Source: an uncultured Bacteroidales bacterium (GTDB lineage: Bacteria > Bacteroidota > Bacteroidia > Bacteroidales > UBA11471). Taken from it: a DNA stretch of 64,000 nt. Position numbers and translations under genes: made by a program. Within the stretch, counting starts at the first letter, position 1. Each line of letters begins with the position of its first letter. Positions 1 to 64,000 of this stretch are shown here, piece after piece. The notes beneath the pieces are model-generated. The model worked only from the letters and a program-made list of their open reading frames with translations. It was not told the DNA's origin and did not search any database. The stretch is from the NCBI GenBank assembly GCA_947593515.1, contig CANQDQ010000001.1, positions 248,001 to 312,000 on the forward strand. Direction: 5' to 3'.

Positions 1-24
1 GCGCAGCAAGCTACGCGCCTGCAA

Positions 25-1554
25 CTATTCCACTTCCAGCGCCACGATGGCGTGGGCGGGAAGGGTTACCTCTACGACACCGTCGGCGAGTTTCGCGCCT
101 TTGAACGGTTCGGGTTTTACACGATTGGGCTTCTCGAAGGTATTGAGGTCGGTGATTTTCTTCGACGTCAGTATCGTGCCCGATACGCGGGCGGGCTTCA
201 CCTCATCGAGCGATATGCGCACTCGCTGCGCCTTATCGACGTCGATATTCACGAGCGAGAGGTGTATGCGCCCGTCGGCATCGCGCGAGGCGGTGGCATC
301 GACCACCGGCACCACGCGGTCGTCGCGCACGGTGCGGGTAGGCGTATCGATGTCGAGCGGCAGGAACGTGGCGTCCTGATGCGGACGGTACATCTCAAAA
401 ACGTAATAGGTGGGCGTCAGCACCATTTTGTCGCCGCGCGTGAGAATCATCGATTGCAACACATTGACGATTTGCGCGATGTTCGCCATGCGTATGCGGT
501 CGGTGTATTTGTGAAAAACGTTCAGCGAAAGGGCTGCCACGAAAGCGTCGCGCAGGGTGTTCTGCTGGAAAAGCTGCGTACCCGGCTCCGGTTCCCACCA
601 CGTGCCCCATTCATCGACCATCAGCCCCACGCGCTTCGCCTTGTCGTACTTGTCCATGACGGCAATGTGTTGGCGAATGACGTTTTCGATGTCGAGGCAC
701 TTGCCTATCGTCCAATAGAAATCTTCGGCATCGAAGTCGGTGGCTGAACCTTTGGGGCCGTGCCAGCCGGTTACGGTATAGTAGTGCAGCGAAATGCCGT
801 TCATGCGGGTGCCGACCTGCTGCATCAGGGTCTCCGTCCAATGGAGGTCGTAGTCGCCGGCGCCGCTGGCGATTTTGAACAGGCGGTTTCCGTCGTAGTT
901 GCGGCAATAGGTGGAATAGCGGCGATAGAGGTCGGCATAATATTCGGGACGCATATTGCCCCCGCAGCCCCAACTCTCGTTGCCCACGCCGAGGAAATGC
1001 ACTCTCCAAGCCTTGTCGCGACCGTTTTGGCGGCGCAAATTAGCCATCGGGGTGTCGCCGTCGGAGGTCATGTACTCGACCCACTTCGCCAGTTCCTCGA
1101 CCGTGCCGCTGCCCACGTTGGCGCTGACGTAAGGCTCGCAGCCGAGAATTTCGCAGAGGTTGAGAAATTCGTGCGTACCGAAACTGTTGTCCTCTATCAG
1201 TCCGCCCCAATTGTTGTTGCTCATCTTCGGGCGATTTTCGCGGGGACCGATGCCGTCCACCCAGTGGTATTCGTCGGCAAAGCAACCGCCGGGCCAGCGG
1301 AGGTTGGGAATGTGAAGGCGTTTGAGCGCCTCGAGCACGTCGGTGCGGTAGCCTTGCGTATTCGGAATTTCCGAATCTTCACCGACCCACAAACCGCCAT
1401 AGATGCAGGTGCCCAAATGTTCGGCAAACTGCCCGTAGATGTGGCGGCTGATTTTCTGCGTGCCCTGCGAGGGGTGCACGTCGATGTTCACGGTTTGCGC
1501 GCCCATTGCAGCAGCGCAAACGAGAAATGAAAACAGAAACAGATGTTTTTTCAT
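25..1554 (-). CDS. secreted GH51 alpha-L-arabinofuranosidase (first of two)
   Basis: The 509-residue protein begins with a signal peptide (basic MKKH, hydrophobic core, cut near GAQ), so it is exported. It has the GH51 layout: a TIM barrel with the acid/base Glu in GVGNESWG (about residue 190), the nucleophile Glu in VDEWGTWW (about 315), and a C-terminal beta-sandwich. GH51 enzymes release terminal arabinofuranose from arabinan, arabinoxylan or arabinogalactan. It is the last visible gene of a minus-strand glycosidase operon, 18 bp after a second, larger GH51. The two differ in length and active-site context, so they are not a recent duplication. Family assignment is firm; the substrate is inferred. 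Confidence 0.9.
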
Positions 1555-1572
1555 ATAACGGCGTATTAAAGG

Positions 1573-3531
1573 TTATTTGCGTACAAGAGGTATCGTAACG
1601 ACCTGAAAGGAGTGCGGCATCGCGGTGAACGTGCAGCCGTCGGCGGAGAGAGCTATCGTGCCTGTATGCGGAACGACTGCTACCGGATTGTCGAACGTAT
1701 TGACTGCCGACTCGTCATCGCTCTGCATATATACCACCGTGCCTTCGGCAGCCGGCGCCTGCTTGCGGCTCAAGCCGTTAAGGCGCACGACGAGCGGCAT
1801 CTCGCGGTCGGAAGCATTGACCGCTTTCACCACCACGCAACTGCGCTCTTTGTCGAGCACCGCAGAGGCATACAACCCCTCCTGCCCCGTCGGCGGCACA
1901 CCGTTTTCGGTAAGTGCGAGCGTGTGCGTGCCCTTGTTCAGCGAATAGAGCTGCTGCACGTAGTAATTCGGGGTAAGCAGCACCCGCATGTTGTCGAACC
2001 ATATCAGGTCGGGACGCCACTGCCATGCCTCCGCGTGAGCGAAAAGCGGCGCATACGTAGCCAGCCGCACCACATCGGCATTGCGCTCCACGCCCGTAAG
2101 GAAAGCCGCTTCGGAGAGCGCCGCCTCGAAATTGTTGGCGCGTGTCTTATGGTGCGAGGCATACTCGCCGGCATAGACTTTCGGCGCTTTGCGGTCGTAA
2201 GCGTCGTAACGGTCGGCATTGGCGAAGAACCACTCGGGCGGGCGGTAATAATGCTCATCGACCAAATCGACACGCAGGCGCTTCATTTCCTGCCACAGGT
2301 AATCGAACTGCTCGCCGTCGGCGGCAGGTCCCGCCGAACCGACCACGAGAATCTCGGGACAATGGCGGCGCAAGGCTTCGACAAAGAGGGCTTCGCGTTT
2401 CACAAACTCCTCACCCCACTGTTCGTTGCCTACGGCGATGTATTTCAGACCGAAAGGCGCGGAGTGCCCCATGTCGGCGCGCAGCCTGCCCCACACGGTG
2501 GAGGTGTCGCCGTTGGCAAACTCCACGAGGTCGATAGCATCTTGAATATAGGGTTGCAGCGAATCGAGCGGCACCAACTCGCCCGACTGGTACTGGCACG
2601 CCATGCCGCAGTTGAGTACGGGCAGCGGCTGTGCGCCGATGTCTTCGCATAAAAGCATATATTCATAAAAGCCGAGCCCGCAGCTTTGGAAATAGTCGGG
2701 ATAGAGGTGTTCCCGAAAAGTATAGTGCCAACGATTGTCGTTGCAGGGACGGTTCTCGACTGCACCCACCGTATTTTTCCATTGGTAGCGGGTCGCAAGG
2801 TTCGTCCCTTCGACAATGCAGCCGCCCGGAAAACGCAGCACGCCCGGGTGCAGGTCGCAGAGGGCTTGCGCCAAATCTTTCCGCAACCCGTTTTCGCGCC
2901 CCTTCCACGTATCGACGGGAAAGAGCGATATATGCTCGACATCGACCGTACCCGACAAAAGCAGGGTCATGCGCAGACGGGCATGGGCATCGTCCTTGCG
3001 GGCTTTCAGCAGCAAAGTCTGCTTTTCCCATTCGGGCGCGGAGATTTCGATTTCCTTCGCCGTCATAATGTTGTTATCGTTCGTAATCAACTCGAAGCGC
3101 AGCTTCACCGGCGTTTTGCTTTGCACACGGGCATAGAAAGAGAGGCGATACTCCGCACCGGCTTTCACGCCCATACCATCGACGAATCCGTCGTTCTGCA
3201 AGCCCGACTTTTTATAGCCGTCGCCTCCGGTAAGCCGCACGTAATGCGGGTTGTGCACGAAAGCCGGACGCTCGGTTTCGACCGACACCCGACCGAAAGG
3301 CGTCCACCCCATCAGCGGGTAGTCGAACTCGAAAGAGCGGTTTTTCACCAACTCGGCATACAAGCCGCCGTCGGCGCCGAAATTGATGTCTTCAAAAAAG
3401 ATGCCGTACATTTCGGGATTGATTTCCGCACGAGGCTTCATCGAAACGTCGAGTACGCGCTGCGCCTGCGACGGCACACCGAGCATCGTCGCGGCAAGAG
3501 CAAGAGCGAGGGTTAAAACTTTCGATTTCAT
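1573..3531 (-). CDS. secreted GH51 alpha-L-arabinofuranosidase with N-terminal carbohydrate-binding-like module
   Basis: The start is placed at the Met beginning MKSKVLTLALALAATMLG, which gives a proper signal peptide and leaves 7 bp after the preceding gene; a longer in-frame start would prepend an unlikely leader. The 652-residue product is longer than the neighbouring GH51 because a jelly-roll carbohydrate-binding-like region (about residues 80-210) precedes the barrel. The acid/base Glu lies in AVGNEQWGEEF and the probable nucleophile in LVDEHYYRPP, followed by the alpha-L-arabinofuranosidase C-terminal domain. It should act outside the cytoplasm on arabinose side chains. The two GH51 types together suggest different linkages or chain lengths; that is inference. 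Confidence 0.88.
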   Translation of the reverse strand: MKSKVLTLALALAATMLGVPSQAQRVLDVSMKPRAEINPEMYGIFFEDINFGADGGLYAELVKNRSFEFDYPLMGWTPFGRVSVETERPAFVHNPHYVRLTGGDGYKKSGLQNDGFVDGMGVKAGAEYRLSFYARVQSKTPVKLRFELITNDNNIMTAKEIEISAPEWEKQTLLLKARKDDAHARLRMTLLLSGTVDVEHISLFPVDTWKGRENGLRKDLAQALCDLHPGVLRFPGGCIVEGTNLATRYQWKNTVGAVENRPCNDNRWHYTFREHLYPDYFQSCGLGFYEYMLLCEDIGAQPLPVLNCGMACQYQSGELVPLDSLQPYIQDAIDLVEFANGDTSTVWGRLRADMGHSAPFGLKYIAVGNEQWGEEFVKREALFVEALRRHCPEILVVGSAGPAADGEQFDYLWQEMKRLRVDLVDEHYYRPPEWFFANADRYDAYDRKAPKVYAGEYASHHKTRANNFEAALSEAAFLTGVERNADVVRLATYAPLFAHAEAWQWRPDLIWFDNMRVLLTPNYYVQQLYSLNKGTHTLALTENGVPPTGQEGLYASAVLDKERSCVVVKAVNASDREMPLVVRLNGLSRKQAPAAEGTVVYMQSDDESAVNTFDNPVAVVPHTGTIALSADGCTFTAMPHSFQVVTIPLVRK

Positions 3532-3538
3532 ATCACGT

Positions 3539-4531
3539 TCATTTATTGCCGATTTTAAGGGGAGCTGTCTCGGCAGCATAACGCAGCAGCGAATCGACCA
3601 CTGTCGCAGCCACCCGTTGCACGGCACCGTGCGCGGCGCCCGACGGCATGGAAAGTTTGCGCGGGGCTTCGCGCCAGCGTATGAAGTCGCGCGTGGTCAT
3701 CGCGCTGTAAACGTGTTTACGATAATTGTCCATATAGCAGATGTAGCTGCCGTCGGGCAGCCGTATGAACGACGGACCTTCGACCCACGCCGGAGTGAAC
3801 GGCTCGCCGGTAAGAGGCAGGTAGGGACCAGTCGCCGCCGGCGCCGTTGCCACCAACAGGTATTTGTGCGGCTCGGGCAGTTCGCGTTCATCTTTATATA
3901 TCATATAATAGGTGTCGCCGATGCGCCGCACGGTCGCGTCGATGACGTTGTACCCGTAGTCGAACAGCAGGCGGGCAGGTGCAAAATGCTCGAAGTCGCG
4001 CGTGGTCGTGTAGTAGATGCGGTTGTCGTATTTCTTTCCTTTTTCGACGCGCCACTCGCCGCCGACCTTTATCGTACTTGCCCAGAAAATCAGGTAACAA
4101 TCGTTCTCCTCGTCGTAGAGCATCTCCGGCGCCCAACAGTTGCGCGGCTCATAGCCCGCGCTCTCCATCACCCGCAGAAAACGCGGCGCGCTCCAATGCA
4201 GCAGGTCGGGCGAAGCGGCATATCCGATATGGGGCGTTTCCCAACCGGTAGTCCACACGCAATGCCACGTACCGTCTTTGCCCTGCATGATGAACGGGTC
4301 GCGCAGACGCGGCGCATCGCTTTCGGGGTCGGGGCGCAAAAGTCCGAGCGGCGCGCCCACCGTATGCCATTCGTACCCGTCGCGGCTCCACGCATAGTGC
4401 ATACCGCGCGTATTGGCATCGCGGTTGGTGAAGTACGAAAACAGATAGAGGCTGTCGGGTTCGCTGCCGGCACAAAGAGCCGGCACGCCCCACAAGACGA
4501 TACAAAACAGAGAACAAAGAAATTTTTTCAT
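3539..4531 (-). CDS. secreted GH43-like five-bladed propeller glycosidase (putative arabinosidase)
   Basis: The start is taken at MKKFLCSLFCIVLWG, which gives a signal peptide. The 330-residue protein has repeated propeller blades. LRDPFIMQGKDGTWH, IGYAASPDLLHWS and CWAPEMLYDEENDCYLIFW match the pattern of GH43-type enzymes, with an acidic residue early in the fold and a Glu in WAPE. It lies between an SGNH esterase and a GH51 on the same strand, so arabinan or arabinoxylan side chains are a reasonable substrate. The fold is confident. The exact family (GH43 or a relative in the same clan) and activity are not settled from sequence reading alone. Confidence 0.72.
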   Translation of the reverse strand: MKKFLCSLFCIVLWGVPALCAGSEPDSLYLFSYFTNRDANTRGMHYAWSRDGYEWHTVGAPLGLLRPDPESDAPRLRDPFIMQGKDGTWHCVWTTGWETPHIGYAASPDLLHWSAPRFLRVMESAGYEPRNCWAPEMLYDEENDCYLIFWASTIKVGGEWRVEKGKKYDNRIYYTTTRDFEHFAPARLLFDYGYNVIDATVRRIGDTYYMIYKDERELPEPHKYLLVATAPAATGPYLPLTGEPFTPAWVEGPSFIRLPDGSYICYMDNYRKHVYSAMTTRDFIRWREAPRKLSMPSGAAHGAVQRVAATVVDSLLRYAAETAPLKIGNK

Positions 4532-4598
4532 GGCATCATTAAGTGTGATTTCCACACCTGTGAAGTCAAATATACGGATTTATAAACGATTGTGCAAA

Positions 4599-5360
4599 TT
4601 ATTTTTTCATTTTTCGGGGAAGCGCCCGCAAAACAGCCTCCGCCCAAAAGCGACCCAAATCGTCGGCACCCGCTTTATTAGGGTGGAGATAGAACGTGCC
4701 CGCCTGCCCCTGCTCGGGTTTGAAGCGGGAATAATTCTCCCGAAAATAGCCGAAAGCCGTCGTATCGCCCGTAAAAACGCGGTCGGGACAGCGCTCGGCA
4801 TAGCGGACAACCAGCTTGTCGAGCATAGGCGCATACGATTGCAGCCGCTTCAAGCCGCCCGCCAGATAGGTCGCCGTGTTGTAGGTATTGGGGCTGTACC
4901 ATATCGGGCGGTGCAGCACGACAATACTTTTCGGATATTTTTCGAGCAGGGCGTCGATAATGGCTTGCAGGTTGGTATAATAGACCGACGGGTGTACCGG
5001 CGCACCGAGCGGACCGCGCTCGGCGCTGTCGTTCGTGCCCAGCATAATCGAAAAAAGCAGCACGCCTTTTTCGGCAGAGAGCGCATCAGCAGCCGCCAGC
5101 ACTTTCCGAAACTCGGCATCGTTCACCGGCAGAAAATTGAGCGTCGTGCGCCCGCTGAATCCGCAGTTTCGGAAATCGACCTTTCCCCGCAGATGTTCCG
5201 CCAGATATGCTGCCGCCCGTGCAGGCGGCGCCTCTGTCGCCACGTCGGCAAGCTGGGCGCCCTGTGTAATGCTGTTGCCGATGAACACGATATGCAGGTC
5301 TTGGGCAGAAAGGCTGCCCGCCGCAGCAAAAGCGATAAAAAGGAACAAGAGTTTTTTCAT
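4599..5360 (-). CDS. secreted SGNH/GDSL-family hydrolase, probable carbohydrate esterase
   Basis: This is a 253-residue exported protein (MKKLLFLFIAFAAAGSLSAQ signal). All four SGNH blocks are visible: catalytic Ser in FIGNSITQGA, Gly in GFSGRTTLNF, Asn in GTNDSA and His in YLHPNKAG near the C-terminus. Members removing acetyl groups from plant polysaccharides are common in Bacteroidales glycosidase operons. Its place directly behind a GH2 gene (3-bp gap) and before a GH43-like gene argues for deacetylation of pectin side chains or hemicellulose. Lipase or thioesterase activity cannot be excluded from sequence. Confidence 0.82.
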   Translation of the reverse strand: MKKLLFLFIAFAAAGSLSAQDLHIVFIGNSITQGAQLADVATEAPPARAAAYLAEHLRGKVDFRNCGFSGRTTLNFLPVNDAEFRKVLAAADALSAEKGVLLFSIMLGTNDSAERGPLGAPVHPSVYYTNLQAIIDALLEKYPKSIVVLHRPIWYSPNTYNTATYLAGGLKRLQSYAPMLDKLVVRYAERCPDRVFTGDTTAFGYFRENYSRFKPEQGQAGTFYLHPNKAGADDLGRFWAEAVLRALPRKMKK

Positions 5361-5363
5361 GAT

Positions 5364-7805
5364 TTATTTTTGAGAAAGATTATCCGATTTCGTTTCGAGG
5401 GTAAGCCGCGCCGTTTTCAATCCCTTTCCCGAAACGGAAAGGGTTATTTCGCCGGCTTCTTCGCCCGCCTGCACAAGTACGACCAACTGCCCGTTGAACA
5501 GGTGCATAACCGGCTGGTGGAATATCTCGACAGAGGTGGCATCGCCGTTGCAGGCAGCGCGATACGTGCCGGCGCCTTTCACGGTGAAACGGAGTTCGTT
5601 ATCCGCCAACGGACAGGGATTCCCGTCTTTATCGACCGCCTGCACGGTAACGAAAGCCATATCGTTGCCGTCGGCTGCCAAGACCTTACGGTCGGGTGTC
5701 AAGACCAAATGATGCGGACGTCCGGCGGTACGCACCTCTTTCTCGGCGACGGCACGACCGTCGGCATCGTAAGCAACGACCTTTATCGCACCCGGTGCAT
5801 AGACAACATCGTTCCAACGAATGCGATAGCGGTCGTAAGGCTGCGAAGGCTCTTTGTAACGGCGCCCCTGCGATACGCCGTTTACAAACAACTCAGCCGA
5901 CGGGCAGTCGGTATAGCAATAGACGGGAGTTATCTCACCTTCCCTCCCCTCCCAATTCCAATGGGGCAGGATATGCAAAGTAGGCTCGGCAGTGTTCCAG
6001 TGGCTGCGGTAGAGGTAGTAACGGTCTTTCGGCAAGCCAGCCAAATCGCAAATGCCGAAATAGGAGCTGCGCGAAGGCCACACTTCATCGTAAGGAGTCG
6101 GCTCGCCGAGATAGTCGAATCCCGTCCAGACAAATTCGCCGATGACCCACGCCGAGTCGTCTTGGAAAGCCCAATCGTCGTCGGGCAGATTCGACCACGA
6201 GCAAGCGCCCAAATCATACGACGAACACTGACCATCGTCATACTTCTTGCCTTTCGTCGGCTCTACCGGAAATTTGTACACCCCTCTCGAACTGACAGTC
6301 GATGCGGTTTCTGAACCGAGAATGAACCGCTGCGGCATACGCTTGTAACTCTCTACGTAGCGGTGCAGGCGGTAATTCAGTCCGGGCACGTCGAGTACGG
6401 CGGCGAACTGGTTTTTCATCGCGTTGTCGGGTTGGTCCATGCCTGCCGTTACCGGGCGGGTGGGGTCTTCCCGATGACAAATATCCTGCAAATATCTGGC
6501 AACTTTTCCGCCTTCGACGCGTCCCTGCTCACCCACTTCGTTGCCGATACTCCACATCACAATCGACGGGTGATTGCGGTGGCAGCGTATCAGGTTGGTC
6601 AAATCCTTGTCCGCCCATTCATCGAAAAAGAGGTGGTATCCGTTTTTGCATTTGGGACGCCGCCACTCGTCGAACGACTCCGCCATGACCATCAGTCCCA
6701 TTTCGTCGCAAAGTTCCATTTGCCACGACGAAGGCATATTGTGCGACGTGCGTATGGCATCGCACCCCATTTCTTTGAGTATCGCCAGCTGGCGGCGCAA
6801 TGCCGCTTTGTTCACCGCTGCCCCCAACGGACCCAAATCGTGATGCAGACACGCGCCTTTGAATTTGCGGGGAACGCCGTTCAACAGGAAACCGTATTCG
6901 GGCGTAACGGCGATGCTGCGCACTCCGAAACGGGTGGTATATTCGTCTTTCAACACGCCGTTTTCGCGGATAGAGACAACGGCGGTATAAAGCGCCGGCG
7001 ACTCCGGCGACCACAAGCGAGGATTTTTCAGCGTAAGCCGCGCCGTCGTCGTGCCATCGAACAGCAGCTCCTGCGAGCGGGCGACAGCGACCGAAACGCC
7101 GTCGGCATCGAACACTTCGGTCGAAACGTCGAGTTGTTTACCCTCGCCCCCTTCTATTTCGGCATCGACCTGCACCAACGCATTTTCGGCGGTAACGACG
7201 GGCGTCGTAACCCGCGTGCCCCACATGAGCACGGCAACATCTTCGGTCAGTATCAGGTGTACAGGACGGTAAAGTCCGGCGCCCGGATACCAGCGAGAGC
7301 TTTCCTCACAATTTTCAAGTCGCACGGCAAGCGTGTTACGCCCTTCCGTGAGATAGGGCGTGATGTCGATATAAAACGGGGTATATCCGTATGCCCAATG
7401 TCCGACCTCCCTGCCGTTGAGAAATACGTGCGGACGGCTCATCGCACCGTCGAACAGCAGTGTCGCCCGCTTTCCCACCGGCACTTCAAACGAAGTGCGA
7501 TACCACCCCACGCCAATATAGGGCAGCGCCCCCGTGCGACCGGTTTTCTCGGAGGGTATCGTTTCGCCGTTTTGCACGATGGCGACGACCTGCCGGTCGA
7601 TATTCTTGTCGAACGGACCGTATATCGCCCAGTCGTGCGGCACTTTTACGTTTTGCCAACCGGAATCGTCGAACGACGGATCGGCGGCTTCGGGCACATC
7701 GCCCCGCATAAACCGCCACCCCTTTTCCAAGAGAATTTCCTGACGGGGCTGCGCCATTGCCAGCATGGCGGCGCACAATAGCGGAAACATGATGAACTTT
7801 TTCAT
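5364..7805 (-). CDS. secreted GH2 beta-galactosidase-like glycoside hydrolase
   Basis: The start is at MKKFIMFPLLCAAMLAMAQ (signal peptide); an upstream Met five codons earlier is less likely. The 813-residue protein carries the GH2 sugar-binding domain (WYRTSFEVPVGKRATLLFDG), the immunoglobulin-like domain, and a TIM barrel with acid/base Glu in WSIGNEVGEQ and nucleophile Glu in ILGSETASTVSS. It is followed by C-terminal Ig-like/DUF4982-type domains. Such enzymes remove terminal beta-galactose or related sugars. It is the first gene of the minus-strand operon running to the window edge. A galactosidase plus arabinofuranosidases fits arabinogalactan or rhamnogalacturonan-I side chains. The sugar specificity is inferred. 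Confidence 0.87.
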   Translation of the reverse strand: MKKFIMFPLLCAAMLAMAQPRQEILLEKGWRFMRGDVPEAADPSFDDSGWQNVKVPHDWAIYGPFDKNIDRQVVAIVQNGETIPSEKTGRTGALPYIGVGWYRTSFEVPVGKRATLLFDGAMSRPHVFLNGREVGHWAYGYTPFYIDITPYLTEGRNTLAVRLENCEESSRWYPGAGLYRPVHLILTEDVAVLMWGTRVTTPVVTAENALVQVDAEIEGGEGKQLDVSTEVFDADGVSVAVARSQELLFDGTTTARLTLKNPRLWSPESPALYTAVVSIRENGVLKDEYTTRFGVRSIAVTPEYGFLLNGVPRKFKGACLHHDLGPLGAAVNKAALRRQLAILKEMGCDAIRTSHNMPSSWQMELCDEMGLMVMAESFDEWRRPKCKNGYHLFFDEWADKDLTNLIRCHRNHPSIVMWSIGNEVGEQGRVEGGKVARYLQDICHREDPTRPVTAGMDQPDNAMKNQFAAVLDVPGLNYRLHRYVESYKRMPQRFILGSETASTVSSRGVYKFPVEPTKGKKYDDGQCSSYDLGACSWSNLPDDDWAFQDDSAWVIGEFVWTGFDYLGEPTPYDEVWPSRSSYFGICDLAGLPKDRYYLYRSHWNTAEPTLHILPHWNWEGREGEITPVYCYTDCPSAELFVNGVSQGRRYKEPSQPYDRYRIRWNDVVYAPGAIKVVAYDADGRAVAEKEVRTAGRPHHLVLTPDRKVLAADGNDMAFVTVQAVDKDGNPCPLADNELRFTVKGAGTYRAACNGDATSVEIFHQPVMHLFNGQLVVLVQAGEEAGEITLSVSGKGLKTARLTLETKSDNLSQK

Positions 7806-7852
7806 ATTCTTATAAATCAAATTTACAAAGCACTCATCGCAAGGATTTTTCG

Positions 7853-7885
7853 CAAATATAAAAAATTATTCGATACACTTTCAAG
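7853..7885 (-). promoter_or_regulatory. probable promoter of the glycosidase operon
   Basis: On the minus strand, TATATTTG (7860-7853) matches the Bacteroidetes -7 box TAnnTTTG. CTTG (7885-7882) stands 21 nt upstream as a degenerate -33 box. Transcription would start near 7846, about 40 nt before the GH2 start codon. A second -7-like match, TAAATTTG at 7825-7818, has poorer spacing. Confidence 0.55.
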
Positions 7886-7915
7886 ATTTTACGCTTTTGT
7901 CAAAAAAATCCGACC

Positions 7916-7946
7916 TTTCAACATTTCGTTTTTTTTCCTACATTTG
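7916..7946 (+). promoter_or_regulatory. probable promoter of the hemerythrin/regulator pair
   Basis: TTTC (7916-7919), 19 nt, then TACATTTG (7939-7946) is one base from the Bacteroidetes consensus in the -33 box and perfect in the -7 box. The predicted transcript starts near 7951 and leaves only about 17 nt before the ATG at 7968. That decides against the in-frame TTG at 7944, which overlaps the -7 box. Confidence 0.7.
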
Positions 7947-7967
7947 TATCGGATAAAACACACGACG

Positions 7968-8663
7968 ATGTATAAACTCGGAAAATACAAAAAGAGCGAC
8001 CCGATGAGCGTGTTGGTGTGCGAAAACTATTCCGTACTGCTGGTAATGAGCCGCTTCGGCATAGCATTGGGATTCGGCGACAAGACGATAGAGGAGGTAT
8101 GCCGCGACAGCGGCGTCGATGTCGATACTTTTCTGGCGGTCATCAACCTGCTGCTCGACGCCGACGAGGTGGTAGCGAGCGACACGCCGTTTTCCATAGA
8201 GTCGCTGGTGCAATACCTGCACAAGTCGCACGACTATTTTCTCAACTTCCGACTGCCCGCCATACGGCGCAGCCTGCTCAACGCCATAGACTGCCGGCAA
8301 AAAGACGTATCGTTCGCCATACTCTGCTTCTTCGACGAATATGTAGCTGAGGTGCAGAAACATATGCTGTACGAGGAACAGACGGTATTTCCCTACGTCC
8401 GCGCGCTGCTGGCAGGGAAACCCGTGCCGAAAAACTACAACATCGAGGTATTCAGCCGGCAGCACGATGCCGTCGAAGCCAAACTCGTGGAATTGAAAAA
8501 CATTCTCATCAAATACTATCCGGCAGCCGGCAGCAATGAACTGAATGCCGTACTGTTCGACATTTTCAACTGCGAAAAAGATTTGGCATCGCACAATTCC
8601 ATCGAAGACCGCCTCTTCGTTCCCGCCATCAGAGAAATCGAGAAAACGCGCAAAGCCCAATGA
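7968..8663 (+). CDS. hemerythrin-domain protein, RIC/ScdA-like
   Basis: The 231-residue soluble protein has an N-terminal ScdA_N-like segment (DPMSVLVCENYSVLLVMS to about residue 60) lacking the CC motif of classical RIC proteins. A four-helix hemerythrin domain follows. Candidate di-iron ligands are His in LHKSHDYF, His/Glu in VQKHMLYEEQTVF, His in SRQHDAVEA and His/Glu/Asp in ASHNSIEDRLF. RIC proteins repair iron-sulfur centres after nitrosative or oxidative damage; other hemerythrins sense O2 or NO. Its TGA overlaps the start of the downstream LuxR-type regulator (ATGA), so the two are translationally coupled. Role in redox or NO sensing is inferred. Confidence 0.78.
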   Translation: MYKLGKYKKSDPMSVLVCENYSVLLVMSRFGIALGFGDKTIEEVCRDSGVDVDTFLAVINLLLDADEVVASDTPFSIESLVQYLHKSHDYFLNFRLPAIRRSLLNAIDCRQKDVSFAILCFFDEYVAEVQKHMLYEEQTVFPYVRALLAGKPVPKNYNIEVFSRQHDAVEAKLVELKNILIKYYPAAGSNELNAVLFDIFNCEKDLASHNSIEDRLFVPAIREIEKTRKAQ

Positions 8664-9268
8664 AAACGCTGTTGAAAATCGCAGTCGCCGAACCGTCGCT
8701 CATACTCCGCTGCGGCATGGTGGCTGTGCTGCGCCGCCTATCGACATTGCACATCGAAATCATCGAAATCGCCGAGCTGTCGCAATTGCAGACGACCCTG
8801 TCGCGACGCACGCCCGATGTGCTCATCGTCAATCCCTCCGTGCTCGGCTTCTTCCCCTTGCAGCAGATACGGAAAGAGGTCGAGGGATTGAAGTGCATCG
8901 CCCTGCAAAACATGCTGGCCGACACCGCCACGCTCAAAGGGTACGATGAAATCGTATCGGTGTATGACTCCGCCGACGAAATACAGCGGAAAATAGAAAA
9001 AACATGCGCGCCCGACAACGAACAAAATCTGCGGGAACCGCTGACCGAACGCGAAAAAGAAATCATCGTCGGCGTAGTGAAAGGACTGACCAACAAACAA
9101 ATGGCGGAACAGCTCTGCCTATCGACCCACACCGTAATAACGCATCGCCGCAACATTTCGCAAAAGTTGCAGATACATAGCGCCGCCGGTCTGACGATTT
9201 ACGCCATTGTCAATAAATTCGTCGATATAAACGACGTGAAAGATACCATACACCGCAAAGAAGAATAA
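8660..9268 (+). CDS. LuxR/FixJ-type regulator with degenerate receiver domain
   Basis: The 202-residue protein ends with a clear LuxR helix-turn-helix (PLTEREKEIIVGVVKGLTNK then LCLSTHTVITHRRNI, about residues 130-190). The first 120 residues look like a response-regulator receiver, but the usual phospho-acceptor Asp strand reads DVLIVNPS (Asn instead of Asp), and the acidic pair near the N-terminus is reduced to AVAEPS. Phosphorylation is therefore doubtful. It overlaps the hemerythrin gene by 4 bp, so output may be set by that partner. Target genes are unknown; the divergent glycosidase operon is a possible but unproved target. Confidence 0.85.
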   Translation: MKTLLKIAVAEPSLILRCGMVAVLRRLSTLHIEIIEIAELSQLQTTLSRRTPDVLIVNPSVLGFFPLQQIRKEVEGLKCIALQNMLADTATLKGYDEIVSVYDSADEIQRKIEKTCAPDNEQNLREPLTEREKEIIVGVVKGLTNKQMAEQLCLSTHTVITHRRNISQKLQIHSAAGLTIYAIVNKFVDINDVKDTIHRKEE

Positions 9269-9291
9269 GCGAAGCGGCGCCGTTTCCGATT

Positions 9292-9537
9292 TTACTTTTT
9301 ATCCTTTATCTCCTCGAAATCGACATATTCGCCGTCGGTGCGGTCGAACACTTTTTTGCGCCGGCGGGAAGAGGGTTCTTCGGGTTCGGACGGCCGGTCG
9401 TCTTCGCGGCTTCCGGCAGAGCCGAAAGGTGCAGCCGGTCGGCGTCCGCCGAAAATGCTCAATACGCGGAACACGAAACCGAGTACCGCCAGCAGTATAA
9501 TGAATCCGATGAAAATTATCAACTGAAAGAAGAACAT
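9292..9537 (-). CDS. DUF4834-family small membrane protein
   Basis: The 81-residue protein has one N-terminal hydrophobic helix (FFQLIIFIGFIILLAVLGFV) followed by a short charged tail rich in Arg, Glu and Ser, ending in FDRTDGEYVDFEEIKDKK. This is the pattern of the Bacteroidales DUF4834 family, which has no known function. It lies just downstream of pssA on the same strand (about 83 bp apart) and converges with the LuxR-type regulator (23-bp gap). Confidence 0.75.
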   Translation of the reverse strand: MFFFQLIIFIGFIILLAVLGFVFRVLSIFGGRRPAAPFGSAGSREDDRPSEPEEPSSRRRKKVFDRTDGEYVDFEEIKDKK

Positions 9538-9620
9538 ACTTTTTTGATTTTTATTTACCCCGAAAGGGTGTTAAACAATGACGTCCGCCCGATGATTCGG
9601 TTTGCTGGCTGCCGGAAAAA

Positions 9621-10304
9621 TCATTTCCACAACAGGGCGACCAGCGAGAGCAGCACATAGACGGCTATCGCCGCCGACAAGCCTGCCAATCCCAGCCACA
9701 CAAGCAATCCGATGGAAGCAGCTATCAGGAGGTAGCGCAGCTTGTTTTCCCGCCACGAAAGAGTGGTAACCTTTAAGGAGAACATGGGCAGCGGGGAAAC
9801 CATCAGGTAAGAAACGACGATTATCAATGCCGGCAAAATCAGCGGGTGCCAATTCTGCGTGCCGGCAAATGCGATACCTATCCAGAACAGGGCGTTGGCA
9901 GGAATGGGCAAACCGATGAACGAGGTTTTCTGGCGGTCATCGACATTGAAGCGCGCCAGCCGCAACGCACCGGCAACGGGAATCAGCAGAGCGATATACG
10001 CCACGTATTCGTATTCACCGTAAGGCAGGAGCAGAAAATGCGCCAACAGAGCGTACATCATCAGCGCAGGCGCCAAACCGAAACTTACCAAATCCGACAG
10101 CGAATCCAATTCTTTGCCCAGCGGCGAATAGGCGTCGAGCACGCGGGCTGCCAGACCGTCGAGAAAGTCGCACACGGCAGCGACGATGATGGCTGCCGCC
10201 GCCACCTCGAAATCGTCTTGCAAGGCAAATATCGAAGCCACGCAGCCTGCCAGCAGGTTACAGCAGGTAATGGCGTCGGGTATGTAAGCGGTGATGCGTT
10301 TCAT
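9621..10304 (-). CDS. pssA: CDP-diacylglycerol--serine O-phosphatidyltransferase
   Basis: The 227-residue membrane protein has the CDP-alcohol phosphatidyltransferase signature DGLAARVLDAYSPLGKELDS plus the final Asp (pattern DG..AR........G...D...D, about residues 48-70) and five to seven hydrophobic helices. It makes phosphatidylserine from CDP-diacylglycerol and serine at the inner membrane. The gene follows psd on the same strand with a 40-bp gap. The pair forms the complete route to phosphatidylethanolamine, the main Bacteroidales phospholipid head group, and shares the promoter upstream of psd. Confidence 0.95.
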   Translation of the reverse strand: MKRITAYIPDAITCCNLLAGCVASIFALQDDFEVAAAAIIVAAVCDFLDGLAARVLDAYSPLGKELDSLSDLVSFGLAPALMMYALLAHFLLLPYGEYEYVAYIALLIPVAGALRLARFNVDDRQKTSFIGLPIPANALFWIGIAFAGTQNWHPLILPALIIVVSYLMVSPLPMFSLKVTTLSWRENKLRYLLIAASIGLLVWLGLAGLSAAIAVYVLLSLVALLWK

Positions 10305-10344
10305 GATTTTTTCGGATAAGCAGCGGGCGTCGGCACCCGTGCAT

Positions 10345-11013
10345 TCAAGATTTCAATCGGGCGAGCGGAGTGATGTTGCCCGTCGTTTTATCGTCGAGCT
10401 TTACCAAAATTTCGGCATCGAGCGGCAAATAGAGATCGACGCGCGAACCGAATTTTATGAATCCGATATGTTCATCGATGTGGCACGACTCGTTTGCTTC
10501 GGCATAGGTAACGATGCGCCGAGCCATGGCGCCGGCGACCTGCCGCATAAGTATCTCTTGTCCGTTCTCGGCTTTGATGACAATGGTGGAGCGTTCGTTT
10601 TCGGTACTCGATTTCGGAAGCCAAGCCGCCTGATAGCGACCGTTCTGATGCTCGACCCGCGTGATGAATCCGTTTACCGGCGTCCAATTGGCATGAACAT
10701 TGAAAAGATTCATGAATATCGACACCTGCAAGCGTTTGTCGTGGAAGTATTCGGGTTCCAAAACCTCTTCTTTGACCACCACCGTGCCGTCTGCCGGAGC
10801 CACGACCATATTTTCCCGTTCACCGGCGAAATGACGGCGCGGCGAGCGAAAGAAATTAAGAATCAAGGAGAAAAATACTACGGAAGCTACAAGGAGAAGA
10901 ATATTGAGCCACTGAACGGGACAAAAGTAAAAAAGTGCCCCGTCGATGATGCACAGAAGCAAAAACAATGCTATCAGAATGTGCCGCCCTTCTCTATGTA
11001 TCTTCACTCTCAT
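10345..11013 (-). CDS. psd: phosphatidylserine decarboxylase proenzyme
   Basis: The 222-residue protein is the short (PSD-A) type. Near the C-terminus FIKFGSRVDLYLP holds the Gly-Ser bond at which the proenzyme cleaves itself to create the pyruvoyl cofactor. An N-terminal hydrophobic hairpin (about residues 12-50) anchors it in the membrane. It decarboxylates phosphatidylserine to phosphatidylethanolamine, the step after PssA encoded just downstream. Residues HANWTPVNGFITRVEHQNG match the conserved metal-independent decarboxylase core. The start is fixed by a consensus promoter about 36 nt upstream. Confidence 0.95.
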   Translation of the reverse strand: MRVKIHREGRHILIALFLLLCIIDGALFYFCPVQWLNILLLVASVVFFSLILNFFRSPRRHFAGERENMVVAPADGTVVVKEEVLEPEYFHDKRLQVSIFMNLFNVHANWTPVNGFITRVEHQNGRYQAAWLPKSSTENERSTIVIKAENGQEILMRQVAGAMARRIVTYAEANESCHIDEHIGFIKFGSRVDLYLPLDAEILVKLDDKTTGNITPLARLKS

Positions 11014-11048
11014 TTCTTTGCCGAAATTATCGTAGCGGAATATTTTTG

Positions 11049-11079
11049 CAAAGGTAAAGAGTTTTTATGGAATTGCAAA
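11049..11079 (-). promoter_or_regulatory. consensus promoter of psd-pssA
   Basis: Read on the minus strand, TTTG (11079-11076), 19 nt, then TACCTTTG (11056-11049) matches the Bacteroidetes housekeeping promoter exactly in both boxes. Transcription should begin near 11042, giving a leader of about 28 nt before the psd ATG at 11013. Confidence 0.8.
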
Positions 11080-11121
11080 ATAACTTTGTTCAAAATGAGT
11101 TGAAAAAATTTTCGACTTCTG

Positions 11122-11153
11122 TTTCGGTGTACCCGCATTCTTTTATATTTTTG
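11122..11153 (+). promoter_or_regulatory. probable dnaB promoter
   Basis: TTTC (11122-11125), 20 nt, then TATTTTTG (11146-11153) fits the Bacteroidetes pattern with one mismatch in the -33 box. Start of transcription near 11160 leaves about 31 nt to the dnaB ATG. It is divergent from the psd promoter, 43 bp away. Confidence 0.68.
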
Positions 11154-11190
11154 TCTGCGAAAAAGTTATTTACCTTTACAAACGAATTTT

Positions 11191-12720
11191 ATGGAAATCA
11201 TTTCGGGCAGACAGCAAAATCAACGCAGCAAGAAAAGCGGCTCGACTCCGCTTATCGATATGGGAAAACTGCAACCGCAGGCACGCGACCTCGAAGAAGC
11301 CGTACTGGGGGCACTGATGCTCGAAAAAGATGCTTACCCCGTAATAAGCGACATTCTGAAACCGGAGAGTTTCTACGAATACAAACACCAGCTGATATAC
11401 AAAGCCATCGTCGACCTTGCCATGAAGCAGGAGCCGATAGATATGCTGACCGTGTGCGAACAGCTGCGCCGCAACAACACGCTCGACGAAGCGGGCGGCG
11501 AATACACGATTACCGACCTGACGGGGCGCGTGTCGTCGGCTGCCAACGTGGAGTTCCATGCCCGCATCGTGGCGCAGAAATATTTGGCACGGGAGTTGAT
11601 ACGCTTCTGCGGCGAAATACAAGCCAAAGCCTTCGACGAGACCTACGACGTCGATGACCTGATGCAGGACGCCGAAGGCGAACTGTTCGAGATTTCCCAA
11701 AACAACGTCAAAAAAGATGTGGTGCAAATCAATCCCGTCATCAACGAAGCCCTGCACATTCTCGAAATAGCCTCCAACCGCAAGGACGGATTGAGCGGAC
11801 TGCAATCGGGATTTACCGACCTCGACAAAATCACTTCGGGGTGGCAAAACTCCGACCTCATCATCATCGCTGCCCGTCCGGCAATGGGAAAAACCGCTTT
11901 CGTACTCTCCATGGCGAAAAACATGGCGCTCAACTACAACACACCGGTGGCGATATTCTCGCTCGAAATGTCGAATGTGCAGCTCGTGAACCGACTCATC
12001 ATCAACGCCTGCGAAATCGAAGGCGACAAAATAAAAAGCGGGCGGCTCTCGACGGCGGAGTGGGAACAGCTCAACGCCAAAATCAAAGACCTATACGACG
12101 CGCCCATCTACATAGACGATACGCCGAGCCTCTCGATTTTCGAGCTGCGCACCAAAGCCCGCCGGCTGGTGCGCGAACACGGCATCAAAATCATCATCAT
12201 CGACTACCTGCAACTGATGAACGCCAGCGGCATGAAATTCGGCAGCCGCGAACAAGAGGTCAGCACCATATCGCGCTCGCTCAAAGCGCTTGCCAAAGAG
12301 TTGAACATTCCCATCATCGCGCTGTCGCAGCTCAACCGCGGCGTCGAAGTGCGCACCGGTGAAGAAGGGAAACGCCCGCAACTCGCCGACCTCCGCGAAT
12401 CGGGCGCCATCGAACAAGACGCCGACATGGTGTGCTTCATACACCGTCCCGAATATTATAAAATGACCGAAGACAAACAGGGCAACTCGCTGCTGGGCGT
12501 CGCCGAAATCATCATCGCCAAGCACCGCAACGGCGCCGTAGGCGATGTGCGCCTGCGCTTCCGCAGCGAATTGGCGCGTTTCCAGAATTACCGCGACGAA
12601 ATCACCATTCCCTCCCGAATCAACCAAAACAGAAGGGCTGCCCAAAAAGCCGATGACATAACGAATATTCCCCCTAACGAAGGGTTTACCGACGAACAGC
12701 CTAACGAAGTGCCCTTCTGA
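11191..12720 (+). CDS. dnaB: replicative DNA helicase DnaB
   Basis: The 509-residue protein has the DnaB N-terminal collar domain (PQARDLEEAVLGALMLE) and a RecA-like motor. Walker A is AARPAMGKTAF (about residue 229), Walker B is IIIIDYLQLM, and DnaB signature stretches include LSQLNRGVEVR and ESGAIEQDADMVCFIHRPE. It unwinds DNA at the replication fork and recruits primase. No intein or insertion is visible. The gene stands alone behind its own promoter and is followed after 18 bp by an AlkD-like gene on the same strand. Confidence 0.97.
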   Translation: MEIISGRQQNQRSKKSGSTPLIDMGKLQPQARDLEEAVLGALMLEKDAYPVISDILKPESFYEYKHQLIYKAIVDLAMKQEPIDMLTVCEQLRRNNTLDEAGGEYTITDLTGRVSSAANVEFHARIVAQKYLARELIRFCGEIQAKAFDETYDVDDLMQDAEGELFEISQNNVKKDVVQINPVINEALHILEIASNRKDGLSGLQSGFTDLDKITSGWQNSDLIIIAARPAMGKTAFVLSMAKNMALNYNTPVAIFSLEMSNVQLVNRLIINACEIEGDKIKSGRLSTAEWEQLNAKIKDLYDAPIYIDDTPSLSIFELRTKARRLVREHGIKIIIIDYLQLMNASGMKFGSREQEVSTISRSLKALAKELNIPIIALSQLNRGVEVRTGEEGKRPQLADLRESGAIEQDADMVCFIHRPEYYKMTEDKQGNSLLGVAEIIIAKHRNGAVGDVRLRFRSELARFQNYRDEITIPSRINQNRRAAQKADDITNIPPNEGFTDEQPNEVPF

Positions 12721-12738
12721 CCCGACAACCCGCCCTGC

Positions 12739-13398
12739 ATGAATACGACCGACGAACAGATACGCGCCATAAAACGGCAGTTCCGCAAGGCGATGAACGG
12801 CATCGTGGCTGCCAGTATGCGGGAGAAAGGGGTGGTCTACCGTGTGAATTTCGGGCTTACGCTGCCGCTGCTGAAACGCATCGCCGCCGCATACCCGCCC
12901 GACAAAATGCTCGCCGAACGGCTGTGGAGCGAGCCGGTGCGGGAATCGAAGATGCTGGCGACATGGCTCTACCCTCCCGCCGAAATGGACAGGGCGACCG
13001 CCTGCCGTTGGGTGGCTGAAATACCCTACCCTGAAATTGCCGACATCTGCTGTCTGAATCTTTTTTCGCGCCTCCCGTTTGCCGCCGAGTTGGCGGCATA
13101 TTGCCTCGAACGCACCGACGACCTTGCCCGATATACCGGCTTCCGTCTATGGAACAGGCTGCTCGCTGCCGGCTACAAGCCGTCGGAAAATGAAATTGCC
13201 ATACTGTTGGAAGCCTGTAAAAAACTATTCGCAACGGAGAATCATCGCCCGACGCTCGCCGTCGCTGTCGATGCCCTGCGCCGCCTCGCCGAGCAAGACG
13301 AAGCGACCCATAAACAAATCGAAAATTTCTTCTCGGCTGCCGAATCCGACTTGCCGGAAGAAAGCAAAAATCTTATGCGGGAAATTTTGGAACAATAA
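12739..13398 (+). CDS. AlkD-like HEAT-repeat protein, putative DNA alkylation repair
   Basis: The 219-residue, mostly helical soluble protein resembles the DNA alkylation repair (AlkD, PF08713) superhelical family: an N-terminal MREKGVVYRVNFGLTLPLLKR segment, then HEAT-like helices with DICCLNLFSRLPFAAELA and TGFRLWNRLLAAG. AlkD proteins excise bulky cationic alkylated bases without flipping them. I could not confirm the catalytic Trp/Asp positions by eye, so a non-enzymatic paralogue is possible. It sits 18 bp behind dnaB and may be cotranscribed; it ends 10 bp before the convergent glycosyltransferase. Confidence 0.55.
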   Translation: MNTTDEQIRAIKRQFRKAMNGIVAASMREKGVVYRVNFGLTLPLLKRIAAAYPPDKMLAERLWSEPVRESKMLATWLYPPAEMDRATACRWVAEIPYPEIADICCLNLFSRLPFAAELAAYCLERTDDLARYTGFRLWNRLLAAGYKPSENEIAILLEACKKLFATENHRPTLAVAVDALRRLAEQDEATHKQIENFFSAAESDLPEESKNLMREILEQ

Positions 13399-13408
13399 GG
13401 TGTATTGC

Positions 13409-14377
13409 CTATTTCCCGTAATAATGGTTGCCGGCAATTTTCCGCTTCAACGACAGGAGCCAATACACCGGACGATAAAAACCGAGACAGGAAAAATAGA
13501 GTAGCATCCGAACTTGGAACGACCGTGCTTTCATTTTCCAAATCAACTTCCGATACATTCCGTATCGCCGACGAAATTCCCTACTCGTAAGGGCATCGGT
13601 TTCAAATATCCGGAAAAGAGCGGAACCTATCGAATTTATGTATTCTTCCCGATATTCCGGTTCTTGTAAAAACGTTTTTGTAGCCGCAATGTATCTGTCC
13701 CCCTGTTCCAGAACCAAGTTTAAATTAAGAGAATTTGCATTTATTTCTGTATCATAGTGATATAGAGCTATTCCGCAATACGATACCTTTATTCCGCACT
13801 TCAACAATTGCACACAAAAAAACAAATCTTCCGCAAAATTCAATCCTTTGAAAAAACGGATATTCTGCGTTTCGTATGCGCTGCGCCGTATAAGTTTAGT
13901 GCACAACCCTCCATGCAATTTTCTCGTAAACAAACCCCGCAATACCTCCCGAGCATCAAGCGAAGAGGGCTCTTGCCGACGAAGCGCTGTTCCCTCAGCC
14001 GATTCTTCATAATAATCGCAGATTACCATATCGGCATCATCGGCAACGGCTTTTTCGTAAAGAAGTTTCAACATATCCGGCTCCACCCAATCGTCAGGGT
14101 CGGCGTGTATCGTATATTCGCCGGATGCCCGCTCTATGCCATATTGGCGGGCAGAAGCCACACCGCCGTTTTCTTTGTGAAAGACTTTGACACGGGCATC
14201 TTTTCGGGCATATTCTTCACACATCTCACCCGAACGGTCGGGGCTGCCATCATCGATTGCCAAGACCTCAAAGTCTGTAAAAGTCTGCGACAAAAGAGTA
14301 TCGAAAAAACGCGACAGGTATTTTTCGGCTTTATATACGGCTACGATTACCGATATTGCCGGATTTTTTTTTGTCAT
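13409..14377 (-). CDS. family 2 glycosyltransferase
   Basis: The 322-residue GT-A protein starts with ISVIVAVYKAEKYLSRFFDT. It has the nucleotide-sugar motifs FEVLAIDDGSPDRSGE and YTIHADPDDWVEPDML (DxD equivalent), and ends in basic amphipathic helices typical of membrane-associated capsule or LPS transferases. The coding sequence is visibly richer in A/T than the dnaB and dap regions around it, suggesting an accessory origin. It lies 48 bp downstream of the GH53 gene on the same strand, with a flippase gene further upstream, so export of a surface polysaccharide is the likely context. Donor and acceptor are unknown. Confidence 0.88.
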   Translation of the reverse strand: MTKKNPAISVIVAVYKAEKYLSRFFDTLLSQTFTDFEVLAIDDGSPDRSGEMCEEYARKDARVKVFHKENGGVASARQYGIERASGEYTIHADPDDWVEPDMLKLLYEKAVADDADMVICDYYEESAEGTALRRQEPSSLDAREVLRGLFTRKLHGGLCTKLIRRSAYETQNIRFFKGLNFAEDLFFCVQLLKCGIKVSYCGIALYHYDTEINANSLNLNLVLEQGDRYIAATKTFLQEPEYREEYINSIGSALFRIFETDALTSREFRRRYGMYRKLIWKMKARSFQVRMLLYFSCLGFYRPVYWLLSLKRKIAGNHYYGK

Positions 14378-14425
14378 GACATATTCCCTTTGTTGCGAAT
14401 AAAGATGATGCAGCTGAACCTACAA

Positions 14426-15589
14426 TTACTTAAAAGCCTCCATGATAACGGTAGGATAACCTTCCTCCGTAAACGCGCCCAAACGGTAACGGCTCGGCTG
14501 ACACTCCGGCTCCCAATAAAACACGCCTTTACAGCGGTTATTCGTATTGTCACGACACTCTTTCAGGATACGAGCCAACAGCGTTTTACCTTCCTGCAAA
14601 ACCGATTCTGCCGCCAGCCGACCTTCGTCATCGGCACACTCCATTCCGGTTTCCACGACCATTACGTCGCAATTGTATTTGGCACTCACTTTTTTGATAT
14701 TATCGATGCAGTCCGTAATCGTCCTGTCTGCTGTATAATCCTTGTGTTCGAGCATTGTCCAATAGGGATAAAGCGACATGCCTATCATATCCCACTTGCC
14801 CCCGTTCCTTTTCAATTCATCAAAGAACCACGTGTATAACGAATTATCGTAACCGTTATCCAAATGGACGATGACAACGGCATTCGGGAAAACGGATTTC
14901 ACCGCATCATACCCTACATTGACGAAAGCGGCAAGATTGGCAAAATTCTTAGGATATTTCAACTTGTTGGTCGGGCTGTTCAAGCCTTTCACATCTTTTT
15001 CATAAATATCGTAGGAGGCGCCGCTCAAAGCGACATCTTCGTCCCACAACATACCCGGACGGATTTCATTGCCTACCTGTACCCACTTGGGGGTTATGCC
15101 TGCCGATTTCAAGGCATTCAGCACATCTTTGGTATGGTCGGCAATCGCCTGTTTCAATTCGGCAAGCGATTTTCCTTTCCACGCCTCCGGCTTAAATTGC
15201 TGACCCGGGTCAGCCCACCAATCGCTGTAATGGAAATCGACCATTAAATCCATTCCCACTTTTGCCGTCCGCTTGGCTTTGACCAAAAAATCTTCTTTAT
15301 CGCACCAGTTGTCGTGTTTTTCGGGATTCACCCAGACACGGAGGCGAATGGCATTCATACCCAAATCTTTCATCAACTGAAAGCAATCTGTTTCCACGCC
15401 GGAAGCATCACGGAATTTCATGCCTTGCTGTTCCATTTCCGTAACCCAACTGATGTCCGCACCTTTGGCAAAGACATCGTTATTATCCGGAAGGCTCCCC
15501 GCATCGGAATCCGAGTCGTTACGACTGCTGCACGCTCCTGCCGCCAAAGCAACACACAAAAGAAAAGAGAGGAATTTCATGGTTTTCAT
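14426..15589 (-). CDS. GH53 arabinogalactan endo-beta-1,4-galactanase lipoprotein
   Basis: The 387-residue protein is a lipoprotein: the signal FLSFLLCVALAAGACSS contains a lipobox with Cys near residue 20. The GH53 barrel is recognised from FAKGADISWVTEMEQQGMKF, AIRLRVWVNP, acid/base Glu in WVQVGNEIRPG and nucleophile Glu in VVETGME. GH53 enzymes cut beta-1,4-galactan, the backbone of type I arabinogalactan. As a surface lipoprotein it would make the first cut, complementing the GH2 and GH51 enzymes 7 kb away. It is oddly placed between a flippase and a glycosyltransferase instead of beside a SusCD pair. Confidence 0.9.
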   Translation of the reverse strand: MKTMKFLSFLLCVALAAGACSSRNDSDSDAGSLPDNNDVFAKGADISWVTEMEQQGMKFRDASGVETDCFQLMKDLGMNAIRLRVWVNPEKHDNWCDKEDFLVKAKRTAKVGMDLMVDFHYSDWWADPGQQFKPEAWKGKSLAELKQAIADHTKDVLNALKSAGITPKWVQVGNEIRPGMLWDEDVALSGASYDIYEKDVKGLNSPTNKLKYPKNFANLAAFVNVGYDAVKSVFPNAVVIVHLDNGYDNSLYTWFFDELKRNGGKWDMIGMSLYPYWTMLEHKDYTADRTITDCIDNIKKVSAKYNCDVMVVETGMECADDEGRLAAESVLQEGKTLLARILKECRDNTNNRCKGVFYWEPECQPSRYRLGAFTEEGYPTVIMEAFK

Positions 15590-15609
15590 AGCTATATAAA
15601 TTTATTCGA

Positions 15610-15641
15610 CAAAGATAACCAAATAGAGCCAAAACTCCAAA
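15610..15641 (-). promoter_or_regulatory. consensus promoter of the GH53 gene
   Basis: On the minus strand, TTTG (15641-15638), 20 nt, then TATCTTTG (15617-15610) is a perfect Bacteroidetes promoter. It lies in the 119-bp gap behind the flippase gene and gives a leader of about 14 nt, so GH53 can be expressed separately from the flippase. Confidence 0.78.
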
Positions 15642-15708
15642 TCATATCCGTTCTCAAAAAAAAGCAAACTCTTATTCGTTTACCCTCTTTTGACGGCTGC
15701 AATTGTCG

Positions 15709-17271
15709 TTATCGTCGTTTTCTTGTACCATAGCGCAATCTGTGTTTCAAAATCGACAGGAATTTAATCCGTTCCGCGCGCTCGAATCCGAATATTCCGA
15801 TACACACCGCCATGTAGCACACCGCTGCAGCCACATAGAGAAATAATCGCACCCACGAAATCGTGGCGGGAATATCAAAAAAATACAACGGTACGGCAAA
15901 ACACAACAGAAGGATAAGGGTTCTCGGTATAATTTTCCGGAAATAAACGGAATATGGCATTCGTATTTTGGGCAAGACTATCCAAATGCGGATTCCCTGC
16001 GCCAACAAATAAATAAAAAAATAGACCAGCATCACCGCCACCGGCGATATATGCCATATCTTCAACAGCACATAGGCTATCGGTACAATGGTCAATAAGG
16101 TAGTTGCTTCGTAAAGTTGGAATTTCTTTATATCGCCTGTGGCATGAATGGCATTAATCAAAGCGAATCGAAACGGTTCTATCAAAGCGACAAACAACAT
16201 GATGCGCACAAAATCCGCCGTATATTCGGGAACAGTGCCGAGCCAAATCCACAATATCGGCTCTACGCATAAAACAAGGGGAAAGACAAGCAGCAGCATC
16301 AAAAAAAAGCCATACTTCGAAGCTCCGATGACCAACGTGTGCATATAAGGAAAATCGCTGATGGAATAGGATTTGATAATCTGCGGACGGACTGCGGTTT
16401 GAAAATTCTGAACGAACTGCATCGTTACCGTCTGTACCTGCACGGCTATTCCACGCGCCGCATTGACCGCCGGTCCGAAAAACAGATTCAAAAGCACATT
16501 GATACCCTGCGTATATCCGACTATCGCCAAATCGCCGTTCAGCGTCCACCCTGCATACGAGGCAATTTCTCGTACTATCGGCTTATCCCATTTCATAGGT
16601 GTCCGGCTCTCCGGAAAATGACGGGAACAATAGCAGCCATACAGCACGCGAATCAATACCTGAACAAGCATAATCAGTACGGCATACACAATCAATTTGT
16701 CATACGACGTATAAAGCAGCGCCCACGCAATAAGGAGCTTAAATACCACTTCAACGATGGAAACATAAGCAAATGCCGCCATACGTTCATGGGCTATAAT
16801 CAACGCATTGTAAGGAACGCTGACAATGGCTATCACCGATGTGAGTACCGAACAATGATAAACCCACAAAGCAGCCGTCATGCGCTCCGGCGGAATAACC
16901 AGCTTGTGGCATACGAACCACAACCCGACCGTCTCGCCCAACACCACCACGATCGCCGCAAACAGCCAAAGGACACAACAAATTGTGGAAAAATACTTTT
17001 TTACCTCCGTTTCATCGCCTTTGCCGAGTACAAATGTAATAAAGCGGGAACAAGCACTGCCCAATGAACCGGAAAAGAATCCCAACATCACGATGATGCC
17101 GCCCACCACGTTGTAAATACCGTAATTTTCTTCACCCAACGCATGAAGAACGATACGCGAAGTGTATAGCGATACCGCCATGACAAACAGCATACGGATA
17201 TAGAGCATCGCCGTATTTTTGACGATACGCTTGCTTTTCGCGGCAGTGGTAAGTTCTTTTTCCGATTGCAT
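15709..17271 (-). CDS. polysaccharide (Wzx/MATE-fold) flippase
   Basis: The start is placed at MQSEKELTTAAKSKRIVKNT, 21 nt after the predicted transcription start; a Met ten codons upstream is in frame but overlaps the leader. The 520-residue protein has 12 to 14 hydrophobic helices and the oligosaccharide-flippase N-terminus (AMLYIRMLFVMAVSLYTSRI then LGEENYGIYNVVGG). It should move lipid-linked glycans across the inner membrane. Base composition is A/T-rich compared with the flanking core genes. The nearby GT2 supports a surface-glycan role, but no complete capsule cluster is present. Confidence 0.88.
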   Translation of the reverse strand: MQSEKELTTAAKSKRIVKNTAMLYIRMLFVMAVSLYTSRIVLHALGEENYGIYNVVGGIIVMLGFFSGSLGSACSRFITFVLGKGDETEVKKYFSTICCVLWLFAAIVVVLGETVGLWFVCHKLVIPPERMTAALWVYHCSVLTSVIAIVSVPYNALIIAHERMAAFAYVSIVEVVFKLLIAWALLYTSYDKLIVYAVLIMLVQVLIRVLYGCYCSRHFPESRTPMKWDKPIVREIASYAGWTLNGDLAIVGYTQGINVLLNLFFGPAVNAARGIAVQVQTVTMQFVQNFQTAVRPQIIKSYSISDFPYMHTLVIGASKYGFFLMLLLVFPLVLCVEPILWIWLGTVPEYTADFVRIMLFVALIEPFRFALINAIHATGDIKKFQLYEATTLLTIVPIAYVLLKIWHISPVAVMLVYFFIYLLAQGIRIWIVLPKIRMPYSVYFRKIIPRTLILLLCFAVPLYFFDIPATISWVRLFLYVAAAVCYMAVCIGIFGFERAERIKFLSILKHRLRYGTRKRR

Positions 17272-17298
17272 CGATGAAACGGTGATCAAGATTCGATA

Positions 17299-17330
17299 CA
17301 AAAATAATATATTCCTCCCGATTTTACAAA
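17299..17330 (-). promoter_or_regulatory. consensus promoter of the flippase gene
   Basis: On the minus strand, TTTG (17330-17327), 20 nt, then TATTTTTG (17306-17299) is a perfect Bacteroidetes promoter, with the expected start near 17292, 21 nt before the chosen ATG. Confidence 0.78.
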
Positions 17331-17435
17331 AAGATGTATGTTATCCTAAACGAGTACTAAGCCCTTTTTTCAAGAGAGAAAACAATATTTCGCAAAAAAC
17401 GGAGTTTTATGAATGAAAGCTCAAAAACGAACATT

Positions 17436-17567
17436 ATGATACGGATTCTCTATAAATGCGCCGTTGCTGCGGCACTGCTGCTTCTCCTCTCCGCCTGTTC
17501 CGCCGGACGCGGCTGCGGCTGCGCCCTGCCCGACTATGCGCCCTCCGACCTCGCCATGAACGAGTGA
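17436..17567 (+). CDS. small Cys-rich lipoprotein, 43 residues, unknown function
   Basis: A short open reading frame encodes a signal peptide with a good lipobox (LLLLLSAC, Cys at about residue 21). The mature peptide is only about 23 residues and holds two more cysteines in GRGCGC before LPDYAPSDLAMNE. An in-frame ATG nine codons upstream (17409) is possible, but the shorter form has a normal lipoprotein N-terminus. It stands alone between the divergent flippase gene and the convergent BASS transporter. I do not recognise a family. Small lipoproteins of this kind can be envelope anchors, entry-exclusion proteins or lysis peptides, but nothing here distinguishes them. Confidence 0.6.
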   Translation: MIRILYKCAVAAALLLLLSACSAGRGCGCALPDYAPSDLAMNE

Positions 17568-17602
17568 ACGGGTCGATAAATCATTTTTCCCATTACGGCG
17601 CA

Positions 17603-18529
17603 CTATTCAGCAGATGTATGCGCCGCTTTTTCCCGTTTGTTCTTTATCCAGAGCTGGGTGCTGTTCACGATATTCTGCCACACGACATACGAGGCAGGAC
17701 CTATCGAGGCGAGCGGGTGTACATAGGTAAGCGCCATCCATATCGCCAGCACGGTATTTTTCTGTCCCAGCGCCTGCCCGCCGGCAATGCGGTTGGCATA
17801 ACGCTGTCCGATGACTTTTCCTAAAATAAACTGCAAACCGCAGACAATCAGCGAGAACAACGCCAATAACAATTCTTCGCGCAGGTTGTCGCCGCCTTGT
17901 GCTATGATGAACGAGGCGGTGCGCCCCATGACGAAAGTGAGCGACACCGCCCACAAATAGAACGACAGACTTTGGCTCCGACTCAGCGCCTCGTGCGCTC
18001 GCGGCAGGAATTTTCCCATGAGAACGGCAACGACGAACGGCAGAATGAGCAGCGGCAGCACCTGCCGGCAAATGATAAGAAACGACGTGAGAAAATCGAT
18101 GTCGGTATGGACACCGATAAACGAAAAGATAATCGGCGAAAGAACCGCCACCGCCATATTGCTTACCAAACTATATGTCGCCAACGAAGCAAGACTGCCG
18201 CCCAGCATCTGCGTGATGACGGCTGCCGCCGTCGCCGTCGGGGCAAATACGCATATCAGCGTGCCTTCCGCCACCAACGGGTCGATGCCGCACAACAAAA
18301 AATAGATGCCCAGCCCGCCGACAACCTGTATCGCCAGCAGCCAACCGTGCAACCGTTCGATATGCAGGTGGCGCAACGACAGGCGACAGTAGGTTATCAG
18401 CAACATGGCGAAAATAAGCAGTTGCGTAATGAGGGGAAACATATCGTTAAGGTACGTGATAGGGCGGTAGAGCAGCGCACCGAGTATCATCGCCACCGGC
18501 AGCATATACACTTTCAGCTTTTGCAACAT
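17603..18529 (-). CDS. BASS-family (bile acid:sodium symporter-like) transporter
   Basis: The 308-residue protein is almost entirely hydrophobic, with nine or ten helices. The stretches CVFAPTATAAAVITQMLGGS and LVSNMAVAVLSPIIFSFIG match the crossed, broken helices of the bile acid:sodium symporter fold, and GGQALGQKNTVLAIWMALTY is the second inverted-repeat counterpart. Prokaryotic relatives move bile acids, pantoate or other organic anions with sodium. The substrate is not predictable here. The gene is monocistronic with a -7 box about 26 bp upstream. Confidence 0.8.
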   Translation of the reverse strand: MLQKLKVYMLPVAMILGALLYRPITYLNDMFPLITQLLIFAMLLITYCRLSLRHLHIERLHGWLLAIQVVGGLGIYFLLCGIDPLVAEGTLICVFAPTATAAAVITQMLGGSLASLATYSLVSNMAVAVLSPIIFSFIGVHTDIDFLTSFLIICRQVLPLLILPFVVAVLMGKFLPRAHEALSRSQSLSFYLWAVSLTFVMGRTASFIIAQGGDNLREELLLALFSLIVCGLQFILGKVIGQRYANRIAGGQALGQKNTVLAIWMALTYVHPLASIGPASYVVWQNIVNSTQLWIKNKREKAAHTSAE

Positions 18530-18554
18530 CGGAAAAAATCGTAAAAATCGGCTG

Positions 18555-18562
18555 CAAAGATA
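18555..18562 (-). promoter_or_regulatory. -7 box of the BASS transporter gene with flanking inverted repeat
   Basis: TATCTTTG on the minus strand (18562-18555) fits TAnnTTTG; no clear -33 TTTG is present. A 6-bp inverted repeat CGAAAC (18564-18569) / GTTTCG (18582-18587) lies where the -33 region would be and could be an operator. That is speculative. Confidence 0.45.
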
Positions 18563-18587
18563 GCGAAACTTTCATTATGACGTTTCG

Positions 18588-18745
18588 TCCGGAAAAGAAT
18601 TATTGTCGAAATTACACTTGATTGTTTTTCGTCGCATTCAAAATGAAAGCATAAAACAACTTACGGTTACAATTTATTAGCATCGCAAGTTTTAATATTA
18701 CAATATGAAAGTACGACAACTATTTCAAAATATTTTCTTGCAAAT
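18588..18745. other. A/T-rich intergenic DNA upstream of dapF
   Basis: Together with the promoters on each side this forms a 311-bp gap without a supported gene. It contains one copy (18637-18648) of the near-palindrome TTCAAAATGAAA, whose second copy (18821-18832) lies just before the dapF start codon. No other structure is evident. Confidence 0.4.
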
Positions 18746-18777
18746 TTTGTTTCGTGTTTACATTATGCATATCTTTG
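18746..18777 (+). promoter_or_regulatory. consensus promoter of dapF-dapL
   Basis: TTTG (18746-18749), 20 nt, then TATCTTTG (18770-18777) matches the Bacteroidetes promoter exactly. Transcription should begin near 18784, giving a 57-nt leader before the dapF ATG at 18841. Confidence 0.8.
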
Positions 18778-18840
18778 TCGAAAATAATTAGCAAAACGAA
18801 AGACAAACACAACTTTCGATTTCAAAATGAAAATTTGCTT

Positions 18841-19680
18841 ATGAGATTCACCAAGATGCACGGAGCCGGAAACGATTACGTTTATATAAACGGTATGACA
18901 GAAGCAGTTACCGCACCGGAGAAGCTCGCCGTGCGCATGAGTGATCGGCATTTCGGAATAGGCTCGGACGGACTGGTGTTGATACTGCCGTCGGAACGGG
19001 CGGACTTCCGTATGCGTATGTTCAACGCCGACGGCTCCGAAGCGCAAATGTGCGGCAATGCCTCGCGCTGCATCGGCAAATATGTATATGACAACGGATT
19101 GACAGACAAAGAGGAGATAACGCTCGAAACGGCAGCGGGCATCAAAGTGCTGCGGCTGACGGTGAAAGCGGGAAAAGTCGTTTCGGTGCGCGTGGATATG
19201 GGCGAACCCGTTTTGGAACCGCGCCGCATACCGGTAGCCCTGTCGGGCGAGCGGGCGATAAACGTGCCTCTGACCGTCGGGACGACGACCTATCGCATGA
19301 CGTGCGTGTCGATGGGCAATCCGCACGCTGTGATATTCGTTCCCCGTCTGGACGACATCGATATACACGCCGTCGGCGCAGCCGCCGAACGGCACGAGCT
19401 TTTTCCCGAACGCTGCAACATCGAGTTTGCCGAAATCGTATCGCCCGACGCAATACGCATGAGGGTGTGGGAACGCGGTGCCGGCGAGACGCTCGCCTGC
19501 GGCACGGGTGCGTGTGCCACCCTCGTGGCTGCCGTACTCGACGGGCTTACCGCCCGACGGGCTGTCTTGCGGCTCTTGGGCGGAGATATCGACATCGAAT
19601 GGAACGCCGCCGACAATCATGTGTATATGAGCGGCGGCGCCGAAACGGTTTTTGAAGGAGAATGGCTCTTGGGGCAATAA
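18841..19680 (+). CDS. dapF: diaminopimelate epimerase
   Basis: The start at [18 protein letters not shown] is canonical for DapF; an extended in-frame reading upstream crosses the promoter. The 279-residue enzyme has both catalytic cysteines, in [17 protein letters not shown] and [11 protein letters not shown]. It converts LL- to meso-diaminopimelate for peptidoglycan and lysine without a cofactor. The gap to dapL is 31 bp, so the two form an operon covering the last two steps from tetrahydrodipicolinate. Confidence 0.96.
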
Positions 19681-19711
19681 AAATTTATGCAACGAAAAAG
19701 ATAGAAGCATT

Positions 19712-20944
19712 ATGGCATTAGTAAACGAACAATTTTTGAAGCTCACCGAAAGCTACCTTTTCACGGAGATAGCACGGAAAGTGAACGCTTATAAAATCAT
19801 ACACCCCGAAGCCCGCATCATACGATTGGGTATCGGCGACGTAACCCGTCCGCTGCCGCCGACCGTCATCGCCGCCCTGCACAAAGCCGTCGATGAAATG
19901 GGCGATGCAGCCACTTTTCACGGATATGGTCCCGAACAGGGTTACCGGTTTCTCATCGACGCCATCATCAAACACGACTTCGAAGCGCGCGGCGTACACA
20001 TCGACCCGACGGAAGTGTTCATCAGCGACGGCGCCAAAAGCGACACGGGAAACATCGGCGACATATTGAGCAAAGAAAACCGCGTGGCAATAACCGACCC
20101 CGTGTATCCCGTTTACGTTGATACCAACGTGATGGGCTGCCGCGCCGGAAACCTGCTGCCCGACGGACGGTGGAGCGACATCGCCTACATACCGTGCTGC
20201 GCCGAAAACAAATTCATTCCGGAGCTGCCGAAAGAGACTCCCGACATCATTTACCTCTGCTACCCCAACAACCCGACAGGAACGACTCTCACCAAAAAAG
20301 AGCTGAAAAAGTGGGTCGATTACGCGTTGAAAAACGACGTGTTGATTCTTTTCGACGCCGCCTACGAAGCCTTCATCAGCGAAAGCGACGTGCCGCACAG
20401 CATATACGAAATACGGGGCGCCAAACAAGTTGCCATCGAGTTTCGCAGCTTCTCGAAAACGGCGGGATTCACCGGACTGCGCTGCGGCTACACGATCGTA
20501 CCCAAAGAGCTGCGGGCATTCCGCCTCAACGGCGAGCGTGCCGACCTCAACCGCTTGTGGAACCGCCGGCAAAGCACGAAATTCAACGGCACCGCCTACA
20601 TCGTGCAACGGGCGGCAGAATCGATATACACCCCGCAAGGGCAGAAAGAGATACGCGCCAACATCGCCTATTATATGGAGAATGCCCGCATCATACGCGA
20701 GGGGCTTGCCTCAGCCGGACTCGAAGTGTATGGCGGTGTCAACGCCCCCTACATCTGGTTGAAGACGCCCGGCGGCATCGACTCGTGGAAATTCTTCGAC
20801 AGGCTGCTTTACGAATGCCACGTCGTGGGTACGCCCGGCGTAGGATTCGGTCCGGGCGGAGAAGGCTATCTGCGACTGACGGCGTTCGGCGAACGCAGCG
20901 AAGTCGAAGAAGCCGTGGAACGAATAAAAAATTGGAAGATATAA
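19712..20944 (+). CDS. dapL: LL-diaminopimelate aminotransferase
   Basis: The start at [17 protein letters not shown] is the usual DapL N-terminus. The 410-residue fold-type I PLP enzyme shows the Schiff-base Lys in [17 protein letters not shown], the substrate-loop GDVTRPLPP and [10 protein letters not shown]. DapL converts tetrahydrodipicolinate straight to LL-diaminopimelate, bypassing the acylated DapD/C/E intermediates. Its product is the substrate of DapF encoded just upstream. Three GGTAAAAA repeats follow the stop codon (20949-20977), and the leader of the nitrogen operon begins about 40 bp later. Confidence 0.95.
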
Positions 20945-20948
20945 TATA

Positions 20949-20977
20949 GGTAAAAAGGTAAAAAGTTTAGGTAAAAA
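20949..20977 (+). repeat. three GGTAAAAA direct repeats
   Basis: GGTAAAAA occurs at 20949, 20957 and 20970, immediately after dapL. Function is unknown. It may be a low-complexity artefact of A-rich initiation regions or a binding site for a regulator of the nitrogen operon downstream. I found no TAnnTTTG promoter box in 20945-21006. Confidence 0.4.
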
Positions 20978-20986
20978 AGATTGGTT

Positions 20987-21070
20987 ATGAAAACGAAAGA
21001 GGATTGCTTTTTTAAGTATTTGAATACACAGAGCCCCTTCGCGGGGACAACAGAGAGAACTATCGGATAA
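20987..21070 (+). CDS. candidate 27-codon leader ORF upstream of the nitrogen operon
   Basis: ATG at 20987 opens a 27-residue frame (beginning MKTKEDCFFKYLNTQSPFAG, ending ERTIG) that stops at 21068-21070. Its codons cover the 5' arm of the long leader helix and the first internal hairpin, so translation would melt both. No Gln, Asn or Glu run that would suggest classical attenuation is present. Whether it is translated cannot be told from sequence; the initiation region is the A-rich GGTAAAAAAGATTGGTT. Confidence 0.3.
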   Translation: MKTKEDCFFKYLNTQSPFAGTTERTIG

Positions 21071-21137
21071 TCAAGTGCCGCAGCGGCACCTTATCACAAA
21101 CAGGTTTTCAAACAGGATATTCAAATACATAAAAAAG
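21007..21137 (+). promoter_or_regulatory. folded leader RNA of the nitrogen-assimilation operon
   Basis: A long helix closes this segment. 21016-21026 (GTATTTGAATA) pairs perfectly with 21118-21128 (TATTCAAATAC), and after one A/A mismatch 21007-21014 pairs with 21130-21137, giving 19 base pairs. Inside are hairpin CCCC(34-37)/GGGG(43-46) with a TTCGC loop, and hairpin 21066-21095 (GATAA, then GTGCCG-CAG-CGGCAC, then TTATC). The 3' arm ends 6 nt before the start codon at 21144 and contains the purine-rich initiation region, so folding should block translation. It does not match a riboswitch class I know. A miniature inverted-repeat element is the alternative reading. Confidence 0.6.
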
Positions 21138-21143
21138 AGAATC

Positions 21144-21896
21144 ATGAAAGCAAAAACAATTTCATTAACGCTTATGGCATCGCTGCTGCTCGGTATGGCA
21201 AACGCAAAAGCCGAAGACATAACCCTGAATGCGGACAAAGGCTTTACCCTTTCGGTGGGAGCCGACCTCGTAAGTTCCTATGTATGGCGCGGCACCTATC
21301 AGACGGGAGCGAGCATTCAACCCTATCTGTCGTTCGACGCCGCCGGCTTTTCGGTAGGCGTATGGGGCAGCACCTCATTTGCCGGACTGGTCGATGCGCC
21401 CAAAGAGTTCGACCTCTCGGTTTCCTATGCGATAAAAGGATTTTCGATAGGGCTTACCGATTATTGGTGGACCGGCGAGGGCAATGCCTATTTCAGCGCA
21501 TGGAAAAAAGAGAAAGGCGAAACCGGAAACTGCCACTACCTCGAAGCCTCCGCCGGCTACGACTTCGGCGAGAGCTGCTCATTCCCGCTGACGATAGGGT
21601 GGAACACGGTGGTATATTGTCCGTTCGACAAAAACGATTCCGGCAAACAGCATTTCTCGACCTACATCGACTTGGATTACGGCTTCGACATCAAGGGAGT
21701 CGTCGATTGCAGCGTAGGCTTGGGCATCACCCCGTGGAAAGGTATGTATGCAAGCAGTTTCAATGTAATGGACATCTCGGCGAAAGTGGCGAAAACGTTC
21801 ACCCTTTTCAAAAACTTCGGCACGACGCTGTCGGTCGAAGCCATCTTCTCCCCTGCCAACGACGATGTATTCTTGGTATTCGGAGTTTCGTTCTAA
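21144..21896 (+). CDS. exported beta-barrel protein of the PII/amtB operon
   Basis: The 250-residue protein has a signal peptide (MKAKTISLTLMASLLLGMANA) and a body of alternating amphipathic strands ending in Phe (VFLVFGVSF), as outer-membrane barrels do. Early motifs LSVGADLVSSYVWRG and SIQPYLSFDAAGFSVGVWGS resemble the TorF-like putative porin family. It is the first gene of the nitrogen operon, 28 bp ahead of the PII gene, so a role in outer-membrane passage of ammonium or another nitrogen source is attractive but unproved. Confidence 0.7.
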   Translation: MKAKTISLTLMASLLLGMANAKAEDITLNADKGFTLSVGADLVSSYVWRGTYQTGASIQPYLSFDAAGFSVGVWGSTSFAGLVDAPKEFDLSVSYAIKGFSIGLTDYWWTGEGNAYFSAWKKEKGETGNCHYLEASAGYDFGESCSFPLTIGWNTVVYCPFDKNDSGKQHFSTYIDLDYGFDIKGVVDCSVGLGITPWKGMYASSFNVMDISAKVAKTFTLFKNFGTTLSVEAIFSPANDDVFLVFGVSF

Positions 21897-21924
21897 AATC
21901 ATGCAGAAATAAATTTAAGGTAAA

Positions 21925-22281
21925 ATGAAAAAGATTGAAGCAATTATCCGCAAGACAAAATTCGAAGACGTGAAAGATGCTCTGCTCGCAGCCGACATCG
22001 AGTGGTTTTCGTACTACGATGTACGGGGTGTGGGCAAAGCCCGTCAGGGGCGCATCTACCGCGGTGTGGTCTATGACACGAGCTATATCGAGCGCACGAT
22101 GATTTCCATCGTGGTGCGCGACAAAAATGTGGAAAAGACGGTGCAAGCCATCATGAAAGCCGCCTACACGGGCGAGATAGGCGACGGACGCATTTTTATC
22201 GTTCCTATCGAAGACGCAGTGCGCATACGTACTGCCGACCGAGGCGACATCGCCCTCTACAACGCGGAACAAGAGAAATAA
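21925..22281 (+). CDS. glnK: PII nitrogen regulatory protein (GlnB/GlnK family)
   Basis: The 118-residue protein has the PII fold: MKKIEAIIRKTKFEDVKDAL at the N-terminus, a T-loop (KARQGRIYRGVVYDTSYIE) with Tyr at or near the canonical modification position, and the C-terminal signature TGEIGDGRIFIVPIEDAVRI that binds ATP/ADP and 2-oxoglutarate. PII proteins report carbon/nitrogen status and gate AmtB; the adjacent amtB gene (39 bp downstream) is the expected partner. The T-loop sequence departs from the enterobacterial form, so uridylylation should not be assumed. Confidence 0.94.
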   Translation: MKKIEAIIRKTKFEDVKDALLAADIEWFSYYDVRGVGKARQGRIYRGVVYDTSYIERTMISIVVRDKNVEKTVQAIMKAAYTGEIGDGRIFIVPIEDAVRIRTADRGDIALYNAEQEK

Positions 22282-22320
22282 GTATCACTTTCAAGTATTA
22301 TTTTTAAGAAGAAAAAGGTT

Positions 22321-23694
22321 ATGAAAAAAATAGGTATGTTCATCGTTTTGATGACGATTACGCTCTTTACTTCGGGAGCCTCCGCACAAGAAGAGGCGGT
22401 CGCCGCTGCGGAAGAAACGGTGGCTGCACCGATGTCGATTGCCGAGCTGGCAACGTCGCTCGACGTGGTGTGGATGCTGCTCGCCGCCATGTTGGTGTTT
22501 TTCATGCAACCCGGATTCGCCTTGGTGGAAGCCGGCTTCACCCGCACGAAAAACACGGCGAACATTTTGATGAAAAACTTTATCGACTTCATGCTCGGTT
22601 CGCTGCTGTACTGGCTTATCGGATTCAGCCTGATGTTCGGCATCGGAGCTTTCGTGGGTATGCCCCACTTCTTCGACTTGGCGAAGATGGAGGAAATCAT
22701 CGACAACGGTCTGCCCATCGAGGGATTCCTCATTTTCCAGACCGTATTCTGCGCCACCTCCGCCACGATTGTTTCGGGAGCTATGGCAGAGCGCACCAAA
22801 TTTTCGATGTACCTGATTTACACCGTATGCATCAGCGTGTTGATTTATCCCGTTTCCGGACACTGGACGTGGGGCGGAGGCTGGCTGATGAACGGCGATG
22901 AAGGGAGCTTCATGATGAGCACTTTCGGCATCACGTTCCACGACTTCGCCGGTTCCACCGTCGTACACTTGGTAGGCGGCGCCATCGCTTTCGTGGGGGC
23001 AGCCATTCTCGGACCCCGTCTCGGCAAATACAAAGAGGGCAAGTCGCACGCCATACCCGGACACAACCTCACGCTCGGCGCACTCGGCGTGTTCATTCTC
23101 TGGTTCGGGTGGTTCGGATTCAACCCAGGTTCGCAGCTGGCAGCTTCGGGCGAAGGCAACTACACCGCCATTTCGCACGTGTTCTTGACAACCAATCTGG
23201 CAGCCTGCGCCGGCGGATTCGCCTCGTTGGTTACCAGCTGGATAAAATACGGCAAACCCTCCCTGTCGCTGACGCTTAACGGCATCTTGGCAGGATTGGT
23301 GGGCATCACGGCAGGATGCGACCTCGTATCGCCGGGCGGCGCCGTAATCATCGGCATCATTTGCGGCGTCGTGATGATACTCGCCGTCGATTTTATCGAC
23401 CACGTACTCAAAATCGACGACCCTGTGGGCGCATCGTCGGTACACGGCGTATGCGGATTTCTCGGCACGATTCTCACCGGTCTTTTCTGCACGACGAACG
23501 GTCTTTTCTACTGCGGAAGCTGGAATTTCTTCCTTGCCCAGCTATTCGGCTCGGTCGTCGTAGGAGCTTGGGCTGCCGGCATGGGATTCGTCATCTTCAA
23601 GGTTCTCGACCTCATTCACGGTCTGCGCGTTCCCAAACGCATCGAAGAAGAGGGACTCGACATCTACGAACACGGCGAATCGGCTTACAACTGA
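22321..23694 (+). CDS. amtB: ammonium transporter AmtB
   Basis: The 457-residue protein starts with a cleavable signal, then eleven helices of the Amt/Rh fold. FMQPGFALVEAGFTRTKNTA, TFHDFAGSTVVHLVGG (pore His) and ASSVHGVCGFLGTIL (second pore His) are diagnostic. It conducts ammonium across the inner membrane and is blocked by PII when nitrogen is plentiful; PII is encoded just upstream. It is followed by a stable intercistronic stem-loop before glnN. Confidence 0.96.
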   Translation: MKKIGMFIVLMTITLFTSGASAQEEAVAAAEETVAAPMSIAELATSLDVVWMLLAAMLVFFMQPGFALVEAGFTRTKNTANILMKNFIDFMLGSLLYWLIGFSLMFGIGAFVGMPHFFDLAKMEEIIDNGLPIEGFLIFQTVFCATSATIVSGAMAERTKFSMYLIYTVCISVLIYPVSGHWTWGGGWLMNGDEGSFMMSTFGITFHDFAGSTVVHLVGGAIAFVGAAILGPRLGKYKEGKSHAIPGHNLTLGALGVFILWFGWFGFNPGSQLAASGEGNYTAISHVFLTTNLAACAGGFASLVTSWIKYGKPSLSLTLNGILAGLVGITAGCDLVSPGGAVIIGIICGVVMILAVDFIDHVLKIDDPVGASSVHGVCGFLGTILTGLFCTTNGLFYCGSWNFFLAQLFGSVVVGAWAAGMGFVIFKVLDLIHGLRVPKRIEEEGLDIYEHGESAYN

Positions 23695-23700
23695 TTTTAC

Positions 23701-23724
23701 GGGGAGGGGTACGACCCTCTCCCC
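23701..23724 (+). promoter_or_regulatory. stem-loop between amtB and glnN
   Basis: GGGGAGGGG pairs with CCCTCTCCCC as a 9-bp stem with one bulged T and a TACGA loop, 6 nt after the amtB stop. The following CTCTTTATATG is only weakly T-rich, so partial termination or an mRNA processing/stability site is more likely than full termination. It would let glnN levels differ from amtB. Confidence 0.6.
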
Positions 23725-23769
23725 TCTTTATATGAAATAAACAACTCTCAAACATAAAGTAAAAAAGAA

Positions 23770-25956
23770 ATGAGTACACTTAGATTCAAATTGCTGGACG
23801 AGGCTTTCAAACGCAAAGCCGTCGTACTCGAACCGGAAGAAAAACGTCCGTCGGAATTTTTCGGCGAACACGTTTTCAACCGCGCCGCCATGGCGAAGTA
23901 TCTTTCCAAAAGGACTTACAATGCCATCATCGACGCCATCGACAACGGCACGCCGTTGAGCCGCGAATATGCCGACGGCGTGGCTACCGGCATGAAACAA
24001 TGGGCTATGGAACAGGGCGCGACCCACTATACCCACTGGTTCCAACCTCTTACGGGCGGCACCGCCGAAAAACACGACTCGTTCATCGAGTTTGAAAAAG
24101 GCGCCGTCATCGAGGAGTTTTCCGGTAAAATCCTTATCCAACAGGAGCCGGACGCATCGAGCTTCCCGAGCGGCGGAATCCGCAACACGTTCGAGGCTCG
24201 CGGATATTCGGCATGGGACCCCTCGTCGCCCGCATTCGTGGTAGGCGACACCCTCTGCATTCCCACCGTGTTCATCTCCTACACCGGCGAAGCGCTCGAC
24301 TACAAGACCCCGCTGCTGAAAGCCATCTCCGCCATGAGCGAAGCTGCCGTGAAAGTATGCCATTTCTTCGACGAAAACGTAACCAAAGTATTCTCCTATC
24401 TCGGTTGGGAACAGGAATACTTCTTGGTCGATGAAGCTCTATATGCCGCCCGTCCCGACCTCGTACTCACCGGTCGCACCCTCATGGGACACGACAGCGC
24501 GAAAAACCAGCAGCTCGAAGACCACTATTTCGGCTCCATTCCCACCCGCGTGCTCGCGTTCATGTCCGACCTCGAAAGAGAGTGCCTGAAACTCGGCATT
24601 CCCGTGAAAACCCGCCACAACGAAGTGGCTCCCAACCAGTTCGAGGTGGCTCCCATTTTCGAGGAAACCAACTTGGCAAACGACCATAACCTCCTGCTCA
24701 TGTCGCTGATGAAAAAAGTGGCCCGCCGCCACAACTTCCGCGTGCTTCTGCACGAAAAGCCTTTCAAAGGCATCAACGGTTCGGGTAAACACAACAACTG
24801 GTCGATGGGCACCAATACCGGCGTAAACCTGCTCGCTCCGGGCAAGAACGGCATGGAAAACCTGCAATTCGTTACCTTCCTCGTAAACGTGCTCATGGCG
24901 GTTTACAAACACAACGACCTGCTGAAAGCCTCTATCTGTTCGGCTACCAATGCCCACCGTCTGGGTGCGAACGAGGCTCCTCCCGCCATCGTTTCAGTAT
25001 TTCTCGGAAAACAGATTTCGGAAGTGCTCGACAAGCTCGAATCGGCAACGACCGATGAAGCTATCAAGATGGACCCGAAAGCCGGCATCAAAATCGGCGT
25101 AGCCCATATTCCCGAAATATTCATCGACAACACCGACCGCAACCGCACGTCGCCCTTCGCCTTCACGGGCAACCGCTTCGAGTTCCGTGCCGTCGGCTCG
25201 TCGGCAAACTGCGGCGCCGCCATGATCGTGCTCAACACCGCCGTAGCCGCCCAGCTCAACGACTTCTACGCCGAAGTCGAAAGCCTCATCGCAGCGGGCA
25301 CACAAAAAGAAAAAGCTATCTTCACCGTGATACGCAAATTGATAAAAGAGTGCAAAGCCATACGTTTCGACGGCAACGGTTACAGCGACGAATGGAAAGC
25401 CGAAGCCGCCCGCCGCGGTCTCGACTGCGAAACGAGCGTGCCTCTGAATTTCGATGCCTACCTGCGTCCCAAGAATGTAAAAATCTTCACCGACACGAAG
25501 GTAATGAGCGAAGTGGAATTGCAGTCGCGCTGCGAGGTGAAATGGGAAACCTACACCAAAAAGATACAAATCGAAGCCCGCGTACTCGGCGATTTGGCAA
25601 TGAACCACATCGTGCCCGTAGCCTCGCGCTACCAGTCGATACTGCTCGACAACATCGCCAAATTCAACGCCCTCTTCCCCGCCGATGAAGCCAAAACGCT
25701 TTCGGAGGAAGATACGAAGGTAGTACGCAAAGTATCGAAACATATCTCTACGGTAATCACCAAAGTCGATGCGCTGGTCGATGCCCGCAAAGTGGCGAAC
25801 AAAATCACCGACGAGCGCGAGAAAGCCATTGCCTACCACGACACGGTGGTGCCCTTGATGGACGAGATACGCTACCACATCGACAAACTCGAACTTATCG
25901 TCGATAATGAGATGTGGCCTCTCCCCAAATACAGAGAACTGTTATTCATTCGTTAA
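23770..25956 (+). CDS. glnN: type III glutamine synthetase
   Basis: The 728-residue length, the N-terminal FGEHVFNRAAMAKYLSK segment, the YLGWEQEYFLVDEALYAARP and VAPNQFEVAPIFEETNLA active-site stretches and FTGNRFEFRAVGSSANCGAA identify GSIII, the dodecameric glutamine synthetase typical of Bacteroidales. It makes glutamine from glutamate, ammonia and ATP in the cytoplasm. It lies between amtB and gltB, so ammonium uptake and GS-GOGAT assimilation are coupled in one transcription unit. Confidence 0.97.
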   Translation: MSTLRFKLLDEAFKRKAVVLEPEEKRPSEFFGEHVFNRAAMAKYLSKRTYNAIIDAIDNGTPLSREYADGVATGMKQWAMEQGATHYTHWFQPLTGGTAEKHDSFIEFEKGAVIEEFSGKILIQQEPDASSFPSGGIRNTFEARGYSAWDPSSPAFVVGDTLCIPTVFISYTGEALDYKTPLLKAISAMSEAAVKVCHFFDENVTKVFSYLGWEQEYFLVDEALYAARPDLVLTGRTLMGHDSAKNQQLEDHYFGSIPTRVLAFMSDLERECLKLGIPVKTRHNEVAPNQFEVAPIFEETNLANDHNLLLMSLMKKVARRHNFRVLLHEKPFKGINGSGKHNNWSMGTNTGVNLLAPGKNGMENLQFVTFLVNVLMAVYKHNDLLKASICSATNAHRLGANEAPPAIVSVFLGKQISEVLDKLESATTDEAIKMDPKAGIKIGVAHIPEIFIDNTDRNRTSPFAFTGNRFEFRAVGSSANCGAAMIVLNTAVAAQLNDFYAEVESLIAAGTQKEKAIFTVIRKLIKECKAIRFDGNGYSDEWKAEAARRGLDCETSVPLNFDAYLRPKNVKIFTDTKVMSEVELQSRCEVKWETYTKKIQIEARVLGDLAMNHIVPVASRYQSILLDNIAKFNALFPADEAKTLSEEDTKVVRKVSKHISTVITKVDALVDARKVANKITDEREKAIAYHDTVVPLMDEIRYHIDKLELIVDNEMWPLPKYRELLFIR

Positions 25957-25992
25957 ATTCAATTCTTACCAACTCCTTGCATAAGGAGACGA

Positions 25993-26044
25993 CCTGTTCC
26001 GGCAAACCGAATTTTTTGGGCATTCATTCGGTTTGTCGGGCAGG
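25993..26044 (+). promoter_or_regulatory. long stem-loop between glnN and gltB
   Basis: Three paired blocks are stacked with small internal loops: CCTG (25993-25996)/CAGG (26041-26044), CCG (25999-26001)/CGG (26037-26039), and a perfect 9-bp CAAACCGAA (26003-26011)/TTCGGTTTG (26027-26035). An AAGGAG sequence at 25983-25988 lies outside the stem. The stem ends 21 nt before the gltB start. No T-run follows, so it is probably a processing, stability or attenuation element. Confidence 0.6.
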
Positions 26045-26062
26045 TTTCAAAAAAACAATATC

Positions 26063-26081
26063 ATCATGCAACAAAGTAAAA
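26063..26081 (+). repeat. 19-nt repeat at the gltB start (copy 1)
   Basis: The sequence ATCATGCAACAAAGTAAAA spans the gltB start codon (26066). An identical copy lies at 30580-30598, between gltB and gltD. Confidence 0.7.
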
Positions 26082-29000
26082 GATTACAAGAACAAGGTCT
26101 GTACAGCCCCGATTACGAACACGACGCCTGCGGTGTCGGTCTGCTGGTGAACATTCACGGCGGCAAGTCGCATCAAATCGTCGAAAACGCTTTGCAGGTA
26201 CTCGAACACATGAATCACCGCGGGGCGGAAGGCGCCGACCCCAAAACGGGCGACGGCGCGGGCATCATGGTGCAGATTCCGCACGAGTTCATTCTCCTGC
26301 AAGGAATCCCCGTGCCCGAAAAAGGTCATTACGGTACAGGACTTGTCTTTCTCCCCAAAGAGAGTGCCGACCAAGAAGCCCTCATCGCTATCATAGAAAG
26401 CGAAATTTCCGGCGCCGGACTGCAACTGCTCACCATACGCGACGTGCCGGTGAACAGCGAAATACTCGGCGAAGGCTCGGCAGCCACCGAACCCGCCATA
26501 AAGCAGCTTTTCATCACCGCCCCGAACGAAATGGACGAAACGGCACTGAGCCGCGCCCTGTACGTTCTGCGCAAAAAAATAGAGGCGAAAGTGCTGCACT
26601 CGGACATCGCCTTGAAAAAAGATTTCTACATCGTTTCGCTGTCGAACCGGAACCTTGTATATAAAGGTATGCTTACGTCGCTGCAACTGCGCTACTACTA
26701 CCTCGACCTGATAAATCCCTACTTCACCAGCGGCATGGCGCTGGTACACTCGCGTTTCAGTACCAACACGTTCCCCACGTGGAGTCTGGCGCAGCCGTTC
26801 CGCCTGCTGGGACACAACGGCGAAATAAATACCATACGGGGCAACCGCAAATGGATGGAGGCGCGCGAAAGCGTGCTGCAACCCGATGCGCTCGGCGTAG
26901 GCATCGACGCGCTGAAACCTATCGTGCAACCCGAAATGAGCGACAGCGCATCGTTAGACAACGTACTCGAATTTTTCATGATGTCGGGCATGAGCCTGCC
27001 TCATGTACTCTCCATGATGATTCCCGAAAGTTTCAACGAGAAAAACCCCATTTCCGAGAATCTGAAAGCGTTTTACGAATACCACAGTATTCTCATGGAG
27101 CCGTGGGACGGTCCCGCCACACTGCTCTTTTCCGACGGTCGCTACGCCGGCGGTATGCTCGACCGCAACGGTCTGCGCCCTGCCCGCTACCTCATCACGC
27201 AAAACGATATGATGGTCATTGCTTCGGAGGCGGGCGTTCTGCCGTTCGACGGCGCCGACATCAAAGAAAAAGGACGTCTGCAACCCGGCAAACTAATTCT
27301 CATCGACACCGAGAAAGGTAAAATCTACCGCGACGAAGAACTGAAAGAGCTATTAGCTTCGGCATACCCCTATCGGGAGTGGCTCTCCAAAAACCGCGTG
27401 AAACTCGACACCATCAGCTCGGGGCGCACCGTGCGCTACGACGTGCCCGACTATGCGGCACACCTGCATACGTTCGGCTACCACAAAGAAGATGTGGAGC
27501 GCATCATCATACCCATGACCACCGAAAGCAAAGAGCCTATCGCCTCTATGGGCAACGACACGCCGCTGGCGCTCTTTTCGCAGAAACCGCAGCTACTGTT
27601 CCACTACTTCCGGCAACAGTTCGCGCAGGTAACCAACCCGCCTATCGACCCCATTCGCGAAGAGTTGGTGATGTCGCTCGGCAACTACATCGGTGTCATC
27701 AACAAAAACCTGCTGGTGCAGTCGCCGGAGCTGTGCAAGATGGTCAATATCAAATCACCCGTCATCACCAACGCCGACCTCGATATTCTGCGTAACCTGC
27801 GCTACAAGGGCTTCCGCACCAAAACGCTGTCGATGACGTTCGACCTCAATTCCGGCGCACAAGGGCTGGCAGAGGGTATCGACCGCCTCTGCGCCGAAGC
27901 CGAACAGGCGGTGAAAGCCGACTTCAATTACATCATACTCTCCGACAAGGAAGCTGACGAAACGCAGGTGCCCATACCGTCGCTGCTCGCCGTTTCCGCC
28001 GTACACAATCACCTTATCGCCAAGCGTATGCGTGTGCAGACGGCTATCGTCGTAGAGACCGGCGAGGTGCGCGAAGTGATGCACTTCGCCCTGCTGATAG
28101 GCTACGGCGCCAGCGCGGTAAATCCCTACATGGCTTTTGCCGTCATCAACCAGTTGGTAAACGACAAACAGATACAGCTCGACTACCACACCGCCGAAAA
28201 AAATTACGTGAAAGCGGTGAACAAAGGTTTATTGAAAGTCATTTCCAAAATGGGTATCTCCACGATAGGCAGCTATTGGGGCGCCCAACTGTTCGAGGCT
28301 GTCGGCATTTCACAGGAATTGATAGACCGTTATTTCTGCGGCACGACCTCCAAAATAGGCGGCGTAACGCTCGAAGAGATTTACCGCGACATCGTCAAAT
28401 TCCATGCGGAGGCTTACGTCGACAAAGAGCAGTACCTCAATCACAACGGCATTTACAGCTTCCGCAAAAACGGCGAATTCCACGCATGGAATCCCGAAAC
28501 CATATCGACTCTGCAACTGGCGACCCGTCTGGGCAGCTACAAGAAATTCAAAGAATTTACCGCCATGGTCGATGGCAAGGAGCAGCCGGTATTCCTGCGC
28601 GACCGCCTCGACTTCAAACGCAACCCCATCGATATTTCGCTGGTAGAGCCTGTCGAAGCCATAACGCGCCGTTTCGTAACGGGCGCCATGTCGTTCGGTT
28701 CTATCAGCAAGGAGGCGCACGAAGCTATGGCTATCGCCATGAACAAACTGGGCGGCAAGAGCAACACGGGCGAAGGCGGCGAAGATGCCGAACGCTTCGT
28801 TCCGCGCGAAGACGGTACGTCGGCTCGCAGCGCCATCAAGCAGGTGGCATCGGGACGCTTCGGCGTAACGACCGAATATTTAGTGAATGCCGACGAAATA
28901 CAAATCAAGGTGGCGCAGGGCGCAAAACCCGGAGAAGGCGGACAGCTGCCCGGATTCAAAGTCGATGAAGTGATTGCGCGCACCCGCCACTCCATACCGG

Positions 29001-30580
29001 GCATTTCGCTCATATCGCCTCCCCCGCACCACGACATTTACTCCATCGAAGACTTGGCGCAGCTCATTTTCGATTTGAAAAACGTGAATCCCCGCGCCCG
29101 CATCAGCGTGAAGCTGGTATCGGAGAGCGGCGTGGGCACCATTGCCGCCGGCGTAGCCAAAGCCAAAGCCGACATGATTGTCATCAGCGGCTGCGAAGGC
29201 GGCACGGGAGCAAGTCCCGCCAGCTCGATAAAGCACGCCGGACTGCCGTCGGAAATAGGTCTTTCCGAAACGCAGCAGACGCTCGTACTCAACAACTTGC
29301 GCGGACAGGTAACGCTACAAGTGGACGGACAGCTGAAAACCGGACGCGACATCATCATACAAGCGCTGCTCGGCGCCGAAGAATTCGGATTCGCCACCAG
29401 CGCACTCATCGTCTTGGGATGCGTGATGATGCGCAAATGCCATATGAACACCTGTCCGGTGGGCGTCGCCACACAGAACGCGGAACTGCGCAAACGTTTC
29501 CTCGGTCGGTCGGAATACCTCGTCAATTTCTTCACCTTCCTCGCGCAAGAAGTGCGGGAGTGGCTGGCGGAAATGGGCTTCACCAAAATGGACGACATCA
29601 TCGGCCGCTCCGACCTGCTTTTCCCGAAACCTCCCGTAGGCGACCACACGATAGACAAACTCGACCTTTCGCGCATACTCTACCGTCCGGCAGAGGCTGA
29701 AAAACATGCCTGCCGCAAAATCAAGGAACAGACGCACCAAATCGAAGACGTGATAGACCAGCGGCTGATAAAGGCAGCGCTTCCGTCGCTTAAATCGCTG
29801 ATGCCCATCGAGCTGCATCTGCCGATATGCAACACCGACCGCTCGACGGGCGCCATGCTTTCGGGCGAGATAGCCACGCGCTTCGGAAACGCCGGTCTGC
29901 CCGACGACACGATACGGTGCAACTTCACCGGCTCGGCAGGTCAGAGCTTCGCCGCATTCCTCGCACACGGCGTAACCTTCTGCCTCTCGGGCGAAGCCAA
30001 CGACTATTTGGGCAAAGGTCTCTCGGGCGGCAAAATCATCGTCATTCCGCCGAAAGGCTCGTCGTTTGCTCCCGAAGAAAACATCATCGCCGGCAACACG
30101 CTGCTCTACGGCGCCACGTCGGGCGAAGTCTATATCAACGGCATCGTGGGCGAACGCTTCTGCGTGCGCAACAGCGGCGCGACAGCCGTCGTCGAAGGCG
30201 TGGGCGACCACTGCTGCGAATACATGACAGGCGGTCGCACGGTGGTGCTCGGCAAAGTGGGTCGCAACTTCGCCGCCGGCATGAGCGGCGGTATCGCCTA
30301 CGTGTGGAACAAGAACGACAATTTCGACTTCTTCTGCAACATGGAGATGGTGGAACTTTCGCTCATCGAAGATGCCGCCGACAACAAAGAGCTGCACGAC
30401 CTCATCGCCAACCACTACGAGAACACGCACAGTCCCCTCGCCAAACGTATGCTCGAAAACTGGGACGAATACGTATCGCAATTCATCAAAGTGATGCCTA
30501 TCGAGTACAAGAAAGTGCTGCAAGAAGAGAAAATAAAATCGCTGCAACAGAAAATCGAGAAAGTGGAACGGGACTATTAA
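26066..30580 (+). CDS. gltB: glutamate synthase (GOGAT) large subunit
   Basis: The start is set at MQQSKRLQEQGLYSPDYEHD so that processing exposes the Cys of DACGVGLLVNIHGG as the N-terminal glutaminase nucleophile. The 1504-residue protein then has the central domain, the FMN-binding synthase barrel (ITRRFVTGAMSFGSISKEAH) with 3Fe-4S cysteines in CVMMRKCHMNTCPVGVATQN, and the C-terminal beta-helix domain (GGKIIVIPPKGS). It transfers the amide of glutamine to 2-oxoglutarate. GltD directly downstream supplies electrons from NAD(P)H. Confidence 0.97.
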   Translation: MQQSKRLQEQGLYSPDYEHDACGVGLLVNIHGGKSHQIVENALQVLEHMNHRGAEGADPKTGDGAGIMVQIPHEFILLQGIPVPEKGHYGTGLVFLPKESADQEALIAIIESEISGAGLQLLTIRDVPVNSEILGEGSAATEPAIKQLFITAPNEMDETALSRALYVLRKKIEAKVLHSDIALKKDFYIVSLSNRNLVYKGMLTSLQLRYYYLDLINPYFTSGMALVHSRFSTNTFPTWSLAQPFRLLGHNGEINTIRGNRKWMEARESVLQPDALGVGIDALKPIVQPEMSDSASLDNVLEFFMMSGMSLPHVLSMMIPESFNEKNPISENLKAFYEYHSILMEPWDGPATLLFSDGRYAGGMLDRNGLRPARYLITQNDMMVIASEAGVLPFDGADIKEKGRLQPGKLILIDTEKGKIYRDEELKELLASAYPYREWLSKNRVKLDTISSGRTVRYDVPDYAAHLHTFGYHKEDVERIIIPMTTESKEPIASMGNDTPLALFSQKPQLLFHYFRQQFAQVTNPPIDPIREELVMSLGNYIGVINKNLLVQSPELCKMVNIKSPVITNADLDILRNLRYKGFRTKTLSMTFDLNSGAQGLAEGIDRLCAEAEQAVKADFNYIILSDKEADETQVPIPSLLAVSAVHNHLIAKRMRVQTAIVVETGEVREVMHFALLIGYGASAVNPYMAFAVINQLVNDKQIQLDYHTAEKNYVKAVNKGLLKVISKMGISTIGSYWGAQLFEAVGISQELIDRYFCGTTSKIGGVTLEEIYRDIVKFHAEAYVDKEQYLNHNGIYSFRKNGEFHAWNPETISTLQLATRLGSYKKFKEFTAMVDGKEQPVFLRDRLDFKRNPIDISLVEPVEAITRRFVTGAMSFGSISKEAHEAMAIAMNKLGGKSNTGEGGEDAERFVPREDGTSARSAIKQVASGRFGVTTEYLVNADEIQIKVAQGAKPGEGGQLPGFKVDEVIARTRHSIPGISLISPPPHHDIYSIEDLAQLIFDLKNVNPRARISVKLVSESGVGTIAAGVAKAKADMIVISGCEGGTGASPASSIKHAGLPSEIGLSETQQTLVLNNLRGQVTLQVDGQLKTGRDIIIQALLGAEEFGFATSALIVLGCVMMRKCHMNTCPVGVATQNAELRKRFLGRSEYLVNFFTFLAQEVREWLAEMGFTKMDDIIGRSDLLFPKPPVGDHTIDKLDLSRILYRPAEAEKHACRKIKEQTHQIEDVIDQRLIKAALPSLKSLMPIELHLPICNTDRSTGAMLSGEIATRFGNAGLPDDTIRCNFTGSAGQSFAAFLAHGVTFCLSGEANDYLGKGLSGGKIIVIPPKGSSFAPEENIIAGNTLLYGATSGEVYINGIVGERFCVRNSGATAVVEGVGDHCCEYMTGGRTVVLGKVGRNFAAGMSGGIAYVWNKNDNFDFFCNMEMVELSLIEDAADNKELHDLIANHYENTHSPLAKRMLENWDEYVSQFIKVMPIEYKKVLQEEKIKSLQQKIEKVERDY

Positions 30581-30598
30581 TCATGCAACAAAGTAAAA
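30580..30598 (+). repeat. 19-nt repeat between gltB and gltD (copy 2)
   Basis: An exact copy of the gltB initiation sequence (ATCATGCAACAAAGTAAAA) follows the gltB stop. It carries a decoy ATG that opens a six-codon frame (MQQSKK, stop) ending 8 bp before the gltD ATG at 30611. Confidence 0.7.
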
Positions 30599-30610
30599 AG
30601 TAAAAGAATC

Positions 30611-32041
30611 ATGGGAAATCCGAAAGCATTTCTTACCATAGGAAGAAAAGAAGCGGGATATCGTCCCGTTCAACAACGAAAAACCGATTTTGCCGAAGTG
30701 GAGCTTACCTTCCACGACGAAGAGTGCCGCACGCAAGCCTCGCGCTGCATGGACTGCGGCGTGCCCTTCTGCCACTGGAACTGCCCGCTGGGCAACCGCC
30801 AGCCCGAATGGCAGGACGCCGTGTATAAAGGGAACTGGCGGGAGGCTTACCGCCTCTTGCAAGAAACCGACGACTTTCCCGAATTTACGGGGCGCGTCTG
30901 TCCGGCGCTCTGCGAAAAAGGGTGCGTGTTAGGTCTTTCGGCAAATGCGCCGGTAACCGTACGCAACAACGAAGCCGCCATTATCGAAAAAGCCTTTTCC
31001 GAAGGGTATGTCGTGGCGTGTCCGCCTCACACCCGCACGGGCAAGAAGGTGGCAGTCATCGGCTCGGGACCGGCAGGGCTCGCCTGCGCCAACCAGCTCA
31101 ACCGCAAGGGGCACACCGTCGAAGTTTTTGAAAAAGACGAACGCATCGGCGGACTACTGCGGCTCGGCATACCCGACTTCAAACTCAACAAAAGCGTCAT
31201 CGACCGCCGTCAGGCACTGCTCGAAACAGAGGGCATCTCTTTCTTCTGCAACGCACCGGTAGGCGCCGACAAGAAGGCATTGAAAAAAATGCTCGACGAA
31301 TACGATGCCGTATGCGTGGCTATCGGGTCGGGCGAGCCGCGCGACCTCCGCGTCGAAGGGCGCGACCTCAAAGGCGTTTACTTCGCGCTCGAACTGTTGA
31401 AACAGCAAAACCGCGTCAATGCCGGCACAGAGGTCGCACCGGAAGAACGCATCTCCGCCAAAGGCAAACGGGTGTTAGTAATCGGCGGCGGCGACACGGG
31501 TTCGGACTGCGTGGGCACCGCCATACGGCAGGGCGCCGCAAGCGTGCTGCAAATAGAAATCATGCCCAAACCGCCGGTCGATAAAAATCCGGCGACACCG
31601 TGGCCGCAATACCCGCAGATACTTAAAACATCGTCGTCGCACCAAGAGGGCTGCGAACGGCGGTGGAGCCTCGACACCGTGCGCTTCATCGGCGAAAACG
31701 GCGTATTGAAACAGGTCGAAGTGGCTCCGGTAACTTGGACGACCGACGAAAACGGCCGCATGACGCCGCAGCGGGCTGCCGAAACCGAAATTCTCGACGT
31801 CGATATGGTGTTCTTGGCAATGGGATTCGTACACCCCGTTTACGAAGGGCTGCTCGAAAATCTCGGCGTTACGCTCGACGGGCGCAAAAACGTGGCTGTC
31901 GACAGCGACAACAAAAGTTCCGTCGCAAAGGTATTCGCCGCCGGCGACGCCTCCTACGGCGCGGGTCTTGTGGTGCGCGCCATCGCTTCGGGGCGCAAAA
32001 CCGCCGCAGCTATCGACCGTTATTTATCGACCTTAAAATAA
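30611..32041 (+). CDS. gltD: glutamate synthase small subunit
   Basis: The 476-residue protein has the [4Fe-4S] cysteine sets of GltD (SRCMDCGVPFCHWNCPLGN and CPALCEKGC), an FAD-binding GSGPAGLACA and an NAD(P)H-binding IGGGDTGSDCVG. It oxidises NAD(P)H and passes electrons to the GltB flavin. It is separated from gltB by 30 bp that include the duplicated initiation sequence and is followed 7 bp later by asnB. The set glnN-gltB-gltD gives a complete GS-GOGAT cycle. Confidence 0.96.
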   Translation: MGNPKAFLTIGRKEAGYRPVQQRKTDFAEVELTFHDEECRTQASRCMDCGVPFCHWNCPLGNRQPEWQDAVYKGNWREAYRLLQETDDFPEFTGRVCPALCEKGCVLGLSANAPVTVRNNEAAIIEKAFSEGYVVACPPHTRTGKKVAVIGSGPAGLACANQLNRKGHTVEVFEKDERIGGLLRLGIPDFKLNKSVIDRRQALLETEGISFFCNAPVGADKKALKKMLDEYDAVCVAIGSGEPRDLRVEGRDLKGVYFALELLKQQNRVNAGTEVAPEERISAKGKRVLVIGGGDTGSDCVGTAIRQGAASVLQIEIMPKPPVDKNPATPWPQYPQILKTSSSHQEGCERRWSLDTVRFIGENGVLKQVEVAPVTWTTDENGRMTPQRAAETEILDVDMVFLAMGFVHPVYEGLLENLGVTLDGRKNVAVDSDNKSSVAKVFAAGDASYGAGLVVRAIASGRKTAAAIDRYLSTLK

Positions 32042-32048
32042 GAAAGCC

Positions 32049-33713
32049 ATGTGCGGAATCGTAGGCATATTCGATATAAAAGAGAATGCGGCGCAACTGC
32101 GTGCGCAGGCATTGGAAATGTCCAAAAAAATCCGTCATCGGGGACCCGACTGGTCGGGCATATACGTGGGGAAATCGGCGATTCTGGCGCATGAGCGCCT
32201 CTCTATCGTCGATCCCGCCTCGGGCGGGCAGCCGCTGAAAAGCCCCGACGGCAAACTGATACTCTCCGTAAACGGCGAAATATACAACCATCGCGACCTG
32301 CGCGAGGGCATCTGCAAGGACTATCCTTTCCGGACGGGTTCCGACTGCGAAGTCATCTTGGCGCTTTACCGGAAAAAGGGCATCGACTTCCTCGAAGACC
32401 TCAACGGTATTTTCGCTTTCGCGCTGTACGATGAAGAAAACGACCGCTACCTCATCGCCCGCGACTCCATAGGCGTGATACCCCTCTATATGGGGCACGA
32501 CAGCGAGGGTCGCACCTATGTGGCATCGGAATTGAAAGCGCTCGAAGGGTGGTGTACCGACTACGCCCCCTTCCTGCCCGGACACTATTACGACAGCCGG
32601 AGCGGCAAAATGGTGCGTTGGTACAAACGCGACTGGGAGCAGTACGACGCCGTGAAAGACAACGGCGCCGACGGCGAGGCGTTACGTGCCGCGCTATGCG
32701 ATGCAGTGCGCCGCCAGCTGATGAGCGACGTGCCCTACGGGGTACTGCTGTCGGGCGGGCTGGACTCGTCTATCGTGTCGGCTGTCGCCAAACAGTATGC
32801 CGCCAAACGCATCGAATCGGACAGCCGCTCCGACGCTTGGTGGCCGCAGCTGCACTCTTTCGCCGTAGGGCTGAAAGGGGCGCCCGACCTCGAAGCCGCC
32901 CGTCAGGTCGCCGCGCACATCGGCACGGTGCATCATGAAATCAACTTCACCATAGAGGAGGGTCTCGACGCCCTGCGCGACGTCATCTATTACATCGAAA
33001 CTTACGATGTAACGACGGTGCGCGCCTCTACGCCGATGTACCTGCTGGCGCGCGTCATCAAGTCGATGGGCATAAAAATGGTGCTCTCGGGCGAAGGCGC
33101 CGACGAGATATTCGGCGGCTACCTCTACTTCCACAAAGCGCCCGACGCGCGGGCGTTCCACGAAGAGTGCGTGCGCAAAATCAGCAAGCTCTACCTCTAC
33201 GACTGCCTGCGTGCCAACAAATCGCTCTCGGCGTGGGGCGTCGAAGGGCGCGTGCCGTTCCTCGACAAAACTTTCATGGACACGGCCATGCGCCTCAACC
33301 CCGAAGCCAAAATGGCGAAAGACGGGAAAATGGAGAAATGGATACTGCGCAAAGCCTTCGAGGACATTTTGCCCGCGAGCGTGGCATGGCGTCAGAAAGA
33401 GCAATTCTCCGACGGTGTGGGGTACAGTTGGATCGACGTACTCAAACAGATTACCTCCGAACGGGTGTCGGACGAAGAAATGGCGCATGCCGCCGAACGC
33501 TTCCCCATCAATCCGCCGATGAACAAAGAGGAGTATTACTACCGCTCCATCTTTGCCGAACACTTCCCCTCCGATGCCGCCGCACGCAGCGTGCCGTCCG
33601 AACGGTCGGTCGCTTGCAGCACCGCCACGGCACTGGAATGGGACGAGTCGTTCAAGAAACTCAACGACCCGTCGGGACGCGCTGTAAAGAGCGTCCATAA
33701 ACAAAGTTATTGA
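32049..33713 (+). CDS. asnB: asparagine synthase, glutamine-hydrolysing
   Basis: The 554-residue protein starts MCGIVGIFDIKE, so the catalytic Cys is exposed once the Met is removed. The glutaminase domain (RHRGPDWSG, SVNGEIYNH) is followed by the synthetase domain with PP-loop LSGGLDSSIVS and SGEGADEIFGGY, then WGVEGRVPFLDK. It makes asparagine from aspartate, glutamine and ATP. As last gene of the nitrogen operon it draws on the glutamine produced by GlnN. A strong terminator starts about 60 bp after the stop. Confidence 0.95.
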   Translation: MCGIVGIFDIKENAAQLRAQALEMSKKIRHRGPDWSGIYVGKSAILAHERLSIVDPASGGQPLKSPDGKLILSVNGEIYNHRDLREGICKDYPFRTGSDCEVILALYRKKGIDFLEDLNGIFAFALYDEENDRYLIARDSIGVIPLYMGHDSEGRTYVASELKALEGWCTDYAPFLPGHYYDSRSGKMVRWYKRDWEQYDAVKDNGADGEALRAALCDAVRRQLMSDVPYGVLLSGGLDSSIVSAVAKQYAAKRIESDSRSDAWWPQLHSFAVGLKGAPDLEAARQVAAHIGTVHHEINFTIEEGLDALRDVIYYIETYDVTTVRASTPMYLLARVIKSMGIKMVLSGEGADEIFGGYLYFHKAPDARAFHEECVRKISKLYLYDCLRANKSLSAWGVEGRVPFLDKTFMDTAMRLNPEAKMAKDGKMEKWILRKAFEDILPASVAWRQKEQFSDGVGYSWIDVLKQITSERVSDEEMAHAAERFPINPPMNKEEYYYRSIFAEHFPSDAAARSVPSERSVACSTATALEWDESFKKLNDPSGRAVKSVHKQSY

Positions 33714-33773
33714 TGCTTTTTTACTCTGTTGCATAGAGAGAGGATTTTGCCGCCGCCATACGGCAAATCCGGA

Positions 33774-33809
33774 GCAAGCCTTGTTTGTGTAAACAGGGCT
33801 TGCTTTTTT
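33774..33809 (+). terminator. intrinsic terminator of the nitrogen operon
   Basis: GCAAGCCTTGTTT pairs with AAACAGGGCTTGC (13 bp, one G-T pair, GTGT loop) and is followed by TTTTTT. A weaker hairpin (GATTTTGCCG/CGGCAAATC, 33733-33759) precedes it. This closes the transcription unit that begins upstream of 21144. Confidence 0.85.
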
Positions 33810-33898
33810 ATTGCCCGCTTTCTTCCATACCGGCAACAGCAGCACGTCAAAATCATAATATTTGTTAATACAGAATCCGTCTACGTTTTTATTTTTTC

Positions 33899-33906
33899 TA
33901 CCTTTG
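33899..33906 (+). promoter_or_regulatory. -7 box of the efflux operon
   Basis: TACCTTTG matches the -7 consensus; a TTTG at 33861-33864 is too far upstream (34 nt) to be its partner. A start near 33913 would leave a leader of about 175 nt before tolC, unusually long for this window. Confidence 0.5.
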
Positions 33907-34015
33907 TCGCCTGAACGGGATATACAGTCCCGCCGGACAATGAGAAAAAATCGCACTTTCGCTTACACCGCACTTATTCAAAAAATCTTTTTTCGCTTAG
34001 CCGACTTCCACCGGT

Positions 34016-34057
34016 GGGGTCGTGAAAATTCCGATTAGGAAAGCGCGTTTCACCCCT
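34016..34057 (+). promoter_or_regulatory. stem-loop in the leader of the efflux operon
   Basis: GTGAAA (34022-34027) pairs with TTTCAC (34048-34053), and is extended across a 2-nt bulge by GGGG/CCCT. A small TCC/GGA stem sits inside. It ends 30 nt before the tolC ATG. A second short hairpin (CGGGA/TCCCG, about 33917-33933) lies earlier in the same leader. Function is unknown; a role in inducible expression is inferred from position only. Confidence 0.45.
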
Positions 34058-34087
34058 GTTTCATTATTCACATCTTATCACCTACAC

Positions 34088-35401
34088 ATGAACAAATATA
34101 TTTTGCTCACGGTATGCACGTGCATACTGTACAACGGGGCATACGCCCAAGAATCCGTACAAAAAAGGCTATCCATAGACGAAATGTTCGCGTTAGCCGA
34201 AGAAAACAGCAAGTCGCTGCGCGCCGACAAAACCGGCGTGGAAGAGAGTCTGCGCACCATAAAAGCAGCAAAGAACGCGCGTCTGCCCGAAATCAGCGCC
34301 GAAGTGTCGGTAAACTACATCGGCGACGGTCGCATGTGGGAGCGCGATTTTTCCGATAAAATGAATATCGATATGCCCCATTTCGGAAACAATCTTGCCG
34401 TAGAGGCATCGCAGGTCATCTACTCCGGCGGAGCGATACGGAGCAGCATCGACCTCGCCCGCCTGCAAAGCGAAAGCGCCCGATGGACGCTCGAAGATAC
34501 TCGCGACAAAACGCGGCTGAGGTTAGTGGGGTATTATCTCGACCTGTTCAAGCAGCAGAACCTCAGCGGCGTCTACGACGCCAACATCGCCCAAACCCGA
34601 CAGGTGCTCGACGAGCTGCGCGCCAAAGAGCGCGAGGGCGTCGTGCTGCACAACGACATCACACGCTACGAACTGCAACTGTCGAACCTCGAACTGCAAC
34701 GCACCCGCATCGAAAACAACCGGACGATACTCAACAACCATTTGGTCGTGCTGCTCGGACTGCCCGCCGGCACGGCAATCGTGCCCGACACCGCCCTCCT
34801 GACGCAAGAGATTCCCGTCGGGGACGAGTCGTACTGGACGAAATCGGGCATCGAACAGTCGCCTGCCCTGAAACAGTGCGACATCGCCATAAAAATGGAG
34901 CAGCAGCAAAACAAAATCATTCGCTCGACCCTGATTCCGAAAATCGCCCTTTTCGCGGGCAACAACCTCAACGGTCCGATACTCATCGAAGTGCCGGCAA
35001 TCGACAAGAATTTCAACTACTGGTATGTGGGCGTGGGCATCAAATACAATTTCGATGCGCTGTTCAAGTCGCCGCGCGAACTGTCGCGCAGCCGCCTGTC
35101 GATACGGCGCGCGCAGCAGACCCGCGAACACGCAGCCGAAGAAACCGTGCTGTCCGTCCAAGCCGAATACGTAAAATATCTCGAAAGCTACCTGACGGTG
35201 CAGACGCAGGAAAAAAGCGCGGAACTTGCCAACCGCAACTACGCCGTCGTACACAACCGCTACCAAAACGATATGGCACTCATCACCGATATGCTCGACG
35301 CAAGCAACGCCAAGCTCGCGGCGGAAGCGGAATTGGTGAATGCCCGCATCGACGTGATTTTCAGCTATTACAAACTTCTTTATATTTCAGGTACTCTCTA
35401 A
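34088..35401 (+). CDS. TolC-family outer-membrane efflux protein
   Basis: The start is taken at MNKYILLTVCTCILYNGAYA, which forms a signal peptide; an earlier in-frame start would put 22 odd residues before it and disrupt the leader hairpin. The 437-residue protein shows the TolC duplication: two long helical segments (RLSIDEMFALAEENSKSLRA at the N-terminus, LVNARIDVIFSYYKLLYISG at the C-terminus) separated by strand regions. It should form the outer-membrane duct for the HlyD- and MFS-type partners encoded next. The cargo is unknown. Confidence 0.9.
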   Translation: MNKYILLTVCTCILYNGAYAQESVQKRLSIDEMFALAEENSKSLRADKTGVEESLRTIKAAKNARLPEISAEVSVNYIGDGRMWERDFSDKMNIDMPHFGNNLAVEASQVIYSGGAIRSSIDLARLQSESARWTLEDTRDKTRLRLVGYYLDLFKQQNLSGVYDANIAQTRQVLDELRAKEREGVVLHNDITRYELQLSNLELQRTRIENNRTILNNHLVVLLGLPAGTAIVPDTALLTQEIPVGDESYWTKSGIEQSPALKQCDIAIKMEQQQNKIIRSTLIPKIALFAGNNLNGPILIEVPAIDKNFNYWYVGVGIKYNFDALFKSPRELSRSRLSIRRAQQTREHAAEETVLSVQAEYVKYLESYLTVQTQEKSAELANRNYAVVHNRYQNDMALITDMLDASNAKLAAEAELVNARIDVIFSYYKLLYISGTL

Positions 35402-35411
35402 AAACATTCCG

Positions 35412-36446
35412 ATGAAAAGACAAACGAAAAAAATAATTTTCAACGTCGCCGTGCTTGCGGCGCTGCTATGCGCCCTCGTCTACGTATGCGACAAATTCGT
35501 GCATCTGGGCAGGGTGGAATTTACCGACAACGCGCAGGTGCGCCAGCACATCGTGCCGGTAAACAGCAAGATACAGGGATTCATCAAACATATTTACTTC
35601 ACCGAATACCGGCATGTGCACAAAGGCGATACGCTGGCGGTCATCGAAGATGCCGAGTTTCGCTTCCGGCTCGCCCAAGCCGAAGCCGACTACCAAAACG
35701 CCCTTTCGGGGAAAGCCGTCGTGTCGTCGTCGATACACACGACCGAAAACAACCTGTCGGTGTCCGACGCCGGAATTTTGGAAGCGAAAATCCGGCTCGA
35801 AAACGACGAGCGCGAGTATCACCGGTATCAAAAGCTGTTGGAACAGGAAGCCGTAACCCGCCAGCAGTACGACGCCGTAAAGACCGCTTACGAAAGCTCC
35901 AAAGCCCGTTACGCGCTTCTCTCCCGCCAAAAGCAATCGACCGCGCTCGTAAAGCAGGAGCAGTCACAGCGTCTGGAACAGACCGAAGCCGTCGTGAAAC
36001 TGGCGGAAGCTGCCGTAGAGCTGGCGAAACTGAATCTATCGTACACGGTAATTCTCTCGCCGTGCGACGGCATCACCGGTCGCAAAACGGTGCAGGAAGG
36101 GCAGCTCGTGCAGCCCGGACAGACGCTCGTCGAGGTGGTCGATGAACAGGAAAAGTGGGTCGTCGCCAACTACAAGGAAACGCAGACCGCCCATATCGCC
36201 GAAGGACTGCCCGTCGAAATAACCGTCGATGCCGTTCCCGAGTGCGTGTATGAAGGAGTGGTAAAATCGATTTCGCAGGCGACGGGAGCCAGCTTCTCGC
36301 TGCTTCCGCAAGACAATTCGGCAGGCAATTTCGTGAAAGTGGAACAGCGCATTCCCGTGCGCATCGAGTTTACCGGAAACAATCGGGCGGAAGATATGAA
36401 GCGGCTGCGCGCCGGCATGAACGTGGAGTGTATCGTAAAATATTGA
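35412..36446 (+). CDS. HlyD/EmrA-type membrane fusion protein
   Basis: The 344-residue protein has one N-terminal membrane anchor (IIFNVAVLAALLCALVYV). Two lipoyl half-motifs (RQHIVPVNSKIQGFIKHIYF and LSYTVILSPCDGITGRKTV) flank a long coiled-coil hairpin, and a beta-barrel domain follows (VVANYKETQTAHIAEGLPVE). It bridges the inner-membrane pump and TolC. The closest functional model is EmrA, consistent with the MFS pump encoded 4 bp downstream. Confidence 0.92.
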   Translation: MKRQTKKIIFNVAVLAALLCALVYVCDKFVHLGRVEFTDNAQVRQHIVPVNSKIQGFIKHIYFTEYRHVHKGDTLAVIEDAEFRFRLAQAEADYQNALSGKAVVSSSIHTTENNLSVSDAGILEAKIRLENDEREYHRYQKLLEQEAVTRQQYDAVKTAYESSKARYALLSRQKQSTALVKQEQSQRLEQTEAVVKLAEAAVELAKLNLSYTVILSPCDGITGRKTVQEGQLVQPGQTLVEVVDEQEKWVVANYKETQTAHIAEGLPVEITVDAVPECVYEGVVKSISQATGASFSLLPQDNSAGNFVKVEQRIPVRIEFTGNNRAEDMKRLRAGMNVECIVKY

Positions 36447-36450
36447 TTCC

Positions 36451-38067
36451 ATGCACGAAATACCACCCTTCTCGCTGCCGATGCTGCGCGATTTCGTGCC
36501 GAAAAAAATCCGTCCGTGGATTTTGGTCGCGTTCGTCATCGTCTTTCAATTTTCCGGCGGAGTGTATCTGGCAGCCGTCAGTCAAATGGTCGGATCCACC
36601 TCGCTGATGCAGGAAGATATCATGATGGCGGGCTACGCCTCACTGGCAGGTTTGGCGCTGACGTTCGCCATCATTTTCCGGCTGAAATTCCGCTTCTGCA
36701 CCAAAACGGCATTTCAAATCTGTACGACAGCCATCATCGCCGGCAACCTGATATGTATGTACACGCACAGCGTGCCCGTGTTGGTGGCGGTATGCTTCTT
36801 CACCGGATTTTTCCGCATGTGGGCGACTTTCGAATGCAACTCGCTCATACAGCTTTGGATTACGCCGAAACGCGACCTGTCGGTATTTTTCTGTTACATT
36901 CACCTGCTAGTGCAGGGCAGCCTGCAACTGTCGGGACTGCTGACCGTTTACACGACCGTATGGGCGACGTGGGAATACGTGCACTGGTTGATTATCGGAC
37001 TGCTGCTGGCGGTGTTGATTGCCAACCAAATTCTTTTCAGCACGTTCCATGCCATGCGCAAACTCCCGCTTTACGGCATCGACTGGTTGGGAGGCATCAT
37101 GTGGGGCGTGAGCCTGCTCTGCGCGATTTTCATTTGCGTATATGGCGAACACTACGACTGGTGGAACGGGTCGGAAATACGCTGCGCCACCGTCGGCGGC
37201 ATCGCCGTTACGGCACTGAACGTCTGGCGCTCCACGTTTGTGCGCCACCCCTATATCAGTCCCGATGTCTGGCGGCAGCGCCCGCTTTACACGACCCTCG
37301 CCCTGCTGTCGGTAATCGAAATATTCGTTGCCACCGGTCATGTATTCGACCACGCCTATATGGAGGGTATTCTCGGCTACGACGCCGAACACGTGATTTC
37401 GCTCAATTGGGCGGGAACAGCCGGCATCGTCATGGGGAGCCTGTTCATGTACCTCACTTTCGCCCGACGGAAGTGGGCATACCGGCGCATGACAGCCATT
37501 GCATTCGAGTGTCTGGCTCTCCATTTGGCGCTTTTTTACTTCTACATCGACTACAACGTCGATAAGACGATACTGATACTGCCGGTATTTCTTCGGAATG
37601 CCGGTTTGGTGATGATTGTCATCACTTTCCTGACAGCGCTTTCCCGCATTCCGTTTCCTATCTTTTTCCAGTCGGTTACGGCGCAATCGTTCGCCAGCGC
37701 ATGTCTCGGAGGAGCATTCGGCAGCGCGGTTTTAGGACGGATACTGAAAGTCGTCATGCAGAAAAACAGTATGCTGTTGGGTGCCGGCATCGACGGCGTG
37801 CAGCCGCTTGCCGGAGAGCTGCCTCTTGCCGAAATATACGGAGCCGTGCAGCAGCAGGCATTGGCAGTCAGCCTGAAAGAGATATACGGGTGGCTGTTGT
37901 GGGCTTGCCTTCTGTGCCTCGCGATATTCCTGTTGAAAGAAAACAGCGCGCGACCTTTCCATGCCCTGCACCCGACATACCGCTCGATACGGCGGTACAT
38001 CAAACACAACTTGCGTATGGACGCCGCCCTGAAACGAATCGAAACGCTCCGCAGACCTTCGGCATAA
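36451..38067 (+). CDS. MFS-type inner-membrane transporter (EmrB-like partner)
   Basis: The 538-residue protein has about 14 hydrophobic helices, as in DHA2/EmrB drug exporters, although the classical MFS loop motifs are weak. Its position as third gene in a TolC-HlyD-MFS operon is the main reason for the call. Conserved-looking features include FRMWATFECNSLIQLWITP and a C-terminal cytoplasmic tail after the last helix. Substrate is unknown; bile salts, fatty acids or drugs are typical for such tripartite pumps in gut Bacteroidales. Confidence 0.8.
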   Translation: MHEIPPFSLPMLRDFVPKKIRPWILVAFVIVFQFSGGVYLAAVSQMVGSTSLMQEDIMMAGYASLAGLALTFAIIFRLKFRFCTKTAFQICTTAIIAGNLICMYTHSVPVLVAVCFFTGFFRMWATFECNSLIQLWITPKRDLSVFFCYIHLLVQGSLQLSGLLTVYTTVWATWEYVHWLIIGLLLAVLIANQILFSTFHAMRKLPLYGIDWLGGIMWGVSLLCAIFICVYGEHYDWWNGSEIRCATVGGIAVTALNVWRSTFVRHPYISPDVWRQRPLYTTLALLSVIEIFVATGHVFDHAYMEGILGYDAEHVISLNWAGTAGIVMGSLFMYLTFARRKWAYRRMTAIAFECLALHLALFYFYIDYNVDKTILILPVFLRNAGLVMIVITFLTALSRIPFPIFFQSVTAQSFASACLGGAFGSAVLGRILKVVMQKNSMLLGAGIDGVQPLAGELPLAEIYGAVQQQALAVSLKEIYGWLLWACLLCLAIFLLKENSARPFHALHPTYRSIRRYIKHNLRMDAALKRIETLRRPSA

Positions 38068-38079
38068 AATTTCGGGATT

Positions 38080-38112
38080 TTTCCTTCATATCATTTTATT
38101 ATCGTATCTTTG
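38080..38112 (+). promoter_or_regulatory. probable promoter of the YfhO gene
   Basis: TTTC (38080-38083), 21 nt, then TATCTTTG (38105-38112) fits the consensus with one mismatch. Transcription from about 38119 gives a 19-nt leader. Confidence 0.6.
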
Positions 38113-38137
38113 AGGTCGAATTTCAATCGTATAAGCC

Positions 38138-40567
38138 ATGTTTCGCACCTATTTGAAACCCCTGCTGCCGCACCTCTATGCGATAATCGCATTCGTCGTC
38201 ATCTCGTTCGCCTACTTCTCACCTGAAATTTTCGAGGGGAAAACCGTTCTCGGGCACGACAGCCGACAAGGCGTCGGGCAGGAAATCACGACATACCGTA
38301 CCGATTCCGGCAATCCTATCCGCTGGACGAATGCACAATTCTCGGGTATGCCCACCTACCAAATAGCGCCTTCGTATGCAACAAGCCATTTTCTTCAAAA
38401 GGTATGCAATCTCTATTCACTGTACCTTCCCGTACCGGTGGTGTATGTATATCTGCTGATGATAGGTTTCTACATACTGCTGTGCGTGTGGGGCGCCCGC
38501 AGCGACATCGCCGTGTTCGGCGCTATCGGATATGCTTTCTCGTCGTACTTCTTTATCATCATCATGGCGGGGCATATCTGGAAAGTATTGGCACTCGCTT
38601 ACATTCCACCTACCATCGCGGGATTGATACTTATTTATCGGGGCAGATATATCGCCGGCGGTTTGACGACCGCCCTGTTCTTTGCCTTCCAAATAATGGC
38701 GAACCACGTACAAATGACCTACTACTCTTTCTTCATCATAGGGGCTTACGTATTGTGGCGGCTGGTGGAAAGCATACGGGGACATAAACTTCCGGATTTC
38801 GCCAAAGCGACGGGCGTATCGCTTGCCGCTCTGCTGCTCTCGGTGTCGGTGAATATCTCGAACCTGTACCACACGTGGGAATACAGCAAAGAGAGTATGC
38901 GCGGAAAATCGGAATTGACTCTCGGCAATGCCGGAGTGAAAACCGACGGTCTCGACCGCGACTACATGACGCAATGGAGCTACGGCATAGGCGAAACATG
39001 GAGCTTGCTGGTGCCCGACGTAAAGGGCGGAGCCACAGGCGCTATCGGAAAAGAGGCTTCGTCGGCACCGGCTCAATACCGGCAAATCATCGCCCAACAA
39101 AACCGTTATTGGGGCGACCAGCCTTTCACTTCCGGTCCCGTATATGCGGGGGCTTTCTTCATGACGCTCTTCGTCCTCGCCTTTTTCATTCTGCCCGGAC
39201 GGCTCAAATGGTATCTGCTGGGGGCAACGGTCATCACGGTATTCCTGTCGTGGGGACATAACATGATGTGGTTCACCAACTTGTTTGCCGACTACTTCCC
39301 GATGTATTCCAAATTCCGCTCGGTATCGTCGATTCTCGTGGTGGCGGAGCTGATAATCCCGCTGCTGGCGGCGTTGGCGGTTGCCGAAATCGTGAAAAAT
39401 TCCGATACGCTCCGCAAGAACCGGAAAGGGGTATGTATCGCTTTTGCCCTGACGGGCGGTATCGCTCTGCTGTTCGCTCTGCTGCCGCGACTCTTTTTCG
39501 ACTTTTTGAGCGCGCAGGAAGTGCAGGCATTTTTGCCGCAAGCCGCACGAAACGCCCAAGTGGCGGCAGTCATCGATGCGCTTGAAGATGTGCGCGTCGC
39601 CATTTTCCGCAGCGATGCGTGGCGGTCGTTCTTCGTCATCGCGCTCGGCGGTGTGCTGCTGTTCCTTTTCGCCCGCAAGAAATTCAACGCCCGCGTATTC
39701 GTCATTGCCACGATAGCGCTCTGCATCGGCGATATGTGGCTCGTCGATAAACGCTATCTCAACAGCGAGCATTTCATCGAACGGCAGGAAACCAAAGATT
39801 TCGCTTCGTTCTACCCGAAAAGTCCTGCCGACAAAACGATACTGCAAGACAAAGACCTCTACTATCGGGTGTATAACAGCGCGACAAGCACGTTCAACGA
39901 CGGGGCTACACCGTTCTACCACAAATGTATCGGCGGGTATCACGCCGCCAAACTGGGTCGGTATCAAGAGCTTATCGAGCATCAGATAAGCAAGGGCAAT
40001 ATGCAGGTGCTGAATATGTTGAATACGAAATACTTTATCGAACCCGACGAAAGCGGCACTCCGCAAGCCTACCTCAACGACGGGGCTTTGGGCAACGGCT
40101 GGTTCGTAGACGAAATAAAATGGGTGAATAGCGCCAACGAAGAAATGGAGGCTTTGACCGACTTCGACCCGACGACCACCGCCGTCATCGACAAGCGTTT
40201 CGCTTCGGTATTCGAGGAAAAAAATGCCGTCGCCGACTCGACCGCCACCCTGAAACTCACCTCGTACCACCCCGAAGAGCTGCACTACGCTGTGTCGTCG
40301 CAGCAGGGAGGCGTGGCAGTCTTCTCCGAAATTTTCTACCCGCACGGCTGGACGGCGACTATCGACGGCAAGGAAACGCCTATCGCCCGCGCCGATTACG
40401 TGCTGCGCGCACTGTATATCCCCGCCGGCGAACACGAAGTGGTCATGGCGTTCCGCCCGACCTCGATACGCATCACCGAAACGATAGCGTGGTGCGGCAT
40501 GGGGCTGTTCGCTGTCATTGCCGCAGGAGCCGCCGTCATCACCTGCCGGAGAAAGAGAAAAGAATAA
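38138..40567 (+). CDS. YfhO-family membrane protein (GT-C-like)
   Basis: The 809-residue protein has about a dozen helices, a large extracytoplasmic loop (VPDVKGGATGAIGKEASSAP region) and a C-terminal exposed domain ending HGWTATIDGKETPIARADYV. This is the YfhO layout. YfhO in Firmicutes helps glycosylate lipoteichoic acid; Bacteroidales members are thought to be GT-C-type glycosyltransferases of envelope glycans, but the reaction is unproved. A basic tail follows the last helix. The gene is monocistronic. Confidence 0.82.
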   Translation: MFRTYLKPLLPHLYAIIAFVVISFAYFSPEIFEGKTVLGHDSRQGVGQEITTYRTDSGNPIRWTNAQFSGMPTYQIAPSYATSHFLQKVCNLYSLYLPVPVVYVYLLMIGFYILLCVWGARSDIAVFGAIGYAFSSYFFIIIMAGHIWKVLALAYIPPTIAGLILIYRGRYIAGGLTTALFFAFQIMANHVQMTYYSFFIIGAYVLWRLVESIRGHKLPDFAKATGVSLAALLLSVSVNISNLYHTWEYSKESMRGKSELTLGNAGVKTDGLDRDYMTQWSYGIGETWSLLVPDVKGGATGAIGKEASSAPAQYRQIIAQQNRYWGDQPFTSGPVYAGAFFMTLFVLAFFILPGRLKWYLLGATVITVFLSWGHNMMWFTNLFADYFPMYSKFRSVSSILVVAELIIPLLAALAVAEIVKNSDTLRKNRKGVCIAFALTGGIALLFALLPRLFFDFLSAQEVQAFLPQAARNAQVAAVIDALEDVRVAIFRSDAWRSFFVIALGGVLLFLFARKKFNARVFVIATIALCIGDMWLVDKRYLNSEHFIERQETKDFASFYPKSPADKTILQDKDLYYRVYNSATSTFNDGATPFYHKCIGGYHAAKLGRYQELIEHQISKGNMQVLNMLNTKYFIEPDESGTPQAYLNDGALGNGWFVDEIKWVNSANEEMEALTDFDPTTTAVIDKRFASVFEEKNAVADSTATLKLTSYHPEELHYAVSSQQGGVAVFSEIFYPHGWTATIDGKETPIARADYVLRALYIPAGEHEVVMAFRPTSIRITETIAWCGMGLFAVIAAGAAVITCRRKRKE

Positions 40568-40585
40568 AGGATTCGCGCAAACCGG

Positions 40586-41770
40586 TCAAAACAAGGTTCG
40601 CATATCCATTGACAAAAATTCTTCGGCATCGAGACCGCCATCGCCGACAATCAAAGCTGTGCGGGGAGAGAACATTTTTTTGAATGTTTCCAGTCCTGCC
40701 GTGTTTTTCTCCGCATTGCTTTTGACTTCTATGGCAACGACCGAACCTTTCTTGCGCAGCACGAAATCCACTTCGTCGTTTCGTTCACGCCAATAGAAAA
40801 CCTCGAAGTGTTGGACAAACGCCTGACTGAGAATATATGCCCCTATGCCCGACTCGAAGATATGCCCCCACGCCTTGCGATCGAGAATCGCCTGCTCAAA
40901 CGTGTACGGGCTGTATATCGTTTTCAGTATATTGTTATAGACCTGAAACTTCGGAATGCTCGCTCTCCTGCGGGCGGTGTCGATACTGTACTTTTGTAAT
41001 CCGCCCAACATACCCGCCTCGTCCAGCAAATGAACATATTCCGCCAGCGTGGTCGTATTGCCGGCATCTTGCAGCACCCCTACCATTTTCGACAGCGACA
41101 GCAGCTGCCCCGAATAAGAGGCTCCCAACTCAAAGGTTTGGCGCAACAAGGCAGGCTTGCCGATAGGCGTATCCAGCAGAATATCCTTGTTGATAGTCGT
41201 CTCGACAATAGCCGACTGTATATATTGCCGGTATCGATCTTCATCGTTGACAAGAGACGCCGCGCCCGGATAACCTCCGTAAAACAAATATTGGTCGAGG
41301 CTGAATCCGAAACAATCGCGCATTTCGGGATAACTCCAATGCGTCATACGAATTTCCTCGAAACGTCCTCCCAACGATTCCGAAAGACCTTTTTCCAAAA
41401 GTACGCGGCTGCTGCCGAGCAAAAGAACTTTTATGTTGCGATCATGAAACGTATCATCGTCCCATTCCTTTTTGACGACCTCGCTCCAATTGACGATTTT
41501 CTGAATTTCATCGATAACAAGCAATATACAGTCCAACCCCTTGCTCTCTTTCAGGCTGCGCACGGCAGCCCAGCAATTCGAGACCCATGCGCTGTTAATG
41601 GCAGGAACATTGTCGGCAGAATAAAACCGGTAAGGCAAATTCAGTTCCTGCAACACCTGTTTCACAACGGTCGATTTGCCCACCTGCCGAGGTCCCATAA
41701 CCACTTGCACGAACCTGCGCGGCTCATTAATCCTATTTATAATCGTTTGATATACACCTCTTTTATACAT
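40586..41770 (-). CDS. AAA ATPase with DUF4143 domain
   Basis: The 394-residue protein has Walker A GPRQVGKSTVV (about residue 26), Walker B CILLVIDEIQKI, an arginine-rich LLLGSSRVLLEKGLSESLGG sensor region, and a C-terminal DUF4143 domain with a PD-(D/E)XK-like FEVFYWRERNDEVDFVLRK then VAIEVKSN. These stand-alone ATPases are common in Bacteroidales and archaea and have no firm function. The nuclease-like C-terminus makes DNA or nucleotide processing plausible. No partner gene is adjacent. Confidence 0.85.
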   Translation of the reverse strand: MYKRGVYQTIINRINEPRRFVQVVMGPRQVGKSTVVKQVLQELNLPYRFYSADNVPAINSAWVSNCWAAVRSLKESKGLDCILLVIDEIQKIVNWSEVVKKEWDDDTFHDRNIKVLLLGSSRVLLEKGLSESLGGRFEEIRMTHWSYPEMRDCFGFSLDQYLFYGGYPGAASLVNDEDRYRQYIQSAIVETTINKDILLDTPIGKPALLRQTFELGASYSGQLLSLSKMVGVLQDAGNTTTLAEYVHLLDEAGMLGGLQKYSIDTARRRASIPKFQVYNNILKTIYSPYTFEQAILDRKAWGHIFESGIGAYILSQAFVQHFEVFYWRERNDEVDFVLRKKGSVVAIEVKSNAEKNTAGLETFKKMFSPRTALIVGDGGLDAEEFLSMDMRTLF

Positions 41771-41813
41771 ATATTTACATTTTACTCAATGCATCGTGTA
41801 TTTTTACGCAGTG

Positions 41814-41821
41814 CAAATATA
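41814..41821 (-). promoter_or_regulatory. -7 box of the DUF4143 ATPase gene
   Basis: TATATTTG on the minus strand fits the -7 consensus and would start transcription about 37 nt before the ATG. No -33 box is clear. Confidence 0.45.
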
Positions 41822-41918
41822 ATCATTAAACAGGTATTATGAAACAATTTCCGTCCGATATTTTATCAACGGCTTATAAAATAAGGGAAAAACTAATTTG
41901 CAACAAAAACAAGCGGCG

Positions 41919-43133
41919 CTATTTTCGGGTGGCGAGCAGGTCGTCGTACAGGCGGAGATACTCCATATAGCGATCTCGTTTGTCGAAACACGCCAATGCA
42001 CGGCTTCGGCAAAATTCGGTGTAAGGCTGCTTGCCGGTCGCTTTCATGTCTGCCACGATAGCGGCTATACGGGCGGTATCGCCCTGCTCCACAATAAATC
42101 CGGTGCGGTCGTCTACCGCCTCCACGCTCCCGCCCGTGCGATACGTGATGACCGGCGTACCGCAAGCCAATGACTCCAAATTGGTCGTCGGAAAAGTGTC
42201 CTCCCACGTGGGATTCACGAAAACGTCAGCCAGCGAATAATACTCCGCCAACTCCCGCAGGCTGCTCGTGCGGGGCACGCCGACGATGCCTTCGGGAAGC
42301 TCGCTTATCTGCTTCGGCGTGAGTCCGACCAAGACGATGGCAAACTCCTCCGGCAGCAGCGTCCGCAGCTGCCCGAAATCATCGAGACCTTTCCGCCACG
42401 TCCAAAAATTCGACACGCCCAGTATGACGAATTTGTTTTCCAAACCAAAATCTTTTTTGCTTACCGGCTGCGGTGAAAAGGCGTCTGTATTTATACCGTT
42501 GTGAATCAGATGTATCGGGTATTTTCCCAAGAACGAATCTTTCACTTCGCCCGCCAGCCACGCCGACACCGGTACTATCGTCATGTCGTTCAAGGAAGTG
42601 AACCACCGTTTTTTATCGCGAAAATTCCGTGCCGAACGGTCGGCAAACCACGAGGGCGGATAAACCGAACGCTTCTGCGGACAGTCGTGGCAACGGGTTT
42701 TCCACCGGTAACACTTGGCATAATCGTAATGCGAACAATGCCCCGTAAAGGCCCAACAGTCGTGCAGCGTCCACACCACCGGCACATCGAGCTGCGACAG
42801 GCAGCGGAACAGTATGGGGTAATTCAGGTAAAAGCCGTGCAGGTTGTGCAGATGGACGATGTCGGGCGACACCGATTCGATATAGGCGGTAAGCTCCCGT
42901 GTGGCGCGTTTCGAGGCAAGCCCGTGCCGGTCGAGCAGGAAAGAGTGCAGCTTGTGGACATAGACATCGCGCTGCGTCCCTATTTTGAACACGTGGGAGC
43001 GGCTGCCGTTGGAGAAACGCCCGTAAGCGATATGACTCTCCCAGCCGTGCGCCATGGCGGTCTGCCCGATTTCTTCGGCGATGCGTCCCGTCGCCTCGTA
43101 ATTGACGGTCGTATTGATTTGCAACAGTTTCAT
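41919..43133 (-). CDS. family 4-type glycosyltransferase
   Basis: The start is placed at MKLLQINTTVNYEATGRIAE; a longer reading frame upstream runs through the promoter. The 404-residue GT-B protein has an N-terminal acceptor domain with HLHNLHGFYLNYP and the C-terminal nucleotide-sugar domain NPTWEDTFPTTNLESLACGT with the E-x7-E pattern of GT4. It probably adds a sugar to an exopolysaccharide, LPS or glycolipid. It stands alone, divergent from valS. Confidence 0.9.
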   Translation of the reverse strand: MKLLQINTTVNYEATGRIAEEIGQTAMAHGWESHIAYGRFSNGSRSHVFKIGTQRDVYVHKLHSFLLDRHGLASKRATRELTAYIESVSPDIVHLHNLHGFYLNYPILFRCLSQLDVPVVWTLHDCWAFTGHCSHYDYAKCYRWKTRCHDCPQKRSVYPPSWFADRSARNFRDKKRWFTSLNDMTIVPVSAWLAGEVKDSFLGKYPIHLIHNGINTDAFSPQPVSKKDFGLENKFVILGVSNFWTWRKGLDDFGQLRTLLPEEFAIVLVGLTPKQISELPEGIVGVPRTSSLRELAEYYSLADVFVNPTWEDTFPTTNLESLACGTPVITYRTGGSVEAVDDRTGFIVEQGDTARIAAIVADMKATGKQPYTEFCRSRALACFDKRDRYMEYLRLYDDLLATRK

Positions 43134-43173
43134 AAAACGACGATTTCTTTTTCCGTCCACACGAACGAATATA

Positions 43174-43203
43174 CAAATATACCATAAATTCCTCACGCGC
43201 AAA
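43174..43203 (-). promoter_or_regulatory. probable promoter of the GT4 gene
   Basis: On the minus strand, TTTG (43203-43200), 18 nt, then TATATTTG (43181-43174) matches both boxes with slightly short spacing. The leader would be about 34 nt. Confidence 0.6.
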
Positions 43204-43277
43204 AACGCACGGCACAAATTCGGAAAAAAGAGAGATGAAATATCGGCATCGAAAGCGGGGTGTTTTCTTTTTTTTCG

Positions 43278-43285
43278 TATTTTTG
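43278..43285 (+). promoter_or_regulatory. -7 box of valS
   Basis: TATTTTTG matches the -7 consensus, with transcription expected from about 43291, 24 nt before the ATG. The -33 region lacks TTTG. No T-box-like leader fits in this space. Confidence 0.5.
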
Positions 43286-43314
43286 CAAGTCAATAATTTT
43301 CAGAATCGAAAAAC

Positions 43315-45939
<2,625 letters not shown>

Positions 45940-45976
45940 CGGCTGAACAATTCCGTCGGCATCACATTATAGGAAT

Positions 45977-47764
45977 ATGAAAAAGTTTTTGTTTCTCCTC
46001 CTCTCCGCAAGCCTGCTGGCAAGTTCGCTGTCTGCGCGACAGCTTTCGCCGACAGAAGCACTCGCAAGAGTGAAAACGCATCATTCCGCACCGACAAGGT
46101 CGGCAGAGGCAGCGCCGGAATTGGCATACATCGGTGTGCACGGCGTCCTCAACACGCTATACGTTTTCAACAACGAAGGCGGCGGATTCTTAGTTGTTTC
46201 CGCCGACGATGCCGCCGCTCCGCTGCTCGGTTATTCCGACACGGGAAGTTTCGATGCCGATGCCATGCCGCCCGCCATGCAATATTGGTTCGACTGCTAC
46301 GGCGCCGAGATAGAGCAGGCTGCCGCCGGAGCTATCGAAAAAACGACGGCATACACAGCCGCCGAAGCGCGGGCGGATATAGAGCCCCTCGTTCACACCA
46401 AGTGGAACCAACTTGCTCCCTACAACGATTTGTGTCCCACAATCGACGGCAAGCACTGTCCCAGCGGCTGTATGGCTACCGCTATGGCGCAAATCATGAA
46501 ATACCATAACTACCCGCTGCATGGGACGGGGTCGTATTCGTACAAACAAGAAAACATAAAAAAAACTATCTCCGCCGACTTCGGCGCCACGACCTACAAT
46601 TGGGAGGCGATGCTCGACGAATACAATGCAAACAGTCCCGCTGCGTCGCGAACAGCCGTAGCCACACTGATGTATCATGCAGGGGTGTCGGTAGATATGG
46701 AGTATGCTCTTGATGGAAGTGGGGCAGTGGATTTTAATGCGGCAACCGCCCTTATCCATTATTTCAACTACGACAAAGGAATAATGTATTTGGAACGGGA
46801 CTATTATTCTCTGCCGGAATGGAAAAACATCATTTACAATGAATTGTGCGCCCAACGTCCCGTCTTGTATAGCGGGGTATCCGAAGACGGAGGAGGACAT
46901 GAGTTCGTATGCGACGGCTACCAATACCGCGACGGCGAAGACTATTTCCATATCAATTGGGGCTGGAGCGGAATGAGCGACGGCTATTTCCTGCTCACGG
47001 CACTCGACCCCGATTCACAGGGAGCCGGAGGCTCAACCGGCGGGTACAATTTCATTCAATCCATAGTTACCGGAATACAACCGCCTGTCGAAGGCTCGAC
47101 TACCCGACACCAACTCGCTTTGAGAAAAAATCTTACAGCCGCTCAATCGACCTACAACCGTCTGACGGAAGAGGTCGTTACCATAAACGGATTTATAGTT
47201 TCCTACGCCATCGATACGGTTAACTACAAACCGTTGCTGAAACTCACCCGTACTGACGGCGAGTTTTTTTATTTGTCGGGAAGAAGCTGGTATCGACTTT
47301 CTCCGTTGTATGGCTATCCGTCTTGTCATTTCAATATAACGGAATTTCCAGAGAAAGGTACCTACACCGTTACTCCTGCTTATATGGTACTCGACGAGAA
47401 CGGTAAAAACCTATATGATAAGTATTTCGATGTATTGGTTCCGCTCGACAGTATCGGAAGCCTGACCCTCACGGCAACCCCTACCTCACTGACGTTCTCA
47501 CCGAATCCTGCCGGCATTTCCGAGACAAAGGCAGAGAAAACGGCTGTCTATCCCAATCCTGCCGCCGACTATGTAACCGTTTCTGCATCGGGCGCGATAC
47601 GGCGGATAACGGTCATCGACCTCTCGGGCAGAGTGCTGCTGTCGGTTGCCGGCAACAGCACCACACGGCAAACGGTGGATATCTCGCGGCTGCCGGCAGG
47701 GCACTACCTCGTGCGCACCGCGACAGCACAAAATACGATAACCCATAAACTGATTGTGCAATGA
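45977..47764 (+). CDS. C10 (streptopain-like) cysteine peptidase with T9SS sorting domain
   Basis: The 595-residue secreted protein has a signal peptide and a SpeB-type propeptide (NEGGGFLVVSADDAAAPLLG). The catalytic domain has nucleophile Cys165 in SGCMATAMAQIMKYH and His308 in GGHEFVCDGY, followed by FHINWGWSGMSDGYF. After a beta-rich middle region, the last 75 residues (VYPNPAADYVTV, LSGRVL, LPAGHYLVRTATA) form a type A sorting domain for the type IX secretion system, so the enzyme should reach the cell surface or medium. It is 37 bp behind valS, with no promoter seen, and its stop overlaps the next gene by 4 bp. Confidence 0.93.
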   Translation: MKKFLFLLLSASLLASSLSARQLSPTEALARVKTHHSAPTRSAEAAPELAYIGVHGVLNTLYVFNNEGGGFLVVSADDAAAPLLGYSDTGSFDADAMPPAMQYWFDCYGAEIEQAAAGAIEKTTAYTAAEARADIEPLVHTKWNQLAPYNDLCPTIDGKHCPSGCMATAMAQIMKYHNYPLHGTGSYSYKQENIKKTISADFGATTYNWEAMLDEYNANSPAASRTAVATLMYHAGVSVDMEYALDGSGAVDFNAATALIHYFNYDKGIMYLERDYYSLPEWKNIIYNELCAQRPVLYSGVSEDGGGHEFVCDGYQYRDGEDYFHINWGWSGMSDGYFLLTALDPDSQGAGGSTGGYNFIQSIVTGIQPPVEGSTTRHQLALRKNLTAAQSTYNRLTEEVVTINGFIVSYAIDTVNYKPLLKLTRTDGEFFYLSGRSWYRLSPLYGYPSCHFNITEFPEKGTYTVTPAYMVLDENGKNLYDKYFDVLVPLDSIGSLTLTATPTSLTFSPNPAGISETKAEKTAVYPNPAADYVTVSASGAIRRITVIDLSGRVLLSVAGNSTTRQTVDISRLPAGHYLVRTATAQNTITHKLIVQ

Positions 47765-48294
47765 GGCTTATGAAAATAGCGGGTGTCCTTGCCTTGTCGG
47801 CATCGCTGCTTGCCTGCCGCTCCGCACGTGAAACGGCGCCTGCCGCCGGTGCCATGCCTGTGGAGGCGGCGCCGGCTGTCGTCGGAAATTCGGTCGGCGC
47901 CCTGCCGCCGGCTCTCATCTACAAAACGTCGGGCGACTACCGCGACAACGTACCCATAACGCTCGACGCCGCCCGCACCGGCATCGTGTCGTACCCCGAC
48001 CCTACCGACATATCGCCGGAAATGAAACCGATACCCCTCGCCGACGGCTACCTGCTCGACCGGCGGGGCATCGCACCGACTTCAGCGTTCACCACCTACA
48101 CCTATGAACAATATGCGGCACTCGAAAAAGCACCTGCCTCCGCCCGGCTGCGGGCAAGCATCATTCCCGACGCGGCAGTAACCGAGATACGGAAACTGCC
48201 TCTCTCCCTGTCGGAAGCCGTTGCCGACACAGCGCTGTGCAACCGGCTGATACGCGAATCGCTCGCGTCGTGCCCACTCGTGTATAAAAAATAA
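47761..48294 (+). CDS. lipoprotein coupled to the C10 peptidase, unknown function
   Basis: The 177-residue product has a lipobox (ALSASLLAC, Cys about residue 19) and a soluble domain with LIYKTSGDYRDNVPITLDAA, IVSYPDPTDI and GYLLDRRGIAPTSAFTTYTY. I recall proteins of this look in Bacteroidales as uncharacterised, but cannot name a domain. It begins with ATGA overlapping the peptidase stop, so translation is coupled. In Bacteroides fragilis, C10 peptidases are encoded with small lipoprotein inhibitors; this protein is larger and does not obviously resemble them. Inhibitor, chaperone or unrelated roles are all open. Confidence 0.72.
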   Translation: MRLMKIAGVLALSASLLACRSARETAPAAGAMPVEAAPAVVGNSVGALPPALIYKTSGDYRDNVPITLDAARTGIVSYPDPTDISPEMKPIPLADGYLLDRRGIAPTSAFTTYTYEQYAALEKAPASARLRASIIPDAAVTEIRKLPLSLSEAVADTALCNRLIRESLASCPLVYKK

Positions 48295-48318
48295 CAGCGT
48301 ACCTCTCTAAAAAACAAA

Positions 48319-48344
48319 GGGAGCCGCGACTCATCGCGGCTCCC
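48319..48344. terminator. bidirectional terminator between convergent genes
   Basis: GGGAGCCGCGA and TCGCGGCTCCC form a perfect 11-bp stem with a CTCA loop. On the minus strand it is followed by TTTGTTTTTT, a good termination tail for the gene ending at 48364. On the plus strand the tail (TGCATTTTA) is weaker, but it would still serve the lipoprotein gene ending at 48294. Confidence 0.8.
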
Positions 48345-48363
48345 TGCATTTTACGGCATCAGC

Positions 48364-49161
48364 TTAGAATCCGACGCCTATGCGCAAAGAAAGTCCATGC
48401 CGGAGCAAATAATAATTACCATAATGATAATGATAGCTTTCATTGGAATAGTATTCATAATATTCTTCTCCGTAAACCTGCTGCTGCATATTATACCCCA
48501 ACATAACCGCCAGCGAAGCACGATGATTGAGCCCAAAACGCACCCCGAAAGAAGGATTGAAATAGACTCCGGGATTGACCGTTTCAGACGTTTTAGAACC
48601 TAAGGAATATCCGACTTTCACGTCAAAAACAGGGGAAATGTTCCTATCCAAAAAATCTGTCCGAAAATCGACAAACACAGGAATGAAAAGGCGGGCGCCG
48701 GCACTATGGTAATCGAGCGCCAAACCGCCTCCAAAAAACAGATGCGGATTGAACCGGTAACCGTGCGAAGTACTTACGGAAAATCCGCCTCTGGCTATGA
48801 TGATTCCGCTTGCCCGGAAATTGACAATCGTTCCGACTTCGACAAAACCGCAATAGCCGTGCATATCATCGGTATACGTTCTCTTTTTGTATGGACGCGA
48901 ATCGTACAGGAAAGCATCGCTGTTTCGATAACGACGATCCACTATCTCCTCTTTCGTCATTTTCTCGACCTCTGCCATTTGAAAAACGAAAAGGCTGCCG
49001 TCGCCTGTTTTTACTTTCAGCAAAACATTCGGCTGCTGCTCCACAATCACGCCCCGCACGATGCTCCCGTTTTTCAGATAGACGACATCTTGATAATTCT
49101 GCGCCTGCACGGCTGCCGCAATGCAGCACAACCAAACCAATAATCCTAAACGCTTTTTCAT
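48364..49161 (-). CDS. exported beta-barrel membrane protein with N-terminal SH3-like domain
   Basis: The start at MKKRLGLLVWLCCIAAAVQAQ gives a clear signal peptide. After it, VVYLKNGSIVRGVIVEQQPN and VKTGDGSLFVFQMAEVEKMT form a small beta domain found in front of many Bacteroidales outer-membrane proteins. The rest consists of alternating strands ending in aromatic-rich LRHGLSLRIGVGF, as expected of a barrel. Gly/Tyr-rich EEYYEYYSNESYHYHYGNYY is an exposed loop. Function is unknown. It is a single gene between two terminators. Confidence 0.75.
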   Translation of the reverse strand: MKKRLGLLVWLCCIAAAVQAQNYQDVVYLKNGSIVRGVIVEQQPNVLLKVKTGDGSLFVFQMAEVEKMTKEEIVDRRYRNSDAFLYDSRPYKKRTYTDDMHGYCGFVEVGTIVNFRASGIIIARGGFSVSTSHGYRFNPHLFFGGGLALDYHSAGARLFIPVFVDFRTDFLDRNISPVFDVKVGYSLGSKTSETVNPGVYFNPSFGVRFGLNHRASLAVMLGYNMQQQVYGEEYYEYYSNESYHYHYGNYYLLRHGLSLRIGVGF

Positions 49162-49194
49162 ACAATCTAATTTTTTAGGTTTTATATTTGTTGG

Positions 49195-49202
49195 CAAAGA
49201 TA
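49195..49202 (-). promoter_or_regulatory. -7 box of the beta-barrel gene
   Basis: TATCTTTG on the minus strand gives a start about 27 nt before the ATG. A TTTG at 49220-49217 is only 14 nt upstream, closer than usual. Confidence 0.45.
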
Positions 49203-49246
49203 GAAAATAATACAATCAAAAGATATTTTTTTGATAATATTCTCAT

Positions 49247-49286
49247 AAAAAAACCGATTCCCGTCCATTCGGTCGGGAATCGGTTT
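49247..49286 (-). terminator. intrinsic terminator of the restriction-modification operon
   Basis: AAACCGATTCCCG and CGGGAATCGGTTT pair perfectly over 13 bp with a 10-nt loop. On the minus strand the stem is followed by a run of seven T. It lies 15 bp after the restriction endonuclease stop codon. Confidence 0.87.
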
Positions 49287-49301
49287 GTCAATCTATATCC
49301 T

Positions 49302-50096
49302 TTACAATATCTGCGTTACAGACTTATACACAAACGGAATATCTGAAAAATGTATTCTAAATTTAGTACCATGATTATGTCCTGTTCGCGCATCAAAATC
49401 AACATATATTTTCCCTTGTTCTATTGCTTCAATAAATTTATCAATATCAAGATTCGCAAGCATCAGAACTTTATTATAATGAAAATATTCTTTGCCATTT
49501 TCTTTTTTGACGTCGGCTTGTACATAAAAACAATTCAGCAACTTCGTACCTGCTTTCGTATATAAATCATTGAATCCCCAATATGGAGTAACCGGCAATG
49601 TCGTCCCCGCAGTTGCTTCTATCTCTCGCAACCATTCCGAATGAACAGCTTGGCATTTAGTACGATCGAAAACGATCTCCACCCGTTGTTCTTTATGATT
49701 TACCTCAACTTTGAATCCACGATCGGTAAACGTTTTGCCATTCAAAGTTTGTCGAAAAGAACGTTCACTTTCCGCATATTTGATTCCCGCTTGTTTGTGG
49801 CGCCAGCCATACAATGGCAACAGCATCTCCGAAACAAGTTTTGCTGCACGAGGAGAAGGTTCTGTATGGAATAACGTCAGCAATGAAGTTGTAGTCGATC
49901 GTTGAGCTTTTAATTCCCATTCAGCAGCATTCGGAATAGGGAGGTTATTTTCAGGGATACCCAATAAATCTTCCAACGTATTTCCAACCGCTCCGTCATT
50001 ACGTCCCCGTTTATTTTCTATCCAGCCGGCTTTCTCTATTTTCCGAAATCCTGCTATGAGTTCCTCTTTTGTTATCAATTTCAATGTCGCATTCAT
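49302..50096 (-). CDS. MvaI/BcnI-family type II restriction endonuclease
   Basis: The 264-residue protein matches the MvaI/BcnI family: FRKIEKAGWIENKRGRNDGA, VGNTLEDLLGIPENNLPIPN, the PD-ExK core EWELKAQR (Glu-x-Lys), LLTLFHTEPSPRA and LYGWRHKQAGIKYAESERSF. Monomeric MvaI cuts CCWGG and BcnI cuts CCSGG, so a CCNGG-type site is the best guess. The gene follows its methyltransferase with a 2-bp gap, an order that favours protection before cutting. Base composition is visibly A/T-rich compared with the etf genes next door, which points to horizontal acquisition. Confidence 0.9.
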   Translation of the reverse strand: MNATLKLITKEELIAGFRKIEKAGWIENKRGRNDGAVGNTLEDLLGIPENNLPIPNAAEWELKAQRSTTTSLLTLFHTEPSPRAAKLVSEMLLPLYGWRHKQAGIKYAESERSFRQTLNGKTFTDRGFKVEVNHKEQRVEIVFDRTKCQAVHSEWLREIEATAGTTLPVTPYWGFNDLYTKAGTKLLNCFYVQADVKKENGKEYFHYNKVLMLANLDIDKFIEAIEQGKIYVDFDARTGHNHGTKFRIHFSDIPFVYKSVTQIL

Positions 50097-50098
50097 AA

Positions 50099-50863
50099 TT
50101 AAAACAATTTAAGCGGGTGCAATTTTGCAATTTCCGGATACAGTTTGTTCCGTTCCAATCTCTCATTGGCAATCTTACAATACTGTTCACTTATCTCAAA
50201 TCCGACAAATTGTCTATTTAATCCCTGTGCAACGACAGCCGTCGTTCCACTCCCCATAAAAGGATCCATTATTATCTGAGCCGTTGTAGAAGTTATGATT
50301 CTGTCTATCAAAGATACGGGAAAAGGTGCAGGGTGAGAATTATTAAGTTCCTGCCCAAATTCCCATACATCACCATAAGAATTGGCTTTCGGTGCCAGTT
50401 TGAAATTTTTTTTTGCAATTAAGTATATAACCTCATATGTGGGGAGAAAATATCCTGCATTGAAATTTATACCCCCTTTGCGCTTCCAGATAATAATCTG
50501 ACGAATAGGGAAATCTTGTACAATTTCATGGCGATCTTGGATTCTCCCTGCCTGCACTCTCCATTTATGATTATAGAATATTGCCCCATCATCTTTTATT
50601 ACACGGAACATCTCTGAAAGACAGGCTTTCTGCCATTGACAATATTCATCATAAGGCATACAATCATCATAAGTTGCATATCCATTGATAAGAGCCGCAT
50701 TCGACCATTTTCCTCCTTTTCCACATTTCATTCCATTTCCCGTAGAATTTTTCAAATTATACGGAGGAGAGGTAACGACAAGATCAATACTCTCGTCGGG
50801 AAGTTTCTTCATACCTTCCAAACAATCGCCACATATTATTTTATTCAAATATTCTTGCAACAT
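50099..50863 (-). CDS. type II DNA methyltransferase, beta class (probably N4-cytosine)
   Basis: The 254-residue protein has motif IV DLVVTSPPYNLKNSTGNG near the N-terminus and motif I MDPFMGSGTTAVVAQG near the C-terminus, the order of beta-class N4-cytosine/N6-adenine methyltransferases. TSPPY together with an MvaI/BcnI nuclease suggests N4-methylation of cytosine in CCNGG. The start at 50863 (MLQEYLNKIICGDCLEGM) is preferred over a Met six codons upstream (50881), because a -7 box, TATATTTG at 50875-50868, overlaps the longer reading. If that box is used, the transcript would begin at or next to this ATG. The gene is A/T-rich like its partner. Confidence 0.9.
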   Translation of the reverse strand: MLQEYLNKIICGDCLEGMKKLPDESIDLVVTSPPYNLKNSTGNGMKCGKGGKWSNAALINGYATYDDCMPYDEYCQWQKACLSEMFRVIKDDGAIFYNHKWRVQAGRIQDRHEIVQDFPIRQIIIWKRKGGINFNAGYFLPTYEVIYLIAKKNFKLAPKANSYGDVWEFGQELNNSHPAPFPVSLIDRIITSTTAQIIMDPFMGSGTTAVVAQGLNRQFVGFEISEQYCKIANERLERNKLYPEIAKLHPLKLF

Positions 50864-50867
50864 GATA

Positions 50868-50875
50868 CAAATATA
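50868..50875 (-). promoter_or_regulatory. possible -7 box of the restriction-modification operon
   Basis: TATATTTG (minus strand) lies 5 bp before the chosen methyltransferase ATG, which would make the mRNA leaderless or nearly so. No -33 TTTG is present. The upstream terminator at 50913-50952 means a promoter must lie in this short stretch or inside the gene. Confidence 0.35.
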
Positions 50876-50912
50876 CGACATCTATATGTATTATCCTAAT
50901 ATTTCGATTCCA

Positions 50913-50952
50913 GAAATAAATAAGCCCTTTACGAATATACGTAAAGGGCTTA
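50913..50952 (-). terminator. intrinsic terminator of the etf operon
   Basis: TAAGCCCTTTACG and CGTAAAGGGCTTA form a perfect 13-bp stem with a 6-nt loop. On the minus strand it is followed by TTTATTTCTG. It lies 18 bp after the acyl-CoA dehydrogenase stop and isolates the restriction-modification genes downstream. Confidence 0.82.
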
Positions 50953-50970
50953 CAAAGGACGGAAAGGATT

Positions 50971-52677
50971 TTAATCTTTCCGGTAGTAGGTCATGTCGTT
51001 GAGGTCGAAAGAATCGATGAACGCGGCGTTCTTGCGCACTTCGGCATCGGCATAGCGCATATACACTTCGGCAGAGGTGCGGAACGACTCGGTGCGTTCG
51101 GTGTCGAGCACGAGCAGGTGCGCCATGATGATGTGCCCTGCCATTTCGACCATGCGGCGGGCGTGGAAGTCGATGTAATCGTTGTCTTTCGTAGCGGTTA
51201 CTTTTTCGACGGTCGCCTCGTAGAGGTCGGCAAGGTCTTTGAGGCGGGTGCGCAGGGTCTGCAAGTCGCCCGAAACAGGCTGCTCCTCGTAGAAGCGCAT
51301 CATGCCGAGATAGGTGCCGGTGGTTACGTGGCGAATGGCGGCAACGACCTGCAACTGCGTGGTGCCTTCGTAAATGGAGGTGATACGGGCATCGCGGTAG
51401 ATGCGTTCGCAGGCATAGTCTTTCATGAAGCCCGAACCGCCGTGTATCTGTATGCAGTCGTAAGCGTTCTGGTTGCAGAACTCGCTGCCCATACCTTTCG
51501 ACATAGGGGTGTAGGCATCGGCCTGACGCTGGTATTTTTTCATTTCGTCGCGTTCCTCTTTTTCGAGTTTGCGCTCTTTCGATATGTCCTCGTAAATCTT
51601 ATACATATCTACGAAACGGGTGGTTTCGTAGAGGAGCGAACGGGAGGCGTCGAGTTTGGCTTTCATCAGCGAGAGCATTTCCGACACGGCGGGGAACTCG
51701 ATAATGGCTTTCCCGAACTGACGGCGTTCGCGGGCGTATGCGAGGGCTTCGCGATAAGCGGCTTCGGAAATTCCGACCGATTGGGCGGCGATGCCCAGAC
51801 GGGCGCCGTTCATCAGTGCCATGACGTATTTGATAAGTCCCATTTTGCGGTCGCCGCAAAGTTCGGCTTTTGCATTGCGGAACACCAGTTCGCAGGTAGG
51901 CGAGCCTTTGATACCCATCTTGTTCTCGATGCGGCGCACGGTTACGCCGCCGCTGTTGCGGTCGTAGATGAACATCGACAGACCGCGACCGTCGCGCGTG
52001 CCCTCTTCGGAGCGGGCGAGGACGAGGGCGATGTGTCCGTCGCCGTTGGTGATGAAGCGCTTCACGCCGTTGAGATACCAACAGCCGTCGGCTTCGCTGT
52101 ACGTGGCTTTGAGCATGACCGATTGCAAGTCGGAGCCGGCATCGGGTTCGGTCAAGTCCATCGCCATGGTTTCACCGGCGCATACGCGAGGCAGGAAACG
52201 CTGCTTCTGGTCTTCGCTGGCAAATTCGTAAATGGTTTCGGCGCAGTCCTGCAAGCCCCAGATGTTCACAAATCCGGCATCGGCGCGGCTCACCATATCG
52301 GCAGCCATGATGTAGGGGACGAGCGAAAAGTTGAGGCCGTTGTAGCGGCGGGGCAGCGAAATGCCCATCAGACCGGCTTTCACCAGAGCATCGAGGTTGC
52401 GTACCGTACCGGAGGCATATTCCACATGACCATCGACGACGCGGGGGCCTTCGTGATCGACGCCTTCGGCATTGGGAGCCACGATGTCGCCGCATATTTC
52501 GCCGGCTATTTCGAGCACTTTTTCGTAGCTGTCCATGGCGTCCTCGAAATCGAGCGGAGCATAATCGTATTTTTTCGCATCGGCATAATCGCGCTCTTTC
52601 AGAGCCACAATCCGCTGCATGAGCGGGTGTGTCAAGTGATGTTTCAAATCACTGTTATCGGTATAAAAATTTGCCAT
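50971..52677 (-). CDS. acyl-CoA dehydrogenase
   Basis: The 568-residue FAD enzyme has the acyl-CoA dehydrogenase signatures MAMDLTEPDAGSDLQSVMLK and QNAYDCIQIHGGSGFMKDYA, and the C-terminal catalytic-base region ITSIYEGTTQLQVVAAIRHV. It is longer than mitochondrial-type enzymes (about 380-400 residues) because of an added C-terminal helical domain, as in the long Bacteroidales form. It should pass electrons to the EtfAB flavoprotein encoded just upstream (gap 9 bp). Whether it oxidises or reduces acyl-CoA in this anaerobe, and the chain length, are not evident. Confidence 0.92.
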   Translation of the reverse strand: MANFYTDNSDLKHHLTHPLMQRIVALKERDYADAKKYDYAPLDFEDAMDSYEKVLEIAGEICGDIVAPNAEGVDHEGPRVVDGHVEYASGTVRNLDALVKAGLMGISLPRRYNGLNFSLVPYIMAADMVSRADAGFVNIWGLQDCAETIYEFASEDQKQRFLPRVCAGETMAMDLTEPDAGSDLQSVMLKATYSEADGCWYLNGVKRFITNGDGHIALVLARSEEGTRDGRGLSMFIYDRNSGGVTVRRIENKMGIKGSPTCELVFRNAKAELCGDRKMGLIKYVMALMNGARLGIAAQSVGISEAAYREALAYARERRQFGKAIIEFPAVSEMLSLMKAKLDASRSLLYETTRFVDMYKIYEDISKERKLEKEERDEMKKYQRQADAYTPMSKGMGSEFCNQNAYDCIQIHGGSGFMKDYACERIYRDARITSIYEGTTQLQVVAAIRHVTTGTYLGMMRFYEEQPVSGDLQTLRTRLKDLADLYEATVEKVTATKDNDYIDFHARRMVEMAGHIIMAHLLVLDTERTESFRTSAEVYMRYADAEVRKNAAFIDSFDLNDMTYYRKD

Positions 52678-52686
52678 ATTCCTCGA

Positions 52687-53706
52687 TTATTTGCTGTTTT
52701 TCTTGTAATACTTGATCATTTTGGGCAGCACCTCCTCCACCGTTCCGGTAATTACGTAGTCGGCAATGGTATTGATGGGCGCGTTGGGGTCGCTATTGAC
52801 AGAGATGATAATCGAACTGTCCTGCATACCGGCGATGTGCTGTATCTGCCCCGATATGCCGCAAGCGATATAGAGTTTGGGGTGAACGGTAACGCCGGTC
52901 TGTCCGATTTGGCGTTCGTGTTCGGTAAATCCGGCATCGACGGCGGCGCGCGATGCACCCACCTGTGCGCCGATGGTTTCGGCGAGGTCGAAAAGCAGTT
53001 TGAAGTTTTCTTTGGAGCCTACGCCGTAACCGCCCGCCACGATGATGGGCGACGACTTGATGTTGATTTTCGACTTCTCCATCTGACGGTCGATGACCGA
53101 AACGACGAAGTCGGTATCGGAAACATATTTCTTCACGTCGAGGCGCACGATTTCGCCCTTGTGGGCGGCATCGACGATTTCTTTCTTCATGACGCCCTCG
53201 CGCACGGTCGCCATCTGGGGGCGGCATTCGGGATTGACAATCGTGGCGACGATGTTTCCTCCGAATGCGGGACGTATCTGATAGAGCAGATTTTCGTAGG
53301 TCTTGTTCTCTTTCTTATCTTCGAAGGTGCCGATTTCGAGGGCGGTGCAGTCGGCGGTCAGGCCGCTGTGCAGCGCCGACGACACGCGGGGACCGAGGTC
53401 GCGTCCGATGCTGGTGGCGCCCATGAGGCACACTTGGGGTTTCTGCTCTTTGAAGAGATTGATCAACACGGCGGCATGGGGCTGCGAAGTGTAGGGATAG
53501 AGCCGTGCGTCATCGACCAGATAGAGGGTATCGACGCCGTAGGGGAATACTTGTGCGGCTACTCCGTCGAGGCGATGCCCGATGACGAGGGCTTCGAGTT
53601 TGCAATGGAGCTGATTTGCCAGCGAACGCCCTTTGGTAAGCAATTCGAGACTGACGTCGGCAATAACTCCGTCTTCTATTTCGCAATATACAAATAAATT
53701 ATTCAT
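52687..53706 (-). CDS. etfA: electron transfer flavoprotein alpha subunit
   Basis: The start is at MNNLFVYCEIEDGVIADVSL. The 339-residue protein has the ETF alpha FAD-binding C-terminal domain: IIVAGGYGVGSKENFKLLFD, EHERQIGQTGVTVHPKLYIA and GISGQIQHIAGMQDSS. With EtfB it carries electrons from the acyl-CoA dehydrogenase downstream. The 40-bp gap from etfB contains a GC-rich hairpin. Bifurcating function cannot be judged by eye. Confidence 0.94.
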   Translation of the reverse strand: MNNLFVYCEIEDGVIADVSLELLTKGRSLANQLHCKLEALVIGHRLDGVAAQVFPYGVDTLYLVDDARLYPYTSQPHAAVLINLFKEQKPQVCLMGATSIGRDLGPRVSSALHSGLTADCTALEIGTFEDKKENKTYENLLYQIRPAFGGNIVATIVNPECRPQMATVREGVMKKEIVDAAHKGEIVRLDVKKYVSDTDFVVSVIDRQMEKSKINIKSSPIIVAGGYGVGSKENFKLLFDLAETIGAQVGASRAAVDAGFTEHERQIGQTGVTVHPKLYIACGISGQIQHIAGMQDSSIIISVNSDPNAPINTIADYVITGTVEEVLPKMIKYYKKNSK

Positions 53707-53724
53707 AATTCTGTGTGTTGTGTA

Positions 53725-53737
53725 GCGGCTGCGCCGC
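53725..53737 (-). promoter_or_regulatory. GC-rich hairpin in the etfB-etfA gap
   Basis: GCGGC and GCCGC pair around a 3-nt loop about 10 nt after the etfB stop codon. Sequence on both sides resembles part of the nitrogen-operon leader (see the finding on shared leader segments). Confidence 0.45.
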
Positions 53738-53746
53738 AACGGGTTA

Positions 53747-54622
53747 TTATCCGATAGTATGGTTTACGATCAGTTCTTTTATCAACTCCTCGATGTCGGT
53801 GTCCGACGCGGTGAGCGTTTTGCTCTCTTTGGCTTGGAACACGACGTTTTCGATTTGTTTCACTTTCGTGGGCGACCCGGCAAGACCTACCTGCGAGAGG
53901 TCGGCATCGACGTCGGCAACGCCCCACTCGGTCAGGTTGAGATAGGGACGTTCTTCGCACAGCGTAGCGTAATACGAGGTGTTGTCGGCTTGCCGTTCGC
54001 TCGGAGTCTTGGCGTATTTGTATTTCTGGGTGGCACGGGCGTTGCGGGGACGGCACTCGTCGGCGCTGCCGTTTACGGTGATGACGGCGGGATAGGGTGC
54101 CTCGACGGTTTCGACACCGCGTTCGAGACGGCGTTTTACCACGACTTTTCCCCGTTCGGCGCTAATGATTTCTTCGGCATACGTGATTTGCGGAATGCCG
54201 AGTTTCTCAGCCACTTGCGGACCTACCTGCGCCGTATCGCCGTCGATTGCCTGACGACCGCCGATTACGAGGTCGAAGTCGCCGATTTTGCGCACGGCGC
54301 AAGCCAGTGCATACGAGGTAGCCAGCGTGTCGGCTCCGGCAAAAGCACGGTCGGTGAGCAGATAGCCGCCGTCGGCGCCGCGAAATAGACCTTCGCGAAT
54401 GATGTCGGCTGCGCGGGGAGGACCCATCGTGAGCAGTTTCACCGTCGTTCCGGGATATTTTTCTTTGAGTTGAAGCGCCTGTTCGAGCGCGTTCAAGTCT
54501 TCGGGATTGAAGATGGCGGGAAGGGCGGCGCGATTGACGGTGCCGTCGGCTTTCATGGCATCTTTCCCTACGTTTCGGGTATCCGGCACCTGCTTGGCAA
54601 GTACCACAATTTTCAGACTCAT
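53747..54622 (-). CDS. etfB: electron transfer flavoprotein beta subunit
   Basis: The 291-residue protein has the ETF beta pattern: KIVVLAKQVPDTRNVGKDAM, EQALQLKEKYPGTTVKLLTM, LVIGGRQAIDGDTAQVGPQV and GSPTKVKQIENVVF with the C-terminal arm. It is somewhat longer than the roughly 250-residue housekeeping form. First gene of the operon etfB-etfA-acyl-CoA dehydrogenase, driven by a consensus promoter. Confidence 0.94.
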   Translation of the reverse strand: MSLKIVVLAKQVPDTRNVGKDAMKADGTVNRAALPAIFNPEDLNALEQALQLKEKYPGTTVKLLTMGPPRAADIIREGLFRGADGGYLLTDRAFAGADTLATSYALACAVRKIGDFDLVIGGRQAIDGDTAQVGPQVAEKLGIPQITYAEEIISAERGKVVVKRRLERGVETVEAPYPAVITVNGSADECRPRNARATQKYKYAKTPSERQADNTSYYATLCEERPYLNLTEWGVADVDADLSQVGLAGSPTKVKQIENVVFQAKESKTLTASDTDIEELIKELIVNHTIG

Positions 54623-54666
54623 AAGTGATATATTTTATTTCGGAGTTTACCGATTATTTCAGGTTG

Positions 54667-54698
54667 CAAAGGTAAACAATTTGCCCGAATTTTGCAAA
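54667..54698 (-). promoter_or_regulatory. consensus promoter of the etf operon
   Basis: On the minus strand, TTTG (54698-54695), 20 nt, then TACCTTTG (54674-54667) matches both boxes exactly. Start near 54660, leader about 38 nt. Confidence 0.8.
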
Positions 54699-54868
54699 AC
54701 AATGGCAAAAAAGCCTTGCACCTGTGTGAAATTCAGTGCCGACACCGCATTCTCCCGAACCCGCGCCCCGCACTTTTCCGCATCGAAGCCCGCCGATAAA
54801 ATCAATTCTTCGACAGCAGCGCAAGCGTTTCGTCTTTCAATTTCGGTAAAAAATATTTCTTTACCGAA

Positions 54869-55168
54869 TTATCCATATATCAAGGCTTTTGTCGCATCTA
54901 CATTTTCTTTCAGATAGGGATTTCTAAGGGTCTGTTCTTCCAACAAATCGACCTTCCGCCCCAACAATTCCTCCAACGAGTACTTAAAATCGAAGTAATT
55001 ATCAAAATAGTCTTTTATCTCCGGCTTGTCGAAAGCCACCAGCAAATCCACGTCGCTCTCGTCATTGAAACGCTTGGTGAGTACCGACCCGAAAGCAAAC
55101 AATTTGCGCACCTTATGCTTTTGGCACAAAGCGATAATCTTCTGCATATTATTTTCTATCAGTTTCAT
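54869..55168 (-). CDS. MNT-type minimal nucleotidyltransferase-fold protein (orphan antitoxin-like)
   Basis: The start at MKLIENNMQKIIALCQKHKV gives 99 residues, the usual length. The polymerase-beta-like motif is FAFGSVLTKRFNDESDVDLL (GS, then DVD), followed by LLGRKVDLLEEQTLRNPYLK. Such MntA-like proteins normally form a toxin-antitoxin pair with a HEPN toxin encoded immediately downstream, which they AMPylate. Here the downstream ATG overlapping the stop codon opens only 24 codons (54876-54802) with no HEPN features. The protein may be an orphan, or act on a partner elsewhere. Confidence 0.82.
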   Translation of the reverse strand: MKLIENNMQKIIALCQKHKVRKLFAFGSVLTKRFNDESDVDLLVAFDKPEIKDYFDNYFDFKYSLEELLGRKVDLLEEQTLRNPYLKENVDATKALIYG

Positions 55169-55187
55169 AAAAACTCGGTCTATACCG

Positions 55188-55195
55188 CAAAAGTA
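55188..55195 (-). promoter_or_regulatory. -7 box of the nucleotidyltransferase gene
   Basis: TACTTTTG on the minus strand fits TAnnTTTG and would start transcription about 13 nt before the ATG; TATATTTG at 55205-55198 is an alternative. No -33 box is clear. Confidence 0.45.
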
Positions 55196-55272
55196 ATCAA
55201 ATATATGAAAATACCGCACTTGGGCAGGATTTTTTTGCAATACGTTTCGCTACTTTAATACTGCCATAGAGT

Positions 55273-55308
55273 AAAAAAGCCGCCCTGCCATATGAATGGC
55301 GGGGCGGC
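55273..55308 (-). terminator. intrinsic terminator of the LRR gene
   Basis: GCCGCCCTGCCAT and ATGGCGGGGCGGC pair over 13 bp (one G-T) with an ATGA loop. On the minus strand a run of six T follows. It lies 51 bp after the LRR gene stop. Confidence 0.85.
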
Positions 55309-55359
55309 GTGTCAAAGATTATTATTCAGGAAATCCTCTTTTCATTCTATTCTTTTGCG

Positions 55360-56184
55360 CTATTGGGCGATAATCATCTTCTTGCCGTTCACGATGTAGA
55401 AGCCGGCAGACAACTTGCGGAGGTCGGCAGCATCATCGGTTTCGAGTACCAACACGCCTTGCAGATTATATACTGTTACGTGTCCGTCGGCTTTGTCTTG
55501 TTGCGTTTCCGTAATGGCGGACGATTCGTCTATCGGCAATATCTCTCCGAACTTGCTCCACCCTTCGGCATTCCGATAGGCTTCTACCGACCCTTTGGGT
55601 ACGTAAAGTTTGCAGTTGGCACAATCGACACCATCGAAAGCCAAGAGAGAACCCCATACATATGTTACTACAATATCCACCGGTATCGGATTATAAGCGG
55701 TTACCGACGTCAATTTGAAACAACAGTCAAAAGCCCAGTCGCCGATAGTCTGAACACTCTCTGGTATCGTTACCGATGTTAAGCCATCGCAATGCGCAAA
55801 AGCCAAGTCGCCGATAGCGGTAACACTCTCAGGAATTGTTACCGACGTCAAGCCGCTGCAACCCTCAAAAGCATAGCCACCGATAGTGGTAACACCCTCA
55901 GGTATCGTTACCGACTTCAAATTATTGCACATATAAAAAGCATCGTAGCCGATAGCGATAACCCGATATTCGATACCCTCATTCGTCGTTACCGTTGCGG
56001 GAATGGTTACATCGCCCGAATAGTTGTGATCTGGAGTTCCCGTAACCTCAACCGTTTTGTATCCTGACGAAGTAATGTTGTAATAGATGCCGTCTGCCTC
56101 AAAGTCATACGCCCATACGGCAGAGGAGAACAACCACGCGCACAGCAGCAGCGCCGTGCGACAAAAACCATACTGTTTTTTCAT
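55360..56184 (-). CDS. BspA-like leucine-rich-repeat (LRR_5) surface protein
   Basis: The 274-residue exported protein (signal ending about VWA) has a short N-terminal beta domain and then four 23-residue LRR_5 units, such as VTIPESVTAIGDLAFAHCDG. A typical cap follows (LYVPKGSVEAYRNAEGW). The C-terminal 60 residues (VTVYNLQGVLVLETDD, LSAGFYIVNGKKMIIAQ) resemble the end of a T9SS type A sorting domain, shorter than the one on the C10 peptidase. BspA-like proteins bind host matrix or other bacteria. Its transcript has a long folded leader, described separately. Confidence 0.88.
   Translation of the reverse strand: MKKQYGFCRTALLLCAWLFSSAVWAYDFEADGIYYNITSSGYKTVEVTGTPDHNYSGDVTIPATVTTNEGIEYRVIAIGYDAFYMCNNLKSVTIPEGVTTIGGYAFEGCSGLTSVTIPESVTAIGDLAFAHCDGLTSVTIPESVQTIGDWAFDCCFKLTSVTAYNPIPVDIVVTYVWGSLLAFDGVDCANCKLYVPKGSVEAYRNAEGWSKFGEILPIDESSAITETQQDKADGHVTVYNLQGVLVLETDDAADLRKLSAGFYIVNGKKMIIAQ
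55742..55948 (-). repeat. tandem 69-bp repeats encoding LRR units
   Basis: The word CCGATAG recurs at 55742, 55811, 55880 and 55949, exactly 69 bp apart, with well-conserved DNA between. The repeats encode 23-residue LRR units and could expand or contract by recombination. Confidence 0.8.
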
Positions 56185-56480
56185 TTTTCAAAAATTTTAT
56201 GCCCGCTGTTCCCCGACAAGGCGGTTAATAATAAGCATAATACAATAAAAGCGTGGGAACAATTTCCGTCTATCTGTTCTGAGGTATCGCCAAACACCCA
56301 CAAAGAAATAAACAGCTACCCCCACGCCTGCCATATATGAACACCTCACGGCGCATATCGGCTGCATGAGCGTTTGCACTGTCTATCCTTCTTTGTTGAA
56401 TTTTGGCGAATTTCCAGAACAAGGATAAAACGAAACGCTTTACGAATCAATAGGTTGTGGAGAACCGCCGTTCCCCGTAT
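56185..56480 (-). promoter_or_regulatory. long folded 5' leader of the LRR gene
   Basis: About 295 nt separate the predicted start (near 56479) from the LRR ATG. A core element is closed by GCGTGGG (56327-56321) and CCCACGC (56257-56251) and is followed by TTTTATTG. Nested inside it are CTGTT/AACAG and GGTGT/ATACC pairings. AACCGCC (56463-56469) and GGCGGTT (56220-56226) could close the whole leader. A 60-codon open frame (56379-56197) crosses it but looks incidental. The compact nested fold plus T-rich tail suggests a cis-acting RNA or attenuator. I cannot assign a known class. Confidence 0.5.
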
Positions 56481-56485
56481 CGCCA

Positions 56486-56515
56486 CAAAGATACGAAAAA
56501 TATCGTTCCTGCAAA
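56486..56515 (-). promoter_or_regulatory. probable promoter of the LRR gene
   Basis: On the minus strand, TTTG (56515-56512), 18 nt, then TATCTTTG (56493-56486) matches both boxes with slightly short spacing. It defines the long leader downstream. Confidence 0.6.
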
Positions 56516-56673
56516 CACTCTCGTAGGGTAGCTTGCAAATTTTCGTAAATTATTCGACACGACAGCCGCCTGTCGATGAAAAAAAATAATTTAATAATCA
56601 ATATATTACATCATTTAGTTATATCCGTGCAGCCGCATAAAACGAATAAAAAGCGGATTTTTTCTTCAAAAAG

Positions 56674-56705
56674 ATTGATAAATCAAATTTTTCTCCCTAT
56701 TTTTG
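56674..56705 (+). promoter_or_regulatory. promoter of the thiamin operon
   Basis: ATTG (56674-56677), 20 nt, then TATTTTTG (56698-56705) fits the consensus with one mismatch. Transcription would start near 56711, exactly where the first strand of the riboswitch begins. Confidence 0.65.
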
Positions 56706-56710
56706 CGAAG

Positions 56711-56787
56711 TAACAAAAGGGGTGCCGCAACGGCTGAGATTACACCCTATGAACCTGCCCGGGTAATGCCGAGAAGGAATTTTGTTC
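56711..56787 (+). promoter_or_regulatory. TPP riboswitch (THI element)
   Basis: The conserved THI-box words are present in order: GGGGTGCC, CTGAGA (56734-56739), ACCCTATGAACCTG (56744-56757), and GGGTAATGCCGAGAAGGAA. ACAAAA and TTTTGT at the two ends form P1. Binding of thiamin pyrophosphate is expected to shut off the thiD-thiF operon. No obvious terminator follows within the 67 nt to thiD, so control may act on translation. Confidence 0.93.
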
Positions 56788-56853
56788 ATAGAGACACGCA
56801 GACTTATCCTACTGCCCGACAACCGTTCGCCCTCGAAAAAGAAAACAGCGAAT

Positions 56854-57705
56854 ATGGTTCGTACTTACAGCACGTGTCTCACCGTAGCCGGCTCGGACAG
56901 CAGCGGAGGCGCCGGCATACAAGCCGACTTGAAAACGATGTCGGCGCTCGGGGTCTATGGTATGTCGGTCATCACGGCTATCACGGCGCAAAACACGCAA
57001 GGCGTAACCGCCATACACCCGATTCCACCCGAAATTGTAAAAGCACAAGCACAAGCGATACTTTCCGATATATCCTGCGATACCGTGAAGATAGGTATGC
57101 TATACTCCACCGACATCGCCATTGCGCTCCTTGACATCTTGGACCAATATATCCCGCAATTCATCGTTCTCGATCCGGTCATGGTATCGACCAGCGGGCA
57201 TCGGCTCGCCGGCGACGATATATGCCGCATTCTGAAAGAACGTTTTTTCCCGCGCGCAACCCTTATCACGCCCAATATTCCCGAAGCCGCTTTATTAAGC
57301 GGAGTGGAAATATCGGGCGAAAAAGAGGTGTATCGCGCCGGCGAAAAATTATTGCACGACGGTTGCCGCGCCGTGCTGGTGAAAGGGGGGCATCTGTCGG
57401 GGACGACAATGAACGACGTACTGTTTGCCGCCGGCAAAGAGCCGCAGGTGTTTTCGTCGGCGAAAGTCGAAACCGTCAATACGCACGGCACGGGCTGTTC
57501 GCTCTCCTCTGCCATCGCCGCCTTTCTGGCACTGGGCAAACCGTTGGACGAAGCGGTGGCGCAAGCCAAAACCTACGTGGCACGCGCCCTCGAAGCCGGC
57601 GCCGGAGTGTCGGTGGGAAAGGGACACGGACCCATCGACCACTTCTTCGACCCGCAACCGCTGCACATAACCGACAGAAACGAGGAAACACACCATAAGA
57701 CCTAA
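56854..57705 (+). CDS. thiD: hydroxymethylpyrimidine (phosphate) kinase
   Basis: The start is set at MVRTYSTCLTVAGSDSSGGA; longer readings would begin inside the riboswitch. The 283-residue ribokinase-fold enzyme has GSDSSGGAGIQADLKTMSA, DPVMVSTSGHRLAGDD and the anion-hole/catalytic TVNTHGTGCSLSSAIAA. It phosphorylates HMP twice to HMP-PP, the pyrimidine half of thiamin. It is the first gene behind the TPP riboswitch; thiS follows after 12 bp. Confidence 0.95.
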   Translation: MVRTYSTCLTVAGSDSSGGAGIQADLKTMSALGVYGMSVITAITAQNTQGVTAIHPIPPEIVKAQAQAILSDISCDTVKIGMLYSTDIAIALLDILDQYIPQFIVLDPVMVSTSGHRLAGDDICRILKERFFPRATLITPNIPEAALLSGVEISGEKEVYRAGEKLLHDGCRAVLVKGGHLSGTTMNDVLFAAGKEPQVFSSAKVETVNTHGTGCSLSSAIAAFLALGKPLDEAVAQAKTYVARALEAGAGVSVGKGHGPIDHFFDPQPLHITDRNEETHHKT

Positions 57706-57717
57706 ACTTGAAATCTA

Positions 57718-57918
57718 ATGAAAGTATTTTTGAACCGACAGGAAATCTACGTCGGCAGTCGCGTAACTCTCAAAGAGTTGCTTGCCGGACAAAGCATCAA
57801 CCCCGAAGGGGTGGCTGTGGCCGTAAACAACAAGATTATCCACAAAGAGGATTGGGCGGAAACATTCTTGTCGAATGACGATAATGTAACAGTCATTCAA
57901 GCCGTCTGCGGAGGATAA
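57718..57918 (+). CDS. thiS: sulfur carrier protein ThiS
   Basis: The 66-residue ubiquitin-fold protein ends in the obligatory Gly-Gly (QAVCGG), which ThiF adenylates and which is then turned into a thiocarboxylate. LAGQSINPEGVAVAVNNKII is the ThiS core. It donates sulfur to ThiG for thiazole formation. The last codons are followed by a complex hairpin before the next gene. Confidence 0.95.
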   Translation: MKVFLNRQEIYVGSRVTLKELLAGQSINPEGVAVAVNNKIIHKEDWAETFLSNDDNVTVIQAVCGG

Positions 57919-57934
57919 CGCTCTATGCATCGTA

Positions 57935-57969
57935 AAGCCCGATTCTTCGGGAATCGGAGAGTCGGGCTT
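57935..57969 (+). promoter_or_regulatory. alternative stem-loops between thiS and the tenI-like gene
   Basis: AAGCCCGA (57935-57942) can pair with TCGGGCTT (57962-57969), or CCGATTC (57939-57945) can pair with GAATCGG (57951-57957). The two helices share bases and exclude each other. No T-run follows. It may set relative expression within the operon. Confidence 0.5.
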
Positions 57970-57991
57970 CGGTATTTCAAGTTTTACGTTT

Positions 57992-58582
57992 ATGAAATTG
58001 ACAGGCATCACCACCGAAACAGAATACGAAAACGAAGCACGCCTCATCGCGCTGCTGTTAGACAACGGATTGCACGAAATGCACATTCGCAAGCCGGGAT
58101 ATTCGTCCGAGCAACTTGTCGGGCTGCTGCAACAGATTCCCGCCACATATCATTCGCACCTGATTCTGCACGACCGCTTCGAACTGGCAGAACGCTTCGA
58201 CGTGGGCGGTCTGCACCTGAACCGCCGCCACCCCGTCGCTCCGGCGGGGTATGCCGGCCGCACGGGACGCTCGTGCCACACCTTCGAGGAGGTGCAGCAG
58301 AGCGCCGATGTCGATTACTGTTTCCTCAGCCCCATTTACGACAGCCTGTCGAAAAGCGGTTACCGCTCCCGTTTCACGGAAGCGGTGCTTCGTCGTGCCG
58401 CACAGGAGGGCATCATCGGCGAACGGGTGTACGCCTTGGGCGGCGTAGAGCCGCGGCACCTCCCGCAGTTGCGCGCGCTCGGTTTCGGCGGCGCCGTGCT
58501 GCTGGGCTATCTGTGGAACGGACTGAACGAACAAAATGCAAAAGAGCGCATGGAGGCGCTCTATGCAGCAAACACCATATAA
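57992..58582 (+). CDS. ThiE/TenI-family protein, probable thiazole tautomerase (TenI-like)
   Basis: This 196-residue TIM-barrel protein is related to thiamin-phosphate synthase. It has MKLTGITTETEYENEARLIA, HLILHDRFELAERFDVGGLH, FLSPIYDSLSKSGYRS and a phosphate-binding RVYALGGVEPRHLPQLRALG, but the QLR.K and HLG..D motifs of true ThiE are changed (EMHIRKPG, GLHLNRRHP). Since a canonical ThiE is encoded directly downstream, TenI-type aromatisation of the ThiG product is the better guess. A second ThiE remains possible. Confidence 0.75.
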   Translation: MKLTGITTETEYENEARLIALLLDNGLHEMHIRKPGYSSEQLVGLLQQIPATYHSHLILHDRFELAERFDVGGLHLNRRHPVAPAGYAGRTGRSCHTFEEVQQSADVDYCFLSPIYDSLSKSGYRSRFTEAVLRRAAQEGIIGERVYALGGVEPRHLPQLRALGFGGAVLLGYLWNGLNEQNAKERMEALYAANTI

Positions 58583-58586
58583 ATAT

Positions 58587-59213
58587 ATGTTGCAATTTAT
58601 CACGCATACCAACGAACGATACGGCTACTTCGACGCCGCTGCGGCTGCCCTGAAAGGCGGCTGCCGCTGGATACAGCTCCGCATGAAAGATGCCGGCGAC
58701 GACGAAGTGCTGGCGGTGGCGCGCCCCCTGCGCGCGCTCTGCCGTCAGTACGGCGCCACGCTCATACTCGACGACCGTGTGCATTTGGTTGCAGCGTGCG
58801 GAGCCGACGGCGTGCATCTCGGCAAACACGATATGCCGCCCGACGAAGCCCGCCGCCTCTTGGGCGACAAAGCCGTCATCGGCGGCACGGCAAACACATT
58901 CGGCGACATCGAGCGCCTCGCTGCCTGCGGCGTCGATTACATCGGACTCGGGCCGTTCCGCTTCACGGAGACGAAAAAAAATCTGAGCCCCGTTCTCGGC
59001 TTGGAGGGCTACCGTTCGCTGCTGCAACAGTGCCGCGCAAAAGGTTATACCATACCCGTTGTCGCTATCGGCGGCATCGAGCGCGGCGACATACCCGCCC
59101 TCATGGCGACCGGCATCGCGGGCATCGCCCTGTCGGGCACGATACTGCGCGCCGACGACCCCGTAACAGAAACAAAAAATATAATCGATACTATAAAAAC
59201 TTTTACCTTATGA
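58587..59213 (+). CDS. thiE: thiamin-phosphate synthase
   Basis: The start at [20 protein letters not shown], 4 bp after the preceding stop, matches the family N-terminus; Met codons at 58563 and 58536 would overlap the tenI-like gene. The 208-residue TIM barrel has [54 protein letters not shown] and [18 protein letters not shown]. It joins HMP-PP and thiazole phosphate to thiamin phosphate. Its TGA overlaps the thiG start (ATGA). Confidence 0.94.
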
Positions 59214-59980
59214 GCAATCTTGTCATCGGAGGCAGGGAGTTTCGCTCCCGCCTGTTTGTCGGAACCGGCAAATTCAGTTCCAACGCAGTCATGGAACAAG
59301 CCGTTCTCGCATCGGAAACAGAAATGGTAACCGTCGCCATGAAGCGCGTCGATACCGCTGCGCCGCAGTCGGACGACCTGCTCGCCCACATTCGGCGGGA
59401 GAATATACAGCTGCTGCCCAACACGTCGGGCGTGCGCGACGCCGACGAAGCGATACTCGCCGCCCAACTGGCACGCGAAGCCTTCGGCACGAATTTCATC
59501 AAACTCGAAATTCACCCCGACCCCAAATACCTGCTGCCCGACCCGGTGGAAACACTGAAAGCCACTGAGGCGCTGGCGAAAATGGGATTCACCGTGCTGC
59601 CCTACATACAGGCCGACCCCGTGCTGTGCAAACGCCTCGAAGAGGCAGGCGCCGCCACCGTGATGCCGCTCGGCGCACCTATCGGCACGAATCGCGGTCT
59701 GCGTACCCGCGACCTGCTCGAAATCATCATCGAACAGAGCAACGTGCCCGTCGTGGTCGATGCCGGCATAGGCGCACCCTCGCACGCCGCCGAAGCCATG
59801 GAAATGGGCGCCGACGCCGTATTGGTGAACACGGCAATCGCCGTCGCCGGCAATCCGACGGAAATGGCAATCGCTTTCAAAGAAGCCGTCGTCGCCGGTC
59901 GCCGCGCCTACGAAGCAGGTCTCGGTGCGCAAACATTCCACGCGGTCGCCAGCAGTCCGCTCACTTCATTTTTAGACTAA
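59210..59980 (+). CDS. thiG: thiazole synthase
   Basis: The start at 59210 ([20 protein letters not shown]) overlaps the thiE stop by 4 bp. The 256-residue barrel shows [15 protein letters not shown] with [12 protein letters not shown] (Schiff-base Lys for DXP), [30 protein letters not shown] and [20 protein letters not shown]. It condenses DXP, dehydroglycine from ThiH and sulfur from ThiS to the thiazole. All partner genes are in this operon. Confidence 0.96.
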
Positions 59981-61693
<1,713 letters not shown>

Positions 61694-61714
61694 CTTTTGC
61701 AAAAACAGATTATC

Positions 61715-62824
61715 ATGTTTTCAGAAGAATTGGAAAATTATTCGTGGGACGAAATCACCCGCCGGATATACGCCAAAACCCCCGACGATGCAGCCCGCGC
61801 TCTCGCCAAAGAGCATATCGACATCGACGACTTCATGGCGCTCATATCGCCGGCGGCAAGCGCAAATATAGAGGAAATGGCGGTGCGGAGCCGCTACTAC
61901 ACCCAACAGCGGTTCGGCAAAACGATAAGCATGTATATCCCGCTGTATATCACCAACTCCTGCACCAACTTTTGCGTATATTGCGGATTCAACCACAACA
62001 ACCCGATACGCCGCATCATTCTCAACGACGAAGAAATCGTGGAGGAGTGCAAGGCGATACGCCGGCTCGGACCATTTGAAAACCTGCTTATCGTTACCGG
62101 AGAAAATCCGCGCGACGCAGGGGTCGATTATCTCGAAAACGCCTTGCGGCTGGCGCGCCCTTACTTCTCGAATCTCACCATCGAAGTCATGCCGCTGAAA
62201 AGCGAAGACTACTACCGCCTCACCCAATCGGGACTGAACGGCGTCGTCTGCTTTCAGGAGACCTACCATCGGGAGCGTTACAAGGTATATCACCCAAAAG
62301 GCATGAAGTCGAATTTCGAATGGCGGCTCAACGGGTTCGACCGCATGGGGCAGGCAGGCGTGCACAAAATAGGCATGGGCGTGCTTATCGGACTCGAAGA
62401 GTGGCGCACCGACGTTACCTTCATGGCGATGCACCTGCAATACCTGCGGAAGAAATATTGGAAGACCCGATACAGCGTCAATTTTCCCCGTATGCGTCCG
62501 TCGGAAGGGCACTTCCAGCCCAACGTCGTCATGAACGACCGCGAACTGGCGCAGACCATTTTCGCCTTCCGGCTGTTCGACCATGATGCCGACATTTCCA
62601 TATCGACCCGCGAAAATCCGCACTTCCGCGACCACATCGCCACGTTGGGCGCCACCTCGCTCAGCGCCGGCTCCCGCACCGAGCCGGGCGGCTACTGCAC
62701 CCACCCGCAGGCATTGGAGCAGTTTGCCGTAAGCGACGAGCGCACGCCCGCCGAAGTGGAGCAAGCCATCAAATCGCTCGGCTACGAAGTGGTGTGGAAA
62801 GACTGGGATCGCATTTTCGACTAA
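61715..62824 (+). CDS. thiH: 2-iminoacetate synthase (tyrosine lyase)
   Basis: The start is placed at MFSEELENYSWDEITRRIYA. The 369-residue radical SAM enzyme carries the cluster motif CTNFCVYCGF (Cys-x3-Cys-x2-Cys), FQETYHRERYKVYHPKGMKS and the C-terminal GSRTEPGGYCTHPQALEQF. It cleaves tyrosine to dehydroglycine for ThiG, the anaerobic alternative to the oxygen-using ThiO. That suits an anaerobe. Confidence 0.95.
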   Translation: MFSEELENYSWDEITRRIYAKTPDDAARALAKEHIDIDDFMALISPAASANIEEMAVRSRYYTQQRFGKTISMYIPLYITNSCTNFCVYCGFNHNNPIRRIILNDEEIVEECKAIRRLGPFENLLIVTGENPRDAGVDYLENALRLARPYFSNLTIEVMPLKSEDYYRLTQSGLNGVVCFQETYHRERYKVYHPKGMKSNFEWRLNGFDRMGQAGVHKIGMGVLIGLEEWRTDVTFMAMHLQYLRKKYWKTRYSVNFPRMRPSEGHFQPNVVMNDRELAQTIFAFRLFDHDADISISTRENPHFRDHIATLGATSLSAGSRTEPGGYCTHPQALEQFAVSDERTPAEVEQAIKSLGYEVVWKDWDRIFD

Positions 62825-62837
62825 AAACCAAAAGACG

Positions 62838-63545
62838 ATGAACGAACATTGGAAAGAACGGTATGCCCGCCAAATCATGCTGCCCGAAGTGGGCATCGAC
62901 GGGCAGAAAGCACTCTCCGAAGCCTCCGTACTGGTAGTAGGCGTGGGCGGGCTGGGCTCGCCCCTGTCGCTCTACCTCTGCGCGGCGGGGGTCGGACGAT
63001 TAGGACTTATCGACGCCGACGTGGTGTCGGAGAGCAACTTGCAGCGGCAGGTACTCTACACCGAAGCCGAAGTGGGGCAGCCGAAAGTCGAATGCGCCGC
63101 ACGCACGCTTGCCCGCCACAACAGCAGCTGCGTCATCGACACCTACCCCTGTTTTCTGACACGGGAAAATGCCGAAGAAATCATCTCGCGCTACGACATC
63201 GTGGCTGACGGGTGCGACAACTTCGCCACCCGCTACCTCATCGACGACCTGTGCGCCCGTCTGGGAAAGCCCTACGTTTACGGCAGCATCATGGGATTGC
63301 GCGGGCAGGTGTCGGTATTCAACGGAGGACGGGCGCGGCGCTACCAAGACCTCTACTCCGACCGCGCCGAACTGGAAGCGCGCCCCAAAGCCGCCGCAGG
63401 CGTGATGGGTCCTACCCCCGCCGTCGTCGGCAGCATGGAGGCAGCCGAAGCGATAAAAATCATTACGGGGTGCGGCACGCCGCTCTACAACCGGCTTTTC
63501 TCTATCGACCTCGCCACGATGGAAAGCAGCGTCCTCGACCTGTAA
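62838..63545 (+). CDS. thiF: ThiF-type E1-like adenylyltransferase
   Basis: The 235-residue protein has the E1/MoeB/ThiF nucleotide-binding VGVGGLGSPLSLYLCAAGVG, the IDADVVSESNLQRQVLYTEA loop and DGCDNFATRYLIDD. It should adenylate the C-terminal Gly-Gly of ThiS. The two CxxC pairs that bind zinc in classical ThiF/MoeB are absent: the region reads RRYQDLYSDRAELEARPK. The gene is the last of the thiamin operon; no terminator is visible in the 83 bp that follow. Confidence 0.9.
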   Translation: MNEHWKERYARQIMLPEVGIDGQKALSEASVLVVGVGGLGSPLSLYLCAAGVGRLGLIDADVVSESNLQRQVLYTEAEVGQPKVECAARTLARHNSSCVIDTYPCFLTRENAEEIISRYDIVADGCDNFATRYLIDDLCARLGKPYVYGSIMGLRGQVSVFNGGRARRYQDLYSDRAELEARPKAAAGVMGPTPAVVGSMEAAEAIKIITGCGTPLYNRLFSIDLATMESSVLDL

Positions 63546-63602
63546 TATTTCAGATATATACCTATCAGAACAAAAAACACGCTCCACAAAAAATAATCAA
63601 CC

Positions 63603-63672
63603 GACTATTTTCAATGGATTTATTGTAGTATATGACTATTTATTATTATATTTGCACTCAAATAGTCATATA
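63603..63672. promoter_or_regulatory. operator of the HipB-like repressor
   Basis: TATATGACTATTT (63629-63641) and AAATAGTCATATA (63660-63672) form a perfect 13-bp inverted repeat with an 18-bp spacer. An extra half-site GACTATTT lies at 63603-63610, 31 bp upstream of the matching bases of the first arm. The -7 box sits in the spacer, so a bound dimer pair would block transcription. Confidence 0.75.
63622..63654 (+). promoter_or_regulatory. promoter of the HipB-like gene
   Basis: ATTG (63622-63625), 21 nt, then TATATTTG (63647-63654), with the -7 box between the two operator arms. The start would fall near 63661 inside the right arm, about 20 nt before the ATG. Confidence 0.6.
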
Positions 63673-63680
63673 TTGCATAT

Positions 63681-63992
63681 ATGGAACCATATACTACCAA
63701 TACGGATTTGATGCAGCTTTTGGCAAAGCGAATCCGTGCATATCGGTTGGCAGCGCGCATCAGCCAGCAGGAAATGGCGGAGGAATCGGGTGTCAGCAAG
63801 AGTACTATTTGTCGTTTCGAACAGGGACAGAACGTAAACCTGACTTTGGGGAATTTCATATCGCTACTGCGTGTCGTCGGACAGGAGCAGCGTATCGAAG
63901 AGCTACTGCCCGAACTGCCTGTTCCGCCTATGGCATTGAAACAAATCGAAAAATTGATTCCCAAAAGAGTACGGAGGACAAAACATGATTAA
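63681..63992 (+). CDS. XRE-family DNA-binding protein, HipB-like antitoxin
   Basis: The 103-residue protein has a Cro/C1 helix-turn-helix (LAKRIRAYRLAARISQQEMA then VSKSTICRFEQG, about residues 15-55) and a short Pro-rich then basic tail (ELPVPPMALKQIEKLIPKRV). The palindromic operator directly upstream and an overlapping downstream start codon (ATGATTAA) fit a HipBA-type toxin-antitoxin operon in which HipB represses its own promoter. The downstream gene is cut off by the window, so the pairing is an inference. Confidence 0.82.
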   Translation: MEPYTTNTDLMQLLAKRIRAYRLAARISQQEMAEESGVSKSTICRFEQGQNVNLTLGNFISLLRVVGQEQRIEELLPELPVPPMALKQIEKLIPKRVRRTKHD

Positions 63993-64000
63993 GAGTTTGG
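63985..64000 (+). CDS. 5' end of a probable hipA-like kinase gene (truncated by window)
   Basis: ATG at 63985 overlaps the stop of the HTH gene and reads MIKSL before the window ends. Overlap of this kind, and the XRE gene in front, are typical of hipBA operons, but five codons cannot prove identity. Confidence 0.35.

Follow-up and report, generated by a model that had tools for sequence, protein, structure and literature searches.

A putative leader-peptide attenuator ahead of a nitrogen-assimilation operon in Bacteroidales

Arrest peptides of the TnaC and SpeFL type carry conserved C-terminal residues, with a proline near the stop codon, and are encoded ahead of operons for a related metabolite. 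Leader-peptide attenuation has been suggested ahead of amino-acid operons in Flavobacterium (PMC9723704), amino-acid leader-peptide attenuators are described in Actinobacteria (PMC1262725), and the tetQ leader of the Bacteroides element CTnDOT is cited as a translational attenuator (Wang et al. 2005, as cited in PMC5418344). Long 5′ UTRs with short ORFs have been noted in B. thetaiotaomicron, with no function given (PMC7366714), and the regulation of nitrogen assimilation in Bacteroidales is poorly understood. Here we analysed a stretch of 64,000 nt from an uncultured member of this order (hereafter, the window), in which a putative leader-peptide ORF (uORF) lies on the forward strand between a dapL-like aminotransferase gene (19709–20944; PF00155) and a nitrogen-assimilation operon on the same strand. 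The original prediction had listed PII, amtB, glnN, gltBD and asnB in this operon with PII at its head. All of these genes are present, encoding PII (21925–22281; PF00543), the ammonium transporter AmtB (22321–23694; PF00909), glutamine synthetase type III (glnN, 23770–25956; PF12437, PF18318, PF00120), the large and small subunits of glutamate synthase (gltB, 26069–30580; gltD, 30611–32041; both by Pfam) and asparagine synthase (asnB, 32049–33713; PF00733), but the first gene encodes a Gcw_chp/TorF-like outer-membrane protein (21144–21896; PF09694), here called the porin. We consider it probable that the leader is an attenuator of this operon, acting at translation initiation in the clade of the window.

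As in attenuators of the ermC type (ErmCL, ErmBL), a short leader ORF precedes a masked initiation region that a stalled leader ribosome would open (PMC5418344); the window leader differs in serving nitrogen assimilation rather than antibiotic resistance, in its unrelated peptide, and in that its first uORF arm pairs with the start region itself, with no chain of hairpins in between. The tetQ leader, as far as the citing source presents it, is likewise a translational attenuator from the same bacterial order and is likened here by mechanism; unlike the window leader, it is drug-responsive and carried on a mobile element. With TnaC (PMC8429421) and SpeFL the window leader shares a conserved C-terminus that has a proline close to the stop codon, and its place ahead of a related-metabolite operon; in contrast, it has no sequence similarity to them, its arrest and ligand sensing are putative, and its downstream control looks translational. 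Like the trp and his attenuators and those of Flavobacterium (PMC9723704) and Actinobacteria (PMC1262725), it is a leader ORF ahead of a biosynthetic operon, with Gln and Asn codons that match the operon products; unlike them, it has a single Gln and a single Asn codon with no run, and lacks an intrinsic terminator. Glutamine riboswitches (the glnA and Downstream-peptide motifs) also control nitrogen genes in cis, whereas this leader has a peptide-coding core, no conserved aptamer and no Rfam match even at permissive thresholds, in keeping with the original prediction that it resembled none of them. Our literature search found no description of this peptide, and none of a leader-peptide attenuator acting on a glutamine synthetase operon; the motif strings occurred in no paper searched. 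To our knowledge, no glutamine synthetase operon has been described as controlled in this way. If the proposal holds, the ribosome, and not a two-component system, an sRNA or a riboswitch, would control the operon, and the leaders would form a natural set of variants in which a constant sensor peptide is combined with a changing downstream RNA switch.

The uORF (20987–21070) encodes 27 amino acids followed by TAA (MKTKEDCFFKYLNTQSPFAGTTERTIG) and is preceded by the initiation region AAAAAAGATTGGTT (20973–20986). A peptide HMM that includes the window's own peptide matches this single locus in its genome (E 4e-8). In the codon table of 17 uORFs, codons CAG AGC CCC TTC GCG GGG of the window (21029–21046), read as Q-S-P-F-A-G, align with the family consensus Q-N-P-L-x-G, within a longer consensus xLYPRIQNPLxGG that ends at the stop codon. 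Conservation is limited to these C-terminal residues, the peptides ranging from 15 to 31 aa with a free N-terminus. Gln and Asn are adjacent in most leader peptides, with Gln replaced by Lys in G339 and G398; a run of end-product codons of the trp/his type is absent, there being one Gln codon, and Gln and Asn make up 5.9% and 5.3% of residues over all uORFs. Among three near-identical species the sole change in the uORF is synonymous (E5, GAG to GAA in G005), and the initiation string AAAAAAGATTG(G)TTATG recurs ahead of the uORF in G001, G003 and G006, members of the window's genus, and ahead of the porin ATG in G003 and G006. The reading frame is conserved, with synonymous-biased changes and a genus-typical initiation sequence, and in our judgement the ORF very probably encodes a genuine conserved leader peptide.

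Including that of the window, we found 18 distinct homologous leader peptides in at least four Bacteroidales families and in termite-gut MAGs. Those running to a stop codon are MRTTKHFFHLYPRIQNPLVGIK (G036), MQNMKRFYQLYPRIQNPLWGIA (G243), MSSSYYYLYPRIQNPLSGDKSKVC (G149), MKKLKLDFQLYPRIKNPYGG (G339), MKKLKLDYQLYPRIKNPFGGLA (G398), MKRFKSDDRLYPRAQNPFGG (G401), MKTKKSHRRQNPFGG (G400), MKITFDFLRICSRKQNPLMGIAG (G047), MKIIFDFLRVCSRKQNPLRGIAD (G418), MSNKLMMTHCQNPLGGK (G396), MNDKLMMTLCQTPCGGK (G273), MKKTALRPVGKKAQIPF (G001), MKTITYHFFCAQNLL (L049) and, from termite MAGs, MKTKIYCLMYSCVQNPLQGGI (L061) and MKKTIYCLMYSCAQNPLQGGI (L063); that of G003 begins MGKANVYLSASRKQNPLARG, and G006 is similar. 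The HMM found one credible place per genome searched, always ahead of nitrogen genes, and a degenerate DNA pattern for YPRIQNP matched exactly once per genome, at the leader, its other matches being mismatch noise. In an order-wide sample of 393 genomes, credible HMM matches fell in four families (f1, f31, f42 and f74), the window's own included; weaker matches (L217–L230) were inspected and discarded as chance. The only two genomes of their genus that were available, G047 and G418, both carry the uORF. A class-wide sample yielded nothing beyond the window's own genome and one chance match, and the PII loci fetched from Bacteroides, Parabacteroides, Prevotella, Alistipes, Draconibacterium and flavobacteria gave no credible HMM match. 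dapL lies upstream of the leader in 12 of 15 loci compared, that is, wherever flanking sequence sufficed for a match, and by eye it was also seen next to the operon in Bacteroides loci that lack the uORF. In G243 the uORF stands ahead of porin–glnN, and in G418 (L245, G418:C3) it directly precedes glnN, the porin and PII genes being absent and amtB reduced to its end; either a deletion that left the leader intact or a join in the MAG assembly would explain this.

The LYPRIQNP codons vary at the DNA level in the six species with this type of peptide (TAT/TAC, CCG/CCC/CCT/CCA, AGA/CGC/CGG/CGA, ATA/ATT/ATC, CAG/CAA and AAT/AAC). Pairwise comparisons among these species contain 0–2 nonsynonymous codons, against about 1–4.5 under random placement of the same substitutions, with per-pair P values from <0.001 to 0.11, most <0.04, for pairs that are not independent. 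Over the whole ORF, constraint was significant in G036/G243 (P 0.002) and G339/G398 (P 0.02), suggestive in G047/G418 (0.10) and absent in G273/G396, L061/L063 and G003/G006, so that significant whole-ORF constraint is missing in four of six sister pairs. By codon comparison, peptide-level constraint is thus shown for part of the leader family.

The original prediction placed a 19-bp helix with one mismatch across this leader, enclosing two hairpins and sequestering the initiation region. The pairing is present in the sequence: 21007–21014 (CTTTTTTA) pairs with 21130–21137 and 21016–21026 (GTATTTGAATA) with 21118–21128, around a single A·A mismatch at 21015/21129. The minimum free energy (MFE) fold of 20990–21160 adds four pairs (GATT 21002–21005 with AATC 21140–21143) that abut the porin ATG at 21144, extending the helix to 23 bp with one A·A mismatch and one small internal loop, and both hairpins appear in the same fold. 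Leader folding energy was −42.6 kcal/mol, whereas 200 dinucleotide shuffles gave −22.9 ± 3.4, none of them as stable (z = −5.77), and the duplex between uORF and start region alone reached −22.3 kcal/mol (z = −5.5). The 5′ arm (21002–21026) is not free UTR; it sits inside the conserved short ORF as codons 6–14, and the 3′ arm (21118–21143) extends over the A-rich porin initiation region as far as the ATG. In a model of the free RNA, the gene start has an unpaired fraction of 0.21 versus 0.60 at the uORF start, which, with the analogous helices in three other lineages described below, supports the predicted sequestration. The leader element is 97% identical in two congeners, and sequence conservation of the outer helix is absent beyond these three species. 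Covariation, which had been proposed as a check, was absent from the exact window helix because the congeners are too similar, a change at 21130 in G005 breaking one pair, and was seen as one exchange in the analogous helix of the termite-gut lineage. Both arms (21016–21027 and 21118–21128) also contain a near-palindrome, TATT-N2-AATA, which is not repeated in related leaders.

Pairing of the uORF (up to the Q codon) with the start region exceeded shuffled expectation in the window (p 0.000), G339 (0.002), L063 (0.004) and L061 (0.05), with p values from 0.07 to 0.97 in the other leaders. In four lineages the own pairing is stronger than every cross-species pairing in both directions, with energies of −22.3 in the window, −18.9 in G047, −14.7/−13.1 in G339/G398 and −16.7/−21.7 in L061/L063; the corresponding permutation p is 0.0018, or 0.018 without the window, values that are somewhat optimistic since the regions compared were chosen once the window helix was known. 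The arms in G047, G339/G398 and L061/L063 are unrelated in sequence to those of the window, and the 5′ arm reaches the Q codon, or stops just short of it, in the window, G047 and L061/L063. The uORFs of L061 and L063 differ at three positions only, one of which is compensated: where the uORF goes from GTT to GCT, the start region goes from AACAC to AGCAC, exchanging a U-A pair for C-G. No such helix was found in G001, G003 and G006 of the window's own genus, nor in G243, G401, G273 and G400, the last an out-of-sample leader that has the peptide; the helix is therefore not a constant partner of the uORF.

Hairpin 1 (CCCC-UUCGC-GGGG, 21034–21037/21043–21046) overlaps the motif codons of the window, and a hairpin occupies these codons in all 12 representative leaders checked. 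Its stem is changed to AUCUCC/GGAGAU in L049 and its loop contains the stop codon in G001, so that it is kept independently of the coding. Hairpin 2 (21055–21109) has a 7-bp base (21055–21061/21103–21109), a 5-bp stem (21066–21070/21091–21095) and a 6-bp tip (21075–21080/21084–21089). Among the three 97%-identical species its z lies between −3.4 and −4.6, and changes there keep the pairing via G-U and G-C pairs; it is weaker in G001 and G003 and absent in G047. Beyond the close species, the stems GATAA/TTATC, GATAG/CTATC, GGCAG/CTGCC and GACAC/GTGTC were read by eye, the arms being too divergent across the genus for MAFFT/RNAalifold, and covariation there is only suggestive. Between uORF and gene, no intrinsic terminator (hairpin plus U-run) was found in the window leader, and terminator-like hairpins with U-runs occur in G149, G273 and G396. 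Comparison across species thus shows the uORF, hairpin 1 and a predicted start-region helix in four lineages.

We modelled a ribosome on the uORF by making the nucleotides up to its leading edge unpairable in constrained folding. With the ribosome at Q, the unpaired fraction of the start region rose from 0.21 to 0.63 in the window, 0.16 to 0.72 in G398, 0.31 to 0.75 in L049 and 0.37 to 0.53 in G047, and with the ribosome at the uORF stop it was 0.53 in the window; a uORF ribosome would therefore open the operon, which would stay open during a pause at Q-N-P. In the mechanism that we propose, a leader without a ribosome would keep the helix closed and translation of the operon low. Pausing at the Q-N-P codons, aided by the hairpin just ahead, a ribosome would cover the inner 11 bp, and the remaining A/U-rich 8 bp would melt, opening the porin–PII–amtB–glnN–gltBD–asnB mRNA. 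Translation of the uORF, pausing, the direction of regulation and its signal are what we infer from these models and comparisons. The pause might be triggered by low charging of tRNA-Gln or tRNA-Asn, or by a nascent peptide that senses a nitrogen metabolite, a weaker part of the proposal. Since glutamine and asparagine are products of the operon (by GlnN and AsnB) and Q and N stand side by side in most of the peptides, low charging of these tRNAs would be the simplest signal. For attenuation based on charging, however, a lone Gln codon would be unusual; this, its replacement by Lys in G339/G398 and the conservation of surrounding residues favour a role of the nascent chain. Other lineages may use the same leader peptide through different downstream structures, perhaps transcription terminators. 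We tentatively suggest, as a possibility that falls well short of probable, that ...LYPRIQNPLxGG is a nitrogen-sensing arrest peptide: by way of the nascent chain and the entry-site hairpin, the translating ribosome would directly sense how much Gln/Asn (or some other nitrogen metabolite) is at hand and so switch the entire operon, with lineages swapping the downstream switch (start-region helix or terminator) and keeping the sensor peptide.

A translating ribosome was only one of the openers named in the original prediction, beside a ligand and a protein, and it is the one that fits, with the 5′ arm encoded just upstream of the most conserved codons of the leader peptide. Constitutive coupling, in which uORF translation merely keeps the start region open by reinitiation or coupling with no regulated pause, would use the same geometry, since with the helix arm inside the uORF any translating ribosome opens the helix; the modelled opening by a ribosome at the stop codon and the argument that reinitiation after leader peptides generally raises expression (PMC4833913) agree with it. 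It leaves the conservation of Q-N-P/LYPRIQNP, and of hairpin 1 at that place, unexplained, and we regard it as fairly improbable. Small proteins that bind PII, AmtB or glutamine synthetase occur in archaea and cyanobacteria. A peptide of ~20 aa that is itself functional in trans, for instance by binding one of these proteins, with the RNA structures only setting its expression, would account for the amino-acid conservation and the first position in the operon, and has precedents in a small protein of Methanosarcina mazei that inhibits ammonium transport (PMC10714827) and in the Sinorhizobium leader peptide peTrpL, which acts in trans (PMC7298713). Against such a function, conservation is confined to the C-terminal residues of peptides with a free N-terminus and variable length (15–31 aa), the 5′ codons also serve as a helix arm in four lineages, and the uORF of G418 outlasts PII and amtB, which therefore are not essential targets; we judge it unlikely.

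A ligand, another of the openers that had been proposed, is not supported. In a riboswitch, the three-way junction would bind glutamine, glutamate, 2-oxoglutarate or ammonium and the outer helix would switch without translation of the peptide; the stable junction, the sequestered start region, the function of the operon and the maintained pairing of hairpin 2 among the three close species are all compatible with it. However, the outer helix is not conserved in sequence and is missing from the same-genus leaders of G001, G003 and G006, what orthologous leaders have in common is the peptide codons and hairpin 1, with no junction and no conserved single-stranded core, and in the window and nine related loci Rfam returned sub-threshold chance matches only, at gathering and permissive thresholds alike. 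The codon-level pattern would also go unexplained, making a riboswitch quite unlikely. Finally, the arms could act as DNA, either as two palindrome copies (TATTTGAATA, spaced by 102 bp) to which a regulator binds or as the terminal repeats of a MITE, the alternative attached to the original prediction. Each arm does contain TATT-N2-AATA, but a genome-wide search for further copies found self-matches only, plus chance matches of 14–25 nt, one arm falls within an ORF and the other in a start region, the repeat is missing from the G001, G003 and G047 leaders, and the arms of G047, G339/G398 and L061/L063 are unrelated in sequence. We consider an operator or mobile-element remnant highly implausible, and a MITE was rejected on its single copy and the syntenic position of the leader in relatives. 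The leader-peptide attenuator remains our preferred reading.

Several observations concern the same locus in relatives. The amtB genes of G003 and G006 (L242, L243) are 34–39% identical to that of the window (22321–23694), while their glnN genes are 94–95% identical, so that one or the other of two amtB types occupies this place in the operon (also in G036, G149, G339 and G398 versus G047, G401 and G273), which suggests gene replacement. In leaders of genus g178 (L159, L231, L232, L148, L233 and L257), the gap between uORF and porin holds a second structured RNA, CCGGACA...AAAARGG, followed by a hairpin and then CGTCCCGCAACCGG. The hairpin has a loop like AAGACCA and covarying stems TTTTTCC/GGAAAAG, TTTAGC/GCGTTAAA, ACTGC/GCGTAGT and TTCGC/GCGACGAA, and consensus folding of this second RNA from five leaders gave two-sided changes in four of ten pairs. 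In Bacteroides leaders without the uORF (L047, L074, L051 and L053), a short hairpin with a T-rich stretch behind it was seen by eye about 40–60 nt ahead of the porin ATG; it reads TGGA-CCGTACA-TCCA or CGGA-CTGATCA-TCCG, with a U-A to C-G exchange in the stem and a similar loop, and may be a separate cis element of the same operon.
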